The notes under the pieces were generated by a model. It made no database searches, was not told where the DNA came from, and saw only the letters and a program-made list of their open reading frames with translations. 64,000 nucleotides of DNA, taken from assembly GCA_024226555.1 (NCBI GenBank), contig JAAELO010000297.1, forward strand, positions 1 through 64,000, given 5' to 3'. This DNA is from Desulfobacterales bacterium. GTDB taxonomy: Bacteria > Desulfobacterota > Desulfobacteria > Desulfobacterales > JAAELO01. The position numbers and the translations under genes were made by a program. The stretch's first letter is position 1. Every line of letters starts with the position of its first letter. Below, piece after piece: positions 1-64,000 of this stretch.

Positions 1-66
1 CTGGATTTGCTTATAAAACCGGAAGAAGAAATAAAATTAAAGCCTTTTATTTCTTATAGTTTTTAA
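1..66 (+). CDS. C-terminal end of a probable outer-membrane beta-barrel protein (partial)
   Basis: Reading frame 1 is open from the first base and stops at 64-66, giving 21 residues that end in KPFISYSF. Alternating hydrophobic residues and a terminal Phe are the usual recognition signal of BAM-inserted barrels. The rest of the gene lies left of the window. The call rests only on this tail, so it is tentative. Confidence 0.4.
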   Translation: MDLLIKPEEEIKLKPFISYSF

Positions 67-79
67 AAGCGACCTGATT

Positions 80-106
80 CCTGATTAAGAACAAGCTTTA
101 ATCAGG
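80..106. terminator. Hairpin after the truncated barrel gene
   Basis: CCTGATTAA (80-88) pairs perfectly with TTAATCAGG (98-106) around a 9-nt loop, 14 bases after the stop of the truncated gene. No T-run follows, so it may be a weak terminator or a 3' stabilising hairpin. Confidence 0.35.
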
Positions 107-330
107 TTCTGAAATGACGACTGTTTGAGTGAATAAATCAAAAGACCTGATAAAAAATATTTTCACTCTGAAATAGAGAAAAATGTTTTGTGATACACAG
201 CCTCACGCTCCAAAAAAACAAGTTTCTTGTAGCGTTCTGGAATGACACCTTTTTTTGGTTTGTTCTATTGCAGAGGAGATTAATTTATTTTTAAATTATT
301 GAGATAAACTGGAGCAAATTTGATAATTAA
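107..330. other. Non-coding spacer with a nested hairpin
   Basis: No credible ORF is present. A nested stem lies at 205-235: ACGCT pairs with AGCGT, and inside it ACAAG (218-222) pairs with CTTGT (226-230) around TTT. No function is assigned. Confidence 0.3.
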
Positions 331-459
331 GGGAACCTCTAATAATTAGAATTTTGGATAAAATACAAGGCATTTCAAAAAATAACGAGCCGATTTTATT
401 ACAGTTTTTTTTGGAAATAACAAAGTATTTTGCCAAAAGAACAGTTATTAGAGATTCCC
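331..459. repeat. Palindromic intergenic repeat, copy A (full length)
   Basis: The ends GGGAACCTCTAATAA (331-345) and TTATTAGAGATTCCC (445-459) are inverted repeats with one mismatch. The two halves stay similar well inwards (TTTTGGATAAAATAC against TTTTGGCAAAATACT), so the whole 129 bp could fold on itself. It is nearly identical to the copy at 20016-20144. It starts 36 nt after the stop of the gene ending at 496. There is no ORF inside, so it is MITE- or REP-like. Confidence 0.8.
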
Positions 460-495
460 TTAATTGGGTTCTCATTATCTATTAATCTCACTGAT

Positions 496-1122
496 TTAGC
501 CCTTAATAGATTTTTCAAGTGCTTTACTATGAATATCTCCGGCCATATGAACCAGACTCTTTTGATAAATCGGGTCCCATCCAGCAGGGTTTGCACTACA
601 GAAAAACTGAGATTCCACTCCCATTCTGACTATAGCGTCTTCTACTTTCATCCCTATCATTTTTTTAGTGGCATGCCATGTTGCAGCACATGGAGCACCT
701 CTGACAACCTCAATACTTTGAATAACTCCATTTTCAACTTCTGTTTTGTACTCAGGAGCTCCAAAGTGTTCTCCATAGTGTCCCAGCCCTTCCATTCTCG
801 GAAGATAACAACAAGTGGGAGGAGTTATAGCAGTTTTTATCTCTGTTTTTTTACTGGATGCTACAATGGGAATTTCAAGATCTCTGCATAAAACAGCAAG
901 GTCATATGAAAGGTCAGGATGTTTTAGAAAATCCAATACCAGATCTGCATCGATTTCTGTACCAATAATATCTTCAGTTTCATCAAGCACCTCTGGAAGT
1001 GCCTGGTCAATATTAAAAATATTTATATCAAACAGATCTTTTCCATACTCACTTAACGCTGCGATCTTTTTTTCTCCGCCACCATTTTGCTGGTATACCA
1101 ATATTCTCTGCTTCTTTTTCAT
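496..1122 (-). CDS. DUF166 family protein
   Basis: A 208-aa protein resembling the DUF166 family, best known from archaea and some Desulfobacterota and sometimes annotated as thymidylate-synthase-like; its function is not established. Conserved-looking features are the TPPTCCYLPR cysteine motif in the middle and CAATWHATKK further on. I start at the ATG at 1122 because a GGAG box sits 7 nt upstream. A longer reading from TTG at 1137 would overlap the upstream stop. The upstream LpxH-like gene ends at 1134, so the two are probably co-transcribed. No signal peptide; likely cytoplasmic. The family call is from memory of the motif pattern. Confidence 0.65.
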   Translation of the reverse strand: MKKKQRILVYQQNGGGEKKIAALSEYGKDLFDINIFNIDQALPEVLDETEDIIGTEIDADLVLDFLKHPDLSYDLAVLCRDLEIPIVASSKKTEIKTAITPPTCCYLPRMEGLGHYGEHFGAPEYKTEVENGVIQSIEVVRGAPCAATWHATKKMIGMKVEDAIVRMGVESQFFCSANPAGWDPIYQKSLVHMAGDIHSKALEKSIKG

Positions 1123-1133
1123 AATAAACTCCA

Positions 1134-1823
1134 TCAAATCAGAATATTTTCACAAGTATCTGATTTTATACTTCTGTTTTCTATATCAAGATAAGAAATT
1201 TTTTTTGTTGTATACCAGTCTGGTAACAGGAAGACCCTTTTATCATCATATTTGTAGGTCTTTGACTGGTGAAAGTGTCCCATTAAAATTATTTTATTAC
1301 CATCTTTGAATTTCTTTTCAGCAAACTCATCTATGTCGTTATCAGGTAGATTATAATTCTTTTTAGGATTAATATTACCAATTTTTTCCTCAAGCCAGTT
1401 AATCACCCGCCCTCCATAGGGAAGGAATCTGAAAAATGTTTTCATAAAAATATTTTTTGAAAGAACTCTAAGCAGCCTGTAACCACTATCATTTACGTTT
1501 ATCATATCACCATGTATAAAAACCACATCATTTTCAATGAATTCCTCTTCATTTGACCATGTGAAACTGCCTCCATGGCATCTGGATACAAAAAATTCAT
1601 GATTACCCTCAATAACACCTATTGAACGTTTTTTAATCTGTTTTTTGCACCATTTAAGGAATTTTCTGTGATTTGAACTTTCATACCGGGGAATCGATAT
1701 CCAAAGATCAAAAATATCTCCTAAAAAAACTACTGAATGTTCTGTTTTTTCGATCATATGGAGCATATCGAAGAATTCATCGAAGGTTTCATTTGAGACG
1801 TGGGAATCTGAAATAATAATCAT
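1134..1823 (-). CDS. Metallophosphoesterase, UDP-2,3-diacylglucosamine hydrolase-like
   Basis: A 229-aa calcineurin-fold metallophosphoesterase of the LpxH type, which removes UMP from UDP-2,3-diacylglucosamine in lipid A synthesis at the inner face of the membrane. The metal-binding blocks are all present and in order: SDSH (5-8), GDIFDLW (35-41), GNHE (73-76), HGD (104-106) and GHFH (182-185). The length fits LpxH (about 240 aa). The partner gene is DUF166 rather than lipid A genes, so a different phosphoester substrate is possible. Confidence 0.75.
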   Translation of the reverse strand: MIIISDSHVSNETFDEFFDMLHMIEKTEHSVVFLGDIFDLWISIPRYESSNHRKFLKWCKKQIKKRSIGVIEGNHEFFVSRCHGGSFTWSNEEEFIENDVVFIHGDMINVNDSGYRLLRVLSKNIFMKTFFRFLPYGGRVINWLEEKIGNINPKKNYNLPDNDIDEFAEKKFKDGNKIILMGHFHQSKTYKYDDKRVFLLPDWYTTKKISYLDIENRSIKSDTCENILI

Positions 1824-1845
1824 AAACTAAACAACAATGTTATTG

Positions 1846-2595
1846 TCACTCTTCCGTTGAAGATTTATCAATATCTATAATCTTATTACCATCAACATAA
1901 TCTCTTGTTTCATAAATAGTTATGTTTTTTAGTTTTTTGACTATATTGCTTATTCTGTCAATATGTTTTTTCATATTTCCGATGGAACTGTTGATCAGTT
2001 TATCCTCAATCCCCCTGTATTTAAGCTCCGCAAACTCGAAAAACACAGATTGGATCGGTTGGTTTAATTCATGACAAATAGAACCTGCAGTTTCAATGAC
2101 ACCTTGAAGTTTCTCTTTTTCAAGAAGCTCTTTTTCTGTTCTTTTTCGCCTGCTAATATCAGATATTGTTATTATGGTCTTATTCATTGGATTTTTAGAA
2201 TCCTGAGTACTGATCTTTATATTACCAAAAAATTGTGTTCCATCCATTTTTTTAAGAGGAGTGTCTATTTGAACACTATTTTTCTTTCTAAGATTTTTAT
2301 ATACGAATTCACCGGTTTTAATATAGTCTTCTTCAGATATAAAGATTATTTTTGTGCTTTTGCCAACATAATCTTCGGAATTATCCCACTTAAAAAGATC
2401 CATCATTGTTTTATTAGCATGTTTAAAAATCCTGTTTTCAAGCATACCAATACCAATAGGAGATGCAGATAAAATATTATTTATTACATCTGTACTTTCT
2501 CTAAGTGCCTTGTCGGTAAGAAGATACAACTCTCTTTCTTTAAGGAGTTCTTTTATCTCTTCTTCAAGATCTTCATATGTTTTTTTTTCAGCCAT
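1846..2595 (-). CDS. PAS-domain protein with HisKA phosphoacceptor but no ATPase domain
   Basis: A 249-aa predicted cytoplasmic signalling protein. An N-terminal coiled coil (about 1-40) is followed by a PAS domain (about 42-150) and a HisKA-like helix pair with the H-box CHELNQP (His near 175). The protein ends about 75 residues later with no N, G1 or G2 box, so it cannot phosphorylate itself. Proteins with this layout and a similar tail (YETRDYVDG..IIDID) are common in Desulfobacterota, so it is probably a real protein form and not a truncation. I chose the ATG at 2595 because a GGTGG box precedes it; a GTG at 2601 is the alternative. Confidence 0.7.
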   Translation of the reverse strand: MAEKKTYEDLEEEIKELLKERELYLLTDKALRESTDVINNILSASPIGIGMLENRIFKHANKTMMDLFKWDNSEDYVGKSTKIIFISEEDYIKTGEFVYKNLRKKNSVQIDTPLKKMDGTQFFGNIKISTQDSKNPMNKTIITISDISRRKRTEKELLEKEKLQGVIETAGSICHELNQPIQSVFFEFAELKYRGIEDKLINSSIGNMKKHIDRISNIVKKLKNITIYETRDYVDGNKIIDIDKSSTEE

Positions 2596-2601
2596 ATCCA
2601 C

Positions 2602-2943
2602 CAGCTTTTTAATCCTTTGCTGATATTTTTTATATTTTCAAAATATAAAATAAAAATAGTTTTATCAATTTAAAAACATCTTTAAAGGTAAAAAGGGATT
2701 ATATTTTTTATCAGTATAACACTTGATTGGATCAATACATGAATAATCACTATTTTCCTATACTTTTTTTCAGAAATAAAAATATAAAATGATTGCATTC
2801 TTTTGATAGGATGAGATGTATTTGGATGGAAAAGTAATAAAGGCAGATATTTTTAATTTCTATCTGCCTTTCTTAATAATTTTTCAATTATATATCTCCT
2901 GAGCCAGAATGGTAAAAATAATGAAGTTTAATTTACTTATATA
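2602..2943. other. Intergenic region, very AT-rich, with one terminator
   Basis: No ORF with start support is visible. It contains the bidirectional hairpin at 2840-2870 and would hold the promoter of the PAS/HisKA gene. Nothing else recognised. Confidence 0.5.
2840..2870. terminator. Bidirectional rho-independent terminator
   Basis: AAGGCAGATA (2840-2849) pairs with TATCTGCCTT (2861-2870) around an 11-nt loop, followed by TCTTAAT. It lies downstream of the YjfB-like gene (minus strand). Confidence 0.75.
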
Positions 2944-3126
2944 TCATACAACTACATTAACATTCTGCCCTATATCAGGATCAACTGCGGAGGATTCAAT
3001 GAGCTGAAGAATCTGATCCCCTTTTGTTTTCATAACTTCTTTTGATTTTCTAACAACAGCATTATTTACATCATTAGATACTTTTGCCTGTTGAAATTTT
3101 GAAGCTCCTTTAACTAAATCCATCAT
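2944..3126 (-). CDS. YjfB-like putative motility protein
   Basis: A 60-aa protein matching the small YjfB_motility family. It has an N-terminal amphipathic stretch, a central QILQLIES segment and the family's closing pattern DPDIGQNVNVVV. The role is not settled; in several bacteria it occurs with motility genes. The start at ATG 3126 (or 3123) is fixed by a strong AGGAGG box 8 nt upstream; a GTG at 3135 lies inside that box and is rejected. It is monocistronic, with a terminator about 75 nt downstream. Confidence 0.75.
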   Translation of the reverse strand: MMDLVKGASKFQQAKVSNDVNNAVVRKSKEVMKTKGDQILQLIESSAVDPDIGQNVNVVV

Positions 3127-3263
3127 CTTTTTCACCTCCTCTCCTCTATTTAAAATGTCTTTTATTTTATATATCGGTCACTTAAGGTGTTACCTTAAAA
3201 AAAATGATGAGAATTCGTTAAAAAGAGGTGTTTTCTATTTAGTAAGAAGTGATTTGGGAAAAG

Positions 3264-3298
3264 AAAAAGAGATAGTATTATCAATACTATCTCTTTTT
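3264..3298. terminator. Strong bidirectional terminator
   Basis: AAAAAGAGATAGTATT (3264-3279) pairs with AATACTATCTCTTTTT (3283-3298) around a 3-nt loop. It probably serves the barrel gene ending at 3546, from which it is now separated by repeat copy B. Confidence 0.85.
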
Positions 3299-3305
3299 TA
3301 GTAAA

Positions 3306-3537
3306 GGGAACCTCTTCTAAGTAACACTTTTTATATATTATGTGTTATTAGGCAGTTAGGTTCCAGATTATCTATTCTGGAGGAGTCGCTAATAATTGCC
3401 TTTTGGCTGAACTACTGCGTTATTCTAAAAAAAGAACTGTAAACTTTATAAAATAAAAGCTTTTTTATAAACGAATCAGCTCGTTATTTTTTCTCATCCT
3501 TGTATTTCAATAAAAATTCTAATTATTAGAGGTTCCC
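3306..3537. repeat. Palindromic intergenic repeat, copy B (composite)
   Basis: It begins GGGAACCTCTTCTAA and ends ATTATTAGAGGTTCCC, the family termini. The inner part from about 3388 (CTAATAATTGCCTTTTGGC) looks like a second, older left end, so this is either two nested elements or one with an 80-bp insertion. The segment 3433-3480 closely matches copy D. The right end stops 8 nt before the stop codon of the barrel gene. Confidence 0.75.
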
Positions 3538-3545
3538 CTAAACTA

Positions 3546-4316
3546 TTAGAATTTATAACCAAGTTCTAAAAAATATGTTTCAAATTCAGTGTCTGCTTTA
3601 ACATTATCATGATCAATTTTATATATATCTTTTGTGTAACCACCAGCAATAAAAACTTCACCTAAAGGAAGTGGAATAGGAAGTTCTAAAACAAGCCTGC
3701 CTGTAATACTGGTACATTCATTATCATCATCAATTGATAATGATCTGTATTCACCATGAAGTATGATAGGAATCATTGGTATATCAATCTGGACGGCTGC
3801 AAAAATCTGAGGGATCGGAACACTGAAATCCACGTCATCAGTAACGCCAGTAACTTCAGCGTCAATTGAAAGCAGTCTTACATTTATTCCAACTTCAATA
3901 TTTACAATACCGGCTGTTGCTAAATTTATTGGAGCAATAGTATAAAACAGTGCGTAATCATCTACCACAATGTCAAGTGAACTTGCAGTAGTCGCTGCTA
4001 TTGTTTGTCCTGCATATTCAAATGAAGCTGCAGCAGTACCAGCAAAATTCATTTCATAGTGATGATAATATACATTTGGAATAACCAGTGGCAGGTATAA
4101 TTTTATCCTGGCAGTTTCCTTCTCATCATCAGTATCATCAAAACCCATATTTGATTCCAGATCATAGGTTAAATCTTCCTTATAACTGAACTTTCCGGAT
4201 GCATTGGATTTTGATATACCAATGGCTCCCTCAACACCAAACCCTAATAGAGCATAGGATGAAGTTGGTACTGTAAGAAATGCAATTATGCTTAATAAAA
4301 AAACTAATCGTTTCAT
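3546..4316 (-). CDS. Outer-membrane beta-barrel protein (TIGR04219-like)
   Basis: A 256-aa protein with a cleavable signal peptide (about 1-22, ending SSYA). The mature part alternates polar and hydrophobic strands and ends in the barrel signature ETYFLELGYKF with terminal Phe. Length and pattern fit the TIGR04219 outer-membrane protein family, whose function is unknown. An acidic stretch (GFDDTDDEKE, about 58-67) is probably a surface or periplasmic loop. A TCCTCC-complement ribosome site precedes the ATG. Likely exported by Sec and inserted by BAM. Confidence 0.75.
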   Translation of the reverse strand: MKRLVFLLSIIAFLTVPTSSYALLGFGVEGAIGISKSNASGKFSYKEDLTYDLESNMGFDDTDDEKETARIKLYLPLVIPNVYYHHYEMNFAGTAAASFEYAGQTIAATTASSLDIVVDDYALFYTIAPINLATAGIVNIEVGINVRLLSIDAEVTGVTDDVDFSVPIPQIFAAVQIDIPMIPIILHGEYRSLSIDDDNECTSITGRLVLELPIPLPLGEVFIAGGYTKDIYKIDHDNVKADTEFETYFLELGYKF

Positions 4317-4386
4317 TTTTTCCTCCTGTTTTGTTTAAATCAGACCTTAATTTTAAAAATTAATCTAAAAATCAAATATCCGATTT

Positions 4387-4515
4387 TTATGAGAAACTTT
4401 TGACCTGTTTCTCAAGAAGCTGAATATAAGCTTCTATTGATGCTAAATTCTTTTTTAATGGTTTCTTTTTAACAGATTTTTCTTTTTTTTTATACTTCTT
4501 TGCCAAAACCTTCAT
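4387..4515 (-). CDS. Small basic protein (42 aa), previously unlisted
   Basis: The ORF runs MKVLAKKYKKKEKS to a helical tail ending LLEKQVKSFS. The first half is almost all Lys; the second is a possible amphipathic helix. A GGAG box lies 6 nt before the ATG. It sits between two hypothetical/barrel genes on the same strand, with its own spacer on both sides. No family is recognised. Support is the ribosome site and the clean end; there is no homology argument. Confidence 0.5.
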   Translation of the reverse strand: MKVLAKKYKKKEKSVKKKPLKKNLASIEAYIQLLEKQVKSFS

Positions 4516-4540
4516 AAAAATCTCCATAAATACTACCATA

Positions 4541-4571
4541 TTGTTTGAAATGATAAAATAATTTCAAACAA
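4541..4571. promoter_or_regulatory. 11-bp perfect inverted repeat upstream of the small ORF
   Basis: TTGTTTGAAAT (4541-4551) pairs with ATTTCAAACAA (4561-4571). No T-run follows on either strand, so an operator or a 5' leader hairpin of the 42-aa gene is more likely than a terminator. Confidence 0.4.
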
Positions 4572-4654
4572 TTTACCATGAAATAGATCACATCTATGAT
4601 CTTTTTCACACCCACAGCTATATAGAAATTTATCGGTTTCTTTATTAAAATTCT

Positions 4655-5413
4655 TTATATTTTTTTTACACTTAATTTATTAAGCTCTTCAAAAACATCT
4701 CTTCCATTGCAAACTGATCTCTTTAAACCTGAAGCTATAAGTTGTAACTCCTTAACCTTCTCCTTGTTAATTTTTTCAATCTTTTCATCATAAAACCAGA
4801 TCTCATTTTTTATAGAGTTATAAATAATAAAAGGACCTGCGCTGTCATCATCCTTTTCACCAAAAATAGTAGATTCTTTTGCAAAATACGGTTTAGTGAG
4901 TTTTTCATAACCTAAAAGTTCAGAATAAAACTTAAGAGTATTAATTATTTCATCAAAATCTGATGATTCAAGAGAAACAATAGCTTCATATTTTATATCA
5001 TTAAGCTCCTCTTCTGTTCCGGATATAACAATTCCGGATAGACACTCATCCCTTATATATTCAACGCTTTTTTTTCCTTTGCTGAATACAACATTGCTAT
5101 CCCATAAAATTTTAATAATGTTCCCGATCTTAACCATCTCTTTTAGTATTGGACTCTTACGAACGACAACATCTGCCACATCTGTATTGTATATTGGAAG
5201 CTCATTATCAAGAACAAGAACTTTTTCACCCAAAACATATAGTTCAAGATCACGTTCAACCCTTTTCTCAAACTTACTATATGATAAAAGAGCTCCCATC
5301 GATTCTTTATCAATTTTTTTGATTCCATCTGTCAATTTAAGAGTTGACCGTAAAACTTTATTAGCATTTTCCTTTATACTAATTCTTTTTTTGATCTTTT
5401 CTTTTAGTGTCAT
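4655..5413 (-). CDS. Hypothetical cytoplasmic protein (252 aa)
   Basis: I do not recognise this protein. It has no signal peptide or membrane segment. The N-terminus is strongly basic and helical (LKEKIKKRISIKENANK); the rest is mixed alpha/beta, with a segment FIIYNSIKNEIWFYDEK near 195-210. Codon use resembles its neighbours, so it does not look foreign. A GGGG box sits before the ATG. It is divergent from gltA, with the promoter region between them. Confidence 0.6.
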   Translation of the reverse strand: MTLKEKIKKRISIKENANKVLRSTLKLTDGIKKIDKESMGALLSYSKFEKRVERDLELYVLGEKVLVLDNELPIYNTDVADVVVRKSPILKEMVKIGNIIKILWDSNVVFSKGKKSVEYIRDECLSGIVISGTEEELNDIKYEAIVSLESSDFDEIINTLKFYSELLGYEKLTKPYFAKESTIFGEKDDDSAGPFIIYNSIKNEIWFYDEKIEKINKEKVKELQLIASGLKRSVCNGRDVFEELNKLSVKKI

Positions 5414-5446
5414 TACAACCCCTTTTTATATATTTTCATTACAGAC

Positions 5447-5475
5447 TTGACCAAACATAAGTATACGTGTATATT
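5447..5475 (+). promoter_or_regulatory. Sigma-70-type promoter of gltA
   Basis: TTGACC (5447-5452), a 17-nt spacer and TATATT (5470-5475) give 5/6 matches in both hexamers. The palindrome ACTTACA/TGTAAGT (5492-5498 and 5505-5511) lies just downstream of the expected start and could be an operator or leader hairpin. Confidence 0.55.
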
Positions 5476-5620
5476 AACTATTCCAATTTTCACTTACATT
5501 CACTTGTAAGTTAAAAAATCAAATAAAAAATTACTCATTTCTTAATATTATTTGAGTAATTTCATTATATCATTAACTTTTAACAAAACTTTAAAAGTTT
5601 TACACTCAAAAAGGGATATT

Positions 5621-6907
5621 ATGACTGGTTTTGTAGATGTAGTTATAGAGGGAAAAACATATCAAATGCCTGTAATCATTGGAAGTGAAGGGGAAAAAGC
5701 TTTCGATATTACTAAATTAAGAGATCAAACAGGATATATCACACATGATCCGGGGTTTGGAAGTACCGGAAGTTGTTCAAGCAGTATTACATATATGGAT
5801 GGTGATAAAGGGATTTTACGCTATAGAGGAATTCCAATAGAACAACTTGCAAAAAAATCATCTTTTGTCGAAACAGCGTATCTTTTGATCAATGGAATCC
5901 TTCCTTCACAGGGTGATCTTAATGAGATCAGGACTCTTTTAAACGATTATTCAATGATCCATGAAAATATGCAGGACTTTTTTAAGCATTTCCCAAGGGA
6001 TTCTCACCCAATGGGAATTTTATCTGCAATGGTTGGTTCTCTTAGAAGTTTTTATCCGGAGATGCAAAATGATGAGGAAGCTGTAAACAAAAAAACACTC
6101 AGGCTCATTTCAAAAATAAGAACCCTTGCAGCAATGTCTTTTAGAATTTCAAGGGGTAACAAAGTTGTTTATCCAAGACACGATCTATCATATTGTGCGA
6201 ACTTTCTTAATATGATGTTCGATGGCCCTGTTAAGCCTTATACCATGGATGAAGATGTTGTCAGAGCACTTAATGTTTTCTGGATTCTACATGCTGATCA
6301 TGAACAAAACTGTTCTACTGCTGCTGTAAGGGTCGTTGGAAGTGCACAGGTCAACCTTTACGCTTCAATATCTGCAGGAATAGCTGCCCTCTGGGGCCCT
6401 AGGCATGGTGGTGCTAATATGGCTGTTATTAGAATGTTGGAGGATATTGCCGAGAGAAATATTCCGGTGGACAAAATTGTGAAGATGGCGAAAGATAAGA
6501 ACAGTGATTTCAGACTAATGGGTTTTGGTCACAGGGTATATAAAACCTTTGACCCAAGGGCTGTGATTATGAAAGAGATGTGTGACATAGTTCTTAAAAA
6601 ACTTAATGTGGACGATCCACTTCTGGATATTGCCAAAAGATTAGAGGAAGCAGCTCTAACCGATCCATATTTTATCGAAAAGAATCTGTACCCAAATGTT
6701 GATTTTTACAGTGGAATAATTCTGAGGGCAATTGGCATACCAACTAATATGTTTACAGTTATGTTTGCAATTGGAAGGCTTCCAGGATGGATTTCTCAGT
6801 GGATTGAAAGCACAGAGGATCCCAGATGGAAAATTGCAAGACCCAGACAGATCTACACAGGAAATAAAAAATATGATTATATTCCAATTGAGGCAAGATA
6901 TATATAG
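5621..6907 (+). CDS. gltA: Citrate synthase
   Basis: It condenses acetyl-CoA with oxaloacetate to citrate in the TCA cycle. At 428 aa it is the size of the hexameric type II enzyme (E. coli 427). The catalytic triad is visible at the expected positions: His262 in GPRHGGAN, His304 in FGHRVY and Asp361 in NVDFYSG, with the substrate loop HADHEQN at 224-230. I start at ATG 5621 because AGGGA precedes it and the protein then aligns with the family; the frame is open upstream to 5552 but that extension does not fit. Followed directly by a strong terminator. Confidence 0.95.
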   Translation: MTGFVDVVIEGKTYQMPVIIGSEGEKAFDITKLRDQTGYITHDPGFGSTGSCSSSITYMDGDKGILRYRGIPIEQLAKKSSFVETAYLLINGILPSQGDLNEIRTLLNDYSMIHENMQDFFKHFPRDSHPMGILSAMVGSLRSFYPEMQNDEEAVNKKTLRLISKIRTLAAMSFRISRGNKVVYPRHDLSYCANFLNMMFDGPVKPYTMDEDVVRALNVFWILHADHEQNCSTAAVRVVGSAQVNLYASISAGIAALWGPRHGGANMAVIRMLEDIAERNIPVDKIVKMAKDKNSDFRLMGFGHRVYKTFDPRAVIMKEMCDIVLKKLNVDDPLLDIAKRLEEAALTDPYFIEKNLYPNVDFYSGIILRAIGIPTNMFTVMFAIGRLPGWISQWIESTEDPRWKIARPRQIYTGNKKYDYIPIEARYI

Positions 6908-6942
6908 ATTTATAAGAAAAATAAAGACAGAATTATAAAATT

Positions 6943-6973
6943 AAAAAAGCGACTTCAATGAAGTCGCTTTTTT
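6943..6973. terminator. Bidirectional terminator between gltA and uraA
   Basis: AAAAAAGCGACTTC (6943-6956) pairs with GAAGTCGCTTTTTT (6960-6973) around AAT, with T-runs in both directions. It serves the convergent gltA and uraA genes. Confidence 0.9.
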
Positions 6974-6977
6974 TTAT

Positions 6978-8234
6978 TTATTCTTTTGGTAAGATCAGAT
7001 TTAAAACTATTCCTATTACACCAGCCAAACCTATCTTTTCTAACTTGATATTATTAACGCTTATATCAAAAATACTAAATGAGCCTGTTTCTAAAACCAT
7101 ACCACCAATTCCACATACTAATATCAATGATACAATAACCAGATTTCTTGGTTTTGTCAGATCGTCTCCCGATCTTACTAATGTATTTAAACCAATTACT
7201 GTAATCATACCAAAAAGAAGTATCATAATTCCACCCATTACAGGTGTTGGTATAGTACTTAAAAATCCACCTACTTTTCCCACAAATGAAAGTGAAATTG
7301 CAAAAATAGCTGCCCAGGTCATAATGGCAGGATTAAAAGCTCTTGTAAGAGCTACTGCACCACTAACTTCTGAATACGTTGTATTTGGTGGTCCACCAAA
7401 GAATGCAGCAATGGAAGTTGCAATTCCATCACCTAACATTGTTTTATCAACACCAGGTTCTTTTAAATAATCTTTTCCGGTAATAGATCCAATTGCTAAA
7501 ACATCACCAAAATGTTCTATAGCAGGTGCAATCGCAACTGGCACAATGTAAAAAATAGCATCTGAATTCCACACTGGAAAAGTAAAATCAGGTATTGCAA
7601 ACCAGGGAGCTTCTATTACAGATGTGAAATTCACTGCACCAAAAAATAATGCAACAACATAACCTGCAATAATTCCGCATAGAATTGGTATTAATTTCAA
7701 AAAACCTTTTGTAAAGATCGAAATGATCACAGTTGTAAAAAGAGCTGCCATAGATATAATCAGTGCATTATCACCAACTAATTTGGACCCACCAATTTTG
7801 CCAGTAGCCATACCTACTGCAACAGGAGCTAATACAAGGCCAATAACCATTATAACAGGGCCTGTAACAACAGGTGGAAGATATCTTTTTAAGAAATCAC
7901 TTCCTCTTAATTTGATTAAAACACTTAAAAGAATATACAGTATACCTGCAGCAACAAGACCACACATGGTCCCGGCAATCCCCCATGTTTTTACACCGTA
8001 GGAAATAGGTGCTATAAATGCAAAGGAAGACGCTAAAAAGACAGGAACCTTACCTTTTGTAATAATCTGAAAAATTAAAGTTCCAAGACCAGCTGTAAAT
8101 AATGCTACATTTGAATTTAATCCTGTTAAAATAGGTACTAAAACAAGGGCTCCAAATGCAACAAAAAGCATTTGAGCACCGAGTAAACTATCTTTACCCT
8201 GAAATTTATATTCAGTTGATGAAACGTCTTCCAT
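6978..8234 (-). CDS. uraA: Uracil permease (nucleobase:cation symporter-2 family)
   Basis: A 418-aa inner-membrane protein with about 12-14 hydrophobic segments. It imports uracil with a proton. Family motifs are visible: FLASSFAFIAP in the early part, VAIAPAIEHFGDVLAIG and GDGIATSIAAFFGGPPNTTYSE in the middle (the substrate-site Glu lies in PAIEHFGD). I place the start at ATG 8234, which has an AGGAGG box 4 nt upstream. It lies 46 nt after upp on the same strand, so the pair forms a uracil-uptake and salvage operon. That gap contains a lone repeat end. Confidence 0.92.
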   Translation of the reverse strand: MEDVSSTEYKFQGKDSLLGAQMLFVAFGALVLVPILTGLNSNVALFTAGLGTLIFQIITKGKVPVFLASSFAFIAPISYGVKTWGIAGTMCGLVAAGILYILLSVLIKLRGSDFLKRYLPPVVTGPVIMVIGLVLAPVAVGMATGKIGGSKLVGDNALIISMAALFTTVIISIFTKGFLKLIPILCGIIAGYVVALFFGAVNFTSVIEAPWFAIPDFTFPVWNSDAIFYIVPVAIAPAIEHFGDVLAIGSITGKDYLKEPGVDKTMLGDGIATSIAAFFGGPPNTTYSEVSGAVALTRAFNPAIMTWAAIFAISLSFVGKVGGFLSTIPTPVMGGIMILLFGMITVIGLNTLVRSGDDLTKPRNLVIVSLILVCGIGGMVLETGSFSIFDISVNNIKLEKIGLAGVIGIVLNLILPKE

Positions 8235-8259
8235 ACTTCCTCCTGAAAGTTTCAATAAA

Positions 8260-8275
8260 TTATTAGAGGTTCCCC
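8260..8275. repeat. Solo end of the palindromic repeat, copy G
   Basis: TTATTAGAGGTTCCCC matches the right terminus of copies A and B and nothing else of the element remains. It fills much of the upp-uraA gap. Confidence 0.6.
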
Positions 8276-8280
8276 TTATA

Positions 8281-8907
8281 CTATTTTGTACCGAAAATTT
8301 TATCTCCGGCATCTCCAAGACCTGGCAAAATATAACCAATATCGTTTAGTTTTTCATCCACAGATGCTACATAAATATCCACATCAGGGTGAGCATCCTG
8401 AACTTTCTTAATTCCTTCAGGAGCTGCAACATGAAATAGCCCTCTGATATTCTTACAACCAGCTTCTTTTAAAAGATCAATAGTAGCAATCAAAGTTCCA
8501 CCTGTTGCAAGCATTGGGTCCAATATCAAAGCAGTTCTTTCCTCAATTGAAGAGGCTAACTTTACATAGTATTCAACAGGCATAAGAGTTTCCTCATTCC
8601 TGTAAAACCCAACAACACTGACTTTTGCTGATGGTATCAGATCTATAACTCCATCCATCATTCCAAGACCAGCTCTTAAAATTGGAACAATTGTTATTTT
8701 TTTACCTTTAATTTTCTCAACTTCAACAGTACCAGCCCAGCCCTCAATATTTTCTTTAACTGTTTCAAGATCTTTTGTTGCTTCATATGTAAGAAGTCTT
8801 GCAACTTCAGAGGACAGGTTTCTAAAATCTTTTGTTGAAATATCTTTTTGGCGCATAAGTCCAAGCTTATGTTTAATAAGCGGATGATCCGCAACATGTA
8901 CGCTCAT
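8281..8907 (-). CDS. upp: Uracil phosphoribosyltransferase
   Basis: It converts uracil and PRPP to UMP in pyrimidine salvage. At 208 aa it has exactly the usual length. The PRPP-binding loop [13 protein letters not shown] is at 127-139, [10 protein letters not shown] at 74-83, and the C-terminal uracil-site segment is [17 protein letters not shown] precedes the ATG. First gene of the upp-uraA unit. Confidence 0.96.
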
Positions 8908-9041
8908 GTTGATCTCCCTGTTTTTATAATTTTGAATAAAAATGATTTTCGTTAGGCGTTATTAACATTTTTTTTTGGTAATGTAACCAATTTTTTAAGA
9001 AAGATTTAATGAAATATATCTATAGAATTGAGAGTTTTACA

Positions 9042-9111
9042 GGGAACCTCTAATAACTGTTCTTTTTCCGGAATACTTCGTTATCCCAAAAAAAAGTTAG
9101 TATAGGTTCCC
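9042..9111. repeat. Palindromic intergenic repeat, copy C (short form)
   Basis: A 70-bp version running from GGGAACCTCTAATAACTGTTC to ATAGGTTCCC; it keeps one half type and lacks most of the other. It ends 9 nt (TATATTTGA) before the stop of the MYG1-like gene. The same nine bases separate a similar end from the stop at 19141. Confidence 0.7.
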
Positions 9112-9120
9112 TATATTTGA

Positions 9121-9921
9121 TCAGGATATTCCAAGTTTGATGAACTCGATAAGTTGTTCTTTGCTAATTCTCTTATTGGTTTTTGCTATAAAACCACCTT
9201 TATGTGCAAACTGAATATCAGGGTGTCCTTCAAGAACCGAAAAGTCCACTCCTTTAAAATCATTATGCCTTCTTATCTTCCAACCATCACCTCTGTTGTC
9301 ATAACTAACACATATGGAAGCAGGTCTATTCATACTATTGATATATTCCTCTATCCCCTTAGTGTTTTCTGTCAAACCAAAGATCACTATATGATTTTTT
9401 ACCTCAATTTTTTCACATTGTTCCCAGAATTTCAACTGGCTTGATAACTCTTTGGCTTTATTAATAATATGAGTTCCAAAATCTTTCATGAGTCCTATGG
9501 ATTCAGATGTTTTATTCTCAAACATCTCTAACAGCCATACCTCCATTGGACTATGCGTTGTCGCTAAACTTTCAACACCTAATTCTTTTGCAACGTAAAC
9601 CGGCCCAAATCTATCAATTTTATCTTTAAATGACCAAAATGAAAGTTTTGATAAACTATCTGTAAGGCCCAAATAATCTGCAACAAGAACAAAGCTTACA
9701 GGGATTGACAGATCCTGATGATGATCAAAATTTTTAAGTTTGGGATTATGAACATTTCCGATATCAACAATCCAGACATCCGGGTTTTGGAGCTCTTCTA
9801 CTAATGGTTCTCTTCTTTCGACAACAAACTCTTCATCTTTGTTTGAAGCAAGAATTAAAGATACTGCACAAAATTCATCAAAATGAGATTTTCCTGGATG
9901 GGTGATAATAAGATTTTTCAT
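9121..9921 (-). CDS. MYG1 / UPF0160 family metal-dependent nuclease
   Basis: A 266-aa protein of the MYG1 family (DHH-like fold; eukaryotic members are 3'-5' RNA exonucleases). Metal-site motifs are present: THPGKSHFDE (7-16), VDIGN near 52-56 and FDHHQD near 64-69. The C-terminal half carries SYDNRGDGWKIRR and FAHKGGFIAKT, typical of the family's closing region. No signal peptide, so cytoplasmic. Its ATG overlaps the stop of the MORN lipoprotein gene (TAATG), so the two are translationally coupled. The link between a surface lipoprotein and a nuclease is unexplained. Confidence 0.8.
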   Translation of the reverse strand: MKNLIITHPGKSHFDEFCAVSLILASNKDEEFVVERREPLVEELQNPDVWIVDIGNVHNPKLKNFDHHQDLSIPVSFVLVADYLGLTDSLSKLSFWSFKDKIDRFGPVYVAKELGVESLATTHSPMEVWLLEMFENKTSESIGLMKDFGTHIINKAKELSSQLKFWEQCEKIEVKNHIVIFGLTENTKGIEEYINSMNRPASICVSYDNRGDGWKIRRHNDFKGVDFSVLEGHPDIQFAHKGGFIAKTNKRISKEQLIEFIKLGIS

Positions 9922-12900
9922 TAATTTAAATATTTCCCATTTTTAAAGGTACCATTAAAAGTTTTTCCATCTGGTTTTTTCAATATTCCTTTACCATTAT
10001 ACGCACCTTTTTCAAAAAAACCCTCATATTTTTCACCATCACTATAGGTAATGATACCTTTTCCTTCAAAAACATCATCTACAAAAAATCCATTATAAAT
10101 AGTACCATCTGGTTTGAAAAGAGTTCCTTTACCATTCATTTTGTATACTTTAAATTCACCAATATATTTGGAACCATCTGAAAAGTTTAACTTTCCATCA
10201 CCATCTATCATATCGTTTTTAAATTCTGCACTAAGAATTCGTCCATCACGGAATGTTATTGTTCCATCACCACTAAATTTACCCATTTCAAAGTATCCTT
10301 TGTAGGTCATTCCTTTTTGTGACAATTCACCTTTTCCATGGAATTTGTTATTCTTAAATTCACCTTTGTATACTTTACTTCTAAATTTAAGTGTTCCCAT
10401 CCCATTCATATTATAATTTTCTAAATTTCCTTTGTATGATGAACCATCTCTGAATTTAACAGTGCTATAATTTATTATTCCACCTCTAAAGATTCCGGAA
10501 ACAGTTTTGTCAGAAAAGATGATCTTACCTTTCCCTTCATACTTGCCGTTTCTAAAAAGACCTTTATAGACCGTTCTATCTTTAAAAGTTAAAACCCCAA
10601 AACCATTATAAAGATCATTAATAAAACTACCTTTGTAAATATCACCGGAAACCAGTTTCAAAGTTCCCTTTCCATTCATCTTATAATCAAAGATCTCGCC
10701 TTTATAAAATTTTCCATCTGTAAATGTTATATTCCCATTTGGAGACATCTTCCCATTTTTGAACAGAGCTTTGCAAATTCTTCCATCGTTTAGTGTAAAT
10801 ATGCCCTTTCCATGGAAATGATTGTTTGAAAAACTACCACTATAAATTCTTTTATCCAAATATGTTAGTTTACCAATCCCACTTAACTTGTGGTTTTTAA
10901 ATTCTCCCGTATAAACTCTTCCATCAGCATATTTTAAAGATCCGGAACCATCCATCTTATAGTTTTTGAAAGTTCCTTTATAGATATTTCCATTTTTAAA
11001 AGTTGAAATCCCTATCCCAATCAACTTTCCGCTTTTGAACATTCCTGCATAAAAAGTATTATCAGGAAATTTTAAGATACCTTTTCCACTAAATTTTGAT
11101 TTTCTGAATTCACCCTCATAGCTGTATCCATTCTTTGAAAACCAGGTTCCTTTTGTATTAAGTTTATACTTTTTAAGATCTATTAAATGATAAGCAGCGC
11201 AACTAATTTTTTTTATATCATCTAAATTATTAGTAAAAACGCCTTTATAGACAGAACCGTCAGATATTATCATCTCTCCAGATCCATCAATTCTGTTCTT
11301 TAAAAATTTCCCTTTATATATTGTCTTATCATTTGCTGTAAAAACACCTGCTCCATCAATCAGGTCATTTTTAAATTCACCTTTATATAAAGAGCCATTG
11401 GAATATTTTATCTCTCCTGCCCCATGCATTACATTTCTTTTAAAATTTCCTGTATAAATGGCTCCATTACTAAATGTCAGAGTCCCACTACCTTCCATTG
11501 AATCGTTTACAAATAGTCCCTTATATTTAGAAGAGTCGGCAAAAATGAGGGTACCTGCTCCATCCCTTACATCATTTCTAAACTTACCTTCATATCTGTC
11601 ACCAATGGTATAGAAAAGAATTCCTTTTCCATCTCTGATATCATCCTTGAAAGTCCCGGAATATTTATCTCCGTTTTTATATTCCATTACACCGAAGCCA
11701 TTCTTTTTATTCTCCTTGAACGCTCCCTCAAACTTATCTCCGTACCTTGAAACCCATAACCCTTTTCCATGTTTCAGGTCATTCAGAAAGGTACCTTTAT
11801 AACTCTCTCCATCTTTAAGTACTAATTTTCCTATGCCATTTTTAAGGTCATCTTTGAAACCACCTTCATATACAGAACCTGATTTTGCTGTAAGTACACC
11901 AAAACCATTTTTCTTATCATTTCCGAACTCTCCAAGGTATACAGACCCATTACTTCCTACTAATTTTCCACGTCCGGATCGCACATCATTTTTAAAAAGA
12001 CCTTCATAAATACCACCATCAGGATAGAACCATTTACCCTTACCCTCTTTCCTGTTATTCACAAAAAGACCTTCATAACGGTTTTTATCCGGATAAACCA
12101 TTATTCCTGCTCCACTTAACTTGTCATCTTTAAAATCACCGGTATACACAACCTTATCAGGAAATGTGATTTTTCCTTTTCCCTCTTTTTTCCCTTTAAT
12201 CATCTCACCTTCAAAAACTGTTCTATCAGGGAAGAACCAGATTCCAGCACCTGCAATTTTGCCCGATGCAAACCTGCCTTTAAATATCTTTCCATCAGGA
12301 AAATCCATTGTCCCTATACCTTCAAACAGATCTTCATGGAAATCACCGGTATATTTGAGTCCATTTGGGTAAATCATCACTCCCGATCCATTATAAAGTC
12401 CTTTCAGAAAATCACCTGAATAAACTTTGCCATCGTGATATTTTATTCTACCTTTGCCATGATACTGGTTTTCCGCAAACTCACCGTTATAGATAGTACC
12501 ATCAGGATGTATTAATTTTCCTGATCCTGTCATTTTAAATTTTTTCAGATATCCGTAATACTTAATTCCAGAAGCATAGATAACATCACTTTTACCCGTC
12601 AGGACACCATTTTTAAACTGACCGGAACAACTTGTACCATCGGGAGAGGTTATTGTACCCTTACCATTGAAGAGATTTTTCTCAAACATACCAACATAAA
12701 GATTTCCATCAGCATAGATCATAGTACCATGTCCACTCATTTTATCATCTTTGAATGAACCAATATATTTGGCACTATTTGAAAAAATCATTGTACCTTT
12801 TCCATGCTTTTTTCCATCCTTAAACATACCCATATATTTGCTTCCATCAGCAAATATCATACTACCATAACCATTTGTCAGGTCATTTTTAAATTGTCCC

Positions 12901-13295
12901 ACATATTTTGTTCCACTTGGGAAATCTAAAATTCCATATCCGTCCCTTTTTCCTTTTTCAAACTTCCCTGTATATTTTCTTCCATCTGTAAAAACTAAAG
13001 TGCCATGACCTTCAAATAGATTATCTTCAAATTTTCCGTTATAAACGGTACCGTCTTTAAAGATTAAAGTACCTTTACCTGAGAACTGACTGTTTTTGAA
13101 TTCACCTGTATATTCCATTCCATTATTGAACAGAAAAATACCGTTTCCATTTTTGCAATCTCCACTAACACACTTTTTTGCAATATCTTTCTTCTCAACA
13201 TAATCAGTTTTTTCTTCGTGTTTTATTATATCCTTTGTTTTAGTGGAACAGCCAAATACAAAAATAATAATTAGTAAAAGTATAACTCTTTTCAT
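9921..13295 (-). CDS. Giant MORN-repeat lipoprotein
   Basis: A 1124-aa protein. Residues 1-16 form a lipoprotein signal with lipobox VFGC, so it should be lipid-anchored. From about residue 45 to the end it is an unbroken array that I count as 46 MORN repeats of about 23 aa with the pattern GxGxxxxxDGxxYxGxF. Exceptions are a 20-aa insertion with two Cys-free loops near residue 680 (ISCAAYHLIDLKKYKLN) and one shortened repeat near 910. MORN arrays form long beta-sheet rods that bind lipids or proteins. I start at ATG 13295; a GTG two codons upstream lies in the ribosome site. Ends TAATG with the MYG1 gene. Role unknown; surface scaffold or envelope spacer are possible. Confidence 0.85.
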   Translation of the reverse strand: MKRVILLLIIIFVFGCSTKTKDIIKHEEKTDYVEKKDIAKKCVSGDCKNGNGIFLFNNGMEYTGEFKNSQFSGKGTLIFKDGTVYNGKFEDNLFEGHGTLVFTDGRKYTGKFEKGKRDGYGILDFPSGTKYVGQFKNDLTNGYGSMIFADGSKYMGMFKDGKKHGKGTMIFSNSAKYIGSFKDDKMSGHGTMIYADGNLYVGMFEKNLFNGKGTITSPDGTSCSGQFKNGVLTGKSDVIYASGIKYYGYLKKFKMTGSGKLIHPDGTIYNGEFAENQYHGKGRIKYHDGKVYSGDFLKGLYNGSGVMIYPNGLKYTGDFHEDLFEGIGTMDFPDGKIFKGRFASGKIAGAGIWFFPDRTVFEGEMIKGKKEGKGKITFPDKVVYTGDFKDDKLSGAGIMVYPDKNRYEGLFVNNRKEGKGKWFYPDGGIYEGLFKNDVRSGRGKLVGSNGSVYLGEFGNDKKNGFGVLTAKSGSVYEGGFKDDLKNGIGKLVLKDGESYKGTFLNDLKHGKGLWVSRYGDKFEGAFKENKKNGFGVMEYKNGDKYSGTFKDDIRDGKGILFYTIGDRYEGKFRNDVRDGAGTLIFADSSKYKGLFVNDSMEGSGTLTFSNGAIYTGNFKRNVMHGAGEIKYSNGSLYKGEFKNDLIDGAGVFTANDKTIYKGKFLKNRIDGSGEMIISDGSVYKGVFTNNLDDIKKISCAAYHLIDLKKYKLNTKGTWFSKNGYSYEGEFRKSKFSGKGILKFPDNTFYAGMFKSGKLIGIGISTFKNGNIYKGTFKNYKMDGSGSLKYADGRVYTGEFKNHKLSGIGKLTYLDKRIYSGSFSNNHFHGKGIFTLNDGRICKALFKNGKMSPNGNITFTDGKFYKGEIFDYKMNGKGTLKLVSGDIYKGSFINDLYNGFGVLTFKDRTVYKGLFRNGKYEGKGKIIFSDKTVSGIFRGGIINYSTVKFRDGSSYKGNLENYNMNGMGTLKFRSKVYKGEFKNNKFHGKGELSQKGMTYKGYFEMGKFSGDGTITFRDGRILSAEFKNDMIDGDGKLNFSDGSKYIGEFKVYKMNGKGTLFKPDGTIYNGFFVDDVFEGKGIITYSDGEKYEGFFEKGAYNGKGILKKPDGKTFNGTFKNGKYLN

Positions 13296-13356
13296 CTGCA
13301 CCTCTTTTTAAAAACAGGTCATTATTTATTTATTAAATTCATAGCATAAAAACAAA

Positions 13357-13387
13357 AAAAGGCTATGTTTAAAAAACATAGCCTTTT
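13357..13387 (-). terminator. Terminator of the tRNA-Phe gene
   Basis: AAAAGGCTATGTTT (13357-13370) pairs with AAACATAGCCTTTT (13374-13387) around three bases; on the minus strand it follows the tRNA by about 11 nt and ends in a T-rich run. Confidence 0.8.
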
Positions 13388-13398
13388 ATAAATCGAGT

Positions 13399-13474
<76 letters not shown>

Positions 13475-13560
13475 AAAATTTAACATTCGACAGACACTAC
13501 ATTTATTATAATTTCTTGTCAAACTTTAAAAGTGATAATAATATTTTTTTTTAAGCAAAG

Positions 13561-14187
13561 CTATGCCAGTAACCTGTAAATATCCCTTAAGTCATTGATT
13601 TTATGTACAGCATTTTCAGCGTCTTTATATTTATAAGAAATAAATGGAACCTTTGCTGATGAAGCTGCCTTTGAATCAGTTATAGAATCTCCGATAAAAA
13701 CCATTTCATCCTTTTCAAGCATTAGCTCTTTCATTATCATAAAAAGCTGATCAGGAGCTGGTTTTGGATTCTTAACACTTGAAGCAGTTACAACAATTTT
13801 GAAAAAGTGTTCAAGATCATGTTTTTCCAATAAAATATCCATTGTATTGGTTCTATTTGTTGCAATACCTAAAATGAAATTATCATTTAGTTTTGATAAA
13901 GTTTCTTTAAGATAAGGCTCCTCAGTTAATAGAGGTAAAAGATCAATATAATTTATTGTTTTTTTAAATTCCATAGCCTTTTCAAGAAGATCTGGTTCAT
14001 TTTTGAAAAGATACTTCATTGAATCATTAACTGAAAACATATGAACTTTTTTTAATTGTTCTTCACTTAGAAGTGGTTTTTTCATATGGTCTAAAACCAT
14101 ATTATAGTAAGTTTCATTCGCTTTAATAGTATTGAACAAAACTCCATCACAATCAAAAATAACAGCTTTTATTTTATCTATCTGCAT
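13561..14187 (-). CDS. HAD-superfamily phosphatase, phosphoglycolate phosphatase-like
   Basis: A 208-aa HAD hydrolase. Motif I is IFDCDGVLFNT (Asp nucleophile near 12), motif II ATNRTN near 108, motif III the Lys of SSVKNPKPAP near 135, and motif IV FIGDSITD near 157. The helical cap between motifs I and II is of the Gph/PgmB type. The substrate cannot be told from sequence: phosphoglycolate, beta-phosphoglucomutase-like or pyrophosphate substrates are all possible. It is downstream of the DUF1573 gene on the same strand, separated by a GC-rich hairpin element. Confidence 0.85.
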   Translation of the reverse strand: MQIDKIKAVIFDCDGVLFNTIKANETYYNMVLDHMKKPLLSEEQLKKVHMFSVNDSMKYLFKNEPDLLEKAMEFKKTINYIDLLPLLTEEPYLKETLSKLNDNFILGIATNRTNTMDILLEKHDLEHFFKIVVTASSVKNPKPAPDQLFMIMKELMLEKDEMVFIGDSITDSKAASSAKVPFISYKYKDAENAVHKINDLRDIYRLLA

Positions 14188-14208
14188 ATTAACTCTTTAA
14201 TAAAAATT

Positions 14209-14263
14209 CCCGCCGCAAGCAGCGGGATATTATGCCACAAAGCTATTACGCCTCAAGCGGCGG
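14209..14263. repeat. GC-rich hairpin element in an AT-rich spacer
   Basis: CCCGC (14209-14213) can pair with GCGGG (14222-14226). Alternatively CCGCCGC (14210-14216) can pair with GCGGCGG (14257-14263). The two pairings exclude each other. The composition contrasts sharply with the flanks. It resembles the short GC-rich intergenic repeats of some Desulfobacterota. Confidence 0.45.
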
Positions 14264-14305
14264 CAAGCTACGCAATAAATCCATAATTAAATAGATTTCC
14301 AAATC

Positions 14306-15013
14306 TTAATTGTCGAAAATTATAGCATTAAGCGGAAGTAAAATTTCAGGTTTTAATTTACTGTCTGTTTTTATTGTAACAGTATCAAAGTACCTGTCTT
14401 TCTTCATTGAAAGGTTTTCCACCACAAGTAGATATTCTGAGATTTTATCCTCTTTAACTTTGTTTAGTGTGAATTTTACTTTAGTTTTATCATTAATACT
14501 AACTTCAAGAATTTTGAAAGGGTATTTCTCTTTTGAAATTATTCTGATTTCGCTTTTTATTTTATCTTTAAAATTTCCAATCAGACGTACCCTTCTAGGA
14601 TTAATATCCGCAAAACTTTCTACTGACCCTTTTAGTTTAAGGTAGAATTTTCCTTTTTTAGGGTCTGTGGATTCAACCAATATTGATTTTGATACTGGTT
14701 TCCCACCATAACCATTAGTATCAAACTTAATAGTTATTTTCCCTACACTTCCCGGTGGAATAAATTTTGTATATGAAACCGCTGTACATCCACAGCCTGG
14801 TTCAACTTTTGTTATTTCAAGAACAACATTTCCTCTGTTCTTTATTATATAATCATGGACAACTTCTGTATCTTCCATAACTGGTTTAAATTCATAAACA
14901 TTGCTTTCAAGCTCAACTACAGGTGCTTTAGTAGATGCATACACATTTGCATTTAAAAGTATAAATATTGAAAGAAATATAAATAATAAAACATTAATTT
15001 TATAAGTTTTCAT
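14306..15013 (-). CDS. Exported DUF1573-domain protein
   Basis: A 235-aa protein with a signal peptide (about 1-26, ending VYA). Residues about 30-135 form a DUF1573 Ig-like domain with the diagnostic VEPGCGCTAVSY and FIPPGSVGKITIKFDT motifs. A second Ig-like region follows (about 135-235). Predicted to act in the periplasm or on the cell surface; the family's function is unknown. AGGAGT lies 10 nt before the ATG. Confidence 0.8.
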   Translation of the reverse strand: MKTYKINVLLFIFLSIFILLNANVYASTKAPVVELESNVYEFKPVMEDTEVVHDYIIKNRGNVVLEITKVEPGCGCTAVSYTKFIPPGSVGKITIKFDTNGYGGKPVSKSILVESTDPKKGKFYLKLKGSVESFADINPRRVRLIGNFKDKIKSEIRIISKEKYPFKILEVSINDKTKVKFTLNKVKEDKISEYLLVVENLSMKKDRYFDTVTIKTDSKLKPEILLPLNAIIFDN

Positions 15014-15077
15014 CTTATTAAGGACTCCTATTTGTTTAGATGTACAAAAATCTTTAATTTTTTGATATTTTCATTTC

Positions 15078-15216
15078 AGGAACCTCTAAAAACTGCTCTT
15101 TTTTGCGAAATACGTCGTTTTACCAAAATAAACTGTAAACTTTATAAAATAAAAGCTTTTTATAAACGAATCAGCTCTTGTATTTCATCAAAAATTCTAA
15201 TTATCAGATGTTCGCT
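15078..15216. repeat. Palindromic intergenic repeat, copy D
   Basis: It runs from AGGAACCTCTAAAAACTGCTC to TTATCAGATGTTCGCT, a diverged copy. The centre (AACTGTAAACTTTATAAAATAAAAGC and on to GAATCAGCTC) matches copy B almost exactly. It lies 71 nt after the priA stop. Confidence 0.7.
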
Positions 15217-15287
15217 ATAGTCAGGTTGAAATATCAATACAATTATCTAAGTTATAAAAGGGTAAAAGTCAAGATTGGAGGTTATTT

Positions 15288-17717
15288 TTACATCATTGAA
15301 AAAGGATCAACATCTATTGTTACTCTGATAACTTTATTTACTTTACCAAAATAACCATTTTTCAAACACTTAACAAAATGATTTAAATACCCGGTATTTG
15401 AACATTTTAATAGCAACTGCCATCGGAACCTTCCTGCTATTTTAGATAAAGGTGCTTCAGCAGGTCCCATAATATCAATTTTATGTTTTCTATGACTATG
15501 AACGAGCTCCTTACACCACACCCCAATATCTTCAGCAACAGATCTTGTTTTTTTTAAGTCTTTACCGGATATTTTTATCTGTATCATCCTCGTAAATGGA
15601 GGAAATTGTAAACTTTTCCTGAAATATAACTCTTTTGATAAAAACTCTTTAAAATTCTGTTTTTTTGCTGATTCAATGCTAAAGTGTTCAGGATTATATG
15701 TCTGCAGAACTACTTGGCCCTCAACAGTACCCCTTCCTGCCCGGCCAGCAACCTGAGCTATCAACTGAAACGTTCTTTCAGAAGACCTGAAATCCGGAAA
15801 GTTGAGAGACATATCGGCACATAGTATTCCCACAAGAGTTATCATTGGAAAATCATGACCCTTTGCAATCATTTGAGTACCTACAAGTATATCAATCTCA
15901 TGATTTCTCATCTTTTTTAAAATTTTTACAATTGAATTTTTACCCCTTATTGTGTCATGGTCCAATCTTGCTACTCGGGCATTTGGAAACATTGAAACCA
16001 TAAGATCTTCTATCTTTTCTGTTCCAATACCAAGGAGCTTTATCTTATCTGAACCACACTTTGAACAACCTGATGCAGAAGCTTTTGAGTAGCCACAAAG
16101 GTGGCATTTATATGCGTTAACATTCTTATGAAGGGTTAAAGAGGTTTCACAATCGAGGCATTTAATAGTTTCCCCACAATCTGCGCAAACCGGATAAGTG
16201 GAAAAACCTCTTCTATTGATGAAAAGCATTATCTGCTCTTTTTTTTCAAGGGTTTTTCCTATAGCATTTATAAGTTCAGGAGTTACATATTTTCTTATAC
16301 CCTTTGCATCCCTGTGTTTTTTCAAATCTACCACACTTATAAGTGGAAGGGGCATGTCGTTTACTCTTTTTGATAGAGTAAGTTCAGTAAATTTATTATT
16401 AATAACGTTGAATGATGACTGGATAGAAGGTGTTGCAGAGCCTAATAATACCGGGCAATCTGATATTTTACCTCTCACAAGTGCAAGGTCCCTCGCATTA
16501 TATCTTAAGGTACTGTCTTGCTTGTATGACTGATCGTGCTCTTCATCAACTATAATTAACCCTGTATTTTCAAAAGGTGCAAATATAGAAGACCTGACAC
16601 CAATAGAGATTGAAACCATTTTATTAATTATTTTTCTCCATTGATCATATTTTTCTCCATGTGATAATCCGCTGTGAAGAACAGCAACATTATCACCGAA
16701 TCTTGCCCTAAATCTTCTTTCAGTCTGAGATATAAGTGAAATTTCAGGAACCAGAACGATTACATCAAAACCTTCATTTAATGCTTTTTCTGCTATTTGA
16801 AGATATACTTCAGTTTTACCGCTTCCGGTTACCCCGGCAAGTAAATAACTTTTAAATCCTTTACCAAGGGAGTTTACAACTTCGTCAACAACAACTTCCT
16901 GCTCATCAGTTAAATCTTTAGCACTATCCTGAACTATTTTCTCTCCAAATGGATCCCTGTATACTTCTTTCTGGAAGATTTCCACAAATTCTTTTTCTTC
17001 GAGTGGTTTTATAAAACTATTTATGGTTGGAAATATTTCTTTTAGCTGTGTTACAGATATTTCACCAGATTCTCTAAGATACTCTACAATTTCAGATCTT
17101 TTTGGAGTAAGATCAGATAACGATTTTTTAGAATTAACGGGTTTGATATAACGCGAGGTTTTTTTCTTACTGATTGCACTTTTAACTTTCTTCTCTTCAA
17201 CAATATATTCAAGTCTTTTGAGTTTTCTAATATCGCTTTCTGTAACCTTAAAATCAAGACTATTGATAATATTTTTCTTTAGACCATTTTTCTGAATTTT
17301 TTTTAAAATCTGACCTTCTTTACTATCCCCAAATCCTTCTAAAACCCTTAGTCCACTTTTGCTCAGTTTTAAGAAGGATCTATCTGTAATATTTATCCCT
17401 CCTGGTAGTGCACATTTTATAACCTCACCTAATGGAAATATATAGTACTCTGATAACCATTTAAAAACTTTAATCATCGATTCCGGAAAAAGTGGAGAAT
17501 CATCAAGAATATCAATAATTTCTTTAATATTATCAAGTCCATTTGAACTGTCATAGATATTTATTATATACCCTGTTAAAGTCCTTTTACCAAAGGGAAC
17601 AAGAACCCTTTTGCCTATCTCAGTCTCCTTATGAAAAGGAGGTGGAACGAGATAAGTAAAATGCTGGAAAAGTGGAAGAGCTACTGCGACTTCAATATAT
17701 ATTTTTTTTTCTACCAT
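15288..17717 (-). CDS. priA: Primosomal replication-restart helicase PriA
   Basis: A 809-aa SF2 helicase that reloads the replisome at stalled forks. It has an N-terminal 3'-DNA-binding domain (about 1-110), Walker A GVTGSGKT (295-302), Walker B DEEH and GSATPS in the first RecA lobe. The zinc-binding region has eight Cys in CADCGETIKCLDC and CHLCGY..GCSKCGS, followed by the second lobe ending in QVAGRAGRG. Length and order match the family. It follows the sulfotransferase-like gene by 7 nt and is probably in the same transcript. Confidence 0.95.
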   Translation of the reverse strand: MVEKKIYIEVAVALPLFQHFTYLVPPPFHKETEIGKRVLVPFGKRTLTGYIINIYDSSNGLDNIKEIIDILDDSPLFPESMIKVFKWLSEYYIFPLGEVIKCALPGGINITDRSFLKLSKSGLRVLEGFGDSKEGQILKKIQKNGLKKNIINSLDFKVTESDIRKLKRLEYIVEEKKVKSAISKKKTSRYIKPVNSKKSLSDLTPKRSEIVEYLRESGEISVTQLKEIFPTINSFIKPLEEKEFVEIFQKEVYRDPFGEKIVQDSAKDLTDEQEVVVDEVVNSLGKGFKSYLLAGVTGSGKTEVYLQIAEKALNEGFDVIVLVPEISLISQTERRFRARFGDNVAVLHSGLSHGEKYDQWRKIINKMVSISIGVRSSIFAPFENTGLIIVDEEHDQSYKQDSTLRYNARDLALVRGKISDCPVLLGSATPSIQSSFNVINNKFTELTLSKRVNDMPLPLISVVDLKKHRDAKGIRKYVTPELINAIGKTLEKKEQIMLFINRRGFSTYPVCADCGETIKCLDCETSLTLHKNVNAYKCHLCGYSKASASGCSKCGSDKIKLLGIGTEKIEDLMVSMFPNARVARLDHDTIRGKNSIVKILKKMRNHEIDILVGTQMIAKGHDFPMITLVGILCADMSLNFPDFRSSERTFQLIAQVAGRAGRGTVEGQVVLQTYNPEHFSIESAKKQNFKEFLSKELYFRKSLQFPPFTRMIQIKISGKDLKKTRSVAEDIGVWCKELVHSHRKHKIDIMGPAEAPLSKIAGRFRWQLLLKCSNTGYLNHFVKCLKNGYFGKVNKVIRVTIDVDPFSMM

Positions 17718-17724
17718 ATTATTT

Positions 17725-18369
17725 TTATTTCACAAGATTATCAGGAAGGTCAATACGGAGGTTTGGAATTTCTTTCCTTGTATCATTCAGGTTTTCTGCT
17801 TTTGATCTGTACAGCTTTCTATTTACAGATTTAACAACATTTTCAATATTTGAAACCGGCCATTTTTTCAGTTGAATATCTTTAAAAACTTGAGAGCAAT
17901 CATCAATAACATCTTTAAAATTGACAAGGATTACATCAATATCCCTTGCTTTTAGTTTTTTTACCGTTTCTTCAACAAGCTCTTCATATTTTTGTAAAAC
18001 AAAAGGAGGTCTTCTTTGAAACATTTTCAGATAACTAACTTCAATTTCCTTTGGGTCTCTTTTCATAAATATAACACGGTAATTTGCTTCTGGAAGCGTC
18101 TCAAGTCTCCAATGTAAGACTTTTATAAGTTTTCCTGCATATCTTTCAGCAAAATCATGTACCTTGAACTCCTTTCTACCAAGTTCATAAAAGCCTTCCG
18201 GATTTGGTCTATATCCATCCCTTTCATATTTTTTGTTAAGAACATCATCTTTCTTTTTATTATAACAGGCATTCATTCCTGAGTTTTTCAGACACTTCAT
18301 CATCATTGAAGTTCCGGATCTCATATATCCCGAAACAACATAGATTGGTTCTTTTTTCATATCACTCAT
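17725..18369 (-). CDS. Sulfotransferase-like P-loop protein
   Basis: A 214-aa protein resembling bacterial sulfotransferases. The 5'-phosphosulfate loop is SGYMRSGTSMM (about 13-23), and the 3'-phosphate signature resembles FMKRDPKEIEVSYLKM (about 100-115). The protein is shorter than most full sulfotransferases, so activity and acceptor are uncertain. It lies in a tight cluster with a kinase-like gene and priA. Confidence 0.65.
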   Translation of the reverse strand: MSDMKKEPIYVVSGYMRSGTSMMMKCLKNSGMNACYNKKKDDVLNKKYERDGYRPNPEGFYELGRKEFKVHDFAERYAGKLIKVLHWRLETLPEANYRVIFMKRDPKEIEVSYLKMFQRRPPFVLQKYEELVEETVKKLKARDIDVILVNFKDVIDDCSQVFKDIQLKKWPVSNIENVVKSVNRKLYRSKAENLNDTRKEIPNLRIDLPDNLVK

Positions 18370-18381
18370 AATTTATCATCA

Positions 18382-18912
18382 TTAAAAGGTAATTCTTGAA
18401 ACTATCTCTTTAGCTATATTCTCTACGGAAATATTACTATTATTAAATGAGATAGTATTTTTATGATTTATAGCTGTGTAGCATCTGGTTTCCAATAAAT
18501 CAGAAAGAACTTCGATTTCTGAGACTTTATTTGTCTTAATCCTTGTTTCATCCTGAACTCTCTCAAACAGGATATCCTCATCGCAGGATATATGAACAGG
18601 TCTTAAATCAACGCAATTCTTATCACAAAATACTAAAAGTTTTTCAAGGTATGAATTGTCGTGGGGATATGAATAACAATAAGTCATAACTAAATATGTA
18701 CAATTCAGATCAAGAGCCTTATTAATTGCCATTAACCTCAATTCTGTATTGAAGTCAAAAAAATCTTCATCACCAAAATTATCGTAGATAGATAACGACA
18801 AATCAACTATTAAATGATTATGTAATATTTTAGCCGGTATTATACTGGATAGTGATTTAGCTGTTGTATATTTACCCACTGCCGGAGGGCCATGTAACAG
18901 AATTAGCTTCAT
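18382..18912 (-). CDS. P-loop kinase-like protein
   Basis: A 176-aa cytoplasmic protein with Walker A GPPAVGKYT (8-16) at the N-terminus and a compact nucleotide-kinase-like fold; the segment DEDILFERVQDETR near 112-125 looks like a lid. It resembles the shikimate kinase/AAA_33 group of small kinases. Substrate unknown. First gene of the cluster with the sulfotransferase-like gene and priA. Confidence 0.6.
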   Translation of the reverse strand: MKLILLHGPPAVGKYTTAKSLSSIIPAKILHNHLIVDLSLSIYDNFGDEDFFDFNTELRLMAINKALDLNCTYLVMTYCYSYPHDNSYLEKLLVFCDKNCVDLRPVHISCDEDILFERVQDETRIKTNKVSEIEVLSDLLETRCYTAINHKNTISFNNSNISVENIAKEIVSRITF

Positions 18913-18924
18913 ACTTAAACTTTA

Positions 18925-19056
18925 GAGAACCTCAAATAATTGCTCTTTTGGCGAAATACTACGTTATTTCCAAAAAAGAATTGTATTAAAATCGGCTCAT
19001 TATTTTTTATCATGCCTTGTATTTCATCCAAAATTTCTAAATATTAGAGGGTTCCC
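18925..19056. repeat. Palindromic intergenic repeat, copy E
   Basis: It runs from AGAGAACCTCAAATAATTGCTC to ATATTAGAGGGTTCCC; the inner parts GGCGAAATACTACGTTATTTCC and TTGTATTTCATCC match the other copies. It lies just upstream of the kinase-like gene. Confidence 0.7.
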
Positions 19057-19114
19057 TTTATAAAATAAAAAGTATTTATCACCATATAATTAAAAGATAA
19101 AGATATAAGATTAT

Positions 19115-19131
19115 GGGGATCTCTAATTCCC
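19115..19131. repeat. Collapsed repeat ends, copy E2
   Basis: GGGGATCTCTAATTCCC looks like the two family ends joined with the middle deleted. The following nine bases TATATTTGA run to the stop codon at 19141, exactly as after copy C. Confidence 0.5.
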
Positions 19132-19140
19132 TATATTTGA

Positions 19141-19908
19141 TTAATCAATAAGGTATCCTTCCCAGTTATACCACACTCTTTTTTTCTTATTTCTAAATTG
19201 CCCAAACATTTTTTTACCATCCCTTGAAAATTCGAAAACAAACTGCCCCAGATCCAAAGGAGGCCTGTAACTCGGTTCCATCACCCAGTTGCCCCACATT
19301 TTATATCCCTTTATATATCCTTCTAATCTTCCATTATTTTTCTTAAAAAAACCTCTTACTCTATGTTTTGTCTGAATCAGTTCCAAAGTTCCCCAGGTTG
19401 TGTCATACAATCCTGTGACATCACCCCTTAAATAATTTCTCATCAGATCTTTACGGGTTAAACTAAATCCATATGAAAACTCAGTTTCACGTCTGGTATT
19501 TGTATCTCTAAAAAAAATTATTGCTGTGTAATTTCCTGTTCTAAAACCATCATCAATATGAATATTTGTATTGGAATTTGCATATTCTTTAAGATATTTA
19601 TTATCATAACTGCTATCGGGTTCCGCTGCGGTTTTCAAAATCCAACCTGTTCTGATAACAAGTTTCATATTCCTTCTTACTTCAAGCTTTATTTCATAGG
19701 GAGCTCCTGTTGCATTTTTAAACAGAATATTTCCGATTTTAAAGTAAAAATGTACTGTTTCTCCATGTAATACAACACTTGATCTCTTTTTAGCATTCAT
19801 AGCATTGTCGCTATTTGTTAAAAAAGAACCCATTTTTTTCAGGCCCTTTGCATAGGACAGATCACTTACTAAAATAAAAAATAACATAAATATATATCTG
19901 AATCTCAT
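19141..19908 (-). CDS. Exported hypothetical protein (255 aa)
   Basis: Signal peptide about 1-20 (LSYA). The first half (25-150) is beta-rich with an amphipathic strand pattern (VHFYFKIGNILFKN). The second half (about 160-255) repeats GLYDTTWGTLELIQ, VRGFF..GRLEGYIKG and FVFEFSRDGKKMFGQF, a lipocalin-like W/G-rich sheet pattern seen in several uncharacterised exported proteins. No catalytic motif. Predicted periplasmic or surface. Flanked on both sides by palindromic repeats. Confidence 0.6.
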   Translation of the reverse strand: MRFRYIFMLFFILVSDLSYAKGLKKMGSFLTNSDNAMNAKKRSSVVLHGETVHFYFKIGNILFKNATGAPYEIKLEVRRNMKLVIRTGWILKTAAEPDSSYDNKYLKEYANSNTNIHIDDGFRTGNYTAIIFFRDTNTRRETEFSYGFSLTRKDLMRNYLRGDVTGLYDTTWGTLELIQTKHRVRGFFKKNNGRLEGYIKGYKMWGNWVMEPSYRPPLDLGQFVFEFSRDGKKMFGQFRNKKKRVWYNWEGYLID

Positions 19909-20015
19909 CTTTAAACCTTATAAATTAATATGAATATAAAAACATAAACCAGATTTACTTTCGACAAAATAAATAAACATCTTTAATTTTTTCCATTTTT
20001 TTAAAAATGTCTTTA

Positions 20016-20144
20016 GGGAACCTCTAATAATTAGAATTTTGGATGAAATACGAGGCATTTCCAAAAATAACGAGCCGATTTTATTACAGTTTTTTTTGGA
20101 AATAACAAAATATTTCGCCAAAAGAACAGTTATTAGAGATTTCC
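20016..20144. repeat. Palindromic intergenic repeat, copy F (full length)
   Basis: 129 bp, nearly identical to copy A including the central run AACGAGCCGATTTTATTACAG. The few differences (GGATGAAATACGAGG against GGATAAAATACAAGG) are substitutions. It lies upstream of the exported hypothetical gene. Confidence 0.8.
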
Positions 20145-20442
20145 AAATTTTAATTTTACATATTATTACTTCATTTTAGTTCTTATTTTAAAAGCCTTAA
20201 AATACATATCTTTGATATGTTGTTGTTAAGTTAATTGTTTTACGTAATCCCCTGAACAATTCGTACTAAGAAAAATTTAATTAGCTAAGATAATAGATTT
20301 ATCAAGTTTTATGTTTTAGTTCTTGACCAAATCAGCTATAGTATTTAGTGTATTGTAGTAAAGATGAAAAGTTAAATTAACTATTTTTTCGATGCTTATT
20401 TTGAGCCTTATTATTAAAATTACATGCTGAGGAAGATTAAAC
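20145..20442. other. Upstream region of the CheY-like gene
   Basis: About 300 bp of AT-rich DNA with no ORF. TTGACC at 20323-20328 is a plausible -35 but I find no good -10 at 16-18 nt. Nothing else recognised. Confidence 0.4.
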
Positions 20443-20826
20443 ATGAATACCGATGTCTCTGTGTTGGTTATAGATGATGCCCGTTCTATGAGACGAACAA
20501 TCAGGAATATTTTAAAAGATTTTGGTTTTAAAAAAATTGTTGAGGCTGAAGATGGAAAAGAAGGCTTAAAAATACTTGAGCAAAGTATATCAACAGGAAA
20601 ATTCGGCTTAATTCTGTGCGACTGGAATATGCCTAATACATCTGGTGTTGAGGTACTTCAAAGTATTAAAGCAAATGGTGAATTAAAAGATATACCCTTC
20701 ATAATGGTAACTGCAGAAGGACGTAAAGAGTTTATTTTAGATGCCATTAAAGAAGGAGCTGATAGTTTTATAGTAAAACCTTTCACACCAGATATTCTGA
20801 GTGAAAAAATAAGCGGTGTACTCTAA
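20443..20826 (+). CDS. CheY-like single-domain response regulator
   Basis: A 127-aa receiver domain without an output domain. The acidic pocket D11/D12, the phosphoacceptor D60 (LCDWNMP), T90 and K112 are all present. AGGAAG precedes the ATG. It is monocistronic with its own terminator. The similarity to CheY (WNMPNTSG, MVTAEG) suggests a chemotaxis role, but no other chemotaxis genes are nearby, so its partner kinase is unknown. Confidence 0.9.
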   Translation: MNTDVSVLVIDDARSMRRTIRNILKDFGFKKIVEAEDGKEGLKILEQSISTGKFGLILCDWNMPNTSGVEVLQSIKANGELKDIPFIMVTAEGRKEFILDAIKEGADSFIVKPFTPDILSEKISGVL

Positions 20827-20842
20827 GAAAAATCAAATATAA

Positions 20843-20864
20843 AAAAGGGACTTATGTCCCTTTT
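20843..20864 (+). terminator. Terminator of the CheY-like gene
   Basis: AAAAGGGAC (20843-20851) pairs with GTCCCTTTT (20856-20864), 17 nt after the stop. Confidence 0.8.
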
Positions 20865-20990
20865 CAAGTTTAAATAATTTTTATCCTCTCTATTGCGCAA
20901 GCCTGCATATTCTGCTATTAAATTATTGCTCAAATAAAAAAGTCTTTAATTAAAATATAATGATTTTGAAACCTAAGGAGAATGACTAAC

Positions 20991-21467
20991 ATGAAAGGTC
21001 TAATCACTTCAACAATGGTAGTTTTACTAACCCTTTTTCTTAACTTTAACGCATTTGCAGAAACGAATACACCAAAAGGTGTAGCCCTTGAATTTGCAGA
21101 AGCATACTATGATCTTGATAAATCTTTTGAAAATTATCTTTCTGAAGAGTGTAAAGTTGATGAAGATGAAAATAAAATTGTAGATATTTTCTTTAATAAA
21201 ATGGACAAAAAAAGTAAAGATATGGGTTACAAACGAAGTTTTCTTAAGTCATCTCTATTTGATATGAAAGCAGAGATTCTTCAAGAGAGTGATTCTTCTG
21301 CAATGGTAAATATAATAGGAAAAAGAAGCAGATCAATAAACCCTCTTTATTCAATAGTTGGAAGATTGTTCTCTCTTGTGGAAACATATGATGTAAATGA
21401 AGTTGTAAATCTTGTTAAAGTTGAAGGTAAATGGAAAGTAAAAGACCTTTCGATTGAAATAATGTAG
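20991..21467 (+). CDS. Exported hypothetical protein (158 aa), NTF2-like pattern
   Basis: Signal peptide about 1-23 (FNAFA). The mature part (PKGVALEFAEAYYDLD, then strands and the closing VKVEGKWKVKDLSIEI) has the order of a cystatin/NTF2-like periplasmic domain; I cannot name the family. The ATG at 20991 is chosen because AAGGAG lies 10 nt upstream; the ATG at 20982 is too close to it. Followed by a terminator. Confidence 0.6.
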   Translation: MKGLITSTMVVLLTLFLNFNAFAETNTPKGVALEFAEAYYDLDKSFENYLSEECKVDEDENKIVDIFFNKMDKKSKDMGYKRSFLKSSLFDMKAEILQESDSSAMVNIIGKRSRSINPLYSIVGRLFSLVETYDVNEVVNLVKVEGKWKVKDLSIEIM

Positions 21468-21491
21468 GTTTTCACAAAATATAAAATTAAG

Positions 21492-21518
21492 AAGCTGATA
21501 ATTATCTTTTATCAGCTT
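21492..21518. terminator. Terminator between convergent genes
   Basis: AAGCTGATAA (21492-21501) pairs with TTATCAGCTT (21509-21518), followed by a T-run on the plus strand. Confidence 0.8.
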
Positions 21519-21548
21519 TTTTTATTCTTATCAGTACGACATAACTAA

Positions 21549-21572
21549 GGGTTCCCTTGTTATTAGAGTCCC
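21549..21572. repeat. Repeat end fused to the letB stop codon, copy H
   Basis: GGGTTCCC and TTATTAGAGTCCC lie together here. On the minus strand the letB reading frame ends inside the repeat-like sequence GACTCTAATAACAAGGGAACC, so the tandem stop codons TAATAA are supplied by it. Confidence 0.5.
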
Positions 21573-24544
21573 GTAAGCTTAAAAACATCCCCATTTTTTG
21601 AATCTGAAGCAGTATTCTTCTTTTCTGTTGTAAAAGATATTCCACCTTTCAGTATAGCTTTTAGAGAATCTGTTTTAAGTTTAAACCCACTTACAAGCCC
21701 GTAACTTGCATCTATACCACTAACAGAGACAAAAACTGAATTACTCCGTACAAGGTGAGAAAATTTTTCCTGAACGTAGATACCAATTTCAACTTCGTCA
21801 CCAATATCAGAAAGTTTTATCCATTCAACCGCTCCTGTCGGTATCTGCCTGTAATATACCGGAGATCCAACCTCAAGTGAGCTTCTTGTGGGTGCCGTTA
21901 ACACAATATGAAGTCCGGGAGCATTTCTATAAACAGATGCAGGTTCGGAAAGAGCTGTAAATTCTGTTAATAAAGGACCATTACCAGGGAGCATCATTAT
22001 CTTTGAACCAAATAATATGGAGTCCGTATTTTTTACCCCATCAAATGAAACAATAAGATTTTCAGACCAGAAAACGGCTCCTTTAGTTAAGTATCCACTA
22101 AATTTACTTTTAATAAGTATATTTGCCTGTGGTTTTCCATTTCTATACTCTATATTCTCCACATACCCGATCTTTTGATCCCTTGACATAACAGGAGCTA
22201 ATTTTTTAAGACTATGACCATGTTTTAATTTAACAGTTGCTCTCTTGTAGTCCGGTTTTTCTGCTGACAACCTGTTTTTATAAAGCCTGTCAGATCCTTT
22301 GGAACTTAGAAAATTTTCATAATTTAAAGAACCCTTTATATAGTTTATAACAGGTTCAATTTTTGCACTAAAGCCTGCACCATTTGTTTGTACATGAACT
22401 TCTGAATTCATCCAAAACCTTGTTGAATTAGTTATTGTTTTAGTATAATCAGAATCAATTAAAACATTAATATATGACATCTTTTTTTTCTGGTCATAAC
22501 CTACTTTTGAGGTTTCTCCTGATCTCATTCCTTTATAGAATATGGGAATTCCTTCATCAGGAGGTTTTATTTCAGAGAAATAGAGTTTTATTATTTTTCC
22601 CACAGATGCTATTTTTTCAGCTTTTTTTGCTGATTTTTTGTCACTATACAAAATGTAACTTCCATTATCAGTGAGATTTGTTTTGCTATAATCAAATGCC
22701 ACCCCACCTTTGATAAGTTCTTTTATACCCGGAGTCATAATACTTAATCCATCTGTTCCTATATTTACAGAAGCAGTACCAAGTTTCCAAAAATATGCAT
22801 TATCTTTTATTAAATATCTGTATTCCTTCTCAATTGTGGCAATAATTCTAATAATACCTGATTTTTTGTTTAGAGAGTGGGTTCCAAGCTCACCTATTTT
22901 TATTCCCCGATACATAACAGGTGCGCCATTATAAATGCCAGAGGCATCATCTGTTATCATAGTTATTTTTTTAATACCTCTGGTAGCTATAAAAGCCTGT
23001 TTTGCTGAGCCTTTATTACTATATAATTTTAGCTCTTTATTTTTTTTTAGAAGAGTTCCTTTATTTTTACTAAAAAAACCTGCTGTTACCCCACCTTCCA
23101 GAATACTGCTTATTTTTGCAGTCTTAACATTTAATCCTTTCTCATCAAATTTTATATCTACACTTTCAGACTCCCACAAAAAAAGTTCACTTGATGCAAG
23201 ATTTCTATATTTAGGGTATATAATTGCAAAAAATTTCAAACCATCTCCCTGAAGTTTATGGTTTTTTATCACTCCTACTTTTACTCCTTTATAGTAAATT
23301 CCAGAACCTCTACCCAAAGATCCTTTTTCCTTAGCATTTATAGTTATATTTGCTGAACCTTTAGGAGTTTGTATTGGCGAATCTTCAGATAGATAAAATT
23401 CAGAAACCATCTTTCCTTCACCAGCTTCTAAACTAATAAAAACACCAGTTACCAGAGATGATAGATTTTTAACTTCACTTGCTGACACAACCGGCCTGCC
23501 TATAAAAAACCTACTTCTCTCTTTTACCAGATACTCATATTTAGTATTCATACGCAGGGTTGTTAATATTTCTGTTTTGTCAGTGCTTAACTTAAGATCT
23601 GTAACAAGTCCAACCTGTAACCCCTTAAACATAACAGGAGTTCTTGAAGGCCTCACTCCATAACTCTCAGGCATATGGATCAATATTTTCCTGGGTGAAA
23701 GCAGTGTCTCCATGTAGTTTGCATGTAGTATAAATTCTTCCTTTACCTTATTCTCCTGCTTGTTCTTTGAGCTATTAAAGGCTATTCCGCCTTGAAAGAT
23801 TGAATTAAGTGAATCCAGCTGGAAATGAAATCCTGCTGAATCATATTTAAGATCAAACTTGCTGACATTCCAGAATTTAGTCTTTGAATTGAAATGCTTT
23901 TTATATTTTTTAAGAATACCGGTAACTATTCTATACAGTTTTGCTTTTTCATCATACTTGACAGACATTACCTGCCCTGCATCTATTCCATTGTGATAAA
24001 CCCTCATCCCACTATATAAGGAAGGGTCTTTTTCTGAAATGAGATTAACTGGAAATGCATTATTTAAAAACATATCTACAGGTGGTTCGGAAAGACCTAT
24101 AAATCGGTCCTGTTCTTTAAGATTCATAAGTTCTTTTTTATCATAGGATGGAGGTCGCATCTCAATGTATGTACCTGAGATAATTGTTTCGAGTCCGGTA
24201 ATCTGGTTTAGCCCAAGTCTTGGTTTTACAATCCAGAATTTCACCCCTTCAGTGGCAACCCGCTCTGCTTCTTTTTTCAGTCTTATGATTACATCAATCT
24301 TATCTAAGGAATCAGTTATATCAAAACGGACAACTTTACCAATTGTAAGTCCCCTGTATTTAAGAAGTGTTTTTCCCTCTATAATATTTGATCCTGAATC
24401 AAACTGTATCGTAATCTCTTTACCAGAATCTATAAACCCACTATATACAATCCATAAAGTTATAATTAATGCTAATATTGGAGTAATCCATACCGGAGAA
24501 AATTTTCTTTTTTTTATTTTCAGTGCATCAGGAATAATCTTCAT
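21563..24544 (-). CDS. letB: LetB/YebT-like MCE-domain lipid-transport tunnel protein
   Basis: A 993-aa periplasmic protein with one N-terminal membrane anchor (about 17-35). I count eight MCE domains of about 115 aa, starting near residues 43, 160, 275, 395, 515, 635, 760 and 880, each with the pattern YRGLxIGKV or a variant (FKGLQVGLV, YKGVKVGVI, YRGIKIGEL). E. coli LetB has seven in 877 aa. Such proteins stack as hexameric rings to form a tunnel carrying lipids across the periplasm. It lies 9 nt after the second LetA-like gene and so forms a letAB operon. The last codons merge with repeat copy H. Confidence 0.88.
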   Translation of the reverse strand: MKIIPDALKIKKRKFSPVWITPILALIITLWIVYSGFIDSGKEITIQFDSGSNIIEGKTLLKYRGLTIGKVVRFDITDSLDKIDVIIRLKKEAERVATEGVKFWIVKPRLGLNQITGLETIISGTYIEMRPPSYDKKELMNLKEQDRFIGLSEPPVDMFLNNAFPVNLISEKDPSLYSGMRVYHNGIDAGQVMSVKYDEKAKLYRIVTGILKKYKKHFNSKTKFWNVSKFDLKYDSAGFHFQLDSLNSIFQGGIAFNSSKNKQENKVKEEFILHANYMETLLSPRKILIHMPESYGVRPSRTPVMFKGLQVGLVTDLKLSTDKTEILTTLRMNTKYEYLVKERSRFFIGRPVVSASEVKNLSSLVTGVFISLEAGEGKMVSEFYLSEDSPIQTPKGSANITINAKEKGSLGRGSGIYYKGVKVGVIKNHKLQGDGLKFFAIIYPKYRNLASSELFLWESESVDIKFDEKGLNVKTAKISSILEGGVTAGFFSKNKGTLLKKNKELKLYSNKGSAKQAFIATRGIKKITMITDDASGIYNGAPVMYRGIKIGELGTHSLNKKSGIIRIIATIEKEYRYLIKDNAYFWKLGTASVNIGTDGLSIMTPGIKELIKGGVAFDYSKTNLTDNGSYILYSDKKSAKKAEKIASVGKIIKLYFSEIKPPDEGIPIFYKGMRSGETSKVGYDQKKKMSYINVLIDSDYTKTITNSTRFWMNSEVHVQTNGAGFSAKIEPVINYIKGSLNYENFLSSKGSDRLYKNRLSAEKPDYKRATVKLKHGHSLKKLAPVMSRDQKIGYVENIEYRNGKPQANILIKSKFSGYLTKGAVFWSENLIVSFDGVKNTDSILFGSKIMMLPGNGPLLTEFTALSEPASVYRNAPGLHIVLTAPTRSSLEVGSPVYYRQIPTGAVEWIKLSDIGDEVEIGIYVQEKFSHLVRSNSVFVSVSGIDASYGLVSGFKLKTDSLKAILKGGISFTTEKKNTASDSKNGDVFKLTGL

Positions 24545-24553
24545 AAATCTTCC

Positions 24554-25186
24554 CTATCCTTCATCCCATATCAACCGGGTATCAAAACTGTGTGAAGCTA
24601 ACATTGTCAAAACAACAACAGAAGCAAAAAAGATCAGGCCATAACCACCTGTTGTTTTAAGTAAAAAACCAAGATTGATCAAGCCTGCCATTACAGCAAC
24701 CACATAAACATCAAGCATTGACCATTTTCCAATCAGTTCAACAAGTGAAAAGAGTTTTGTTTTTTGCTTATTATTTAATAATGATTTTCGGTTTACAGTT
24801 ATTAGCAGATACATTAGAGAACATATTTTAAATACTGGAACTACAAAACTAGCCACAAAAACAACTATACAGATAAAATACATCTCATAGTTGAATAACT
24901 CAATAACACCTCCAAGTATTGTGCTTTTAGAACTTTGTCCCATGATCTGTACATCCATTATTGGAAGAATATTTGCTGGTATGTATAAAAACAGAGAAGC
25001 TAAAGTAAGGGCCCATGTTCTGCTTAAACTGTTCTTCTTTCTCCTGATGTTATGGCTGCCACATTCAGGACAATCCGCTTCATCAGAAGCTGATATTATA
25101 AGGGTTTTACAATCTGTACACAGCAGCCCACCAAATTCAATATCATTAACCCATTTATCTTTTGAACCAGAACTGTCTACTTTCAT
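24554..25186 (-). CDS. LetA/PqiA-family protein, second half-length subunit
   Basis: A 210-aa inner-membrane protein. Four Cys of a zinc ribbon come first (CTDCKTL..CPECGS, about 23-43), then four membrane segments with the PqiA pattern ANILPIMDVQIMG and KWSMLDVYVVAVM. It corresponds to one half of a full LetA (about 430 aa). Its start overlaps the preceding gene by 32 nt, with AGCAGG upstream. Presumably pairs with the next gene to form one LetA unit working with LetB. Confidence 0.88.
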   Translation of the reverse strand: MKVDSSGSKDKWVNDIEFGGLLCTDCKTLIISASDEADCPECGSHNIRRKKNSLSRTWALTLASLFLYIPANILPIMDVQIMGQSSKSTILGGVIELFNYEMYFICIVVFVASFVVPVFKICSLMYLLITVNRKSLLNNKQKTKLFSLVELIGKWSMLDVYVVAVMAGLINLGFLLKTTGGYGLIFFASVVVLTMLASHSFDTRLIWDEG

Positions 25187-25733
25187 AATAGGAACCTGCT
25201 AAAATCATAAAAAAACATTCACATCCAAGCATGTAAAAACCTGTGCCCAGACTAATATCTGCCATACCAACAAGTTTAACAACACTCACAAGTATACCTA
25301 TAATAAAGACATCTATCATCTGCCAGTGTTTCATAGATTCAACTACTTTAGCTGTTTGATCTGATAAAGGCATTGTAAACTCTACAATAGAATCAAAGGA
25401 CAGATACGCGGTGAATGTCATGTAAATTAGTGGAAACAAAAAAGCTGTGCATATGACAATCAAGGCAGCTAAACGCAAACCATCGTCATTAAGCACTTTT
25501 GCACTTTCAAAAAGAGTAGCTGAAATTCTGTTACCTTGTATTTGAATCTCTAAAAATGGAAAAAGCATTGCCGGCAACATGAAAAGCAATGAAGTAATAC
25601 TAAACATTAATGCATAAAACATGTTTATATTTCTGCCATAAAGAACAGTTGAGCACTGTGGACACACCATTTTGTAACCATTGTCATCTTCAATACTAAG
25701 GACAACTCCACAAGCGTGACAAGCTGTTTTCAT
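25155..25733 (-). CDS. LetA/PqiA-family protein, first half-length subunit
   Basis: A 192-aa inner-membrane protein with zinc-ribbon Cys CHACG and CPQCS (5-29), then four membrane segments with LPAMLFPFLEIQIQG and KHWQMIDVFIIGIL, the same pattern as the neighbouring subunit. The two look like the halves of LetA encoded separately. Both reading frames are intact and each has its own ribosome site, so this is a split gene pair and not a frameshifted pseudogene. First gene of the letA-letA-letB operon. Confidence 0.88.
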   Translation of the reverse strand: MKTACHACGVVLSIEDDNGYKMVCPQCSTVLYGRNINMFYALMFSITSLLFMLPAMLFPFLEIQIQGNRISATLFESAKVLNDDGLRLAALIVICTAFLFPLIYMTFTAYLSFDSIVEFTMPLSDQTAKVVESMKHWQMIDVFIIGILVSVVKLVGMADISLGTGFYMLGCECFFMILAGSYYESRQFWFKR

Positions 25734-26005
25734 ATCTAAACCACCATAATATTATTTTTTATGTACATATTTGATAAGAAACTTGCTAAAGTAATATTAA
25801 TTATAAATACTATATTTAAAAAAATAAATAGAAAACCCATTTTAAAATTCAGGAAATCTAACAACTATTATTTATTTTGAAAACACAAAGTGATCTAAAT
25901 TAAACCTTTTTTGTTTATTGTTGTTCGCTCAAAACGACAGATTTTAGAAGCTGCCATATATTGTTCTAATACTTAATATTTAAAATATTGTTCCAAAATT
26001 AATAG
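25734..26005. other. Divergent intergenic region between the Let locus and the RND pump
   Basis: About 270 bp of AT-rich DNA without a credible ORF. It must hold the promoters of both operons. The pump promoter/operator is described separately. Confidence 0.4.
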
Positions 26006-26045
26006 TTGACAATTCTAACCAATAATTTTAACTAACTGGTTAGTT
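26006..26045 (+). promoter_or_regulatory. Promoter and palindromic operator of the RND pump operon
   Basis: TTGACA (26006-26011) is a perfect -35; the -10 at 17 nt (TAACTA) is poor. Overlapping it is AACTAAC-TG-GTTAGTT (26030-26045), a perfect 7-bp inverted repeat of the kind bound by TetR/AcrR repressors. No regulator gene is adjacent. Confidence 0.5.
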
Positions 26046-26092
26046 TGCTAAAATATGCTTATAAATTGATACTTTATACAGGAGTTGTTCAA

Positions 26093-27469
26093 ATGTCTGA
26101 TTCAACATCAAAATGGTCTCGCAGGAATTTATTGATAATTTTACCACTTATATTATCAATTCTGATTGTAATTGTTTTGGTAATGTTTAAAAAAGGTCCT
26201 GAGAGACTTAAACTAACTGAAATATCAAAACCAGTCAGGACTATAATAATAAAAAAAGTTGATATGGTTCCAAGAGCCATTGGGTATGGCAAAGCTGAAC
26301 CTTCCGATGTATGGAAAGCAGTTGCACAGGTTAGTGGAATAATTGTTAAGACAAATCCGATCCTTAAAAATGGTAATTTGTGTAAAAAAGGAACTTTTTT
26401 AGCTAAAATTGACCCTAAGGAATATCAACTCGCAATTGTACGGATGGAAGCTTCAATAGCTGAAGTTGAAGCAAAGCTATCCCAACTTGAAACAGAAAAG
26501 AAAAACCTTAAGCTCACACTCTCCATTGAGGGAAATTCTCTAAAGCTTAGTAAAGATGAATATAATCGTCAAAAAAAATTGTATAAAAAAAAGATAATCC
26601 CTGCATCAACATTTGAAAGTGAAACCCAAAAATATAATTCACAGCTCTTAAAAGTCCAGAATATAACAAATAGTATCAATCTTGTTCCATCAAATATAAA
26701 ACAACTTATGGCTTCTTTATCTCTGAATAAAGCTAATCTTGAAAATGCAAAACGGGATCTTGCAAACACAGTTATCAGAGCCCCTTTTGATTGCAGGATT
26801 ACAGACGTTCAACTGCAGATCTCTCAATTTGTACAAAAAGGCCAGGTAATTATAACTGCTGATGGAACTCAAACTGCTGAGATTGCAGCTCAAATTCCTA
26901 CAGAAAAGTTTTTCAGTATGATTAGCTCTATCACAAAAAACAAAAATTTCTCTGCTTTTGATCTGCCAAAATTCAGAGACAAAATTGGATTATCTGTAGT
27001 TGTCAGGTTTAAAGCTGGTCAGTACATAGCTGTCTGGAAAGGTCGTTTTTCAAGACCGGATGCTGCTCTCGATCAGAAAACAAGAACAGCGGGAATTATT
27101 GTCGCTGTTGATAATCCCTATGAAAAAATAATTCCGGGAAAAAGACCTCCACTTGTAAGAAACATGTATTGTGAGGTTGAATTATCAGGAAAACCCCAGC
27201 CAAATACTATTGTTATTCCAAGAGCCTCACTTCACGGAGATTTTGTTTATATTGTGGATAAAGATAACAGACTTATTCGCAGGAAAGTCATGAAAACGGT
27301 ATCCCAAACAGGTTTTTATGTTATCAGAGAAGGCCTTAATGAGGGAGACCAGCTAATAGTTTCTGATATTATTCCCGCAATAGAAGGAATGCTTCTTAAA
27401 CCTATTGAAGATAAAAAGATCGAACAAAACCTTGAAGCTGAAGCAACTGGTTTGACTGATATAAAATAG
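26093..27469 (+). CDS. RND efflux membrane-fusion protein (periplasmic adaptor)
   Basis: A 458-aa adaptor with one N-terminal membrane segment (about 14-33). The biotinyl-lipoyl halves flank a long alpha-helical hairpin (about 130-225). A beta-barrel and a membrane-proximal domain follow, with DNTVIRAPFDCRIT.. in the adaptor signature position. It links the RND permease to an outer-membrane channel. I start at ATG 26093, 8 nt after AGGAG; the longer frame from 26045 begins within the operator. Gene order adaptor-permease is standard. No TolC-like gene is in the window. Confidence 0.88.
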   Translation: MSDSTSKWSRRNLLIILPLILSILIVIVLVMFKKGPERLKLTEISKPVRTIIIKKVDMVPRAIGYGKAEPSDVWKAVAQVSGIIVKTNPILKNGNLCKKGTFLAKIDPKEYQLAIVRMEASIAEVEAKLSQLETEKKNLKLTLSIEGNSLKLSKDEYNRQKKLYKKKIIPASTFESETQKYNSQLLKVQNITNSINLVPSNIKQLMASLSLNKANLENAKRDLANTVIRAPFDCRITDVQLQISQFVQKGQVIITADGTQTAEIAAQIPTEKFFSMISSITKNKNFSAFDLPKFRDKIGLSVVVRFKAGQYIAVWKGRFSRPDAALDQKTRTAGIIVAVDNPYEKIIPGKRPPLVRNMYCEVELSGKPQPNTIVIPRASLHGDFVYIVDKDNRLIRRKVMKTVSQTGFYVIREGLNEGDQLIVSDIIPAIEGMLLKPIEDKKIEQNLEAEATGLTDIK

Positions 27470-27514
27470 CATAAAGTCTAAAAAATAAAGTTTAGAAAAC
27501 ATTCGGAGATAATT

Positions 27515-30500
27515 ATGATTCGGTTTTTTGGAGGCCATCCAACAGCAGCAAATCTAATGATGTTAGTATTAGTTATTATTGGTATTATCAGCTTACCAAC
27601 CCTTAAAAGAGAAACTTTTCCAGAATTTTCAGCAGATATGATTCAGGTTTCAGTAATCTACCCTGGAGCAACTGCAGAAGATATTGAAGAATCAATCTGT
27701 AAGCGAATTGAAGATGCTGTGGATATGGTTAACTATGTTCAGGAAGTACGTTCTGAAGCTAAAGAAGGTATTGGAATTGTTACTATAGAGATGGAAGAGG
27801 GACGAAATTTTCAGACTTTTATTAATGACATAAAAACTGAAGTGGAAGCCATATCTGACTTTCCTGATGAAGCTGATGTTCCAATTATCAGAGAGATTGG
27901 AACAACTGATCCTGTTGTTTCTATTGCAGTTACAGGCCCCATGTCACTTCCAGACCTCAAAGCTTATTGTGAAGATCTTAAAAAGAGGCTTGGTAGAGAA
28001 AATGGCGTTTCCATGGTGAAAATAAGTGGATTTTCAGACCATCAGATTAGAATCACTATACCAACTCAGACTTTAATGCAGTATGGTTTGTCTCTTGATC
28101 AGATAGTTGGTGTTATAAAATCCCAAAGTGTCAGCCTTCCCGGAGGTGCAATTGAAGCTCTTGATCAGGAAGTTACCATAAGATTTGTTGATGAACGTAA
28201 ATCCCCTGAATCTTTTCAGGACCTCATAGTTGTTTCAAGCAGTTCCGGTGCTGAAATAAAACTTGGAGAGATTGCCGAAATTCACGATCTTTTTGAACTC
28301 ACTGAAGAGAAGTATCTGTTTGATGGAAAAAGGGCAGGACTTATTCAAATCTCAAAGACTAAATCTCAGGATGCTCTCAATGTATTGGCTGCTGCAAAAA
28401 TGTTCTTTGAAAAAGAGAATCAGAGAAAACCACCTAATGTTAAATTTTCTTTTACCCAGGATGCGACTTCTGTTGTTAAAGACAGACTTCAGATGCTGTT
28501 TACAAATGGGTGGCAGGGACTTCTTCTTGTTTTTTTCACACTCTGGTTGTTTTTTAATTTCAAATTATCATTCTGGGTTGCAATGGGTCTTCCTGTTTCC
28601 TTTATGGGTGCTTTTTTCTTTCTTTCTTATATAGGCTACTCAATCAATATGTTAAGCATGGTTGGACTTCTGCTGGTACTTGGTTTAATGATGGATGATG
28701 CAATTGTTATTGCAGAAAATGTTGCAACACACCTTGCAAAGGGAAAATCTGCGTTAAGAGCTGCTGTTGAAGGTACAATAGAAGTAAAAAATGGTGTAAT
28801 GTCATCGTTTCTTACCACACTTTGTATCTTTGGCCCACTCACATATATAACAGGCTCTATTGGTAAAGTGTTGAAAGTTGTGCCTGTGGTAATGCTCATC
28901 GTTCTTGCTGTTAGTATTGTTGAAGCATTTTGCATTCTTCCCAACCATCTTAGTCATTCACTTAAGGATTATGATCCTGATAGTCGAAATTCTTTGAGAA
29001 AATGGTTTGATGAGAAAATTGAATGGATAAGAGAAGATGTTGTTGGAAAACTCACTGACAAAGCAGTAAAATTTCGATACTTTACTTTGACTATAGTAAT
29101 CAGTAGTTTCATTTTTTCCATAGGAATGATGCCATCTGGTATTCTTAAATTTAAGGCATTTCCTGCAATTGATGGAGATATTATAGAAGCTAAAATCCTT
29201 CTGCCACAGGGAACTCCATTAAAGAAAACAGAGATGTTTGTAGAAAAAATGTTAATTGCTCTTGGTGAGGTAAACAAAGAGTTTAAACCAAATCAGCCCG
29301 ATAATAAAAACCTTGTAACCCATACAGCTGTTTATTACAATAAAAATACAGCTGCACATGAAGTAGGGTCACATGTAGCAACTCTTACAGTAGACTTGTT
29401 AAGTGCAGAAGTTCGAAAAGCAAAAATTGATGATATTTTAAATCTGTGGCGAACAAAAATTGGTGTTTTACCTGATGTACTTCAGTTAAAATTTGGAGAA
29501 CCCTCTTTTGGACCCGCTGGAAACCCACTTGAAATAAGACTTAGAGCCGATAATCTTAATGAATTGATGGAGGCTTCATATGAGGTACAGAGCTGGCTTA
29601 AAAATCTTCGGGGTGTTTCTGATATCTCTGATGATTTAAGACCTGGAAAACCAGAGATACAGATAAAGATGAAAGAGGGTGCAGCTAGTCTTGGTTTAAA
29701 TGCACTGACAATTGCAAGCCAACTAAGAAGTGCCTTTTATGGAAAGACAGCAAGCACAATTCAGGTAGGATCAGAATCCTATGAAATAGATGTAAAACTG
29801 CCACAGGTAGATCAAAACAGCCTGGCTGACCTTGATTACTTCCATGTAACCTTACCAGATGGAAAACAAGTTCCCTTGAGTGCTGTTGCTACCTTAAAAT
29901 CAGGAAGAGGTTATGCAAGAATTGCTGTTGTTGACGGACAAAGAACAGTAACAGTAACAGGTGATGTGGATACAGAGGTTGCTAATGTGGCTGAGATTGT
30001 TGCTCTTTTTAGTAAAGAGTTTTTGCCACAATTTTTAAAGAAATATCCTAATATCAGAGTTACTCAGGAGGGAGAATCTAAAGAGGGTGCTAAAACAGGT
30101 AAATCTTTAATCAGGGGATTTATAATTGGACTAATTGGTGTTTTTATACTTCTTAGCTTTCAATTCAGAAGTTATGTTGAACCTCTGGTTGTTATGATCG
30201 CTATTCCATTAGGAATGATTGGGGTTGTATGGGGGCATCTGTTAATGGGACTTGACCTGTCAATGCCAAGTCTGCTTGGATTTGCCTCCCTTGCAGGTGT
30301 GGTGGTAAATGATTCAATACTTCTTGTTGAATTTATAAAACTCAGGAGAAATGAGGGCGTATCTGTTTCAATTGCATCTGTTATGGCAGGAAGAGACAGG
30401 TTTCGTGCTGTTATGTTGACTTCACTCACAACAATTACCGGGCTGATACCATTACTAATGGAAAAGAGTTTACAGGCTCAAATTCTAATTCCACTTGCAA

Positions 30501-30622
30501 CAAGTATTGTTTTTGGACTAATGGCATCAACCTGTCTGGTTCTTGTTGTAATACCAGCCCTTTATTCAATACTTGGTGATTTAGGATTAGCCACAAAAGT
30601 TGATATTGAACAGGAACTTTAA
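27515..30622 (+). CDS. RND-family efflux permease (HAE1-like)
   Basis: A 1035-aa inner-membrane proton-driven exporter with twelve membrane segments and two large periplasmic loops. Recognisable are the N-terminal PTLKRETFPEFSADM and VSVIYPGATAEDIEE, the proton-relay segment GLMMDDAIVIAEN in TM4, and LGFASLAGVVVNDSILLVEF in the C-terminal half. Length matches AcrB-type pumps. CGGAG precedes the ATG, 45 nt after the adaptor. Substrate not predictable; drugs, lipids or metabolites. Confidence 0.92.
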   Translation: MIRFFGGHPTAANLMMLVLVIIGIISLPTLKRETFPEFSADMIQVSVIYPGATAEDIEESICKRIEDAVDMVNYVQEVRSEAKEGIGIVTIEMEEGRNFQTFINDIKTEVEAISDFPDEADVPIIREIGTTDPVVSIAVTGPMSLPDLKAYCEDLKKRLGRENGVSMVKISGFSDHQIRITIPTQTLMQYGLSLDQIVGVIKSQSVSLPGGAIEALDQEVTIRFVDERKSPESFQDLIVVSSSSGAEIKLGEIAEIHDLFELTEEKYLFDGKRAGLIQISKTKSQDALNVLAAAKMFFEKENQRKPPNVKFSFTQDATSVVKDRLQMLFTNGWQGLLLVFFTLWLFFNFKLSFWVAMGLPVSFMGAFFFLSYIGYSINMLSMVGLLLVLGLMMDDAIVIAENVATHLAKGKSALRAAVEGTIEVKNGVMSSFLTTLCIFGPLTYITGSIGKVLKVVPVVMLIVLAVSIVEAFCILPNHLSHSLKDYDPDSRNSLRKWFDEKIEWIREDVVGKLTDKAVKFRYFTLTIVISSFIFSIGMMPSGILKFKAFPAIDGDIIEAKILLPQGTPLKKTEMFVEKMLIALGEVNKEFKPNQPDNKNLVTHTAVYYNKNTAAHEVGSHVATLTVDLLSAEVRKAKIDDILNLWRTKIGVLPDVLQLKFGEPSFGPAGNPLEIRLRADNLNELMEASYEVQSWLKNLRGVSDISDDLRPGKPEIQIKMKEGAASLGLNALTIASQLRSAFYGKTASTIQVGSESYEIDVKLPQVDQNSLADLDYFHVTLPDGKQVPLSAVATLKSGRGYARIAVVDGQRTVTVTGDVDTEVANVAEIVALFSKEFLPQFLKKYPNIRVTQEGESKEGAKTGKSLIRGFIIGLIGVFILLSFQFRSYVEPLVVMIAIPLGMIGVVWGHLLMGLDLSMPSLLGFASLAGVVVNDSILLVEFIKLRRNEGVSVSIASVMAGRDRFRAVMLTSLTTITGLIPLLMEKSLQAQILIPLATSIVFGLMASTCLVLVVIPALYSILGDLGLATKVDIEQEL

Positions 30623-30699
30623 AAAGTTATTTTTAAAAAAAATGTTAAACCTTTTTATTCTATTCAATAATGCTTCAAGTCTCAACACTGAGGTTGATA

Positions 30700-31080
30700 C
30701 TATGCACCACTAATTTTATTAATCTTATCTACTACATATTTGTGATCAACTTCTGATGATGGGAAAATATTATCAAAATTTGATTTGAGGTTTGCAAAGA
30801 ATATTTCCTTATCATCCTTTGTTATTTGTTTTATTTCTGCAAGGGCTTCTATATATTCACCTGAACCTTTTGCAATATCAATAGCAAGGTTATTAAGATT
30901 ATCTGCTACAAATCTATTTAATGAAGCGCGACTCCCTTTTTTGGAATATTCAGTTGTATATACTGATGATAATGTTGGGCTAAAAGTAATAGTTTGAGAC
31001 CTACTCAATCGTAATCCTGAAACGTAAGCAGCATAACTATTTGTGGTAACGATTAGTAGCATAACTAAACTATAATACAT
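30700..31080 (-). CDS. DUF3015-like exported protein, start possibly damaged
   Basis: A 126-aa protein. The C-terminal part (RFVADNLNNLAIDIAKGSGEY, then FFANLKSNFDNIFPS) matches the DUF3015 family pattern; the usual N-terminal Cys-containing segment is not obvious. The only good ribosome site (AAGGAA) serves an ATG at 31088 in another frame (MKKCIIV-stop). One more A in the six-A run would join that ATG to this ORF and give a signal peptide starting MKKMYYSLVM. So the gene is either slightly broken at its start or starts weakly at 31080. Confidence 0.5.
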   Translation of the reverse strand: MYYSLVMLLIVTTNSYAAYVSGLRLSRSQTITFSPTLSSVYTTEYSKKGSRASLNRFVADNLNNLAIDIAKGSGEYIEALAEIKQITKDDKEIFFANLKSNFDNIFPSSEVDHKYVVDKINKISGA

Positions 31081-31333
31081 TTTTTCATTATGAATTTTCC
31101 TTTTTAACTTCTTATACTTATAAATTTGGTTAAACTCAATTGTTTATTCAGCAATGACTATGCCATATGAGGATGTATTTGATTTTGTTATGGATTATGA
31201 GATGAGGCAGTTGTGTGAGCAAGTAAGTGTGCACTATGGAGGTATACGAAGTTTGCATTTAATGCTGTTTTATTAAATTGATTTTTCTGAGATTCTGGTT
31301 TCCCAATTATTTTAACCTACAAAAATGTTATTG

Positions 31334-31909
31334 TTAGTACTTTCGTACTTTAATTTCAGCTTGTTTGTTATAGGTTGGAACATCTATTCCCATCAGGTCA
31401 CTTAAAATATTTCGTTCTTTTTTTGTATATTTTAGACCATATTTTTGTTTTATTTGCATCCACTTTATAGCATACATTTGCCAGTAAGGCTTTATTGGTA
31501 ACCATTTAACAAAAGATTTATCTCCTTTAGCCTGATAAGCATTATCCTCAGTAGCTAACAGATTCTCTGGATCATTAGCAAAAGCTCTCTTCTTTTCCTT
31601 AGACCAATCAGCCCCTCCAGATCTCCACGCCTCTTTTAAAGGAACTATATGGTCAATATCCATATCAGAAGCTTTATAATAAGTTTTTCCGGTGTAAGGA
31701 CATATCCACTTACCTGAAACAACTTTACATTTCTTTTTTGTTTTGAATTTTAGTTTTCCCACATTATCCCGGATCAGTATTTCATGTCTTGTGTTCTGAC
31801 CGTCTTTATCTGCATCTATCCAATGTTTCCAGTTTTTCCTATTGTACTTTGCTGAGTAAGCAGAGGTTGAAATAAGGAGTATTAACATTGTTAGTAGTAG
31901 TTTTTTCAT
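31334..31909 (-). CDS. Secreted HNH-family nuclease
   Basis: A 191-aa protein with a signal peptide (about 1-19, SAYS). The HNH core is MDIDHIVPLKEAW (DIDH at 84-87) followed by DPENLLATEDNAYQAKGDKS (Asn near 116), as in the HNH nucleases of the DUF1524-like group. The two Cys at 61 and 70 flank a small hairpin. A secreted DNase for nutrient uptake, competition or defence is possible. It lies in the junction between the chromosome and the prophage and could belong to either. Confidence 0.8.
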   Translation of the reverse strand: MKKLLLTMLILLISTSAYSAKYNRKNWKHWIDADKDGQNTRHEILIRDNVGKLKFKTKKKCKVVSGKWICPYTGKTYYKASDMDIDHIVPLKEAWRSGGADWSKEKKRAFANDPENLLATEDNAYQAKGDKSFVKWLPIKPYWQMYAIKWMQIKQKYGLKYTKKERNILSDLMGIDVPTYNKQAEIKVRKY

Positions 31910-32014
31910 GATTTCCTATATTATTTTATAATATGAGCTTCTAAAAAGTTATACCTTTTATTTTATCTAATTTCAGCTAAAATTTTTGTTGCCTGATCAT
32001 TACCAAGTATTTAA

Positions 32015-32370
32015 TTATAATTGATGAACAACAAAAGTAACAACTCCAGATCTCAATATCTGATCCATCAATCGGAAAATATTTATCATTATCAGGAACC
32101 AGAGAAATCTTACCATCGATTTCCCTGTATCTTTTTACAGTGAAATCTCCATCTATAATAGCAATGACAACTTTCTTATCAACTGGCTAGATAGATCTAT
32201 CTACAATTAATATCATCATCATGAATACCGGCCCCGGTCATAGAATCACCAGAAACCCGAACATAAAATGTTGAAACCTCCCTTTTTATTAGCTCTTTAT
32301 TGAGGTCAAGGGGTTCAGCTATGAACTGGTGGTTTTCTGGTTCATAAAAATTTCCATCATTATTAGTCAT
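32015..32370 (-). pseudogene. umuD-like (S24 peptidase) pseudogene
   Basis: Reading from ATG 32370 gives FIAEPLDLNKELI and then FYVRVSGDSMTGAGIHDD, the UmuD cleavage and Ser-active-site region (Ser of SGDSM). The frame then breaks after DDDI by one lost base, continues as LIVDRSI-stop-PVDKK, VIAIIDGDFTVKR (active-site Lys) and LVPDN, and shifts again near 32045 into GVVTFVVHQL-stop. So it carries two frameshifts and an in-frame TAG. The intact protein would be about 118 aa, close to UmuD or a LexA-type C-terminal domain. Confidence 0.8.
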
Positions 32371-32422
32371 TATATTAGGATATCATATTAATGTGACAGA
32401 TGGGGGGGACACCTATAATATA

Positions 32423-32596
32423 TTAACCAAACTCTAAATACTCACCATTTTTAGCAGCAAGCCGACACCCTTCAATAAATTTCAAAGTCACTTCATGTAC
32501 ACTGCCAGTACCTTCAAGATGGCCTCCGGCAACGTAGTTGTCTGCTTTTGGTAAAACATATTTTTCAAGATCATCAGTGTAAGCCGACTCAATATA
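32423..32596 (-). pseudogene. Orphan C-terminal coding remnant
   Basis: 58 codons open from a TGA at 32597-32599 to a TAA at 32423, reading ESAYTDDLEKYVLPKADNY to EGCRLAAKNGEYLEFG. It has clean protein-like composition but no start codon. No family recognised. It is probably the tail of a gene truncated when the prophage or another element inserted. Confidence 0.5.
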
Positions 32597-32626
32597 TCAG
32601 AAAATTGAACAAATAAAATGAGAATT

Positions 32627-33418
32627 TTAAAACAATTCTAACTGTTGTTTTTCAATTTTAAAATTACTGATTAATAATTCAGTCACATCTTTTTGATTAT
32701 CCTTGGCCACAGTATATTTTAAATTTAATGTTTCAATATTGAACTCTTTATAAATTTCTCTGATCGCTTCATGGTCATTTATGCTTAAAAGAAACTTACC
32801 TTTTATATTCTTTAAATTTTCATTAATCTTTTCATAATCATCCAGACTATGAAAATTGTGTTTGTAAGTTGGTGCTTTATAATAAGGTGGATCCAGAAAA
32901 AAAAGAGAATCTGGTTTATCGTACCTATTTATAAGGTCAACATAATCTAAATTCTCAATAACAACTCGTGATAGTCTTAAATGAACTTCAGAAAGCTCCT
33001 CTTCCATTCTTATTAAATTAATTCTCGGCAAACTTTCTGGAACAACGCCAAATGTTCTATTTCGAACTCTACCTCCGAAGCATTGGCGTTGACAAAAATA
33101 ATATCTTGCAGCTTTTTGAATATCTGTCAACCCTCTTGTATCAAGTTGATCTTTCCAATCATTAAAGAATTCTCTTGATGATAGCATAAATTTGAATTGT
33201 TTTAAGAATTCTTCTAAATGGTTTTGAATCACTCTGTAGAATGCTATAAGTTCACCATCGAAATCATTTACAACTTCGTATTTTGATACAGGTTTTCTGA
33301 AGAATACCCATAAAGCTCCACCAAAGACTTCGATGTAAGATTTGTGATCTGGAAATCGTTCTATAATTTGATTTGATAATTTTGATTTTCCACCAATATA
33401 TGCGAATGGGCTGTCCAT
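32627..33418 (-). CDS. DNA adenine methyltransferase (Dam / D12 class)
   Basis: A 263-aa N6-adenine methyltransferase. SAM-binding motif I is YIGGKSKLSNQI and YIEVFGG (about 7-34); catalytic motif DPPY at 176-179. The intervening segment RYYFCQRQCFGG fits the D12 family target domain. It is the last gene of the prophage late cluster, in the place where Mu carries mom, and could protect phage DNA from restriction or alter host gene control. The target site cannot be read from sequence. Confidence 0.88.
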   Translation of the reverse strand: MDSPFAYIGGKSKLSNQIIERFPDHKSYIEVFGGALWVFFRKPVSKYEVVNDFDGELIAFYRVIQNHLEEFLKQFKFMLSSREFFNDWKDQLDTRGLTDIQKAARYYFCQRQCFGGRVRNRTFGVVPESLPRINLIRMEEELSEVHLRLSRVVIENLDYVDLINRYDKPDSLFFLDPPYYKAPTYKHNFHSLDDYEKINENLKNIKGKFLLSINDHEAIREIYKEFNIETLNLKYTVAKDNQKDVTELLISNFKIEKQQLELF

Positions 33419-33419
33419 T

Positions 33420-33551
33420 TGTCAGTTCCTTATTAATCTGGTATAAGAGTTCGTAATCGCTTGAGATCGTCTAATATTAGATGTTTGGTCTGTTAAGGCA
33501 GCCATTCGCCTTTAGATAGTTGGCGCTATCTAAAGGTGATCTCATTTCAAG
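33420..33551. other. Spacer with an 11-bp perfect hairpin upstream of the methylase gene
   Basis: CCTTTAGATAG (33509-33519) pairs with CTATCTAAAGG (33526-33536) around TTGGCG. No T-run follows on either strand. It may mark a processing or regulatory site between the tail genes and the methylase gene. Confidence 0.4.
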
Positions 33552-33665
33552 TCAGTTATCATCGAAAAGCCATACTAAGAAATTAATAAAACCTGTTATT
33601 AGAAAAGCTATTATCATCACGCAAACTGCTATTATAAGGCCTATCTTATAAAATAGTTTTTTCAT
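33552..33665 (-). CDS. Small single-pass membrane protein (37 aa), previously unlisted
   Basis: MKKLFYKIGLIIAV leads into one strongly hydrophobic segment (about 8-33) and an acidic end WLFDDN. It starts 8 nt after the stop of the tail-fibre-associated gene. The ribosome site is weak, so coupled translation from upstream is likely. Size and shape fit small phage membrane proteins, but no function is assigned. Confidence 0.5.
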   Translation of the reverse strand: MKKLFYKIGLIIAVCVMIIAFLITGFINFLVWLFDDN

Positions 33666-33673
33666 TTATTTTC

Positions 33674-34402
33674 TCAACTCATATTAAATTCAATATTATA
33701 GTTTTCGATTTCAACTGTTGTAGAAAGAGCGTTTATTTCTGTTTCAATTCTTTCCATTTCTTCAAATGTTTTTTTAACATGAATATTTGCTTCTTCGCCC
33801 ATCTTTACAATATCTGCATTAGTAACGTCTCTCCAACCTGAAAGAGTGTACCATTTAGTTATATCTGATGAACCGACATTGTCTTTAGCGAGAATATAAG
33901 CCCCTGTCACTTTGGTTTGACCAGCATCGTCAGTATCAAGATTAAAGTTATCACAAGAAATACCAGTGATCTCTATTCCAGATATTTCTATTTCCTTTCT
34001 GATTAGGGCTGCATCTTTAATTTTTTCTACTCTCATTTTTTCAATGTCAATTATCCAATTTTTGCCATCATGAGTGTCACTAAATTCAGGAGGTTCTGAT
34101 AATAAGGCTTCTTCTGGAACAACCTCATTGTATTCAGTTATTTTCCTTTTTAATCCTGATTTTTCATAGAATTCAGTTCCAATTAAATTTTCATGAATAA
34201 CCCAATTCCCTTCAACATTGTGATTACTTGGAACATTGCCTTCTTCATCAAGATACCTTGCAACTTGATTTCCTGGCACTTTTGGAGGTTCTTCTATTGT
34301 TTCAAAAGCTGCTATAATAGGTTCATTTTTATGATTTTTTGTATAGCAACTCTCTCTGATAAAAACCCCAGTTTCTCTATCATAAGAATAGCTCTTAAGC
34401 AT
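33674..34402 (-). CDS. Tail-fibre-associated protein with a DUF4376-like C-terminus
   Basis: A 242-aa protein. The last third (WYTLSGWRDVTNADIVKM, then a closing helix pair to about 235) resembles the DUF4376 domain found on phage tail-fibre proteins or assembly chaperones. The N-terminal SYSYDRETGVFIRE suggests a fibre-tip or chaperone role. It directly follows the tail-fibre gene, where Mu has its fibre chaperone U. Confidence 0.6.
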   Translation of the reverse strand: MLKSYSYDRETGVFIRESCYTKNHKNEPIIAAFETIEEPPKVPGNQVARYLDEEGNVPSNHNVEGNWVIHENLIGTEFYEKSGLKRKITEYNEVVPEEALLSEPPEFSDTHDGKNWIIDIEKMRVEKIKDAALIRKEIEISGIEITGISCDNFNLDTDDAGQTKVTGAYILAKDNVGSSDITKWYTLSGWRDVTNADIVKMGEEANIHVKKTFEEMERIETEINALSTTVEIENYNIEFNMS

Positions 34403-34412
34403 TATTTACTCC

Positions 34413-35507
34413 TTAAGTTTTTATGATGAATTGAACAGAAATATTTGTAGGTCTTGATTCACTTGATATATTAGGAGCTCCATTATTATCCTCTATTGGA
34501 CCAAATGAAGGATGGTCCTGACCTGCTCCATTTCCAGTACCTACTAAACCTGTGAATGGACTTCCGATCGTTTGTGAGTTATCAATAAATGTATTATGTT
34601 TATGGCCCCACATAGCTGAAGATTGTTTTGAACCAACATTATCACCAATAATACCAGATTTGTCTCTTGAGTCTCTATCTGGATCAGTATTTGAACCATT
34701 CGCCCAACCTCTCAAAAATTCACCTCTATAATCAGGCAATGAAAAGCTATCAATATCAACACTTCCATATTCAGTACCTATCACAGCAAAAAGATCTGCA
34801 TATGTAGTTCTTGAAACAGATGCACCATTGCAACTTAAAAAACCTTCTGGAACATTTGAAGTTGGCCAGGGAAGTACAATTCCAGATTGAGCAGCAATAA
34901 AAGATTTATTAGTAGCTTTATCGATTATTTCAAGAGTATTATTGGGTGTCAAACTTTCTATATTTCCACCTGCCTTTCTCCCAACAAAAGTATCTTCACC
35001 AACAAGTAGCATTTCAGGACTATTATCAATATTTGCTTTTAAAATTGAGTTTGCGGAAAAATCTTGTTTAATGACATTTCCTTCAGTAGAGATCTGAGCT
35101 GTTACATTTGAAGCATTACCTACTGCAATTAGAATATTAACAACTTCCTCAATTAAATTACCCTCTACTGGTAAATAATCAGCTTCATCCGTATAACAAT
35201 AATAAAATAAGATTTCACCCTCATCAGGATCTATGGCAAAAAGACCAATTTCTTTAACATAGAAACCACTTATAACTCCTGTATTATTATAGGTAACAGT
35301 AATTTTTGCATTAGAACCAGGAACATATTCCTTATTTTGAATATTTGCTGTAACTGACTGCGGATCTATTAAGCTTGTTAAATCAGATATTGAACCAGAT
35401 AGAGTTCCTTTGCCAATTTCAGCTCTTGAAATATTTATAACAGTTCCGGTTTGTGCTTTTGCAACCAAGGCAATTCCTGCAGCTGTTAATTCACATGTAT
35501 AGCTCAT
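34413..35507 (-). CDS. Tail fibre protein with collar domain
   Basis: A 364-aa protein. The N-terminus (ELTAAGIALVAKAQ, about 1-150) matches the phage tail-collar fibre (DUF3751) attachment domain. The middle has a linker; residues about 225-290 carry the collar domain (GFLSCNGASVSRTTY, LPDYRGEFLRGWANG). It ends in the typical SRPTNISVQFIIKT. It binds the baseplate by its N-terminus and would recognise the host surface. Start overlaps the upstream gene by 4 nt. Confidence 0.85.
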   Translation of the reverse strand: MSYTCELTAAGIALVAKAQTGTVINISRAEIGKGTLSGSISDLTSLIDPQSVTANIQNKEYVPGSNAKITVTYNNTGVISGFYVKEIGLFAIDPDEGEILFYYCYTDEADYLPVEGNLIEEVVNILIAVGNASNVTAQISTEGNVIKQDFSANSILKANIDNSPEMLLVGEDTFVGRKAGGNIESLTPNNTLEIIDKATNKSFIAAQSGIVLPWPTSNVPEGFLSCNGASVSRTTYADLFAVIGTEYGSVDIDSFSLPDYRGEFLRGWANGSNTDPDRDSRDKSGIIGDNVGSKQSSAMWGHKHNTFIDNSQTIGSPFTGLVGTGNGAGQDHPSFGPIEDNNGAPNISSESRPTNISVQFIIKT

Positions 35508-36064
35508 ATTATCTCCGACTTAAGGGTTTTTATTGTGTATTTTTGGATTAATGCTCCCTCAAATATTTCATTTTTATATTCACTATTCTTTCGAATAGAA
35601 TTCAATTTACTGCGAGCTGGTTTAAGCTCATTAATTTCTACTATAAGGTTCTTAAGCCTTTGATCATCAATATTTCCACCATCAGACTCAACTCTGAATT
35701 CAGCCCACTTTGTAGGATCTTCGGCTCTCAAATTAACAATTTCAGGATTATTAAAACCATAATCCTTCATCATATCTTTCATCGTTTTTTCAGTACCACC
35801 GCCAATACCTCTGGTGTAAGCGTTAGAGACTCGAATTCTATAGTCTGAAATAGGTTCATTTTCTCTTTGCAGGACTCCTCTGTTTTTACCGTGTTTCATA
35901 AGGTAATCTTCATCACAGAGTTCAGGAAAAAACTGTTTTCTAAGCCAGACAAAATCTGATGCAGCTTTATCAAGAGACTTTGATCCACCTTTAAGCAATA
36001 CTTCAATAGCATCCTGGGAAGATGTAAATATGAAATTGAGCTTTTTAAAATAGTTCCAAAGCAT
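35504..36064 (-). CDS. Baseplate/tail protein, Mu gp48-like
   Basis: A 186-aa protein in the position of Mu gp48 (DUF2313), between the baseplate J-like protein and the fibre. The middle (YRIRVSNAYTRGIGGGTEKTMKDMMKDYGF) has the family's conserved small domain. It is predicted to link baseplate wedge and fibre. Identification is mostly by order and length. Confidence 0.65.
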   Translation of the reverse strand: MLWNYFKKLNFIFTSSQDAIEVLLKGGSKSLDKAASDFVWLRKQFFPELCDEDYLMKHGKNRGVLQRENEPISDYRIRVSNAYTRGIGGGTEKTMKDMMKDYGFNNPEIVNLRAEDPTKWAEFRVESDGGNIDDQRLKNLIVEINELKPARSKLNSIRKNSEYKNEIFEGALIQKYTIKTLKSEII

Positions 36065-36066
36065 AT

Positions 36067-37188
36067 CTAAGCCTCAACAATTTTAGCACTAATGCTATAG
36101 CTATTAATGACAACCATTGATTGGTTATCAGCTTCAATATCAGTAACCGGACTTGTAATATTAATTTTTTTGGAATTCTTAATGGCCATTAATGCTGACG
36201 TGATCCGATCAAGGGTTAGATCCTCACCAATATTAAGAGGAAACATACCAGAAATGATATTTTCACCTTGAGAAACAAAATCTAAACTTGTTCCAGAAGT
36301 CCCTTCAATCTCTGCAACAACATCAACTATAATTTGTTCAGGACTTTTTACCAGGATATCATCGTTAATTGGATTTTTTTCATCAATTACTGCATTAACT
36401 TCATCAATCAAAGATTGAGATGGAAGTCCTGCGGTACCTAAAAGTATTATATCAATAGTTCCCTGGCCACGTGGATGTTGATCTTCAATTAATACAGATT
36501 TTACACCAGTTACTTCAAATGCCCACTTTTCATAGGCGTATTTTGTGCAACCATCGGATCCTTTCCAGGCTAATTTGTAACGTTCTCTCAACGAATCATC
36601 TGATTCTTCATCTGTGCCTTCTTTGGTAAGCCAGTCAGAAACATTTGTTATAGAATCAATACCATCAACAGGAGTGACCAGTTCAGCAATTTGACCTGCA
36701 ACAACATTGCTGTTTTGTCCATATTCCTCAGCTTCAACAGGAACCTCTATTTCTGACATTCCCTCAGAAATAACAACCTCTTCTGTTGAGACAAACCTAA
36801 AAACCAAACCATTACCATCGGGCTTAGTTTTAACAATTCTATCTTTTTTAATTACGCAGTTACCCGTTGTTTCAGATCGATTAAAAACAACCTTACCAAT
36901 GGCTTTTGTTTTTGCTTTCTTCTCAACCTGAACATTTTTACAAATAAGCTCAAGCCACAACCCACTGGCATTATCGATATCAATCTGTTTAAGAATCGTT
37001 ATTAAAAGGAAATAAACCTGATTTAAGGCCCATATCCAAATTTCAATAAGACCTCTAAGCAAACCTTTTTCAAGATTCAAGCGAGTAGGTAACCAACCTT
37101 TTTCTGCATACTCCTCCTGGACAGATTCAACAAAATCATAAGTTTCTTGTCTGATATCATCTATGTCTTTATCAATAGGTATTGACAT
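36067..37188 (-). CDS. Baseplate assembly protein J (Mu gp47-like)
   Basis: A 373-aa wedge protein. Typical features are the N-terminal helix with YFLLITILKQ and SGLWLELICKNVQV, then VVAGQIAELVTPVDGIDSITN, GTDEESDDSLRERY and the RGQGTIDIILLG segment. It forms the outer wedge of the contractile baseplate. It overlaps the gpW/gp25-like gene by 17 nt. Confidence 0.88.
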   Translation of the reverse strand: MSIPIDKDIDDIRQETYDFVESVQEEYAEKGWLPTRLNLEKGLLRGLIEIWIWALNQVYFLLITILKQIDIDNASGLWLELICKNVQVEKKAKTKAIGKVVFNRSETTGNCVIKKDRIVKTKPDGNGLVFRFVSTEEVVISEGMSEIEVPVEAEEYGQNSNVVAGQIAELVTPVDGIDSITNVSDWLTKEGTDEESDDSLRERYKLAWKGSDGCTKYAYEKWAFEVTGVKSVLIEDQHPRGQGTIDIILLGTAGLPSQSLIDEVNAVIDEKNPINDDILVKSPEQIIVDVVAEIEGTSGTSLDFVSQGENIISGMFPLNIGEDLTLDRITSALMAIKNSKKINITSPVTDIEADNQSMVVINSYSISAKIVEA

Positions 37189-37597
37189 CTTTAATCAATA
37201 GCTCCTTTTTTTCTGTGATCCAGCCCATTGAAAGATTATAAGTGTGATCATCATTAATAAGCTCAAAACTGCAATTTCCATCGATTCCTTCTTCATCCCA
37301 TCTGAAAATTTCAACATCTACTGATCCGGTAATAACCTGGTTACTTTCTTCAATCCTTGTTGTAACTTCTATTTCAAGACTCATTCTGTTTGTTGGAGTG
37401 TTTTCTTCATAAATAAATTCATGAAGATATGACCCAAATTCAGAATCATAAAAAAGACTACCTCGTGGAGTTGCAAGACGAATAATTATGTTTTGAACTG
37501 CTGTTTCGGCTCCACTCGTTAGAACAAACTCTCCATTTGCTGCAACAACAGCATTTAAATATTCATCCAGTTTTATATCCTGTCCAAAAATATCCAT
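37172..37597 (-). CDS. Baseplate wedge protein, gp25/gpW-like (Mu gp46)
   Basis: A 141-aa protein with the lysozyme-like gp25 pattern: VQNIIIRLATPRGSLFYDSEFGSYLHEF in the middle, then strands. Predicted to start sheath assembly at the baseplate. The adjacent J-like gene supports the call. Confidence 0.8.
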   Translation of the reverse strand: MDIFGQDIKLDEYLNAVVAANGEFVLTSGAETAVQNIIIRLATPRGSLFYDSEFGSYLHEFIYEENTPTNRMSLEIEVTTRIEESNQVITGSVDVEIFRWDEEGIDGNCSFELINDDHTYNLSMGWITEKKELLIKDVNTY

Positions 37598-37794
37598 TAA
37601 TCGATATACCCTGTTTGATCTTCACCATCTCCAACTGCCGGAATAATGACAGTTGTGTTTGATTGTCCGTATTCTTTTACAACAGCATCAGCTATAGCAT
37701 CACACCACTTAATAAAAATTGGATCATCACTACCAAGTCCAACAGCCTTCATATTTGCCTGTATCTTTTCAGATAAACTATCTTTTCTTGCCAT
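37597..37794 (-). CDS. Small late protein (65 aa), unknown
   Basis: No family recognised. Helical, with WCDAIADAVVKEYGQ in the middle. It is wedged exactly between spike and wedge genes, sharing single bases with both neighbours, so it is translated with them. Confidence 0.6.
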   Translation of the reverse strand: MARKDSLSEKIQANMKAVGLGSDDPIFIKWCDAIADAVVKEYGQSNTTVIIPAVGDGEDQTGYID

Positions 37795-38492
37795 TATGGC
37801 CTCACTTTACAAATTTCTGAACCAGGGTGATTTATACCAAAAATTGGACAAGGGCTGCTTGAATGAACAATCTTTTCTGTAGCCTCCTCACCCAATAATA
37901 TTTCAGGTGATTTGATTTCTACCTTTTCTGTGGCTTCCACTAATGCTTTTTCAGTATTAACAACCGCCTCTTTTGTATTAATTTCAACAGTATTTGCAGC
38001 ATCAACCTTCACTGTTTCTGATGTTGATTGAATATTGACGCATTCAATAGAAACATCAGCACTGGTTAAAAGTTTAATATTCTTCTCAGCATCTATCTTA
38101 ATATGGACCCCATCTTCTTTCTGTATTATTAAGGCTTCAAGCTCACAAACCGGAGATCCGTTATCTTTCCACCTAAAATCAGAAATAAAAGGATAATTAG
38201 GATCCCCATCAAAGTATGAAAGTACACATTTAGTACCTTTTGACGGAGGACCAATAATTCCTTTACCTTTTCCTCCAATAAGGACTGGTATCTCAAGCTT
38301 AGTAAGAATTGGCCTATTTTCATTGATCTGTTCATTGTTTAGAAGTGGACGAACATCAGCATAATATTTTCCATCTGCTGCATACGATTTAATAACCTCA
38401 GCTTTGTGAGGTAACCTGTAATAACTACGTAAATTAGGCATCACAAGTTCAACAACTCTTTTTAAAAGTCCTTTCAGATCGGATTCCATCAA
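37794..38492 (-). CDS. Baseplate spike / central puncturing protein (Mu gp45-like)
   Basis: A 232-aa protein with an N-terminal OB-fold (about 25-110: IPVLIGGKGKGIIGPPSKGTK), then a repetitive beta segment (about 120-200, alternating T/V/E as in KVDAANTVEINTKEAV), the triple-stranded needle. The tip CPIFGINHPGSEIC has Cys-His-Cys and could bind a metal ion, as the His-bound iron does in Mu gp45. Start overlaps the hub gene by 4 nt. Confidence 0.82.
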   Translation of the reverse strand: MMESDLKGLLKRVVELVMPNLRSYYRLPHKAEVIKSYAADGKYYADVRPLLNNEQINENRPILTKLEIPVLIGGKGKGIIGPPSKGTKCVLSYFDGDPNYPFISDFRWKDNGSPVCELEALIIQKEDGVHIKIDAEKNIKLLTSADVSIECVNIQSTSETVKVDAANTVEINTKEAVVNTEKALVEATEKVEIKSPEILLGEEATEKIVHSSSPCPIFGINHPGSEICKVRP

Positions 38493-39268
38493 ACCACCTT
38501 ATAATCAATTATAGTTCTTGCCTTTGGTCCAACTATTTCATGGCGAACATCAAGAGCATTACATAACCATTCAAAATCTCTTAATGAGTCATTCATTAAA
38601 AATTCCATTGAGCTATGGAGTTCAGGTAATAATAACGCCTCTATTCTGTGTCTTCCATAACCACAATTTAATGAGTTTCTGATCAAATAATCTTCAAAAG
38701 TTATCTCTATTCCTGGCTTTTCAAAATCTCCGGAGAAATTAATTTTTTCATCTTTTCCTGTCCAGAGTGCCCAGTTTTCAAGGGGTAAATTATTGGATAA
38801 CCTGCAGGTGTTTAAACATTGCTGAGCAACTTGCCAAACAGGAATGGAATCAGCTGTAAAGTGTTTCAAAGCTATTCCAGGATCTTCAATTGCTCCAGGA
38901 ACAAGACCAGATTTATTAATTGCATTTTTTACAATTGCACCAGGGGTTTCGTTCTCATAGCTTTCATTTACCAATGTTTTAATAAGCTCAAGATTCGCTG
39001 AAGCACATATCTCTATCTCATCAATCTTATCAGTAGGCTTTATTTTAGTTACTACTCCAGTCCAGGAAACCTTCTCTTTTTCTTTATGCCCAAATTCAAT
39101 TGATACAATGTCCTGTTTCTTGACTTGTTTTGAGACCTCTCTTGATGTATCGGCGACTACAATTCCAGCAAGTGAAATAGGTCTATACCGTGATGATTCA
39201 ACCCATACTTTCTGGATATCAAAAAACTCTAACTCACCAACTGTTATTTTAAACTCTAATCCCTGCAC
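38489..39268 (-). CDS. Baseplate hub protein (Mu gpP-like)
   Basis: A 259-aa protein in the hub position. It starts at GTG 39268 (overlap TAGTG), with AGGTG upstream. Residues 70-160 are the typical hub fold (WTGVVTKIKPTDK, IVKNAINKSG). It would join tube and spike. The identification rests on order and general shape. Confidence 0.7.
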   Translation of the reverse strand: MQGLEFKITVGELEFFDIQKVWVESSRYRPISLAGIVVADTSREVSKQVKKQDIVSIEFGHKEKEKVSWTGVVTKIKPTDKIDEIEICASANLELIKTLVNESYENETPGAIVKNAINKSGLVPGAIEDPGIALKHFTADSIPVWQVAQQCLNTCRLSNNLPLENWALWTGKDEKINFSGDFEKPGIEITFEDYLIRNSLNCGYGRHRIEALLLPELHSSMEFLMNDSLRDFEWLCNALDVRHEIVGPKARTIIDYKVV

Positions 39269-39804
39269 TATTCACCTACCTCCTCAGTCCATTCAATTTT
39301 TTCAACTATTCCATTATTGATAATGTCATTATCCAGGTACGATGTTTGTTTTTTGGGAATACTTGTTTTTCTCGGACTTTTTGGCTTACTCATTGTCTGT
39401 TTATATTCAACAAAGCTTAATCTCACTTCAATATAGTCCCTTTTATTATCATCTCTTGAGGTAAGCTTTGAAAAATAGACTTCTGACAATCCTCTTGATT
39501 TTAGATGCCTATTTATAACTCTATAAACTTTAGGGTCATTCTTACTGCTTATTTTCTTAAAAATTTTATTGATCTGTTTAAGCTTTTTATAGGGATCAGA
39601 GTCTTCATCGTTTGGCAAAATCATGGTAATAGATACATCAGCATCATCCCACTTAACTGGAACTTTTACAGAACCAGAACTGTTTTCTTTATCCACATCA
39701 TCCCATTTAATTTCACCAGAAACAGAAATTGATTTTAAAACACCAGGAAGTTCAGTTCCTCCGACTTTCACAATTCCATCTTCATAAGTGAGATTATTCA
39801 TCAT
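39268..39804 (-). CDS. Tail/baseplate initiator protein (Mu gp43/N-position, DUF6046-like)
   Basis: A 178-aa protein, N-terminal beta-sandwich (GGTELPGVLKSISVSG, WDDADVSITMILPND) with a basic, flexible C-terminus. It follows the tape-measure gene and precedes the hub, where Mu has the DNA-circularisation/N protein. Two adjacent ATGs (39804, 39801) follow GGAG; either may start it. Confidence 0.6.
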   Translation of the reverse strand: MMNNLTYEDGIVKVGGTELPGVLKSISVSGEIKWDDVDKENSSGSVKVPVKWDDADVSITMILPNDEDSDPYKKLKQINKIFKKISSKNDPKVYRVINRHLKSRGLSEVYFSKLTSRDDNKRDYIEVRLSFVEYKQTMSKPKSPRKTSIPKKQTSYLDNDIINNGIVEKIEWTEEVGE

Positions 39805-41956
39805 GAGTCTCCACTAATTTTTCAAGCTCTTTCATTAAATCGTTTGCATCCTTAACCTGTGGTAGTACAAGCTTTTCAATAGTTAAATCTATGTGCTTTG
39901 ATTCAGATTTACTTACTTTTTGTACTTCACCTGATTTCTCTGCAGCTATTTTGGGTATTTCCTGTTTGAGATTAAGATTTCCAGGATTAGCAGTAACAGA
40001 GCCAGAAATAACCATTGCTGCACCAGCTCCCGCCATTGCAGTTTTAACGACTTTTTTAAGAGCACCAGATTTAGATTCTGCACCCTGTGCAAATGTTGTC
40101 ATTAAGCTCGCACCAGAAACAGTCAGGTTACTTAATGGTCCCTCTTTAGCATTTGAAAAGGGTAAAAGATTTCTTAACCTTGTAAGACCCGATTTAACAG
40201 CAATTTTAGCTGCTGATAGATTTGATTTAACTCCATCAGTAAAAGCTCCCCACAAAGCTTTTCCACTATTATAAAAACGTGGAATAATTCCCGTTACCCA
40301 GTTCCAGGCTTCGTTAATTCCTTCTTTAATTGTATTTACAAAATTACTAACAGCCTCTTTAACCTGATCAAAGTTCTGGTAAAGTTCATACAATGCCCAG
40401 ATAAGCAATCCAACTGCTGCAACTATAGCAAGAACAATCCATGTAACAGGATTGCAAAGAAGAGCAGTAGTAAAAGCCCAGGTTGCTAAAATTGCAGGAC
40501 CAATTGCAGCTAAAAAAGAGGTACCAAGTGTAATTGCATATGATATTATACCACCACCTGCAGCTCTAAGTGCCGCTGTTTTCGCCCATAGAGAAACAAT
40601 AAAAGCTTTTGAAGCAACAATTGATCTTAAAAAAGCTCTTTTCATAGCACCAGTTCCTAAGCTTACACTTTTAAGACCTACTGCAACGTGTGTGGTAGCA
40701 ACACCAACCAAACCTAAAACCGCAACAACAGTTCCGGCAACGAATACAAAAGCTGTTAATGATGCCACAACAATTGTAATGACCTGTACTGTTTCCTGGT
40801 TAGCCTGGGACCATGTAATAATTTCATTTATTATTTCACCAATTGTTGCAAATAGTGGTGTTAGAATTGGAATAAGCTGATTTCCGATTACTTCAAGAAG
40901 GTTATTAAATCTTTGGGATAAGAGTTGTATACCAGATCCAATATCTTTATTCATAGCTCCGGCCATCTTTTCTGTAAAACTGGTACCTTTATCCATAGCA
41001 CCAGAAATAGAGTGAATATTTGTCTCTAAAGCATCAACTTTGCTATACATTAAATCTATAACAGCTACAGCTTCCTGAGTTCCAAAAGCTTTCTGAATTT
41101 CAAGCTTTTCCATAGCATCCAGGGTATTGCCATATTTAGATTGAAGCGTTTTAAGTATTCCTGGCATACCAAGAAGCTGATTATTAGCATCCATAAAACT
41201 AAGATTAAGCTTTTGACCTGCAGCAGCTGCAGAACCCATAAGAGCTTTATATTTGGTTCCAGCTTCACCACCACTCATTGTTTGTTGCAACATTCCTAAT
41301 ACTGACAACTGTTCTTCCAGAGGTATTTTTGCCTTTGTTGCTGTAGCCCCTAAAGCTGAGATAGCCTGACTCATCCCTGAACCTGTTGTTTTAAAGTTCT
41401 TAACAGACGCAGCAATTCCGGCAGAAAACAACTGCCCGAATTGCAGATCAGAAATGTTTTCATATTGCTCTTTATAAATTCCATAGCCAGTTGCAAAAAG
41501 AGAAGTCATTTCTGCAGTTGTTGATTTTGTAGCTTTTCCGGTTAGGGCAGCAAGCTTCGTAAACTCACCCACTCCCTCATCGGAAAGAGTTGAGATACCA
41601 GATTTAATATCATAAGCAGCACTAAGAAACTCAGCCTTTGTTGTACCACTCCAGTTTCCTGAAAATTGTGTACTTGCAGTTTCAAGAGCTGAAAGATTTT
41701 CAATTCCGACTGAGCTTAGCTCTCCCAACGCTTTTTGTGTTGGAATGGTTGCTGTCACTGTTGAAGAAAACATGGTGAGCAACCCGGCTGCCACGGTAGC
41801 AACTATAATTCCCCATTTCTTAAACTTAGAAAAGGCAGGACCTAAAGAGAGAATTCGTCCTCTTAAACCAGTCATTCCTTCACCAATATTTTTAGAAGGT
41901 CCTGATACTTTATCGATAATAGATAGTAGGATTCCAAGCTTGAATATACTTTCCAT
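39794..41956 (-). CDS. Tail tape-measure protein
   Basis: A 720-aa protein. Residues 70-330 have the TP901-type tape-measure core (QKALGELSSVGIENLS, TAEMTSLFATGYG, QQTMSGGEAGTKYKAL). Several hydrophobic stretches follow (about 385-500), then a helical C-terminus. It sets tail length and passes to the host membrane at injection; at about 1.5 angstrom per residue the tail would be near 100 nm (inference). Starts 123 nt after the frameshifted chaperone. Confidence 0.88.
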   Translation of the reverse strand: MESIFKLGILLSIIDKVSGPSKNIGEGMTGLRGRILSLGPAFSKFKKWGIIVATVAAGLLTMFSSTVTATIPTQKALGELSSVGIENLSALETASTQFSGNWSGTTKAEFLSAAYDIKSGISTLSDEGVGEFTKLAALTGKATKSTTAEMTSLFATGYGIYKEQYENISDLQFGQLFSAGIAASVKNFKTTGSGMSQAISALGATATKAKIPLEEQLSVLGMLQQTMSGGEAGTKYKALMGSAAAAGQKLNLSFMDANNQLLGMPGILKTLQSKYGNTLDAMEKLEIQKAFGTQEAVAVIDLMYSKVDALETNIHSISGAMDKGTSFTEKMAGAMNKDIGSGIQLLSQRFNNLLEVIGNQLIPILTPLFATIGEIINEIITWSQANQETVQVITIVVASLTAFVFVAGTVVAVLGLVGVATTHVAVGLKSVSLGTGAMKRAFLRSIVASKAFIVSLWAKTAALRAAGGGIISYAITLGTSFLAAIGPAILATWAFTTALLCNPVTWIVLAIVAAVGLLIWALYELYQNFDQVKEAVSNFVNTIKEGINEAWNWVTGIIPRFYNSGKALWGAFTDGVKSNLSAAKIAVKSGLTRLRNLLPFSNAKEGPLSNLTVSGASLMTTFAQGAESKSGALKKVVKTAMAGAGAAMVISGSVTANPGNLNLKQEIPKIAAEKSGEVQKVSKSESKHIDLTIEKLVLPQVKDANDLMKELEKLVETHDE

Positions 41957-42078
41957 TTTTACTTCCCTGTGGCATAGTTAACTTATGAATTTATTTTTAA
42001 TAGTAACAATTATTTTCATCTTCATTATTTTCTTTATAGCTTGCTGTTTAGCACTTAACAGCTTTACTTCTTCATGTT

Positions 42079-42276
42079 CTACTTTTCTGAAAAAGCTTTC
42101 TGGATAGCAGCTGTTAAATTTTCCACTTCCCTTTTTTCCATCCACAAAGCTTTTGCAAATTGCTTTTTAAACTCTTCAAAGTCTTCTAAGGGCTCTTCCT
42201 GCAAATATTTTTTTATTAAGATCTGGGCCTGATCGACCCAGTTCTTATCAAATTCTTCAGTGCAGGAATCTACAGC
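42079..42276 (-). CDS. Tail assembly chaperone, -1 frameshift extension (gpGT-type)
   Basis: It has no start codon of its own. It is read by a -1 slip on A-AAA-AAG (42282-42276) near the end of the 42270-42581 gene. After the slip it reads AVDSCTEEFDKNW to IQKAFSEK (65 aa), ending TAG at 42079. The fusion is 167 aa (102 + 65). A Shine-Dalgarno-like AGGA lies 9 nt upstream of the slip, as in E. coli dnaX, which uses the same heptamer. Tail chaperone pairs joined by frameshift directly before the tape-measure gene are general in long-tailed phages, Mu included. Confidence 0.85.
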   Translation of the reverse strand, partial: AVDSCTEEFDKNWVDQAQILIKKYLQEEPLEDFEEFKKQFAKALWMEKREVENLTAAIQKAFSEK

Positions 42277-42581
42277 TTTTTTACGGAAAAATCCTCGTTT
42301 ATGCCTACAGCAGTTTTAAGAGAATTTCCTAATGCAACCAATCTTCCAGGCATTTTTTTAAATTCTGCCTGAATTTCTGTTGTAGTTGGTTTTAAAGCTA
42401 ACTCATAAATCAAATTTTTTTCTGCATTGGCAAGTTTACCTTTAGCAACGGTACCAAGATACCTGTTGATATCCACTGTTTTAGGTTTCTTGAAGTAATA
42501 AATATCATCCTCTTCACCAGTAAGTTTGAGAATTTCAGTACCTTTATCAATCTCTTTCTGCACTTCTTCTGGATATTCCAT
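42270..42581 (-). CDS. Tail assembly chaperone, short form (Mu gp41-like)
   Basis: 103 aa, helical, no signal. It lies between tube and tape-measure genes, the place of the G-type chaperone. The stop at 42270 comes two codons after a perfect slippery heptamer, so most ribosomes end here and a fraction continue into the extension. The tape-measure C-terminus is its likely client. Confidence 0.8.
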   Translation of the reverse strand: MEYPEEVQKEIDKGTEILKLTGEEDDIYYFKKPKTVDINRYLGTVAKGKLANAEKNLIYELALKPTTTEIQAEFKKMPGRLVALGNSLKTAVGINEDFSVKKL

Positions 42582-42619
42582 ATTATTTAATGTCCTTATT
42601 TAATTTATATTAATGAATG

Positions 42620-43048
42620 CTAAAAAATTGCTGGTAATCCGTTCCAAAGGATTGGGCTTCCAACATTACAATCAAGTTTCATTCTTCCAACCTCTTTGTC
42701 ACCTTGCTTTGCTGAAGTAGCTTGTTTAGTTATGTCAACATCATTGATAATATCTGTAAATGTTGGCTGACCATCATTTGCATAGTTTACAATGACAAAG
42801 AAAGTTTGATTATATACAGAACCTCCAAGGAGTAGCTGGAGCAGAGCATATTCTTCTCTATCTATTGAAAAGTTCATAGAAGCTTCATAGTTCCCACGAC
42901 CTTTTTTTCTTGCGATAGGCCCTTTGCCATATATATTTTCAATCTTTCTGTTATCCTCATATGTAATTTCAGTGATTGATACAGAAGTACCCATAGGGAC
43001 TACAAAGATATCTATGGATTCCCAGTCATATGCGATTCCGTTTATCAT
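42620..43048 (-). CDS. Tail tube protein (Mu gpM-like)
   Basis: A 142-aa protein in the tube position directly after the sheath gene. Beta-rich, with DRKIENIYGKGPIARKKGRGNYEA near the start and VGRMKLDCNVGSPILWNG at the end. The ATG at 43048 is chosen because AAGGGG lies 6 nt upstream; the frame is open to 43093 inside the sheath gene. Confidence 0.8.
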   Translation of the reverse strand: MINGIAYDWESIDIFVVPMGTSVSITEITYEDNRKIENIYGKGPIARKKGRGNYEASMNFSIDREEYALLQLLLGGSVYNQTFFVIVNYANDGQPTFTDIINDVDITKQATSAKQGDKEVGRMKLDCNVGSPILWNGLPAIF

Positions 43049-43058
43049 AATTTTCCCC

Positions 43059-44723
43059 TTATCGTGGATCCTGAACAGAGCCAGCATACACATAGTTCTG
43101 GAATAATTTAATATTACGCATTATTGGAATACCAATAAGCTCGATCTCCACAGCAACCCCATTATTTACAATATCTTGTCCTTCAGGAATTGTTACAACA
43201 ACCCCTGCAAGCTCCATAGGAATTGCTTTGTTCATTGTTAAAATAGCGTTCTCAACATTAGTTTTTAAAGTTACCAGACCTGTCGCTTCACCAGATTTTG
43301 GATCTCCAGCCTCATCATTTAAACTATTTAAAGCTGCTGGCCTTGCAAGTCTGATAGCTTTAAAAGCAACACGAAGGACTTCTATATATTGATAATCACT
43401 GGTAATATCAGCCAGTGTTTTTGCATCTCCCCAGTGAGCTGAAGAAAGTCCTTTAAGTTTCCTTGCAGTTAGAAAACCTTTCTTTTCAAGAGTTGTTTGA
43501 ACTGCAGAATTGTAAGCATCAGGAAGAGTTCCTGCAGTAATACCACCACTTGCTACTCTACCCATTGCTCGCATAACAGGAAGAGACATTATTCTACCGG
43601 ATGCAAGTCCTCCCCAGTTTCTAACCAACCGATCTTTTGTAGTCGATATTTCACCGAAGACAGCACAGGCAGAAACAAATCTATGAGAGTATTTACTTTT
43701 TTCAGCCATTAAAAAAGCTGTCCAATCGTTAATATCCTCATTATCAAATGGATTCCTTACTTCAGCCAGGAAGAAAGTTGGACTATGATCATTCCAAAGT
43801 TCATCCGCTTTTGCACCCATTGCAGCCCAATCAGTTGCATCTGATGGACATGCCACATGAACAAATTCAACATCATATAACTCAAGAGGTGTTTCCAAAG
43901 CTGTCATTACAGAGCTGATTGATGCAACTGGAGCATTAAGAGTAAATTTATAAGTATCTCCTGTTACAGTCGCATCTGTTGGAATAGTAATAGTTGCCCC
44001 AGTATCATCAACTGTGATTATACCATCAACAGGAACTGTTTTTAGGACGCTCCAATTATCCTCACCATCAGTAGAAATCTGATATGTCGCAACATTCCTT
44101 TCACCACCTTCAGTAATCCTGATAACAACATCTGCTGCAGCTTTAATTGTTCCTTCAACTTTAATATCTGGACCAGTTCCAATTTTAGTTATTGGTCCAA
44201 TAGGTACTCTTGTTAAGAAACTATAAGTATCTCCTGTGATTTGCTCACCAGAAAAAACGAGTGTTGATCCAGAGGATCCGCAAGGAACTTGTCCACTTAC
44301 TGGTATCACTTCAGCATCTCCAAAGTTTAAACCTCCATCCACAGAAATCTTTGCAGTTGCAGTTCCCAATGCTCCAGAAAGAACAATCTCAGCAACAATT
44401 TCTGCATTTTCTGCAGCTACACCTGAAATTGAAGCATCAGGTCCACTCCCGGAATGTGTTAGAGGTGTGATGTATCCTCCTGGCATTCCTGCAACTGGGA
44501 CTGCAATAATAGTTGCATTCTGACCTGCACAAGAGAAAAAATCTTCAACAGCACGAGTTAGCGGACCAACTCCAAGCATACCTCTAATATCAGAGGATTT
44601 TCCAAGTAGATAACCTTTACCAACGGTTCCAAGGCTACAAACGCCAGCAGCTATACAAGAACCTCCGGTATCGGGAGAAAGTCCACTTGTACCATCAACA
44701 ATATATTCAGTTACATTTCCCAT
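43059..44723 (-). CDS. Tail sheath protein with a duplicated inserted domain (DUF2586-like)
   Basis: A 554-aa contractile sheath. The N-terminus (about 1-95) and C-terminal half (275-554; FVHVACPSDATDW, VNNGVAVEIELIGIPIMRNIK) form the sheath core. Between them sit two similar beta-sandwich domains of about 90 aa each, both starting GPD and ending in GDTYSF or GDTYKF, with GTATAKISVDGG aligned to NVATYQISTDGE. The pair points to a tandem duplication of an outward-facing domain. Located directly before the tube gene, as in all contractile tails. Confidence 0.85.
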   Translation of the reverse strand: MGNVTEYIVDGTSGLSPDTGGSCIAAGVCSLGTVGKGYLLGKSSDIRGMLGVGPLTRAVEDFFSCAGQNATIIAVPVAGMPGGYITPLTHSGSGPDASISGVAAENAEIVAEIVLSGALGTATAKISVDGGLNFGDAEVIPVSGQVPCGSSGSTLVFSGEQITGDTYSFLTRVPIGPITKIGTGPDIKVEGTIKAAADVVIRITEGGERNVATYQISTDGEDNWSVLKTVPVDGIITVDDTGATITIPTDATVTGDTYKFTLNAPVASISSVMTALETPLELYDVEFVHVACPSDATDWAAMGAKADELWNDHSPTFFLAEVRNPFDNEDINDWTAFLMAEKSKYSHRFVSACAVFGEISTTKDRLVRNWGGLASGRIMSLPVMRAMGRVASGGITAGTLPDAYNSAVQTTLEKKGFLTARKLKGLSSAHWGDAKTLADITSDYQYIEVLRVAFKAIRLARPAALNSLNDEAGDPKSGEATGLVTLKTNVENAILTMNKAIPMELAGVVVTIPEGQDIVNNGVAVEIELIGIPIMRNIKLFQNYVYAGSVQDPR

Positions 44724-44729
44724 AATATT

Positions 44730-44984
44730 TTAACCTTTCGAGATCCCACCACCCATTGGTCTTGAGTCAAGACGAGCAACGGCAGCTTTATACTCATTTT
44801 CGGAAATCTGTTTCCCTTCATTCCAGTTGTTTGATTGTTTGAGAGCTGCAGCTTTCCAACCAGGAAGATTGATTGTAAAATCTTCAAACGGAAATAACTT
44901 TGGATGTGCAACATCCATTGTAGTTTTTAATTCTTCAGGTTTTTCATTATTCTTTTTTTGAGTTGCTTTCTTAGGTGCTGCCAT
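44730..44984 (-). CDS. Small pre-sheath protein (84 aa, Mu gp38 position, DUF2635-like)
   Basis: Lys-rich N-terminus followed by PFEDFTINLPGWKAAALKQSNNW and a short tail. It lies between tail terminator and sheath, where Mu has its small gp38. Function unknown. Confidence 0.6.
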   Translation of the reverse strand: MAAPKKATQKKNNEKPEELKTTMDVAHPKLFPFEDFTINLPGWKAAALKQSNNWNEGKQISENEYKAAVARLDSRPMGGGISKG

Positions 44985-44992
44985 CTTGCCTC

Positions 44993-45529
44993 CTATAATT
45001 TAATTTCAGCCAGCCCTTTGATTAGCCCAACTGACTCCGTTTTATATATTCCACCTTCAAACTCAACTCGTACGATTGCACAAGATGAATGCCTTTTTAA
45101 CCGATCTTCTTTTCGGTCTGCATCCCATGGACGAGTTAAGTCTTGAAGATTAATTTTTATATTATTGTTTTTGCTATCAGGAATGTTTCTAAGCCCTGCC
45201 ACAATATTACTTTCAAGCTGATCACAAAGACTCCATAATTCGTCAAACTCTGCATAGATTAATGATCTTGTTAATATCTTTCTTTCGTAAATTTTGCGGT
45301 TGTATATGATCTTTTTAGCTTCAAGATCTCTTTCTTCTGATATAATACTGCCATCTTTTTTCTTTCTATCCTGGAGGAAAAAGCAGTTTACCCCATACTT
45401 ATTATCTTTAAGAAAGTTCCTATTCATCTTTCCAAAGAAAACCTTATCTTCAGTATAAGGCGTAGAATCATCAGGAAGCTTAAGCTCTGAAAATTGATCC
45501 TTCATAAATTGTTTAACAGCATCAATCAT
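44993..45529 (-). CDS. Tail terminator-like protein (Mu gp37 position)
   Basis: A 178-aa protein, mixed alpha/beta. Its position before sheath genes and its size suit a tail-completion protein. No decisive motif. It overlaps the previous gene by 8 nt. Confidence 0.55.
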   Translation of the reverse strand: MIDAVKQFMKDQFSELKLPDDSTPYTEDKVFFGKMNRNFLKDNKYGVNCFFLQDRKKKDGSIISEERDLEAKKIIYNRKIYERKILTRSLIYAEFDELWSLCDQLESNIVAGLRNIPDSKNNNIKINLQDLTRPWDADRKEDRLKRHSSCAIVRVEFEGGIYKTESVGLIKGLAEIKL

Positions 45530-46175
45530 TAAACATCCTCTTGGTGGCTCCCATTATGCTTTCTGGAAGTACTTCTTTTGCTTCATCAAATGTTGGTTTC
45601 CAGATCTTTCGAGCAGGTATTTTTGATCCATCATCATTTGGCTGCTCATGAATAATTGCTATGTCTGTAAGATCTTCACCATCTTTAGTTTTAACGCCTC
45701 TATTTACACCCACAGCACCTTCAAAATCGTTTTCCTGGTGCGTTGTTATGTTTTCATACATCTGGTTACTGGCTCTCAAAATGTCAGGATCGAGGCCTTT
45801 TCTTTCTTTTTGTTTTGCATATTCTGGAGATAGTTCCTGGTGTCCAAGATCTTGAGAATCTATATGTTTAAGAACTTTTCTTTCAATCAAACCAAGTCCT
45901 TTTCCAATTTCCCTGGACGATTCCCCTTCAAATTTATTTGCAATATTATCAAGGTTTCTAATAATTCTATCCCAGTCACCTGTGAGGTTTACGCCCATAT
46001 CTTTCACCATATTTTGATATTTAAGCTCAATTAGTAGTTCTCTAAATTGATAAGTTTGTTCCATTTGTTCTAATTGGTGTTTTGTCTCAATTTTAAGTAT
46101 TTTGTATTGATGATGTTGTATTAATAAAGCTACCAGATAAATAATGAATGGTATTACTACTGATTTTTTTTTCAT
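45522..46175 (-). CDS. Virion morphogenesis protein (Mu gpG-like) with an N-terminal membrane segment
   Basis: A 217-aa protein. Residues about 55-217 match phage virion morphogenesis proteins (NLDNIANKF, SPEYAKQKERKGLDPDILRASNQMYENI). Unusually, residues 1-25 are a hydrophobic membrane segment (VVIPFIIYLVALLIQ). The ATG at 46175 overlaps the previous stop by 4 nt, which supports the long form. An internal ATG near residue 60 (MGVNLTGDW) with a weak ribosome site could make a form without the anchor. Confidence 0.65.
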   Translation of the reverse strand: MKKKSVVIPFIIYLVALLIQHHQYKILKIETKHQLEQMEQTYQFRELLIELKYQNMVKDMGVNLTGDWDRIIRNLDNIANKFEGESSREIGKGLGLIERKVLKHIDSQDLGHQELSPEYAKQKERKGLDPDILRASNQMYENITTHQENDFEGAVGVNRGVKTKDGEDLTDIAIIHEQPNDDGSKIPARKIWKPTFDEAKEVLPESIMGATKRMFND

Positions 46176-46531
46176 CTAACCACCTCGATTTTAATATCCA
46201 TTACTTTGTCTCTGAATACTGAACCATTTTTTATATTGATAATACTGTAACGTTCGGAATCTATTGTTACCGGAGTGTCATAGACTATTAGCAAACCCTC
46301 ACTATCAATAAGGTTTTTTTCTTTCAAGTAGTCATAATCAATAGATAATAAATAAGCTTTATCTGTTTCAGAATAGCCTTCTCTTTCTCTAAGACCTTTT
46401 GTAATATCTTTGATACCGACCTTGAGTTCTATGGTGTCAAAATTTACAGGATACTTTCTAAAAGTATCTGAAATACTTCTCATGGCTTCTGAAAAGGCTT
46501 GAACATCATTATCTGTTAATAGATCACTCAT
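46172..46531 (-). CDS. Head-tail joining protein (119 aa)
   Basis: Starts directly after the previous stop. Mixed alpha/beta with strand-rich C-terminus (YSIINIKNGSVF). Position between connectors and the gpG-like gene suggests a head closure or stopper protein; no family motif is decisive. Confidence 0.5.
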   Translation of the reverse strand: MSDLLTDNDVQAFSEAMRSISDTFRKYPVNFDTIELKVGIKDITKGLREREGYSETDKAYLLSIDYDYLKEKNLIDSEGLLIVYDTPVTIDSERYSIINIKNGSVFRDKVMDIKIEVVR

Positions 46532-46732
46532 TTAACCAAGCTCCTTAACTTCAGGTCCAAGAACAACTTCAACAATCTGATTAGCCTTTTTATGACCTGG
46601 ACTGTTTCCAACCATAGTATATTTTGCAATCTGTATTTCTGGAAAAGGTGCTTTGTTGTCATCATAAGTGTCACCATTTTCATCAATCAAAACACTCTTT
46701 TCTATTAAAATTAGTTGTTTAGCTTTTTTCAT
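46532..46732 (-). CDS. Small late protein (66 aa), unknown
   Basis: Beta-rich with KQLILIEKSVLIDENG and IVEVVLGPEVKELG. It touches both neighbours, so it belongs to the head-tail connector block. Not recognised. Confidence 0.55.
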   Translation of the reverse strand: MKKAKQLILIEKSVLIDENGDTYDDNKAPFPEIQIAKYTMVGNSPGHKKANQIVEVVLGPEVKELG

Positions 46733-47110
46733 TTATTCAACCAACTTCATTGCAACACCTCTATCTGTTATTGTTCCAGAAACTGACTTCTCATTCTCCT
46801 GGATAGATTCTTCAAGGTCTTTCTTCATTTGCTTCAGGAAGTTTAATTTATCCACCCACTCTGCAGTACCGGATCCTTCACCTTCAGCATTCTTAAGATC
46901 CTTTTTATATCTACTCATTGCCGGAAGAATAAGATTCTTTGCCGTTTTATCAGCAATCAATGATTTCTGAAGAGTTGATAATTCAGATTCATTGATTCCA
47001 TCTAAACCAACTTTAGCCTGGTTCTCTTCAATAAAGTCCAGAACCGAATCAGCGAATATTTCAGCTTCATCCGGCAATCGATTCTGGACCATTTTAAGAA
47101 TTGTAGCCAT
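46733..47110 (-). CDS. Head-tail connector protein (gp36-like)
   Basis: A 125-aa helical protein following the capsid gene. MATILKMVQNRLP at the start and a helical core are as in connector (gp6/gp36-type) proteins. The start at 47110 is chosen because the longer frame overlaps the capsid gene by 60 nt; the capsid stop is 2 nt upstream. Confidence 0.6.
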   Translation of the reverse strand: MATILKMVQNRLPDEAEIFADSVLDFIEENQAKVGLDGINESELSTLQKSLIADKTAKNLILPAMSRYKKDLKNAEGEGSGTAEWVDKLNFLKQMKKDLEESIQENEKSVSGTITDRGVAMKLVE

Positions 47111-47111
47111 C

Positions 47112-48107
47112 TTAGGCAGCCTTCTTTCCGTAGACCAATGCTGCTTCGGTAAATATTTTTGAGAAACCAAAAATTTTACTAATTACAGTTTCTTCAAATT
47201 GCCCATTAATTATTTTGTCTGTTTCGATAAGTTCAGCACCATTCTCTTTTACAAGTTCAAGTGAAGCAGACTTATCAACTTGGACAATTTGATCATCACA
47301 AAGTGTTGTCTCATCCCAGTTGAATTTTTTCATATCGTATCCAAATGGTGTCGCAAGAGTTCCAGTTTTTGCTGTATCGAAAAGTCTTGAATCTTTGAAT
47401 TCAGGAAGCCTGAAAATCTCTTTGATAAGGGTTTTCTTTGCAAACCAAACCGTTGCTTCCCAATTATCCATATCAAGCATCCAATCCATAAGATTGTCGT
47501 AATCTATAGGGCTTTCAGTTTTAACAGCAGCGTTTGCATTTCCATCACCGTTAATGAGAACATGGACTGCATAGGCAACCATTGCCTTAGCAAGTCTTTT
47601 ACCGATTAACTGCATATGAATTGCAAGAAGAGGAAGTTTCATTCTTCTAAGAACTTCATAAGAAGCATTAAAAGCTATACCAATTTTGGCAAGTTTAATT
47701 GAATTTTTACCTGTATCCATCTTAACTGTTGGAAACTTAGCCCTTTCACCAATCTTCTTGAAATCAAGCTGCTTTTTATCAAACTCCGCCTTTATTGTTT
47801 CATAAACACCGGAGTCGATTACTGTTTCAGTTGCAACGAGGTCTTCTAATGTAAGATCTTTTGCACCTAATCCAACAATACCAATACGAACATTCCTGTT
47901 AATAAACTCAGGTAGTAAAACGCTATTCTCTTTAGTTTGGTAAAATGATTCTACTGTTGAAGTTTTCAGATTGATGTCTTTCTCATATAGAGCAAACTCA
48001 AAAGCATCTAATCCTTCCAATGAACTCGGACGTTCAAGAGCCAGAAGACTTGAAAAAGTAAGACCTTTATTTCTTGCTTCCTGGTACATCTCTTTTGCTA
48101 TTTCCAT
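47112..48107 (-). CDS. Major capsid protein
   Basis: A 331-aa protein following the decoration gene and preceding connectors, the position of Mu gene T. Typical of encapsulin/HK97-like capsids are the N-terminal arm, the long spine helix (SYEVLRRMKLPLLAIHMQLIGKR at about 150-172, split here by strands) and the A-domain ending IFGFSKIFTEAALVYG. A processed N-terminus is not evident. Confidence 0.82.
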   Translation of the reverse strand: MEIAKEMYQEARNKGLTFSSLLALERPSSLEGLDAFEFALYEKDINLKTSTVESFYQTKENSVLLPEFINRNVRIGIVGLGAKDLTLEDLVATETVIDSGVYETIKAEFDKKQLDFKKIGERAKFPTVKMDTGKNSIKLAKIGIAFNASYEVLRRMKLPLLAIHMQLIGKRLAKAMVAYAVHVLINGDGNANAAVKTESPIDYDNLMDWMLDMDNWEATVWFAKKTLIKEIFRLPEFKDSRLFDTAKTGTLATPFGYDMKKFNWDETTLCDDQIVQVDKSASLELVKENGAELIETDKIINGQFEETVISKIFGFSKIFTEAALVYGKKAA

Positions 48108-48150
48108 CGTATTATTTCCTTTAAAGATCTCTAAAAGTTATTTATTAAGG

Positions 48151-48522
48151 TTATCCACGGTCAAGATATAGAACCTTAGCTACATCATCTACATCGAGAA
48201 CATGATAAATTGTTCCAGTTCCTGCAGTAGTTGGTTCCTTAACACCACCAGACCCATCAGCAACAAGTTCTCTATCACCAGCTGAAATTGATCCTGAATA
48301 GCTGAACTTTTGAATACCAGTTCGCTCAGCTGTTAAAATGCCAGCTTCTTTATCAACTTGACCAATTCTGCAATAAAACCTGTCTTCAGCTGAACAAAGA
48401 TCTATTGTCTTTGCTGCAGATACTTTTCCAGTTTTACCAATGCTTGTTTCATCAACGGCATTTGCAGCAAGCATTGTTACTCCACTAATTCCAATTCCAT
48501 CAAATGCTACATCATCAAACAT
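48151..48522 (-). CDS. Capsid decoration/cement protein (DUF2190-like)
   Basis: A 123-aa beta-rich protein in the gp33 position between scaffold and capsid. GLY/ALA-rich strands with DRFYCRIGQVDKEAG and ELVADGSGGVKEP. I start at ATG 48522 because AAGGAG lies 6 nt upstream; a TTG at 48546 lacks a ribosome site. Confidence 0.7.
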   Translation of the reverse strand: MFDDVAFDGIGISGVTMLAANAVDETSIGKTGKVSAAKTIDLCSAEDRFYCRIGQVDKEAGILTAERTGIQKFSYSGSISAGDRELVADGSGGVKEPTTAGTGTIYHVLDVDDVAKVLYLDRG

Positions 48523-48554
48523 AGATCTCTCCTTAAAATCCGACAATCAAACTT

Positions 48555-49619
48555 TTATGAAATTTTAAAGTTTGAAATATCTTTTTGGGGTTTTTGTTTA
48601 GTGTCGTCATCATCTTTGGATGACCTTCTTGACAGTTTTTCTCCACACTTTAAACAAGATAGTGGAGCCTTTTCATCAACTGTTTCCTGGAACTCCCCAA
48701 CAAATGCTTTTGCTGTTTCAAGGTCAGCCGTTTTAATTACTTTGTCGATATAATCCTGCTTGAATGACTCACCCTTTGAAGCTTTGTAAAGAGTTACTGC
48801 TTTCTCTCTTGTTTCAGAAAGATGATTTTCACCAATTTCAGCAGTTACTTTAAGGGCTTTTACTTCAGATTTTAGACCTCTTTGAGTTTCAAAGTGTTGT
48901 TTCAATGTCTTCTCAAACGACTCAGAAGAAGGCTCTTCTGAAAGATCTAAAAGTTCCAGTGTTCCTTTTGATAATTTCATCTCTTCACCTTTATATTTTT
49001 GTTTTTTGTTGTCTTTTGTTAAAGCTTTTGCGAACGGATCCTCTCCTGCGTATACAACCGATACTTCACCGACTTGAGTAATCTCGGTAATGATCAGACG
49101 TACAAGTTCTCCATCTACTTCAGTTCCGATATGATCATAATAATATCTAAGATTTTCATGGGACTTTTTAAACTTAAACCAGATTGTTACAGAAGCTGAC
49201 CGTAAGGCTCCAATCTCAACTCCCCTTGCAAGTCTTGAATCAACCGTTTTATCGAATACAAAAGTTGAGTTAACACCTGGTGGATCGTTTTCTTCATCCC
49301 AGTATGGCTTTTCTGTAAAACCCTTCCAGTTGTTAACATCTGCGTTATGGTTTGCGTATATAGTAAGGTTCTCAAAAAGAGGTACAGCTTTTTTCAGCAT
49401 CCCTTCTTCTGTAAAGTCAAAAAAACGACTGGGAGTAACTGTCATTGAGAGATTCCTGAACTTTTTTCTGAAAAACTCTTCATCACTTGAATTTTCGTTT
49501 TCTTCATCTTGCTGAGAAAGTTGAATAGGTTCTCCAGAAACAGAGTTATTGCCAACCAGATCAATACTGAAGTTCGTTTTAGCGATACCTTTTTTTTCAT
49601 CTATAATTTCAAATGGCAT
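48555..49619 (-). CDS. Head maturation protease with C-terminal scaffold (Mu gpI/Z-like)
   Basis: A 354-aa protein. Residues 50-195 look like a prohead protease: His91 in YANHNADV and Ser141/143 in LRSASVTIWF are candidate catalytic residues. From about 210 to 330 it is a charged coiled coil typical of a scaffold, and the end has one CxxC (SCLKCGEK). An in-frame ATG at 48980 (residue 214, MKLSKG) follows GGTG, so a separate 141-aa scaffold could also be made, as Mu makes Z within I. Confidence 0.72.
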   Translation of the reverse strand: MPFEIIDEKKGIAKTNFSIDLVGNNSVSGEPIQLSQQDEENENSSDEEFFRKKFRNLSMTVTPSRFFDFTEEGMLKKAVPLFENLTIYANHNADVNNWKGFTEKPYWDEENDPPGVNSTFVFDKTVDSRLARGVEIGALRSASVTIWFKFKKSHENLRYYYDHIGTEVDGELVRLIITEITQVGEVSVVYAGEDPFAKALTKDNKKQKYKGEEMKLSKGTLELLDLSEEPSSESFEKTLKQHFETQRGLKSEVKALKVTAEIGENHLSETREKAVTLYKASKGESFKQDYIDKVIKTADLETAKAFVGEFQETVDEKAPLSCLKCGEKLSRRSSKDDDDTKQKPQKDISNFKIS

Positions 49620-49628
49620 AATATTCTC

Positions 49629-51839
49629 CTAATCCCTTGCTGCTTTTCTGTGTCTACAAAGTGGATGAAATGGTGGAGAGTCAAAACCTGCTTTTTGAAG
49701 GGCTTTATCAGATAGCCCTTCGAGATCCTCTACCTTGTATTTATCTGTTATGAATGGTGGTAAGTCTTTAACATCTTCAAAACCTTTACCAACAATATTT
49801 CCAAGTCTTCTGACTGATACTTCTACATTGAAAATCCTTCCAACCATATTTTTGCAATATTCACATGTTGCACCACTCCTTGGTCCAACAATCTCATATG
49901 TTTTAAAACCAGCTTCATAAAGTCTTAAAGATTGCCCCATGTTCTGGATTCTGTTCATGGTTGTATCAACAAGCTGCTCAATCTTCTTCCAGGATGTTTG
50001 TTTTACTACTTCCTGAAAAGATGCAATAAACTCCTTTTGAGTCTTTTCATCTTTAATATTTAGACCTTTGCTGATGTATTCTTCTCTTAACCAGGATATG
50101 AGCCTTTTGGACACATCCGTATTATCAGCAAGATAATTACCTTTTCCAAAGTAATGAGTATCAACAGCCTGGATATAACGAAGTGCATTCTTATCAATTG
50201 TTTTTGTGATATTAAGCGTAGCTCTTTCATTTGCTCTGACCTGTGTCATACTTGATGAAAAAAGGCTGAATTGCTTATCTTCAAATCTGTGAAACTTCCA
50301 GGCATCTTCGGTATAGCTCTTGATTGTTTTTGCAGTATTAGACTGTTTTACTGCTTTAGATATGGATTTTGAAAAAACTTTATATGCTGCTTTTGCAAAG
50401 GCTTCAGCTTTATACTTTTTGTTTAGTATGCTTTTGATTGTTACAGCAGCTTTGTTTTCAACAGATCGCATAAGTGAAGCTATATCTTTTGAATAGCTCT
50501 TCATTAGATCTTTTTTTAAAGTAATCTCAGGAACTCTTTTTGGAACAAAAACATACTTCTCATTTTCAGCATTATAGCTAAAAGTTACAGGATCAACTGG
50601 TTTAGGTTCTCCAGTAGCTTTTTCATAACCTAACTCTTGAGCAGCTTCATCAATGCTTATGTATCCTGCATTTTGTTTCTTTATAACATTATCAATATGT
50701 TTACTTTCATTCTCAACTTTCTCATTTTCTTTAAACTCACCACTTTCATTGAATTTTAGAGATACACCTGCATCAATTCCAATCAGATTAAGATCAAGAA
50801 TATAGCCCTTTTCAACAAAGCGTTTTACAACTCTTTTATTATTGGACAGGCGTTTATGAAGTCTTTTATAGTCTACTCCAGCAAAAGTTTCTGTTGTTGA
50901 ATAACTTCTTCCTGCCATGCTTGGTGGAAGATCAAGACCACTAAATACCTGTTCTTCATTCAAGTTAAATATTATCTTTGCTGCAGCTCCTGCAGTGCCA
51001 GAAATTGAATTATGTTTAATTTCCTGGTCTTTATAGTGAACCGCAACCCCCTGACTAAGTCCTTTTTCATAGGCTTTTGAATAATCATTTAATCTGTTTT
51101 GCAGTCTTGATCTATATCCAGTATCAGATTCTCCAGCTTGTTGATCCGGTATATCCATTGAAACATCAGTAAAGCCTAAAATGCCCATTTTTTTAATTAT
51201 CTTTGAAAACCCACCTATTGCATCGAGCTGAGTTTCAATATTCCTTAAAACAGCATAAAATGAAGGTACACCATAGGGATTACCATCCATAGTTTGGATG
51301 GGTGAGTAAGAATAAGTAAAAGGATTTAACTCGATATAGCTGTTCTGGAAGTTCCCACTGGTTTTCTGAAAAGGTTTATATTCTCCATCGACCTTCTTAA
51401 ATCTGATAGTTCTTACTGGTGGTATTACGACTCCCTTAACACCATTTGAAATATTATCCTCGATAACCCATTCAGCACTTAATGCACCCATCAAAGCAAC
51501 CTGTCTTATCAGGTGATTAATAAGGCCATCAACACCACCACCAACATTATAAATTTTACTTGCCTGACTGTTTATTCTATCAAGAACATAATTTGTTTTG
51601 TTTGAATCAACTTCTATTGTATGACCTGTGTTTGATAAATTTACTATTATGCTTAAAGCCTGAGATATATCAGGATTGAAGATTGCAAGTTGCTCAAGAA
51701 CTGGTAAATATTCAACTGGAAACTTTGGCTCTGTAATACCGTAAAAGCTTGATAACCTCTTCATCATGGTGTCGTCATCTGATTCAGACTGGTGTCCAGG
51801 TCTTACATCAATTTTCTTATTTCTGCTGAAAAACTTCAT
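49629..51839 (-). CDS. Portal protein fused to a Mu F-like minor head protein
   Basis: A 736-aa fusion. Residues about 1-400 are a DUF935-type portal (FPVEYLPVLEQLAIFNPDIS, TYSYSPIQTMDGNPYG, GLDLPPSMAGRSYSTTET). Residues about 460-736 are a head-morphogenesis domain of the SPP1 gp7/Mu F type, ending in the zinc-type motif CEYC (about 658) and PPFHPLCRHR. In Mu these are two genes, 29 and 30. No frame break or internal ribosome site separates them here. ATGA overlap with the terminase gene. Confidence 0.85.
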   Translation of the reverse strand: MKFFSRNKKIDVRPGHQSESDDDTMMKRLSSFYGITEPKFPVEYLPVLEQLAIFNPDISQALSIIVNLSNTGHTIEVDSNKTNYVLDRINSQASKIYNVGGGVDGLINHLIRQVALMGALSAEWVIEDNISNGVKGVVIPPVRTIRFKKVDGEYKPFQKTSGNFQNSYIELNPFTYSYSPIQTMDGNPYGVPSFYAVLRNIETQLDAIGGFSKIIKKMGILGFTDVSMDIPDQQAGESDTGYRSRLQNRLNDYSKAYEKGLSQGVAVHYKDQEIKHNSISGTAGAAAKIIFNLNEEQVFSGLDLPPSMAGRSYSTTETFAGVDYKRLHKRLSNNKRVVKRFVEKGYILDLNLIGIDAGVSLKFNESGEFKENEKVENESKHIDNVIKKQNAGYISIDEAAQELGYEKATGEPKPVDPVTFSYNAENEKYVFVPKRVPEITLKKDLMKSYSKDIASLMRSVENKAAVTIKSILNKKYKAEAFAKAAYKVFSKSISKAVKQSNTAKTIKSYTEDAWKFHRFEDKQFSLFSSSMTQVRANERATLNITKTIDKNALRYIQAVDTHYFGKGNYLADNTDVSKRLISWLREEYISKGLNIKDEKTQKEFIASFQEVVKQTSWKKIEQLVDTTMNRIQNMGQSLRLYEAGFKTYEIVGPRSGATCEYCKNMVGRIFNVEVSVRRLGNIVGKGFEDVKDLPPFITDKYKVEDLEGLSDKALQKAGFDSPPFHPLCRHRKAARD

Positions 51840-53353
51840 AGATTAACCTCCACAAATGAAGGTCCTATATCTGTAATCATTTTAGTAATTGGATTTTGAA
51901 GAAGCCTTAATGCACCTTCAGCAGCATCCGGTCCATCATCATTAACGTTCTTATTTAGAATATATAGCATTTGCTCAAGAAGTAGATCCTGATCACTATG
52001 CCCTTCAATAAAGCGTAGTTTTCCATGCTCCATAAGATAGGCTAATGTAGCGATTATTCTTGCTTCTTTATTGGATGTATTATGTACAGGTTCCCAGGGT
52101 AAATATCTTCCTACATCACGAGCATAGTTAATAATTGCTTCATGAAGAAAGTCTTCAAGCATATTGTCTTCAATTCCAATCCTTCCACCATATGCATCAT
52201 TGATTTGATAAGCTGCTTTAAACATCTCTCCAGGTGTTGCATGTCTAATCCAGGCATGAAGGCAATAAAAAATCATAGCTTTTCTATCAAGACCAAATGT
52301 AATAATAGCTTTATAATCATTAGCTTCACCGGACTTTGCAGAAGGATCCAGGAAGCTTGCAACCATTAATTCTAAATTTTTAATATCATCAGATGTATAG
52401 AATACACGCCATTTTTCTGGAAATGGGCTTCCTTCAGCTCCAACAAGATTGAGCATTTCTGCATTAAAAGAGACTGAACCCATCTTACTTTTTTTCTTTA
52501 ATAATCTATCAAGTGGCCATGCTTCGGGCCATAATGACCTTTGATTTTTTTTACCTGGATTAATAATGGCACTGTAAACATATGAAAGATAACGTTTCTT
52601 TCCATTCTCATCTTTTTCTGCAATTAGTTGAGATAAAATACTTTTTGGATGGAATAAATTTCCAACCATAATAAAACAGAACCCCTCACCAAGAGAACCA
52701 ATTACAGCTCCCCGTAGCCACTTGAGACCTTTTTTAATTAATTTAGGATTCTCTACATTTTCATCGTTTTCAAAATCATCAACAATTGCTTTATCAGGTC
52801 TATGTTCACGGTTTTTAAGACCTCTAACTTTTTCACCTTTTCCCCTGGCAAGAATACGGGTACCATTTGAAGTCGTAAAATCACTTTGTGTCCATTTGGT
52901 CTTGCTTGTTAGCTTTCCGAAGTCGTGGAGAATTCTTGGATTATCTTCAAGTTCAAGCCTGATAGGAAGTGTAAAACCTGTGGCTTGATCGTTTGTATCT
53001 GATATGATTATTATGAATTTTCTTTCTTCAAAACATATGTCATGCAGCGGATCACCAAATGTAAAGAAAGTTGATTTCCCATGTTCCCTTGGACAAGCAA
53101 CAAGAGCACAATCATCTTCAATATCACCGATTTCGGCCCACTCATCGTGGAATTCACCAAACGGTTTTGAAAAATAATGTGGTAAGTATGTTTCCATAAA
53201 GAAGAGTTTGTCCCATCTTGCACGATCAATTCGAGCTTCTTTCTTCTCTTTTGTATCGTCTTCAAAAGGACTTACAGAAGTAGTAATCCAATTCTTGAGC
53301 TGATCTGCCCAATCTGTATACCCTTTTTCTGTAATTTTAGGACGCTTCCGCAT
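51836..53353 (-). CDS. Terminase large subunit (Mu gp28-like)
   Basis: A 505-aa DNA-packaging motor. The ATPase part has the Walker A-like PREHGKS (in CALVACPREHGKSTFF, about 90), Walker B with the acidic pair near KAIVDDFEND (about 190), and the nuclease domain from about 320 (ASFLDPSAKSGEAND with its metal-binding Asp). I use ATG 53353, which has AAGGAG 4 nt upstream and overlaps the small subunit by 17 nt. Confidence 0.88.
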   Translation of the reverse strand: MRKRPKITEKGYTDWADQLKNWITTSVSPFEDDTKEKKEARIDRARWDKLFFMETYLPHYFSKPFGEFHDEWAEIGDIEDDCALVACPREHGKSTFFTFGDPLHDICFEERKFIIIISDTNDQATGFTLPIRLELEDNPRILHDFGKLTSKTKWTQSDFTTSNGTRILARGKGEKVRGLKNREHRPDKAIVDDFENDENVENPKLIKKGLKWLRGAVIGSLGEGFCFIMVGNLFHPKSILSQLIAEKDENGKKRYLSYVYSAIINPGKKNQRSLWPEAWPLDRLLKKKSKMGSVSFNAEMLNLVGAEGSPFPEKWRVFYTSDDIKNLELMVASFLDPSAKSGEANDYKAIITFGLDRKAMIFYCLHAWIRHATPGEMFKAAYQINDAYGGRIGIEDNMLEDFLHEAIINYARDVGRYLPWEPVHNTSNKEARIIATLAYLMEHGKLRFIEGHSDQDLLLEQMLYILNKNVNDDGPDAAEGALRLLQNPITKMITDIGPSFVEVNL

Positions 53354-53819
53354 AACGCTCCTTGAATTTATCAACGATTCTGTCAAAATTTTTACTAATC
53401 AGTTTCAAACCTGCTGGATCATGCTCTTTTAAAACTTCAGCCAAAGTTTCAAGAAACTCTAAACCCAGTTTCGGGTAATCAATATCAACTGTTTCCTGCT
53501 GATTTTTAGCCTTGAGTTTTCTTTCGTCCTGGTTAAGCTTTTCAAGTTTTATAACTCCATATATATCTTCAAGATTTGCTGTATCTGCTGCTCTTTGTGA
53601 TAGTTTTATGTGCAGCTTTCTAAGGTTCTCTTTAAGAGTTCTACTATTCTTAATCTTCTCTTTTCGAAGTGTTGACCAGGAACCATCTTTACCCCATCTT
53701 TTAAGAGTGCTAATGCCGACACTAAGCTCTTTTTCAATCTCTTTGTACGTGAGACCAGAATCAACAAAGAGATCTTCAGCGTTATATCGTATTTCCAGAC
53801 TGTATTCTTTGCGTGCCAT
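53337..53819 (-). CDS. Terminase small subunit / DNA-binding packaging protein (DUF1804-like)
   Basis: A 160-aa protein with an N-terminal helix-turn-helix (GLTYKEIEKELSVGISTLKRWGKDG, about 21-45), a helical middle and a C-terminal oligomerising region. It lies directly before the large subunit, the place of Mu gp27. Its start lies inside the preceding small ORF. Confidence 0.75.
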   Translation of the reverse strand: MARKEYSLEIRYNAEDLFVDSGLTYKEIEKELSVGISTLKRWGKDGSWSTLRKEKIKNSRTLKENLRKLHIKLSQRAADTANLEDIYGVIKLEKLNQDERKLKAKNQQETVDIDYPKLGLEFLETLAEVLKEHDPAGLKLISKNFDRIVDKFKERYAEAS

Positions 53820-53928
53820 TTTGCTCCTGGATAGAAGTGATCATCTTTTCAAGATTAAGAAGGCTAAGCTTTAAACGAAGATCACGAAGCTTCTTTTTCA
53901 AACAAAACATTAATAAAAATCTTCTCAT
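53782..53928 (-). CDS. Small basic protein (48 aa), previously unlisted
   Basis: MRRFLLMFCLKKKLRDLRLKLSL begins a Lys/Arg/Leu-rich amphipathic helix and the ORF ends QSGNTI. Support: a full GGGAGG ribosome site, start directly after the preceding stop (TAAATG), and a 38-nt overlap with the small-terminase gene, typical of coupled late genes. Composition suggests membrane or nucleic-acid contact. No family known. Confidence 0.6.
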   Translation of the reverse strand: MRRFLLMFCLKKKLRDLRLKLSLLNLEKMITSIQEQNGTQRIQSGNTI

Positions 53929-54117
53929 TTAATCCTCCCTTTTAAGCATCATCCGGGATAGTTCCCGAACAAGGTCTGTGGCCATCCCTGTTATCTTATC
54001 GCTTAATGCCTCTCTGCTAACCCATAACCTCCAGATTGCAGCAAGCTGTATTGCGTTAAACATTAAACTCAAAACAAGAGCAGCTTCTTTGCTGTGAACT
54101 AAACCAGGAAAATTCAT
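53929..54117 (-). CDS. Small membrane protein (62 aa)
   Basis: One hydrophobic segment (AALVLSLMFNAIQLAAIWRLWV, about 12-33) and a polar C-terminus. ATGA-type overlap with the upstream gene. It lies in the lysis block, so holin/spanin-related roles are possible. Confidence 0.6.
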   Translation of the reverse strand: MNFPGLVHSKEAALVLSLMFNAIQLAAIWRLWVSREALSDKITGMATDLVRELSRMMLKRED

Positions 54118-54491
54118 TGACTTGACCTGGACTTCTGGCCAAAAGCTTCAGTTTCAGCTCTATCTTTCAAAGTCTTACTTTGTCTTGATAGATCTGCTGA
54201 CTGATCAAGAAGCTTAAGAACTTCACTAAAATCATCAGCGATATCAGCAGTGACCTTACCACCCTGTAGCCTTGTAACGGCTTCAAGGAGACTATTTGTC
54301 AATTTGTCTGCCGGAGAGATCTTTACTTCTTCTTTAAGAGCAAGCTGGTCAAGCTTTGTATATAGAGCTTGAACAAGATCAACTATGCTTCTCTCAAGTG
54401 GAGTAAGTTCTGTATAATGCTGCTGACCTCTACCATTAAGGAATTCGAGCAATGAACTTTTTAGTTTTTTTATTCTTTCAGTTTCGACCAT
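54114..54491 (-). CDS. Coiled-coil phage protein (125 aa), unknown
   Basis: Helical throughout, rich in Leu, Lys and Glu (LTPLERSIVDLVQALYTKLDQLALKEEVK). No motif recognised. Lies between holin-like gene and the small membrane gene, in the place where Mu-like phages carry gp25/26-type proteins. Confidence 0.5.
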   Translation of the reverse strand: MVETERIKKLKSSLLEFLNGRGQQHYTELTPLERSIVDLVQALYTKLDQLALKEEVKISPADKLTNSLLEAVTRLQGGKVTADIADDFSEVLKLLDQSADLSRQSKTLKDRAETEAFGQKSRSSQ

Positions 54492-54529
54492 TGATCCCTT
54501 TTCCTGGTTGAAATTTATATTATTATTCT

Positions 54530-55054
54530 TTATTTTTGTTTTTTACCCCTGGTTCCAAACCACCAACTAATAGACATGGAGGATAAAAACAAAATCATTT
54601 TTACTATGTTCATATATATTTCGAGGGCTTCAGCTGTAACAACTACGTCAACACCTGCTTTAACAATTAAAGCATGTACATCTGTCTGAATCTTAGAAAC
54701 CAAGAAAATCAAGTACAGCGTTAATAGTGGCCTAATCAACCCTCTAACAACATCAACCAAAACGAACAGAGCTTTACCAAACCATGATAAAATTAAACCT
54801 TTTGAATATGATTTGGTATCGTGTTTGTAACTTTGAAGAAAAGTATTATCAGCTGATACTTCCATAGATGTATTTGCTTCTATTTCTGATTTATGAATCC
54901 TACAGCTATATTCTTTATCCATCATCTCTAAATCAATTTTTCTTAAAGCTATTGATTGATTATCTTTCTGCTTTTGTTTAAAGCAGTCAAAAAGATTGGT
55001 TAAAAGTGAACCTAAAACACCAACTAAGCCACCTGAAAAAAGCGAAGTTAACAT
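54530..55054 (-). CDS. Holin-like membrane protein
   Basis: A 174-aa protein. An N-terminal hydrophobic start (LTSLFSGGLVGVLGSLLTNLF) is followed by a charged helical middle and two or three C-terminal membrane segments (about 90-165), ending in basic residues. It overlaps the DUF5675 gene by 7 nt, so a lysis pair is likely. Function is inferred from position and topology. Confidence 0.6.
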   Translation of the reverse strand: MLTSLFSGGLVGVLGSLLTNLFDCFKQKQKDNQSIALRKIDLEMMDKEYSCRIHKSEIEANTSMEVSADNTFLQSYKHDTKSYSKGLILSWFGKALFVLVDVVRGLIRPLLTLYLIFLVSKIQTDVHALIVKAGVDVVVTAEALEIYMNIVKMILFLSSMSISWWFGTRGKKQK

Positions 55055-55485
55055 TCAAAACCTCCAATATCGTTAATGATTTTTAACTTAAAAGATCTTT
55101 TATTTAGAGCTTTGACTAAATCGCTCATAGTGTACCGTGAGCAGAGGACCGCTGATTGCTTACTAAGCGAACCCATATATTTTCCAGGCAAAACACACCC
55201 TTTTGAATGGGTTAAAAAATTTTTATCAACATCACCTGCAAAATTACCTGAATGAAATAAAATACTTGTTCTGTTGGGAACCTTCGTTACTTGATAACAA
55301 GGGCCTCTTCTTTTTGACTCATAATAAACAACTTTGTAGTTTCCTTCAGGAATGCATGAAAAACACTTTTTGTTATCTCGAAAAGGAAGTTCGGCAGTGA
55401 AGCATTCAAAACCAACTTTAGGTATATACATCTTTCCAAACGTCCCTTGATCAGATGTTTTAAACCTAATTAGATAACCTTTCAT
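55048..55485 (-). CDS. DUF5675-family phage protein
   Basis: A 145-aa protein with the DUF5675 pattern: FECFTAELPFRDNKKCFSCIPEGNYKV, ILFHSGNF..DVDKNFLTHSKGCVLPG. Conserved Cys and His (CIPEG, FHSGN, GC) suggest an active or metal site similar to L,D-transpeptidase-like or peptidoglycan-active folds. It takes the first place of the lysis/late cluster, so it may be the endolysin. Confidence 0.75.
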   Translation of the reverse strand: MKGYLIRFKTSDQGTFGKMYIPKVGFECFTAELPFRDNKKCFSCIPEGNYKVVYYESKRRGPCYQVTKVPNRTSILFHSGNFAGDVDKNFLTHSKGCVLPGKYMGSLSKQSAVLCSRYTMSDLVKALNKRSFKLKIINDIGGFEC

Positions 55486-55607
55486 ATTACTTCCTTTTGA
55501 GAGATTTTTTTATATGAGTCAATGAGTTCTATTTTGATTGAATAATGACAGATTTTAATTGAAAAGTCGGTCGGGTTTGGCAGGGTTTGGCAGTCTATTA
55601 TGTTTTT
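55486..55607 (-). promoter_or_regulatory. Probable late-operon control region with direct repeats
   Basis: GGGTTTGGCA occurs twice in tandem (55573-55582, 55583-55592). It lies between the HTH gene and the start of the lysis/late genes, the largest gap in this part of the prophage, so an activator site for late transcription is plausible. Confidence 0.45.
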
Positions 55608-55913
55608 TTATTCATCTTCCCACAGAAGAAGCTGATCAGGATCAGCATTCTTTCTGTGGTAAGAAGTATTGCGACTTATAAAATTTAGGAGTTCTTTGTG
55701 GGGTACTCTTCTATTCGTTCTTAGCGTATATGAATAGAGAGAGGCTGGATTTGTTGGATTGTTATCCCGATCAGGTTCATAGTCTTCAATATATCGATAG
55801 AAAGACCTTTCAGATATTGAAAGAATTTTACATACTTCACCAGGAGCATAAGAACTCTTTGCATGAATTCCAGATGCTTCAAGCATTGTATTTAAGCATT
55901 CTTCAGTTTTCAT
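55608..55913 (-). CDS. Small helix-turn-helix protein
   Basis: A 101-aa protein with a MerR/excisionase-like HTH (YAPGEVCKILSISERSFYRYIEDYEPDR, about 22-49). Last gene before the late control region, where Mu places the activators Mor and C; it might serve that role, but it is not homologous to Mor as far as I can see. Confidence 0.7.
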   Translation of the reverse strand: MKTEECLNTMLEASGIHAKSSYAPGEVCKILSISERSFYRYIEDYEPDRDNNPTNPASLYSYTLRTNRRVPHKELLNFISRNTSYHRKNADPDQLLLWEDE

Positions 55914-56008
55914 AGTAAGAAATCAAAAAGACTGGATAATAGTTTAATTAAATAATTTTCGCTATCATCATAGGTTTCTATTAATTCTATAATCTCATCA
56001 AATTGCAT
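55910..56008 (-). CDS. Tiny early protein (32 aa)
   Basis: MQFDEIIELIETYDDSEN leads to a hydrophobic end LLSSLFDFLL. An AGGA box 6-7 nt upstream and an 11-nt overlap with the preceding gene support it. It also overlaps the HTH gene's start. No known family. Confidence 0.4.
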   Translation of the reverse strand: MQFDEIIELIETYDDSENYLIKLLSSLFDFLL

Positions 56009-56237
56009 ATTTTTCCTCATGTCTTGAATATTTATTATTTTCATCTCTGCATGAATCACAAAAAATAGGGCTTCTACCATTAGTGAATATCCAGTACCTG
56101 TTTCCACATGGACATATTATCTCCTCAAATGCAGCTGGTTTTTTGTGGATTTTGCACTGTCTTCTGCCATAAAACAGATAATATTCTCCTTCGTAGTTGC
56201 ATCCACACTCAAAAACCCAGTGAACTTTGTTAATCAT
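55998..56237 (-). CDS. Zinc-ribbon-like early protein (79 aa)
   Basis: Six Cys in CGCNYEG, CKIHKK, CPCGN and CDSC form a likely zinc-binding fold with an aromatic core (YWIFTNGRSPIF). Start at ATG 56237 follows GGAGG. Function unknown; phage early proteins of this sort often act in transcription. Confidence 0.6.
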   Translation of the reverse strand: MINKVHWVFECGCNYEGEYYLFYGRRQCKIHKKPAAFEEIICPCGNRYWIFTNGRSPIFCDSCRDENNKYSRHEEKYAI

Positions 56238-56275
56238 ATATCCTCCATTACTCAATATGCCGATATTGGGCTATG

Positions 56276-56698
56276 TTATTTACCTTTATTCCTACACTCT
56301 TTTACAAAATCCAAACCTTTTTTAAAGACCTCTTCATAGGTATCAGCATATATCCATTGTGTAGTATAACGACCCCAGGAATATGATCCATCATTAAAGA
56401 CTGGAGTAGCAAAGTGAACTAAAAAACCCTGTTTTTGATCATTGATAAATTCAGTAATAATGTCGTTTATTTCATATCCTGCAAGATCTTCGTATTTATC
56501 TCCATCTTCTTCAATTGAATCTATCATTCTTGGCTTTTCACCAAAAATACTTGTGATTTCTTCCTCTGTATGATCTGTAAAAAAATCCAATAACTGTCCA
56601 CTTGCCTGATGAGCACCAGCTGCACCAACTAAATGAATTATCTCATCAATCCTCATTGTTTCGTTGTAACACCTACTGTATACATACTCATTTTTCAT
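56276..56698 (-). CDS. Conserved phage protein (140 aa), unknown
   Basis: Not recognised. Features: MRIDEIIHLVGAAGAHQASG at the start and aromatic-rich SYSWGRYTTQWIYADTYEEV near the end. No membrane segment. Part of the early small-gene block. Confidence 0.55.
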   Translation of the reverse strand: MKNEYVYSRCYNETMRIDEIIHLVGAAGAHQASGQLLDFFTDHTEEEITSIFGEKPRMIDSIEEDGDKYEDLAGYEINDIITEFINDQKQGFLVHFATPVFNDGSYSWGRYTTQWIYADTYEEVFKKGLDFVKECRNKGK

Positions 56699-56703
56699 TT
56701 TGT

Positions 56704-56886
56704 TTACCTCGATTTATTTATAACTGATTCAACAGACAATTTAAAAACATCTGCACCTATCTTGTTTTCAAGTCTGCTTCTTGTGTTTGCTAAAGCACAA
56801 ATGAAGTCATAGACATCTTCAGGATCCGTCAGAACCTTTAGAAGTTTATCTGTATATTGATCTATTTTAGTTTGATTCGTTTTCAT
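56704..56886 (-). CDS. Small early protein (60 aa), unknown
   Basis: Helical; LLKVLTDPEDVYDFICALANTRSR in the centre. It follows the preceding gene by 9 nt. No family recognised. Confidence 0.5.
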   Translation of the reverse strand: MKTNQTKIDQYTDKLLKVLTDPEDVYDFICALANTRSRLENKIGADVFKLSVESVINKSR

Positions 56887-56895
56887 TGATTTTCC

Positions 56896-57147
56896 TTATA
56901 CTGAATACCTTGGAAGAAAATGATTTTCGAGTTCAATTGTGTCTCGATTCAAATTATCAGCTATTCCATGAACATCATGAATAAAATCTGCTTTTTCTGC
57001 ATTTAACAAGTCTTCGAGCTTTAGTTTACAACATTCATTATGACATGCGTGTATATCCATTACCCTGCTTGTGCGATCTGATTTAGGAAAAAGCTTTTGG
57101 AACCTATCAACTATTTTACCAATTATCATCATTTCATCTCTATTCAT
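56896..57147 (-). CDS. DUF6874-like phage protein (83 aa)
   Basis: The pattern MDIHACHNECCKLKLEDLLNAEKADFIHDVHGIADNLNRDT..FLPRY matches a small family widespread in phages (DUF6874). His/Cys-rich, so a metal site is possible. Function unknown. Confidence 0.65.
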   Translation of the reverse strand: MNRDEMMIIGKIVDRFQKLFPKSDRTSRVMDIHACHNECCKLKLEDLLNAEKADFIHDVHGIADNLNRDTIELENHFLPRYSV

Positions 57148-57160
57148 TTGTTAGTCTCCC

Positions 57161-58267
57161 TTATACATCTTGAACTAATTTCAGCTTTTGACTTTTACAT
57201 TCTAAGTGCCAGTTTTTTAATTTTGAAATAGCTTTATCAGGAATTGAGTCTGGATTTTCACACCAACTTTCAACCGTTTTAATTTTTTTTCTTTCTGTAA
57301 TATCTGCTATTTGTTCGGCTGAAAGTTGATACTCTTTTTGAAAACTGATCAGGTATTTTCCTTTAACATTTTGTGCATTTTGGCCAATTTTGGCTGGTTT
57401 ATTATTCAGCTGATTTTCGGCCATTTTAATTTCGGCCGATTTATTTAAATTGGCCGATTCTTTATTAACACCACTTTCCACGTTTTGGCCGATTTTAGCG
57501 GGTTCTGTTTCAGCTGATTTTCGGCCGATTTCCTGAACTTCATTTCGGCCAGTTTTCGGCCGATTTTCCATATCGGCCGATTGGCTAAAAGTTTCATTTT
57601 CATCATCTTCTGTTTTATCTTTCTGCCAAACATCTGAAGTGGCGAAAATTAATCCTATTGAAAGCATCTCATAAGCGATGACTAAAATTAAAATATACCA
57701 TTTTTCAAAACTGTTTTTACTTGTACTTAAAGGTTCTTTTTCTTTTTTAACTTTTTCTTTCTTGAGTTCAGTTTCTCGCTTAAGGATTTCAGAAACTCTT
57801 TGCTCTTTTTCTTTATAACCTGATCTATCTTTGTTTTTAAATCGATTCTTTACATGATTAGCAGGTAAAGCCTTTAAATCAAAATCAACAGAGTTGATCT
57901 GTTTTAATAAAAATTCTTTTTCTGTTTTGAGACCTGCAAGTTCAGTTTTTATAGACCTTACACTTACTGTAGATTTTGAATAAGAGTCAGTAATGAATAG
58001 ATACATACCTACAAGAGTTAGGGATACAAGAACAACGGAAACAAAAAGATAGTACATCTTTTTCAAAAAGTTGAATGATCCCCATCTCCTGTGAATATAG
58101 ATAAGAACAACAAGTTTTCCGGCTTCAAATCCAGCCCCAAAAAAATATATAATCGTACCTGCCTTGGGAATAAATGAAACCAGACCTTTAATTGAAATAA
58201 ATGTAATTGAACTATAAATAGCAATCATCACACCAGTTAAGATTATACGTACTAATATTTGAATCAT
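57161..58267 (-). CDS. Membrane-anchored protein with coiled coil and C-terminal HTH
   Basis: A 368-aa protein. Three membrane segments come first (about 4-25, 35-52, 75-95), then a coiled coil (about 105-185), a fourth membrane segment (about 190-212), a low-complexity linker (about 215-305) and a C-terminal XRE-like HTH (LSAEQIADITERKKIKTVESW, about 315-335). Such topology would tether a DNA-binding domain to the membrane. The linker is encoded by the palindrome cluster described separately. I start at ATG 58267, 4 nt after AGGAGA; the longer frame overlaps the upstream gene. Role unknown; early prophage gene. Confidence 0.65.
   Translation of the reverse strand: MIQILVRIILTGVMIAIYSSITFISIKGLVSFIPKAGTIIYFFGAGFEAGKLVVLIYIHRRWGSFNFLKKMYYLFVSVVLVSLTLVGMYLFITDSYSKSTVSVRSIKTELAGLKTEKEFLLKQINSVDFDLKALPANHVKNRFKNKDRSGYKEKEQRVSEILKRETELKKEKVKKEKEPLSTSKNSFEKWYILILVIAYEMLSIGLIFATSDVWQKDKTEDDENETFSQSADMENRPKTGRNEVQEIGRKSAETEPAKIGQNVESGVNKESANLNKSAEIKMAENQLNNKPAKIGQNAQNVKGKYLISFQKEYQLSAEQIADITERKKIKTVESWCENPDSIPDKAISKLKNWHLECKSQKLKLVQDV
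57380..57580. repeat. Cluster of nine TCGGCCGA-like palindromes
   Basis: Perfect TCGGCCGA at 57432, 57521, 57556 and 57573; variants TTGGCCAA 57380, TCGGCCAT 57417, TTGGCCGA 57450 and 57485, TCGGCCAG 57545. The motif is an 8-bp palindrome, GC-rich in an AT-rich phage. The perfect copies are read as S-A-E, I-G-R, N-R-P and S-A-D, so they occupy all three codon phases. CAGCTGATTTTCGGCC also occurs twice (from 57408 and 57511). Confidence 0.85.
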
Positions 58268-58275
58268 AATCTCTC

Positions 58276-58524
58276 CTATGAACTCTTGATTACCCATTTT
58301 TGAAGGTAACTAATAAGTACAATTGCTTGTTTTTGATTTATCTCAATAGTATCAAGTTTATCATTTGTAATACTGCAAATATCGCTGAATAAGGTATTAA
58401 CAGTGATATCATTCATAAATTCCTCACCAGACTTTATTACTATGTTTGCATTAATACTATTTGCATCTATCTCATGAACCATCTCTATAATTTGATTAGT
58501 TATTTCTTGTTTGGATAAATTCAT
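58276..58524 (-). CDS. Small early protein (82 aa), unknown
   Basis: Helical, no membrane segment; INANIVIKSGEEFMNDITVNTLF in the middle. AGGAGG-type site upstream. Not recognised. Confidence 0.5.
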   Translation of the reverse strand: MNLSKQEITNQIIEMVHEIDANSINANIVIKSGEEFMNDITVNTLFSDICSITNDKLDTIEINQKQAIVLISYLQKWVIKSS

Positions 58525-58547
58525 CTTAAAGCCTCCTTGTAAATTGA

Positions 58548-58892
58548 TTAAATGTAATCAAACTCAATTCGGTTTACTTCTTGACCAATTTTACAATCAT
58601 TATGAGTAGTAAACATTTTAATAAATTCTTGTGGAGTTTTTTCTGGAAAACCTTCTAATGAGCATTCTTTAGAATTTATATAATCTAACGATAAAGGCTC
58701 TTTTCTGTTACTCAATATCTTTATTGTACAAATCTTAACATGACGTTCGCCTTTATTTAGACCCATACATTTTTCTACAGCTATGATTAAATCACCTTTA
58801 TTTAATTTATCCCAACCAAGCCTTCGGGTAACAGTTTTAGTTTTGTTTTCTATTTGGTGTGTTGTTAAGCTAAAACTCATATGTCTTGGCAT
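58548..58892 (-). CDS. ASCH/PUA-like domain protein
   Basis: A 114-aa protein starting MPRHMSFSLTTHQIENKTKTVTRRLGW, with GDLIIAVEKCMGLNKGE, the pattern of the ASCH-fold phage proteins often found near replication genes. The fold binds RNA or modified nucleotides; the target is unknown. Confidence 0.75.
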   Translation of the reverse strand: MPRHMSFSLTTHQIENKTKTVTRRLGWDKLNKGDLIIAVEKCMGLNKGERHVKICTIKILSNRKEPLSLDYINSKECSLEGFPEKTPQEFIKMFTTHNDCKIGQEVNRIEFDYI

Positions 58893-58907
58893 TTTAAACT
58901 CCTTTTA

Positions 58908-59519
58908 TTAACATCTTGCAATATCGATAGGTATAGTTTCCCAGTTATCACTCTTATCTTTGTGGTAAAATTGAATATAGGTTTTACTACCATCAATTTT
59001 AATTGAATCAGATATAATACCCATTGCTTTTACCCAGTCCTTATCCTTAATCTTGATCTTTCTTAAACCAAGGATCCTGTCTTTATCCAGATTACCTTTT
59101 TTATCAACTATGAAAGCCTGTTCTATAAGAACCCGGATGTTGTCATGACTTGTTTCAGACCATCTCTTTATGCATTCATCAATTATTGATTTTGCGAGTG
59201 ATAATCTTTCATCGAAGGAAATATGTTTTGTAACTTTTACTTCTACTTTTATTGTGTTAGAAAAATCGGTGTAGATCTTGTTTCCACCTTTAGTCCGCTC
59301 ACTTACATTATACCTTTCTTCAATATAGTTTAGAAATGACTCAATATCATCAAAAACCTTAGCCTTAAATGTAGTTATTCTCTCATTTAATTTAAGAGCA
59401 TTTTTTATGGACCTGACAACCAGCTGATCCCGTTTCTTATCTATCCCATCTATATACTTTGGGGGAATTGGGTTTCCAGATCCGTCTATCCATCTACCTT
59501 CTTTATCTTTTTCAGCCAT
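58908..59519 (-). CDS. DUF3164 family protein
   Basis: A 203-aa protein of the DUF3164 family common in Mu-like phages. Starts MAEKDKEGRWIDGSGNPIPPKYID; the middle has the family's FLNYIEERYN and later RILGLRKIKIKDKDWVKAM. Function unknown; typical of the early transposition block. The conservation of the N-terminal G-x-W-x-D-G motif supports the start. Confidence 0.8.
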   Translation of the reverse strand: MAEKDKEGRWIDGSGNPIPPKYIDGIDKKRDQLVVRSIKNALKLNERITTFKAKVFDDIESFLNYIEERYNVSERTKGGNKIYTDFSNTIKVEVKVTKHISFDERLSLAKSIIDECIKRWSETSHDNIRVLIEQAFIVDKKGNLDKDRILGLRKIKIKDKDWVKAMGIISDSIKIDGSKTYIQFYHKDKSDNWETIPIDIARC

Positions 59520-59529
59520 TGATCTCTCC

Positions 59530-59835
59530 TTATTGGACTGCCATTGTCTTTTTTTTTGAATGTTTTTTCTTTTTCTTTATATAGCTAACCATTGAAACAG
59601 CCACCGGAATACTCTCTAAATCATCCACAAATATTACTATTTTCTTTTCTATGTTCCAGAACATGCTTAAGGTATTACAATTTTCTCCGGTTAGTGTTTT
59701 AAGACGTCTGGCTTTTTGGATTCTTTGAGATCCTCTAATCAGCTTTAAAAGATGATTTTTATTTGGAAAACTGCCAATCCTTCTCCTGTAATTTCTTACA
59801 AAACTTTTTGTAAACTCAATATTATTAAAATTCAT
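59530..59835 (-). CDS. Small basic early protein (101 aa), unknown
   Basis: Basic, with RRRIGSFPNKNHLLKLIRGSQRIQKARRLKTL and a Lys-rich tail (KKKKKHSKKK). I start at ATG 59835, which follows GGGAGG; the longer frame overlaps the GemA-like gene. Charge suggests nucleic acid contact. Confidence 0.55.
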   Translation of the reverse strand: MNFNNIEFTKSFVRNYRRRIGSFPNKNHLLKLIRGSQRIQKARRLKTLTGENCNTLSMFWNIEKKIVIFVDDLESIPVAVSMVSYIKKKKKHSKKKTMAVQ

Positions 59836-60328
59836 ATTTCCTCCCAAGCCTGTTTTGATGAATAACAAGCGCTTTTACAACATCATGAAGCTGCTCAATA
59901 TCGCAATGCTCAACAAAGTCCACTTGGAACATCTGCTTAGAAATCGAATCTGCATAGCCCCAGGGTCTCTTTAAATCAGTTAGTATTGCCTTTATCTTAC
60001 TAACTAAAGGAAGCTTGCTTTTAGGTACCTCAATAGGTCTTACAATTGATTTTACAGGAGCATCCTTATCTCCCTTTTGCCAATCTCTATGCTTTGGTGG
60101 GACATATGGATTCATTAGATTTCCGAAATCCTTTGAACAGGATTCAATAAACTCTCTTCTTTCATAAAGAGTTAATTTAGAAAGACCAGTTACTTTGCGT
60201 CCAATTTCACTACCTATCCTTTCCAGCCAGAAATCTTTATTCTCCTGGTAAGGCATATCTGCAAAATTAAAAATCTTATGAAGTGTTTTGTTTTGTATGA
60301 GGTATAGTCCTTTAGCACTCTTAGCCAT
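59825..60328 (-). CDS. GemA-like protein (Mu gp16, DUF1018)
   Basis: A 167-aa protein. The C-terminal part WGYADSISKQMFQVDFVEH..QLHDVVKALVIHQNRLGRK fits the GemA/DUF1018 pattern (Mu gp16 modulates host gene expression and DNA topology). Position after B fits Mu-like early regions. Overlaps the next gene by 11 nt. Confidence 0.75.
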   Translation of the reverse strand: MAKSAKGLYLIQNKTLHKIFNFADMPYQENKDFWLERIGSEIGRKVTGLSKLTLYERREFIESCSKDFGNLMNPYVPPKHRDWQKGDKDAPVKSIVRPIEVPKSKLPLVSKIKAILTDLKRPWGYADSISKQMFQVDFVEHCDIEQLHDVVKALVIHQNRLGRKYEF

Positions 60329-60331
60329 AAC

Positions 60332-60517
60332 TTATACCCTCCTGAATTGATCATTAACAATACCTGAAGCCTGAACAAGCCAGTTATTAACCAGTTGAAC
60401 AGAACGACTTGCACAAACCGGACATTGCTTATTTAGAGAGCCTTCAAAAATATGGTCACAATTAATACATAGCAAAGCTTTTGAAATATGGATTATCTTT
60501 GGTGATTGATATTTCAC
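60332..60517 (-). CDS. Zinc-ribbon protein (61 aa)
   Basis: CINCDHIF and CPVCASRS give a CxxC-CxxC rubredoxin-like zinc knuckle. Tight spacing on both sides (1-3 nt). Function unknown, part of the early operon. Confidence 0.65.
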   Translation of the reverse strand: MKYQSPKIIHISKALLCINCDHIFEGSLNKQCPVCASRSVQLVNNWLVQASGIVNDQFRRV

Positions 60518-60518
60518 T

Positions 60519-61103
60519 TTAACCTCCCATCAGTATTTCTGCTTGAGTAATTGCCTTTTGAGCTTGATTTAATACTTTTAAAACATCATTTTTCTTCTTC
60601 TCACGAATCTTTTTCATCTTGATTGATGTCTCATCAAGTAATGGCATTATTACAGGATCTTCAATGAGAATGATTTTATCGTCTTTATATTTTCCAAATC
60701 TCATACCACCTTTCAACTGCCCTTTATTATTTCTATCCTCATCCCTTGATTTTTTTACTATTCCTCTTTTTTCTAACTTCCTGCACCATTCCTGAACATA
60801 CTCTTTGCTTGCACCTGTTAATTCAATAAAGTCATCATAAGTTACAACTTTACGAGCACGTAGTAACTTCCACATCTTTTTACTTAGTGAATTAACAGGT
60901 TTCTTACTTATGTACTTATATTTTCCCGGGGAAACTCTTTCAACTTCATCCATGCGCACAAGATCTCTCATAGCACTATAAACCTTTGCTTTCTCACTTC
61001 TTGAAGATAGCGTTAGATATAAGCAAAGATCAGCAGTTGTAACAATTTCATCATCCGATTCCACCATTAACGTACGAACTTGATCAACAAGAGTAGTATC
61101 CAT
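60519..61103 (-). CDS. Winged-helix DNA-binding protein
   Basis: A 194-aa protein with two winged-helix domains. The first is about 5-65 (TTADLCLYLTLSSRSEKAKVYSAMRDLVR) and the second about 70-125 (TYDDFIELTGASKEYVQEWCRKLEKRGIVKK). The tail is a helical, charged segment. It follows B by 3 nt and may control early transcription or transposition. Confidence 0.7.
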   Translation of the reverse strand: MDTTLVDQVRTLMVESDDEIVTTADLCLYLTLSSRSEKAKVYSAMRDLVRMDEVERVSPGKYKYISKKPVNSLSKKMWKLLRARKVVTYDDFIELTGASKEYVQEWCRKLEKRGIVKKSRDEDRNNKGQLKGGMRFGKYKDDKIILIEDPVIMPLLDETSIKMKKIREKKKNDVLKVLNQAQKAITQAEILMGG

Positions 61104-61106
61104 AAT

Positions 61107-61853
61107 TTATATTCCCTGGACAGCAGTTTCAATTGCTATCTGTGTTATTTCTTTGGTTATTGTTCGGGTTTTCTTACTGTTTAAAATTTGTATAAGTGTT
61201 AATAAAACTACCTTTGCAACTCGGAAATTTCCTGGTTTGCATTTTCCATCGGTTGTTGAATGGATCATATTTGCGCACTCTTCAGGAAGCTCCAGCTCTG
61301 AACTCTTTTTAAAAAAAATCATAATGTCAGGTATCTCCATGTTCTGGAATTCCAGTTCATAATGCGTCCTGCTCCAAACTCTTGTATCACGTCTCATACG
61401 ATCCTTAAGCCCTTCTTCACCAACCATAATAAATGGTGCTCCAGTCACGTCTGATATGTCTCTTGATACATCAAGAAACCTTTCTGACATCCTGTCAGCT
61501 TCATCTAAAAAAACTGGAACTGGCTTATTAAGTAAAGAATCCATAATGATTGCGTTACAGGGACCTTTTCTATGGGGAGGATTTATAGAACCAAGCTCTT
61601 TACAAATTGCTCTTAAGAACTCAAGTTCACTGTTTCCCCAAATTTTTAGCATCCTGATATATATACCCTTCTCATTATCAACACCGTTAATTACGTACCA
61701 TTGACATGTTCTTGTTTTGCCAACACCTGCAGGCCCCACGTTAATTGCAAATCTTCCCTCAGTAGAATCTCCCATACGATCCATCATTACTTCAAAATGA
61801 CGAACATTCTTGTTTTTGACAAACATAGGTGTGTGTGATACTTTTTTTTTCAT
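61107..61853 (-). CDS. Transposition target-selection ATPase (Mu B-like)
   Basis: A 248-aa AAA+ ATPase of the MuB/ExeA type. Walker A GPAGVGKT (40-47), Walker B VPVFLDEADRMS (about 112-123), sensor I region APFIMVGEEGL. In Mu, B binds DNA, recruits A to targets and gives target immunity. The N-terminal HTH of MuB (about 60 aa) is missing here, so it is shorter than MuB (312 aa). AAAGGA precedes the ATG. Confidence 0.9.
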   Translation of the reverse strand: MKKKVSHTPMFVKNKNVRHFEVMMDRMGDSTEGRFAINVGPAGVGKTRTCQWYVINGVDNEKGIYIRMLKIWGNSELEFLRAICKELGSINPPHRKGPCNAIIMDSLLNKPVPVFLDEADRMSERFLDVSRDISDVTGAPFIMVGEEGLKDRMRRDTRVWSRTHYELEFQNMEIPDIMIFFKKSSELELPEECANMIHSTTDGKCKPGNFRVAKVVLLTLIQILNSKKTRTITKEITQIAIETAVQGI

Positions 61854-61883
61854 GTGTTATTCCTTTCATGTTTACATGATTGT

Positions 61884-61912
61884 TCGGGTTAAAGCCTGCT
61901 CGCTTTAGCCCG
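61884..61912 (-). promoter_or_regulatory. Hairpin spanning the stop of transposase A
   Basis: TCGGGTTAAAG (61884-61894) pairs with CTTTAGCCCGA (61902-61912) with one G-T type mismatch. It covers the A stop codon and lies 30 nt before the B start. No T-run follows, so it may tune expression of B relative to A. Confidence 0.4.
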
Positions 61913-63980
61913 ATTTTATTTGGTTTATAGTTATTAGGTCGCATCTTCTCTCCTCAAAATACTTTTTGTTATCCTTATATTCAGATGTCTTTTCAAAATA
62001 GATAATAAACGCCTTATACTCATCGGTTAACGGAACTCCTAATGAATCCATTTCAATGAGTTTTTCATATTTGTCAGTATCACTCATCTTATCTATCTCT
62101 GAATTGATATCTTCAGGTTCACAGGTTGGTTCATAATCATCTATTTCAATTACTTCCCCATCATCCTGCATTTTTTCAAGGGCTTTTACCTCGGATTTTA
62201 TTTTTTCAATATCATCCTTGGTAAGCTCTTTTTTCTTTTCTGGAATCTGTTTGACTTCTTGATTACCATTAATATCAAAACCTGAATCCTGTACCCTTTT
62301 ACGTATCTCAGGAATGTATTGTTTTTTAACAATCTCCCTTGTACTGGCTACTGTTTGTTTTTTTAATGATTCTTGTGATTCAAGTTGTCTTTCAAGCTCA
62401 GCTTGCTCAGCTTCAGTTCCAAGTATATTAGCTGCAGGATGAACTCCTATTTGCTTAACAGCTTCACATATGAATTGTTCATCTTTTGCATCATATACGA
62501 GGATTGAGTCACGATTTTGAAGATCGTAATAGACAATTGCCTTATGAGTTCGACCATATAAATACTTATGATTATACCATTTCTTAAAAAGTCGTATACC
62601 ACGCCGTTTAATTTTACGTGTTTCTTCAACAAGCATTAGTGCTCTAAGTTCAAGAGGATTAACCCCAGTTCCAACACCTTTTTCAAATATTTCAAGAGGT
62701 GTTTTACCTGCTAATTTAGATTCAGGACCTTGTTTTCTTCTGCACCACATATCAAGCCATTTACCAATAACTATATGACTATCTTCAAGAGTTGGTGTAA
62801 AGCCTCTTGTTGTTCTCTCATGGAGCAATCTATGGAGCTTTTCTCCTCTATTTTTCCAAACTGGTTTGTTATTGATGCATTCACCGACAAAGGTGGGAGA
62901 CATTCTTTCAAGCTCACCAAATGTTCTGAAGAATCGTTCAATAGGTTTGGCTTGTCCATGATATGGTTTGGCGGTCATAACTGCAATTCCAAGCTTTCTA
63001 TAAAGACCAGGGAGCTTTGTCTGGTTAAAGTTTTTAACACCAGTAAAATAAGTAGCTTTAAAAGCTCTACCATTATCCATATAAACACATTTGGGCATCT
63101 TACCCAGGCGAAGGATTGATCTTCGAAGAGCAACAGAAATACTGTCGATGTTCTCTGTTGGCATAATCTCCCATCCACAGATGAAGCCTGTCTTAAAGTC
63201 AGAAAATGCAACCAACATCATCCGTTTAGGCTTGCCTGTGTATGGATTGATCATTTCAAAATTTAGGACATGACCATCAGCAACAAGGATGTCACCAACT
63301 TCAAGCTTGTCATAATCCCTGCTAAGAGGTGGAATTACTTTATCATTTAAACCTTTTTCACCATGTCTCCAGAATACCCATTGATCATAATTATACTCAA
63401 TCCATTCTTTAAGCCATCGTAAATACGTAGTTTCTGAAAGATTTGTTTCAATATCTTTTTCTCTCATAACTGCAACACATTGACGTATTAGTTCAAGCTT
63501 GGGCTTTCCAGGTGTGTTGTACTGTGATCTAACCAGAGTTAGTATAACTTCTGCTTGTTGCTTTGTTACTTCCCTTTTACCTTTTAAATAATAACCTCTG
63601 TTATCCACAAGACACTCAGGATCCCAGTTGTTATTTTCTAACTTCGTTTTCCAGGCAGAAAGTGTTTTTTCATTTGTCTCTCCAACTTCACGGTAAATAT
63701 CAGGAAATGTTCCAGCTTCACCAAGGTTATAGGACATAAAAAATATTTTTTTAGCTTTTGCTTTCTGTCCATATTTTGCACTGTCTATAGATTTTACATA
63801 TGCCTTTGCAAGTTCTGTTTTTAAATATGCTTTCTCTTTTTGAACCCTTAAAACCTTTTTAACAGGCTTTTTACCTTTAACAGGTGCTGTTATTTGAGGT
63901 TCAACCTTAACTACCTCTTTTGCTTTTTTAAAAAATACAGCAATCACATTCCTAACATCAACTGGAAGGCGTATAACCAT
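61905..63980 (-). CDS. DDE transposase of a Mu-like phage (Mu A-like)
   Basis: A protein of at least 691 aa. Catalytic triad Asp235 (LVADGHVLNFE), Asp302 (VYMDNGRAF) and Glu348 (AKPIERFFR), with MuA-like spacing. A DNA-binding N-terminal region precedes (50-220), and a Glu-rich C-terminus follows (about 600-680), probably the B-interaction part. The frame stays open to the window edge (GIVRKYM upstream of the ATG) and no ribosome site is seen before 63980, so the true start may lie outside the window. It carries out phage integration and replicative transposition. Confidence 0.92.
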   Translation of the reverse strand: MVIRLPVDVRNVIAVFFKKAKEVVKVEPQITAPVKGKKPVKKVLRVQKEKAYLKTELAKAYVKSIDSAKYGQKAKAKKIFFMSYNLGEAGTFPDIYREVGETNEKTLSAWKTKLENNNWDPECLVDNRGYYLKGKREVTKQQAEVILTLVRSQYNTPGKPKLELIRQCVAVMREKDIETNLSETTYLRWLKEWIEYNYDQWVFWRHGEKGLNDKVIPPLSRDYDKLEVGDILVADGHVLNFEMINPYTGKPKRMMLVAFSDFKTGFICGWEIMPTENIDSISVALRRSILRLGKMPKCVYMDNGRAFKATYFTGVKNFNQTKLPGLYRKLGIAVMTAKPYHGQAKPIERFFRTFGELERMSPTFVGECINNKPVWKNRGEKLHRLLHERTTRGFTPTLEDSHIVIGKWLDMWCRRKQGPESKLAGKTPLEIFEKGVGTGVNPLELRALMLVEETRKIKRRGIRLFKKWYNHKYLYGRTHKAIVYYDLQNRDSILVYDAKDEQFICEAVKQIGVHPAANILGTEAEQAELERQLESQESLKKQTVASTREIVKKQYIPEIRKRVQDSGFDINGNQEVKQIPEKKKELTKDDIEKIKSEVKALEKMQDDGEVIEIDDYEPTCEPEDINSEIDKMSDTDKYEKLIEMDSLGVPLTDEYKAFIIYFEKTSEYKDNKKYFEERRCDLITINQIKSG

Positions 63981-64000
63981 ATACTTTCTAACAATTCCGT

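Follow-up and report, generated by a model that had tools for sequence, protein, structure and literature searches.

Directly repeated putative protein-binding sites in the linker-coding DNA of a Mu-like prophage gene, possibly read by the gene's own product

An early gene of a Mu-like prophage carries a dense cluster of short GGCC-centred sites within its coding sequence. This raises the question of whether the sites are kept for the encoded protein or as DNA and, in the latter case, which protein might read them. The analysis of the whole stretch of DNA around this gene (64,000 nucleotides, hereafter the window) suggests that the sites probably serve as docking places for a DNA-binding protein, perhaps the product of the gene itself. 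The gene, the domains of its product and its neighbours are as follows.

57161..58297, minus strand: gene for a 378-aa protein with a membrane domain, a disordered linker and a C-terminal helix-turn-helix (HTH), in the early region of the Mu-like prophage
57626..58297, minus strand: N-terminal membrane/coiled-coil domain (aa 1-224), with homologs in Mu-like prophages and in large phages
57161..57370, minus strand: C-terminal XRE/Aca3-like HTH domain (aa 310-378)
58908-59519: DUF3164 gene (context)
61107..61853, minus strand: AAA ATPase gene adjoining the transposase gene, MuB-like by position (context)
61905..63980, minus strand: MuA-like transposase gene (context)

The nearby transposase and AAA ATPase genes point to transpositional replication. 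For the window protein itself, no family could be assigned by Pfam or PHROGs, in which no match to a replication initiator was found either, and the matches in BFVD were uninformative. An AlphaFold model of the whole protein (mean pLDDT 68, built from 8 sequences) contains long helices up to residue 226, a segment of very low confidence from 224 to 309 (pLDDT under 50, predicted as disordered) and then the HTH domain, which reached a pLDDT of 85 when modelled alone. The profile of this domain matches Aca3 (9vt3; E 9.4e-5), and a comparison of its predicted fold with AcrIF25 and Aca2 gave Z 6.4-7.6 (Aca2 folds at 6.4-6.5), a range that taken alone is also within reach of common fold arrangements; a phmmer search with the window HTH alone returned implausible matches only. 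The presence of a C-terminal HTH domain, as proposed in the earlier note, is thus supported by the model and the Aca3 profile match. A single polypeptide would carry both a membrane domain and an HTH, connected through some 80 residues of flexible linker, with a topology that we infer from the predicted helices. The cluster of sites falls within the DNA that encodes this linker.

57367..57580, minus strand: array of nine GGCC cores, consensus AAATCGGCC(G/A)AAA on the coding strand, with 11 TCGGCCGA-like 8-mers; it falls within the linker predicted to be disordered (about aa 239-310)
57380..57387, no strand: symmetric variant TTGGCCAA
57406..57413, no strand: symmetric variant TCAGCTGA
57417..57424, no strand: variant TCGGCCAT
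57432..57439, no strand: exact TCGGCCGA, codon phase 0
57450..57457, no strand: variant TTGGCCGA
57485..57492, no strand: variant TTGGCCGA
57510..57517, no strand: symmetric variant TCAGCTGA, duplicate of the copy at 57406
57521..57528, no strand: exact TCGGCCGA, codon phase 1
57545..57552, no strand: variant TCGGCCAG
57556..57563, no strand: exact TCGGCCGA, codon phase 2
57573..57580, no strand: exact TCGGCCGA, codon phase 0

The earlier note had described nine copies of TCGGCCGA with up to two mismatches between 57380 and 57580. The cluster is real, whereas the count has to be raised to 11, nine being the number of GGCC cores. The codon phases 0, 1, 2 and 0 claimed for the exact copies were recovered at 57432, 57521, 57556 and 57573, and the reported spacing of 11-37 bp holds for the core-to-core distances in the linker. 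Four exact copies occur within 149 bp, with a chance expectation of 0.03 for the window, and the 7.7-Mb genome contains TCGGCCGA in only eight places, half of them in the array. In addition to the 11 copies between 57380 and 57580, a one-mismatch copy is located at 57315. Seven of the eight places in the window with at most one mismatch lie inside the gene (57161-58297), and the motif is nearly absent from the rest of the window. The copies are not all independent, because part of the array stems from an old duplication spanning some 105 bp (57367-57460 versus 57472-57566). No sites of the array type were found at a promoter. The transpositional enhancer of phage Mu is found some 1 kb from the left end, flanked by the genes for the repressor and the transposase. 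The present array is situated 4.3 kb past the stop codon of the transposase gene, and its distance from the repressor-like genes, which are outside the window, is about 8.6 kb. Of the roles listed in the earlier note, those of a transposition enhancer, a replication site and a centromere-like site gained no positive evidence, and no ParA or ParB gene was recognised among the listed ORFs.

Several lines of evidence support a constraint that acts on the array at the DNA level, as the earlier note had argued from the codon phases: the use of three reading frames, rare codons over the motifs only, occurrence of the motif in other frames in distant homologs, and copies beyond a stop codon. The 28 codons overlapping the GGCC cores are rare for this phage (log likelihood -49.3 versus a simulated mean of -27.9), and none of 20,000 codon simulations was as extreme (lowest value -40.0), a test in which the copies are not independent draws because they are partly duplicated. 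By contrast, codon choice in the linker is unremarkable away from the cores (P 0.84), as it is in the remainder of the gene, and the spacers contain 25% GC versus 65% in the site 8-mers. Between the two halves of the duplication, GGCCGAAAATCAGCTGAA was retained base for base despite the different reading frames. Motif columns were conserved at 35 of 39 positions versus 53 of 76 for spacer columns (P 0.02), which provides modest support because the alignment favours conserved blocks. Unlike a protein-coding tandem repeat, which keeps one frame and a period that is a multiple of three, the copies in the window and in the related phage L042 occupy three frames at irregular spacing; the linker copies of two other relatives, L008 and L070, do have a single frame and such a period.

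A phased alternation of A-tracts and GGCC could also produce a curved-DNA element, as A-runs alternate with GGCC every 9-18 bp. However, a wedge model placed 57400-57650 between the 4th and 68th percentile of the window, with higher values only beside the array and no peak at it, and this candidate, which deserves scarcely any credence, was rejected.

Approximately 10 members of the gene family were collected by profile and pattern searches. The window protein alone, used directly as a query against viral and genome contigs, retrieved no relatives; these were obtained from searches that used alignments and from searches of whole genomes. A scan of viral contigs that used DNA only (three nearby GGCCRAAA) yielded 37 stretches, one of which, in the Mu-like phage L042 (63% GC), is a homolog of the array gene and carries the motif in the corresponding linker, a finding that is independent of the protein sequence because the DNA pattern alone was used. 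Most of the other CGGCCRAA arrays in viral contigs proved to be protein repeats of regular period that stay in frame. A composition-matched control pattern gave 22 matches with varied spacing. L042 contains 11 GGCCRAA spread over three frames. The L008 linker contains 12 GGCC cores spaced 9-15 bp apart, and another six follow the stop codon; the GGCC array directly past the stop (L008:2091-2160) shares 94% identity with a 34-bp portion of the linker array, which indicates recent copying. In L070, seven cores are present, which occupy a single frame inside a repeat. The three proteins share 23-27% identity with the window protein, and the commonest frame reads IGR/IGQ in the window versus TAK/TAE in L008 and L070. 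Taken together, these genes demonstrate that a disordered linker can carry DNA signals whose frame shifts between relatives.

The motif common to all array bearers is AAA(A/T)CGGCC(G/A)AAA on the coding strand, arranged as direct repeats. The 8-bp palindrome emphasized by the earlier note is not the motif of the family, since the other members have ACGGCCRAAA, in which at most CGGCCG is palindromic; it is peculiar to the window phage because the family motif consists of direct repeats with directional flanking A runs. As the family motif has a direction, a palindromic site for a dimer is not established.

Self-complementary units might alternatively have been selected in the mRNA, where hairpins would slow translation or stabilise the message. 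RNA folding z-scores of -4.7 (window), -6.0 (L042) and -6.0 (L008) are in line with such selection, but scores of this size are expected from any palindromic repeat, the two-change window variants TCAGCTGA and TTGGCCAA keep their own symmetry and pair worse with the other sites, and no Rfam match was obtained. Selection on the mRNA is thus considered very improbable.

The tentatively preferred explanation is that the array represents a set of directly repeated putative DNA-binding sites (AAAWCGGCCRAAA) kept in tolerant linker-coding DNA, with the protein's own HTH as the likeliest reader and membrane tethering or self-repression as the result. The array would be retained in this part of the gene because nearly any protein sequence is acceptable in a disordered segment. 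The N-terminal helices would anchor the protein in the inner membrane, and many XRE/Aca3-like HTHs on flexible linkers could bind many close sites. Two outcomes are conceivable: the gene's own DNA may be held at the membrane, resulting in cis tethering of the phage DNA, or transcription of the gene may be blocked by a roadblock feedback. The binding, the identity of the binder and the outcome are, like the membrane topology, what we infer from these features. Reading by the own HTH is favoured by the rare motif codons next to normal spacer codons, by the recurrence of the motif in the linker and by the scattered distribution of the four array bearers, which fall on three separate branches of a weakly resolved family tree. 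On the other side, L005, L017 and L087 keep the membrane domain and the HTH with short linkers and no array, and the linker copies in L008 and L070 are in one frame, as expected of a protein repeat. Some repeat units of L070 also retain Thr-Ala-Glu (TAE) but have lost GGCC through a synonymous change to GCA, which favours selection at the protein level there. An outcome that the earlier note had named as refuting its proposal, relatives that retain the protein while losing the sites, is thus partly observed in L005, L017 and L087; L042, L008 and L070 keep the motif. L005 (G000 contig C124), an approximately 34% identical homolog, belongs to a second prophage of the same host genome. In favour of the own-HTH reading, the array is absent from L010 and L013, which have a different C-terminus, and from L009, which has none; the association between HTH and array is not significant in so few genes.

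A more specific and quite unlikely version of the own-HTH reading is a self-tethering gene, in which the protein would be inserted into the membrane during synthesis, its linker-borne HTH would bind its own gene and the genome would be clamped in cis, so that the linker-coding DNA would provide both the tether and the docking site.

Two serious rivals to the own-HTH reading should be considered. A non-functional, minisatellite-like GGCC/A-rich unit may have expanded through slippage and duplication, within a disordered linker that tolerates any frame, and been inherited or regained in relatives, which would agree with the duplication of about 105 bp in the window array, the 9-bp periodic TAK/TAE repeats of L008 and L070, the copies beyond the L008 stop codon and the deletion that arose naturally in L019 between GGCC repeats. 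Nevertheless, the cores are GC-rich and made of rare codons in a phage of 34% GC whose spacers are fully AT-rich, the motif including its A flanks also occurs in a phage of 63% GC, and several reading frames are used; a neutral repeat is considered rather unlikely.

The other rival, which is judged unlikely, is functional DNA read by a different factor, such as another phage regulator, a host nucleoid protein, gyrase or a GGCC-recognising modification enzyme, with a linker that simply tolerates the sites. It would accommodate the three HTH-bearing homologs without an array, and a tandem with a similar unit, ATCGGCCAAAA(G/C)ATCGGCCAAA, has been found in other phages, where its 20 flanks are unrelated and have no neighbour gene in common, so a widespread reader of the motif may exist. 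However, the array recurs on separate branches of one gene family, and the window has hardly any copies outside the gene.

With regard to known systems, the own-HTH reading has two partial parallels. The origin of phage lambda lies inside gene O and contains four 19-bp inverted-repeat iterons bound by O, the replication initiator (PMC5043065, PMC4488673). The array gene similarly contains repeated sites within the gene of a phage protein with a DNA-binding domain, their binding being putative here, but it encodes a predicted membrane protein with a C-terminal HTH, it contains numerous short sites at irregular intervals, and it belongs to a transposase-encoding, Mu-like phage. Binding of the protein to its own linker DNA, if it occurs, would extend the principle of sites inside the binder's gene to a membrane-anchored protein and would offer a testable way in which the genome of a transposing phage could be anchored at the membrane. 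The Aca3 and Aca2 autorepressors are small soluble proteins whose promoters contain one or two inverted repeats as their sites (PMC9410906, PMC8434428). The window HTH is likewise phage-borne, related to Aca3 in sequence and to Aca2 in predicted fold, and has candidate DNA sites at its own gene; it differs in forming the end of a 378-aa protein rather than a small stand-alone one, and in having many sites within the coding region instead of an inverted repeat in the core promoter. By analogy, the array gene would at most work like lambda O or Aca, and it is assigned to neither group. Membrane proteins of the large phages RAS14, XacN1 and immuto have a homologous N-terminal domain and, unlike the window protein, neither HTH nor array. 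In RAS14 (L014) and XacN1 (L015), this HTH-less homolog is encoded within a cluster of replication genes, and in XacN1 it adjoins a sliding-clamp-loader gene.

The exact 22-bp tandem noted above has 44 occurrences in viral contigs, in all frames or intergenic (loci L098, L146, L149, L152, L163, L167, L169, L171, L175, L179, L185, L188 and others); a literature search for it returned nothing, and near-matches are present in Agrobacterium and Sphingobium plasmids and in Caulobacter phages. Lastly, the nearly identical phages L018 and L019, with 4 substitutions in about 10 kb, are separated by a 116-bp deletion between GGCC-rich repeats (L018 5729-5844), which removes the HTH domain from the family protein.
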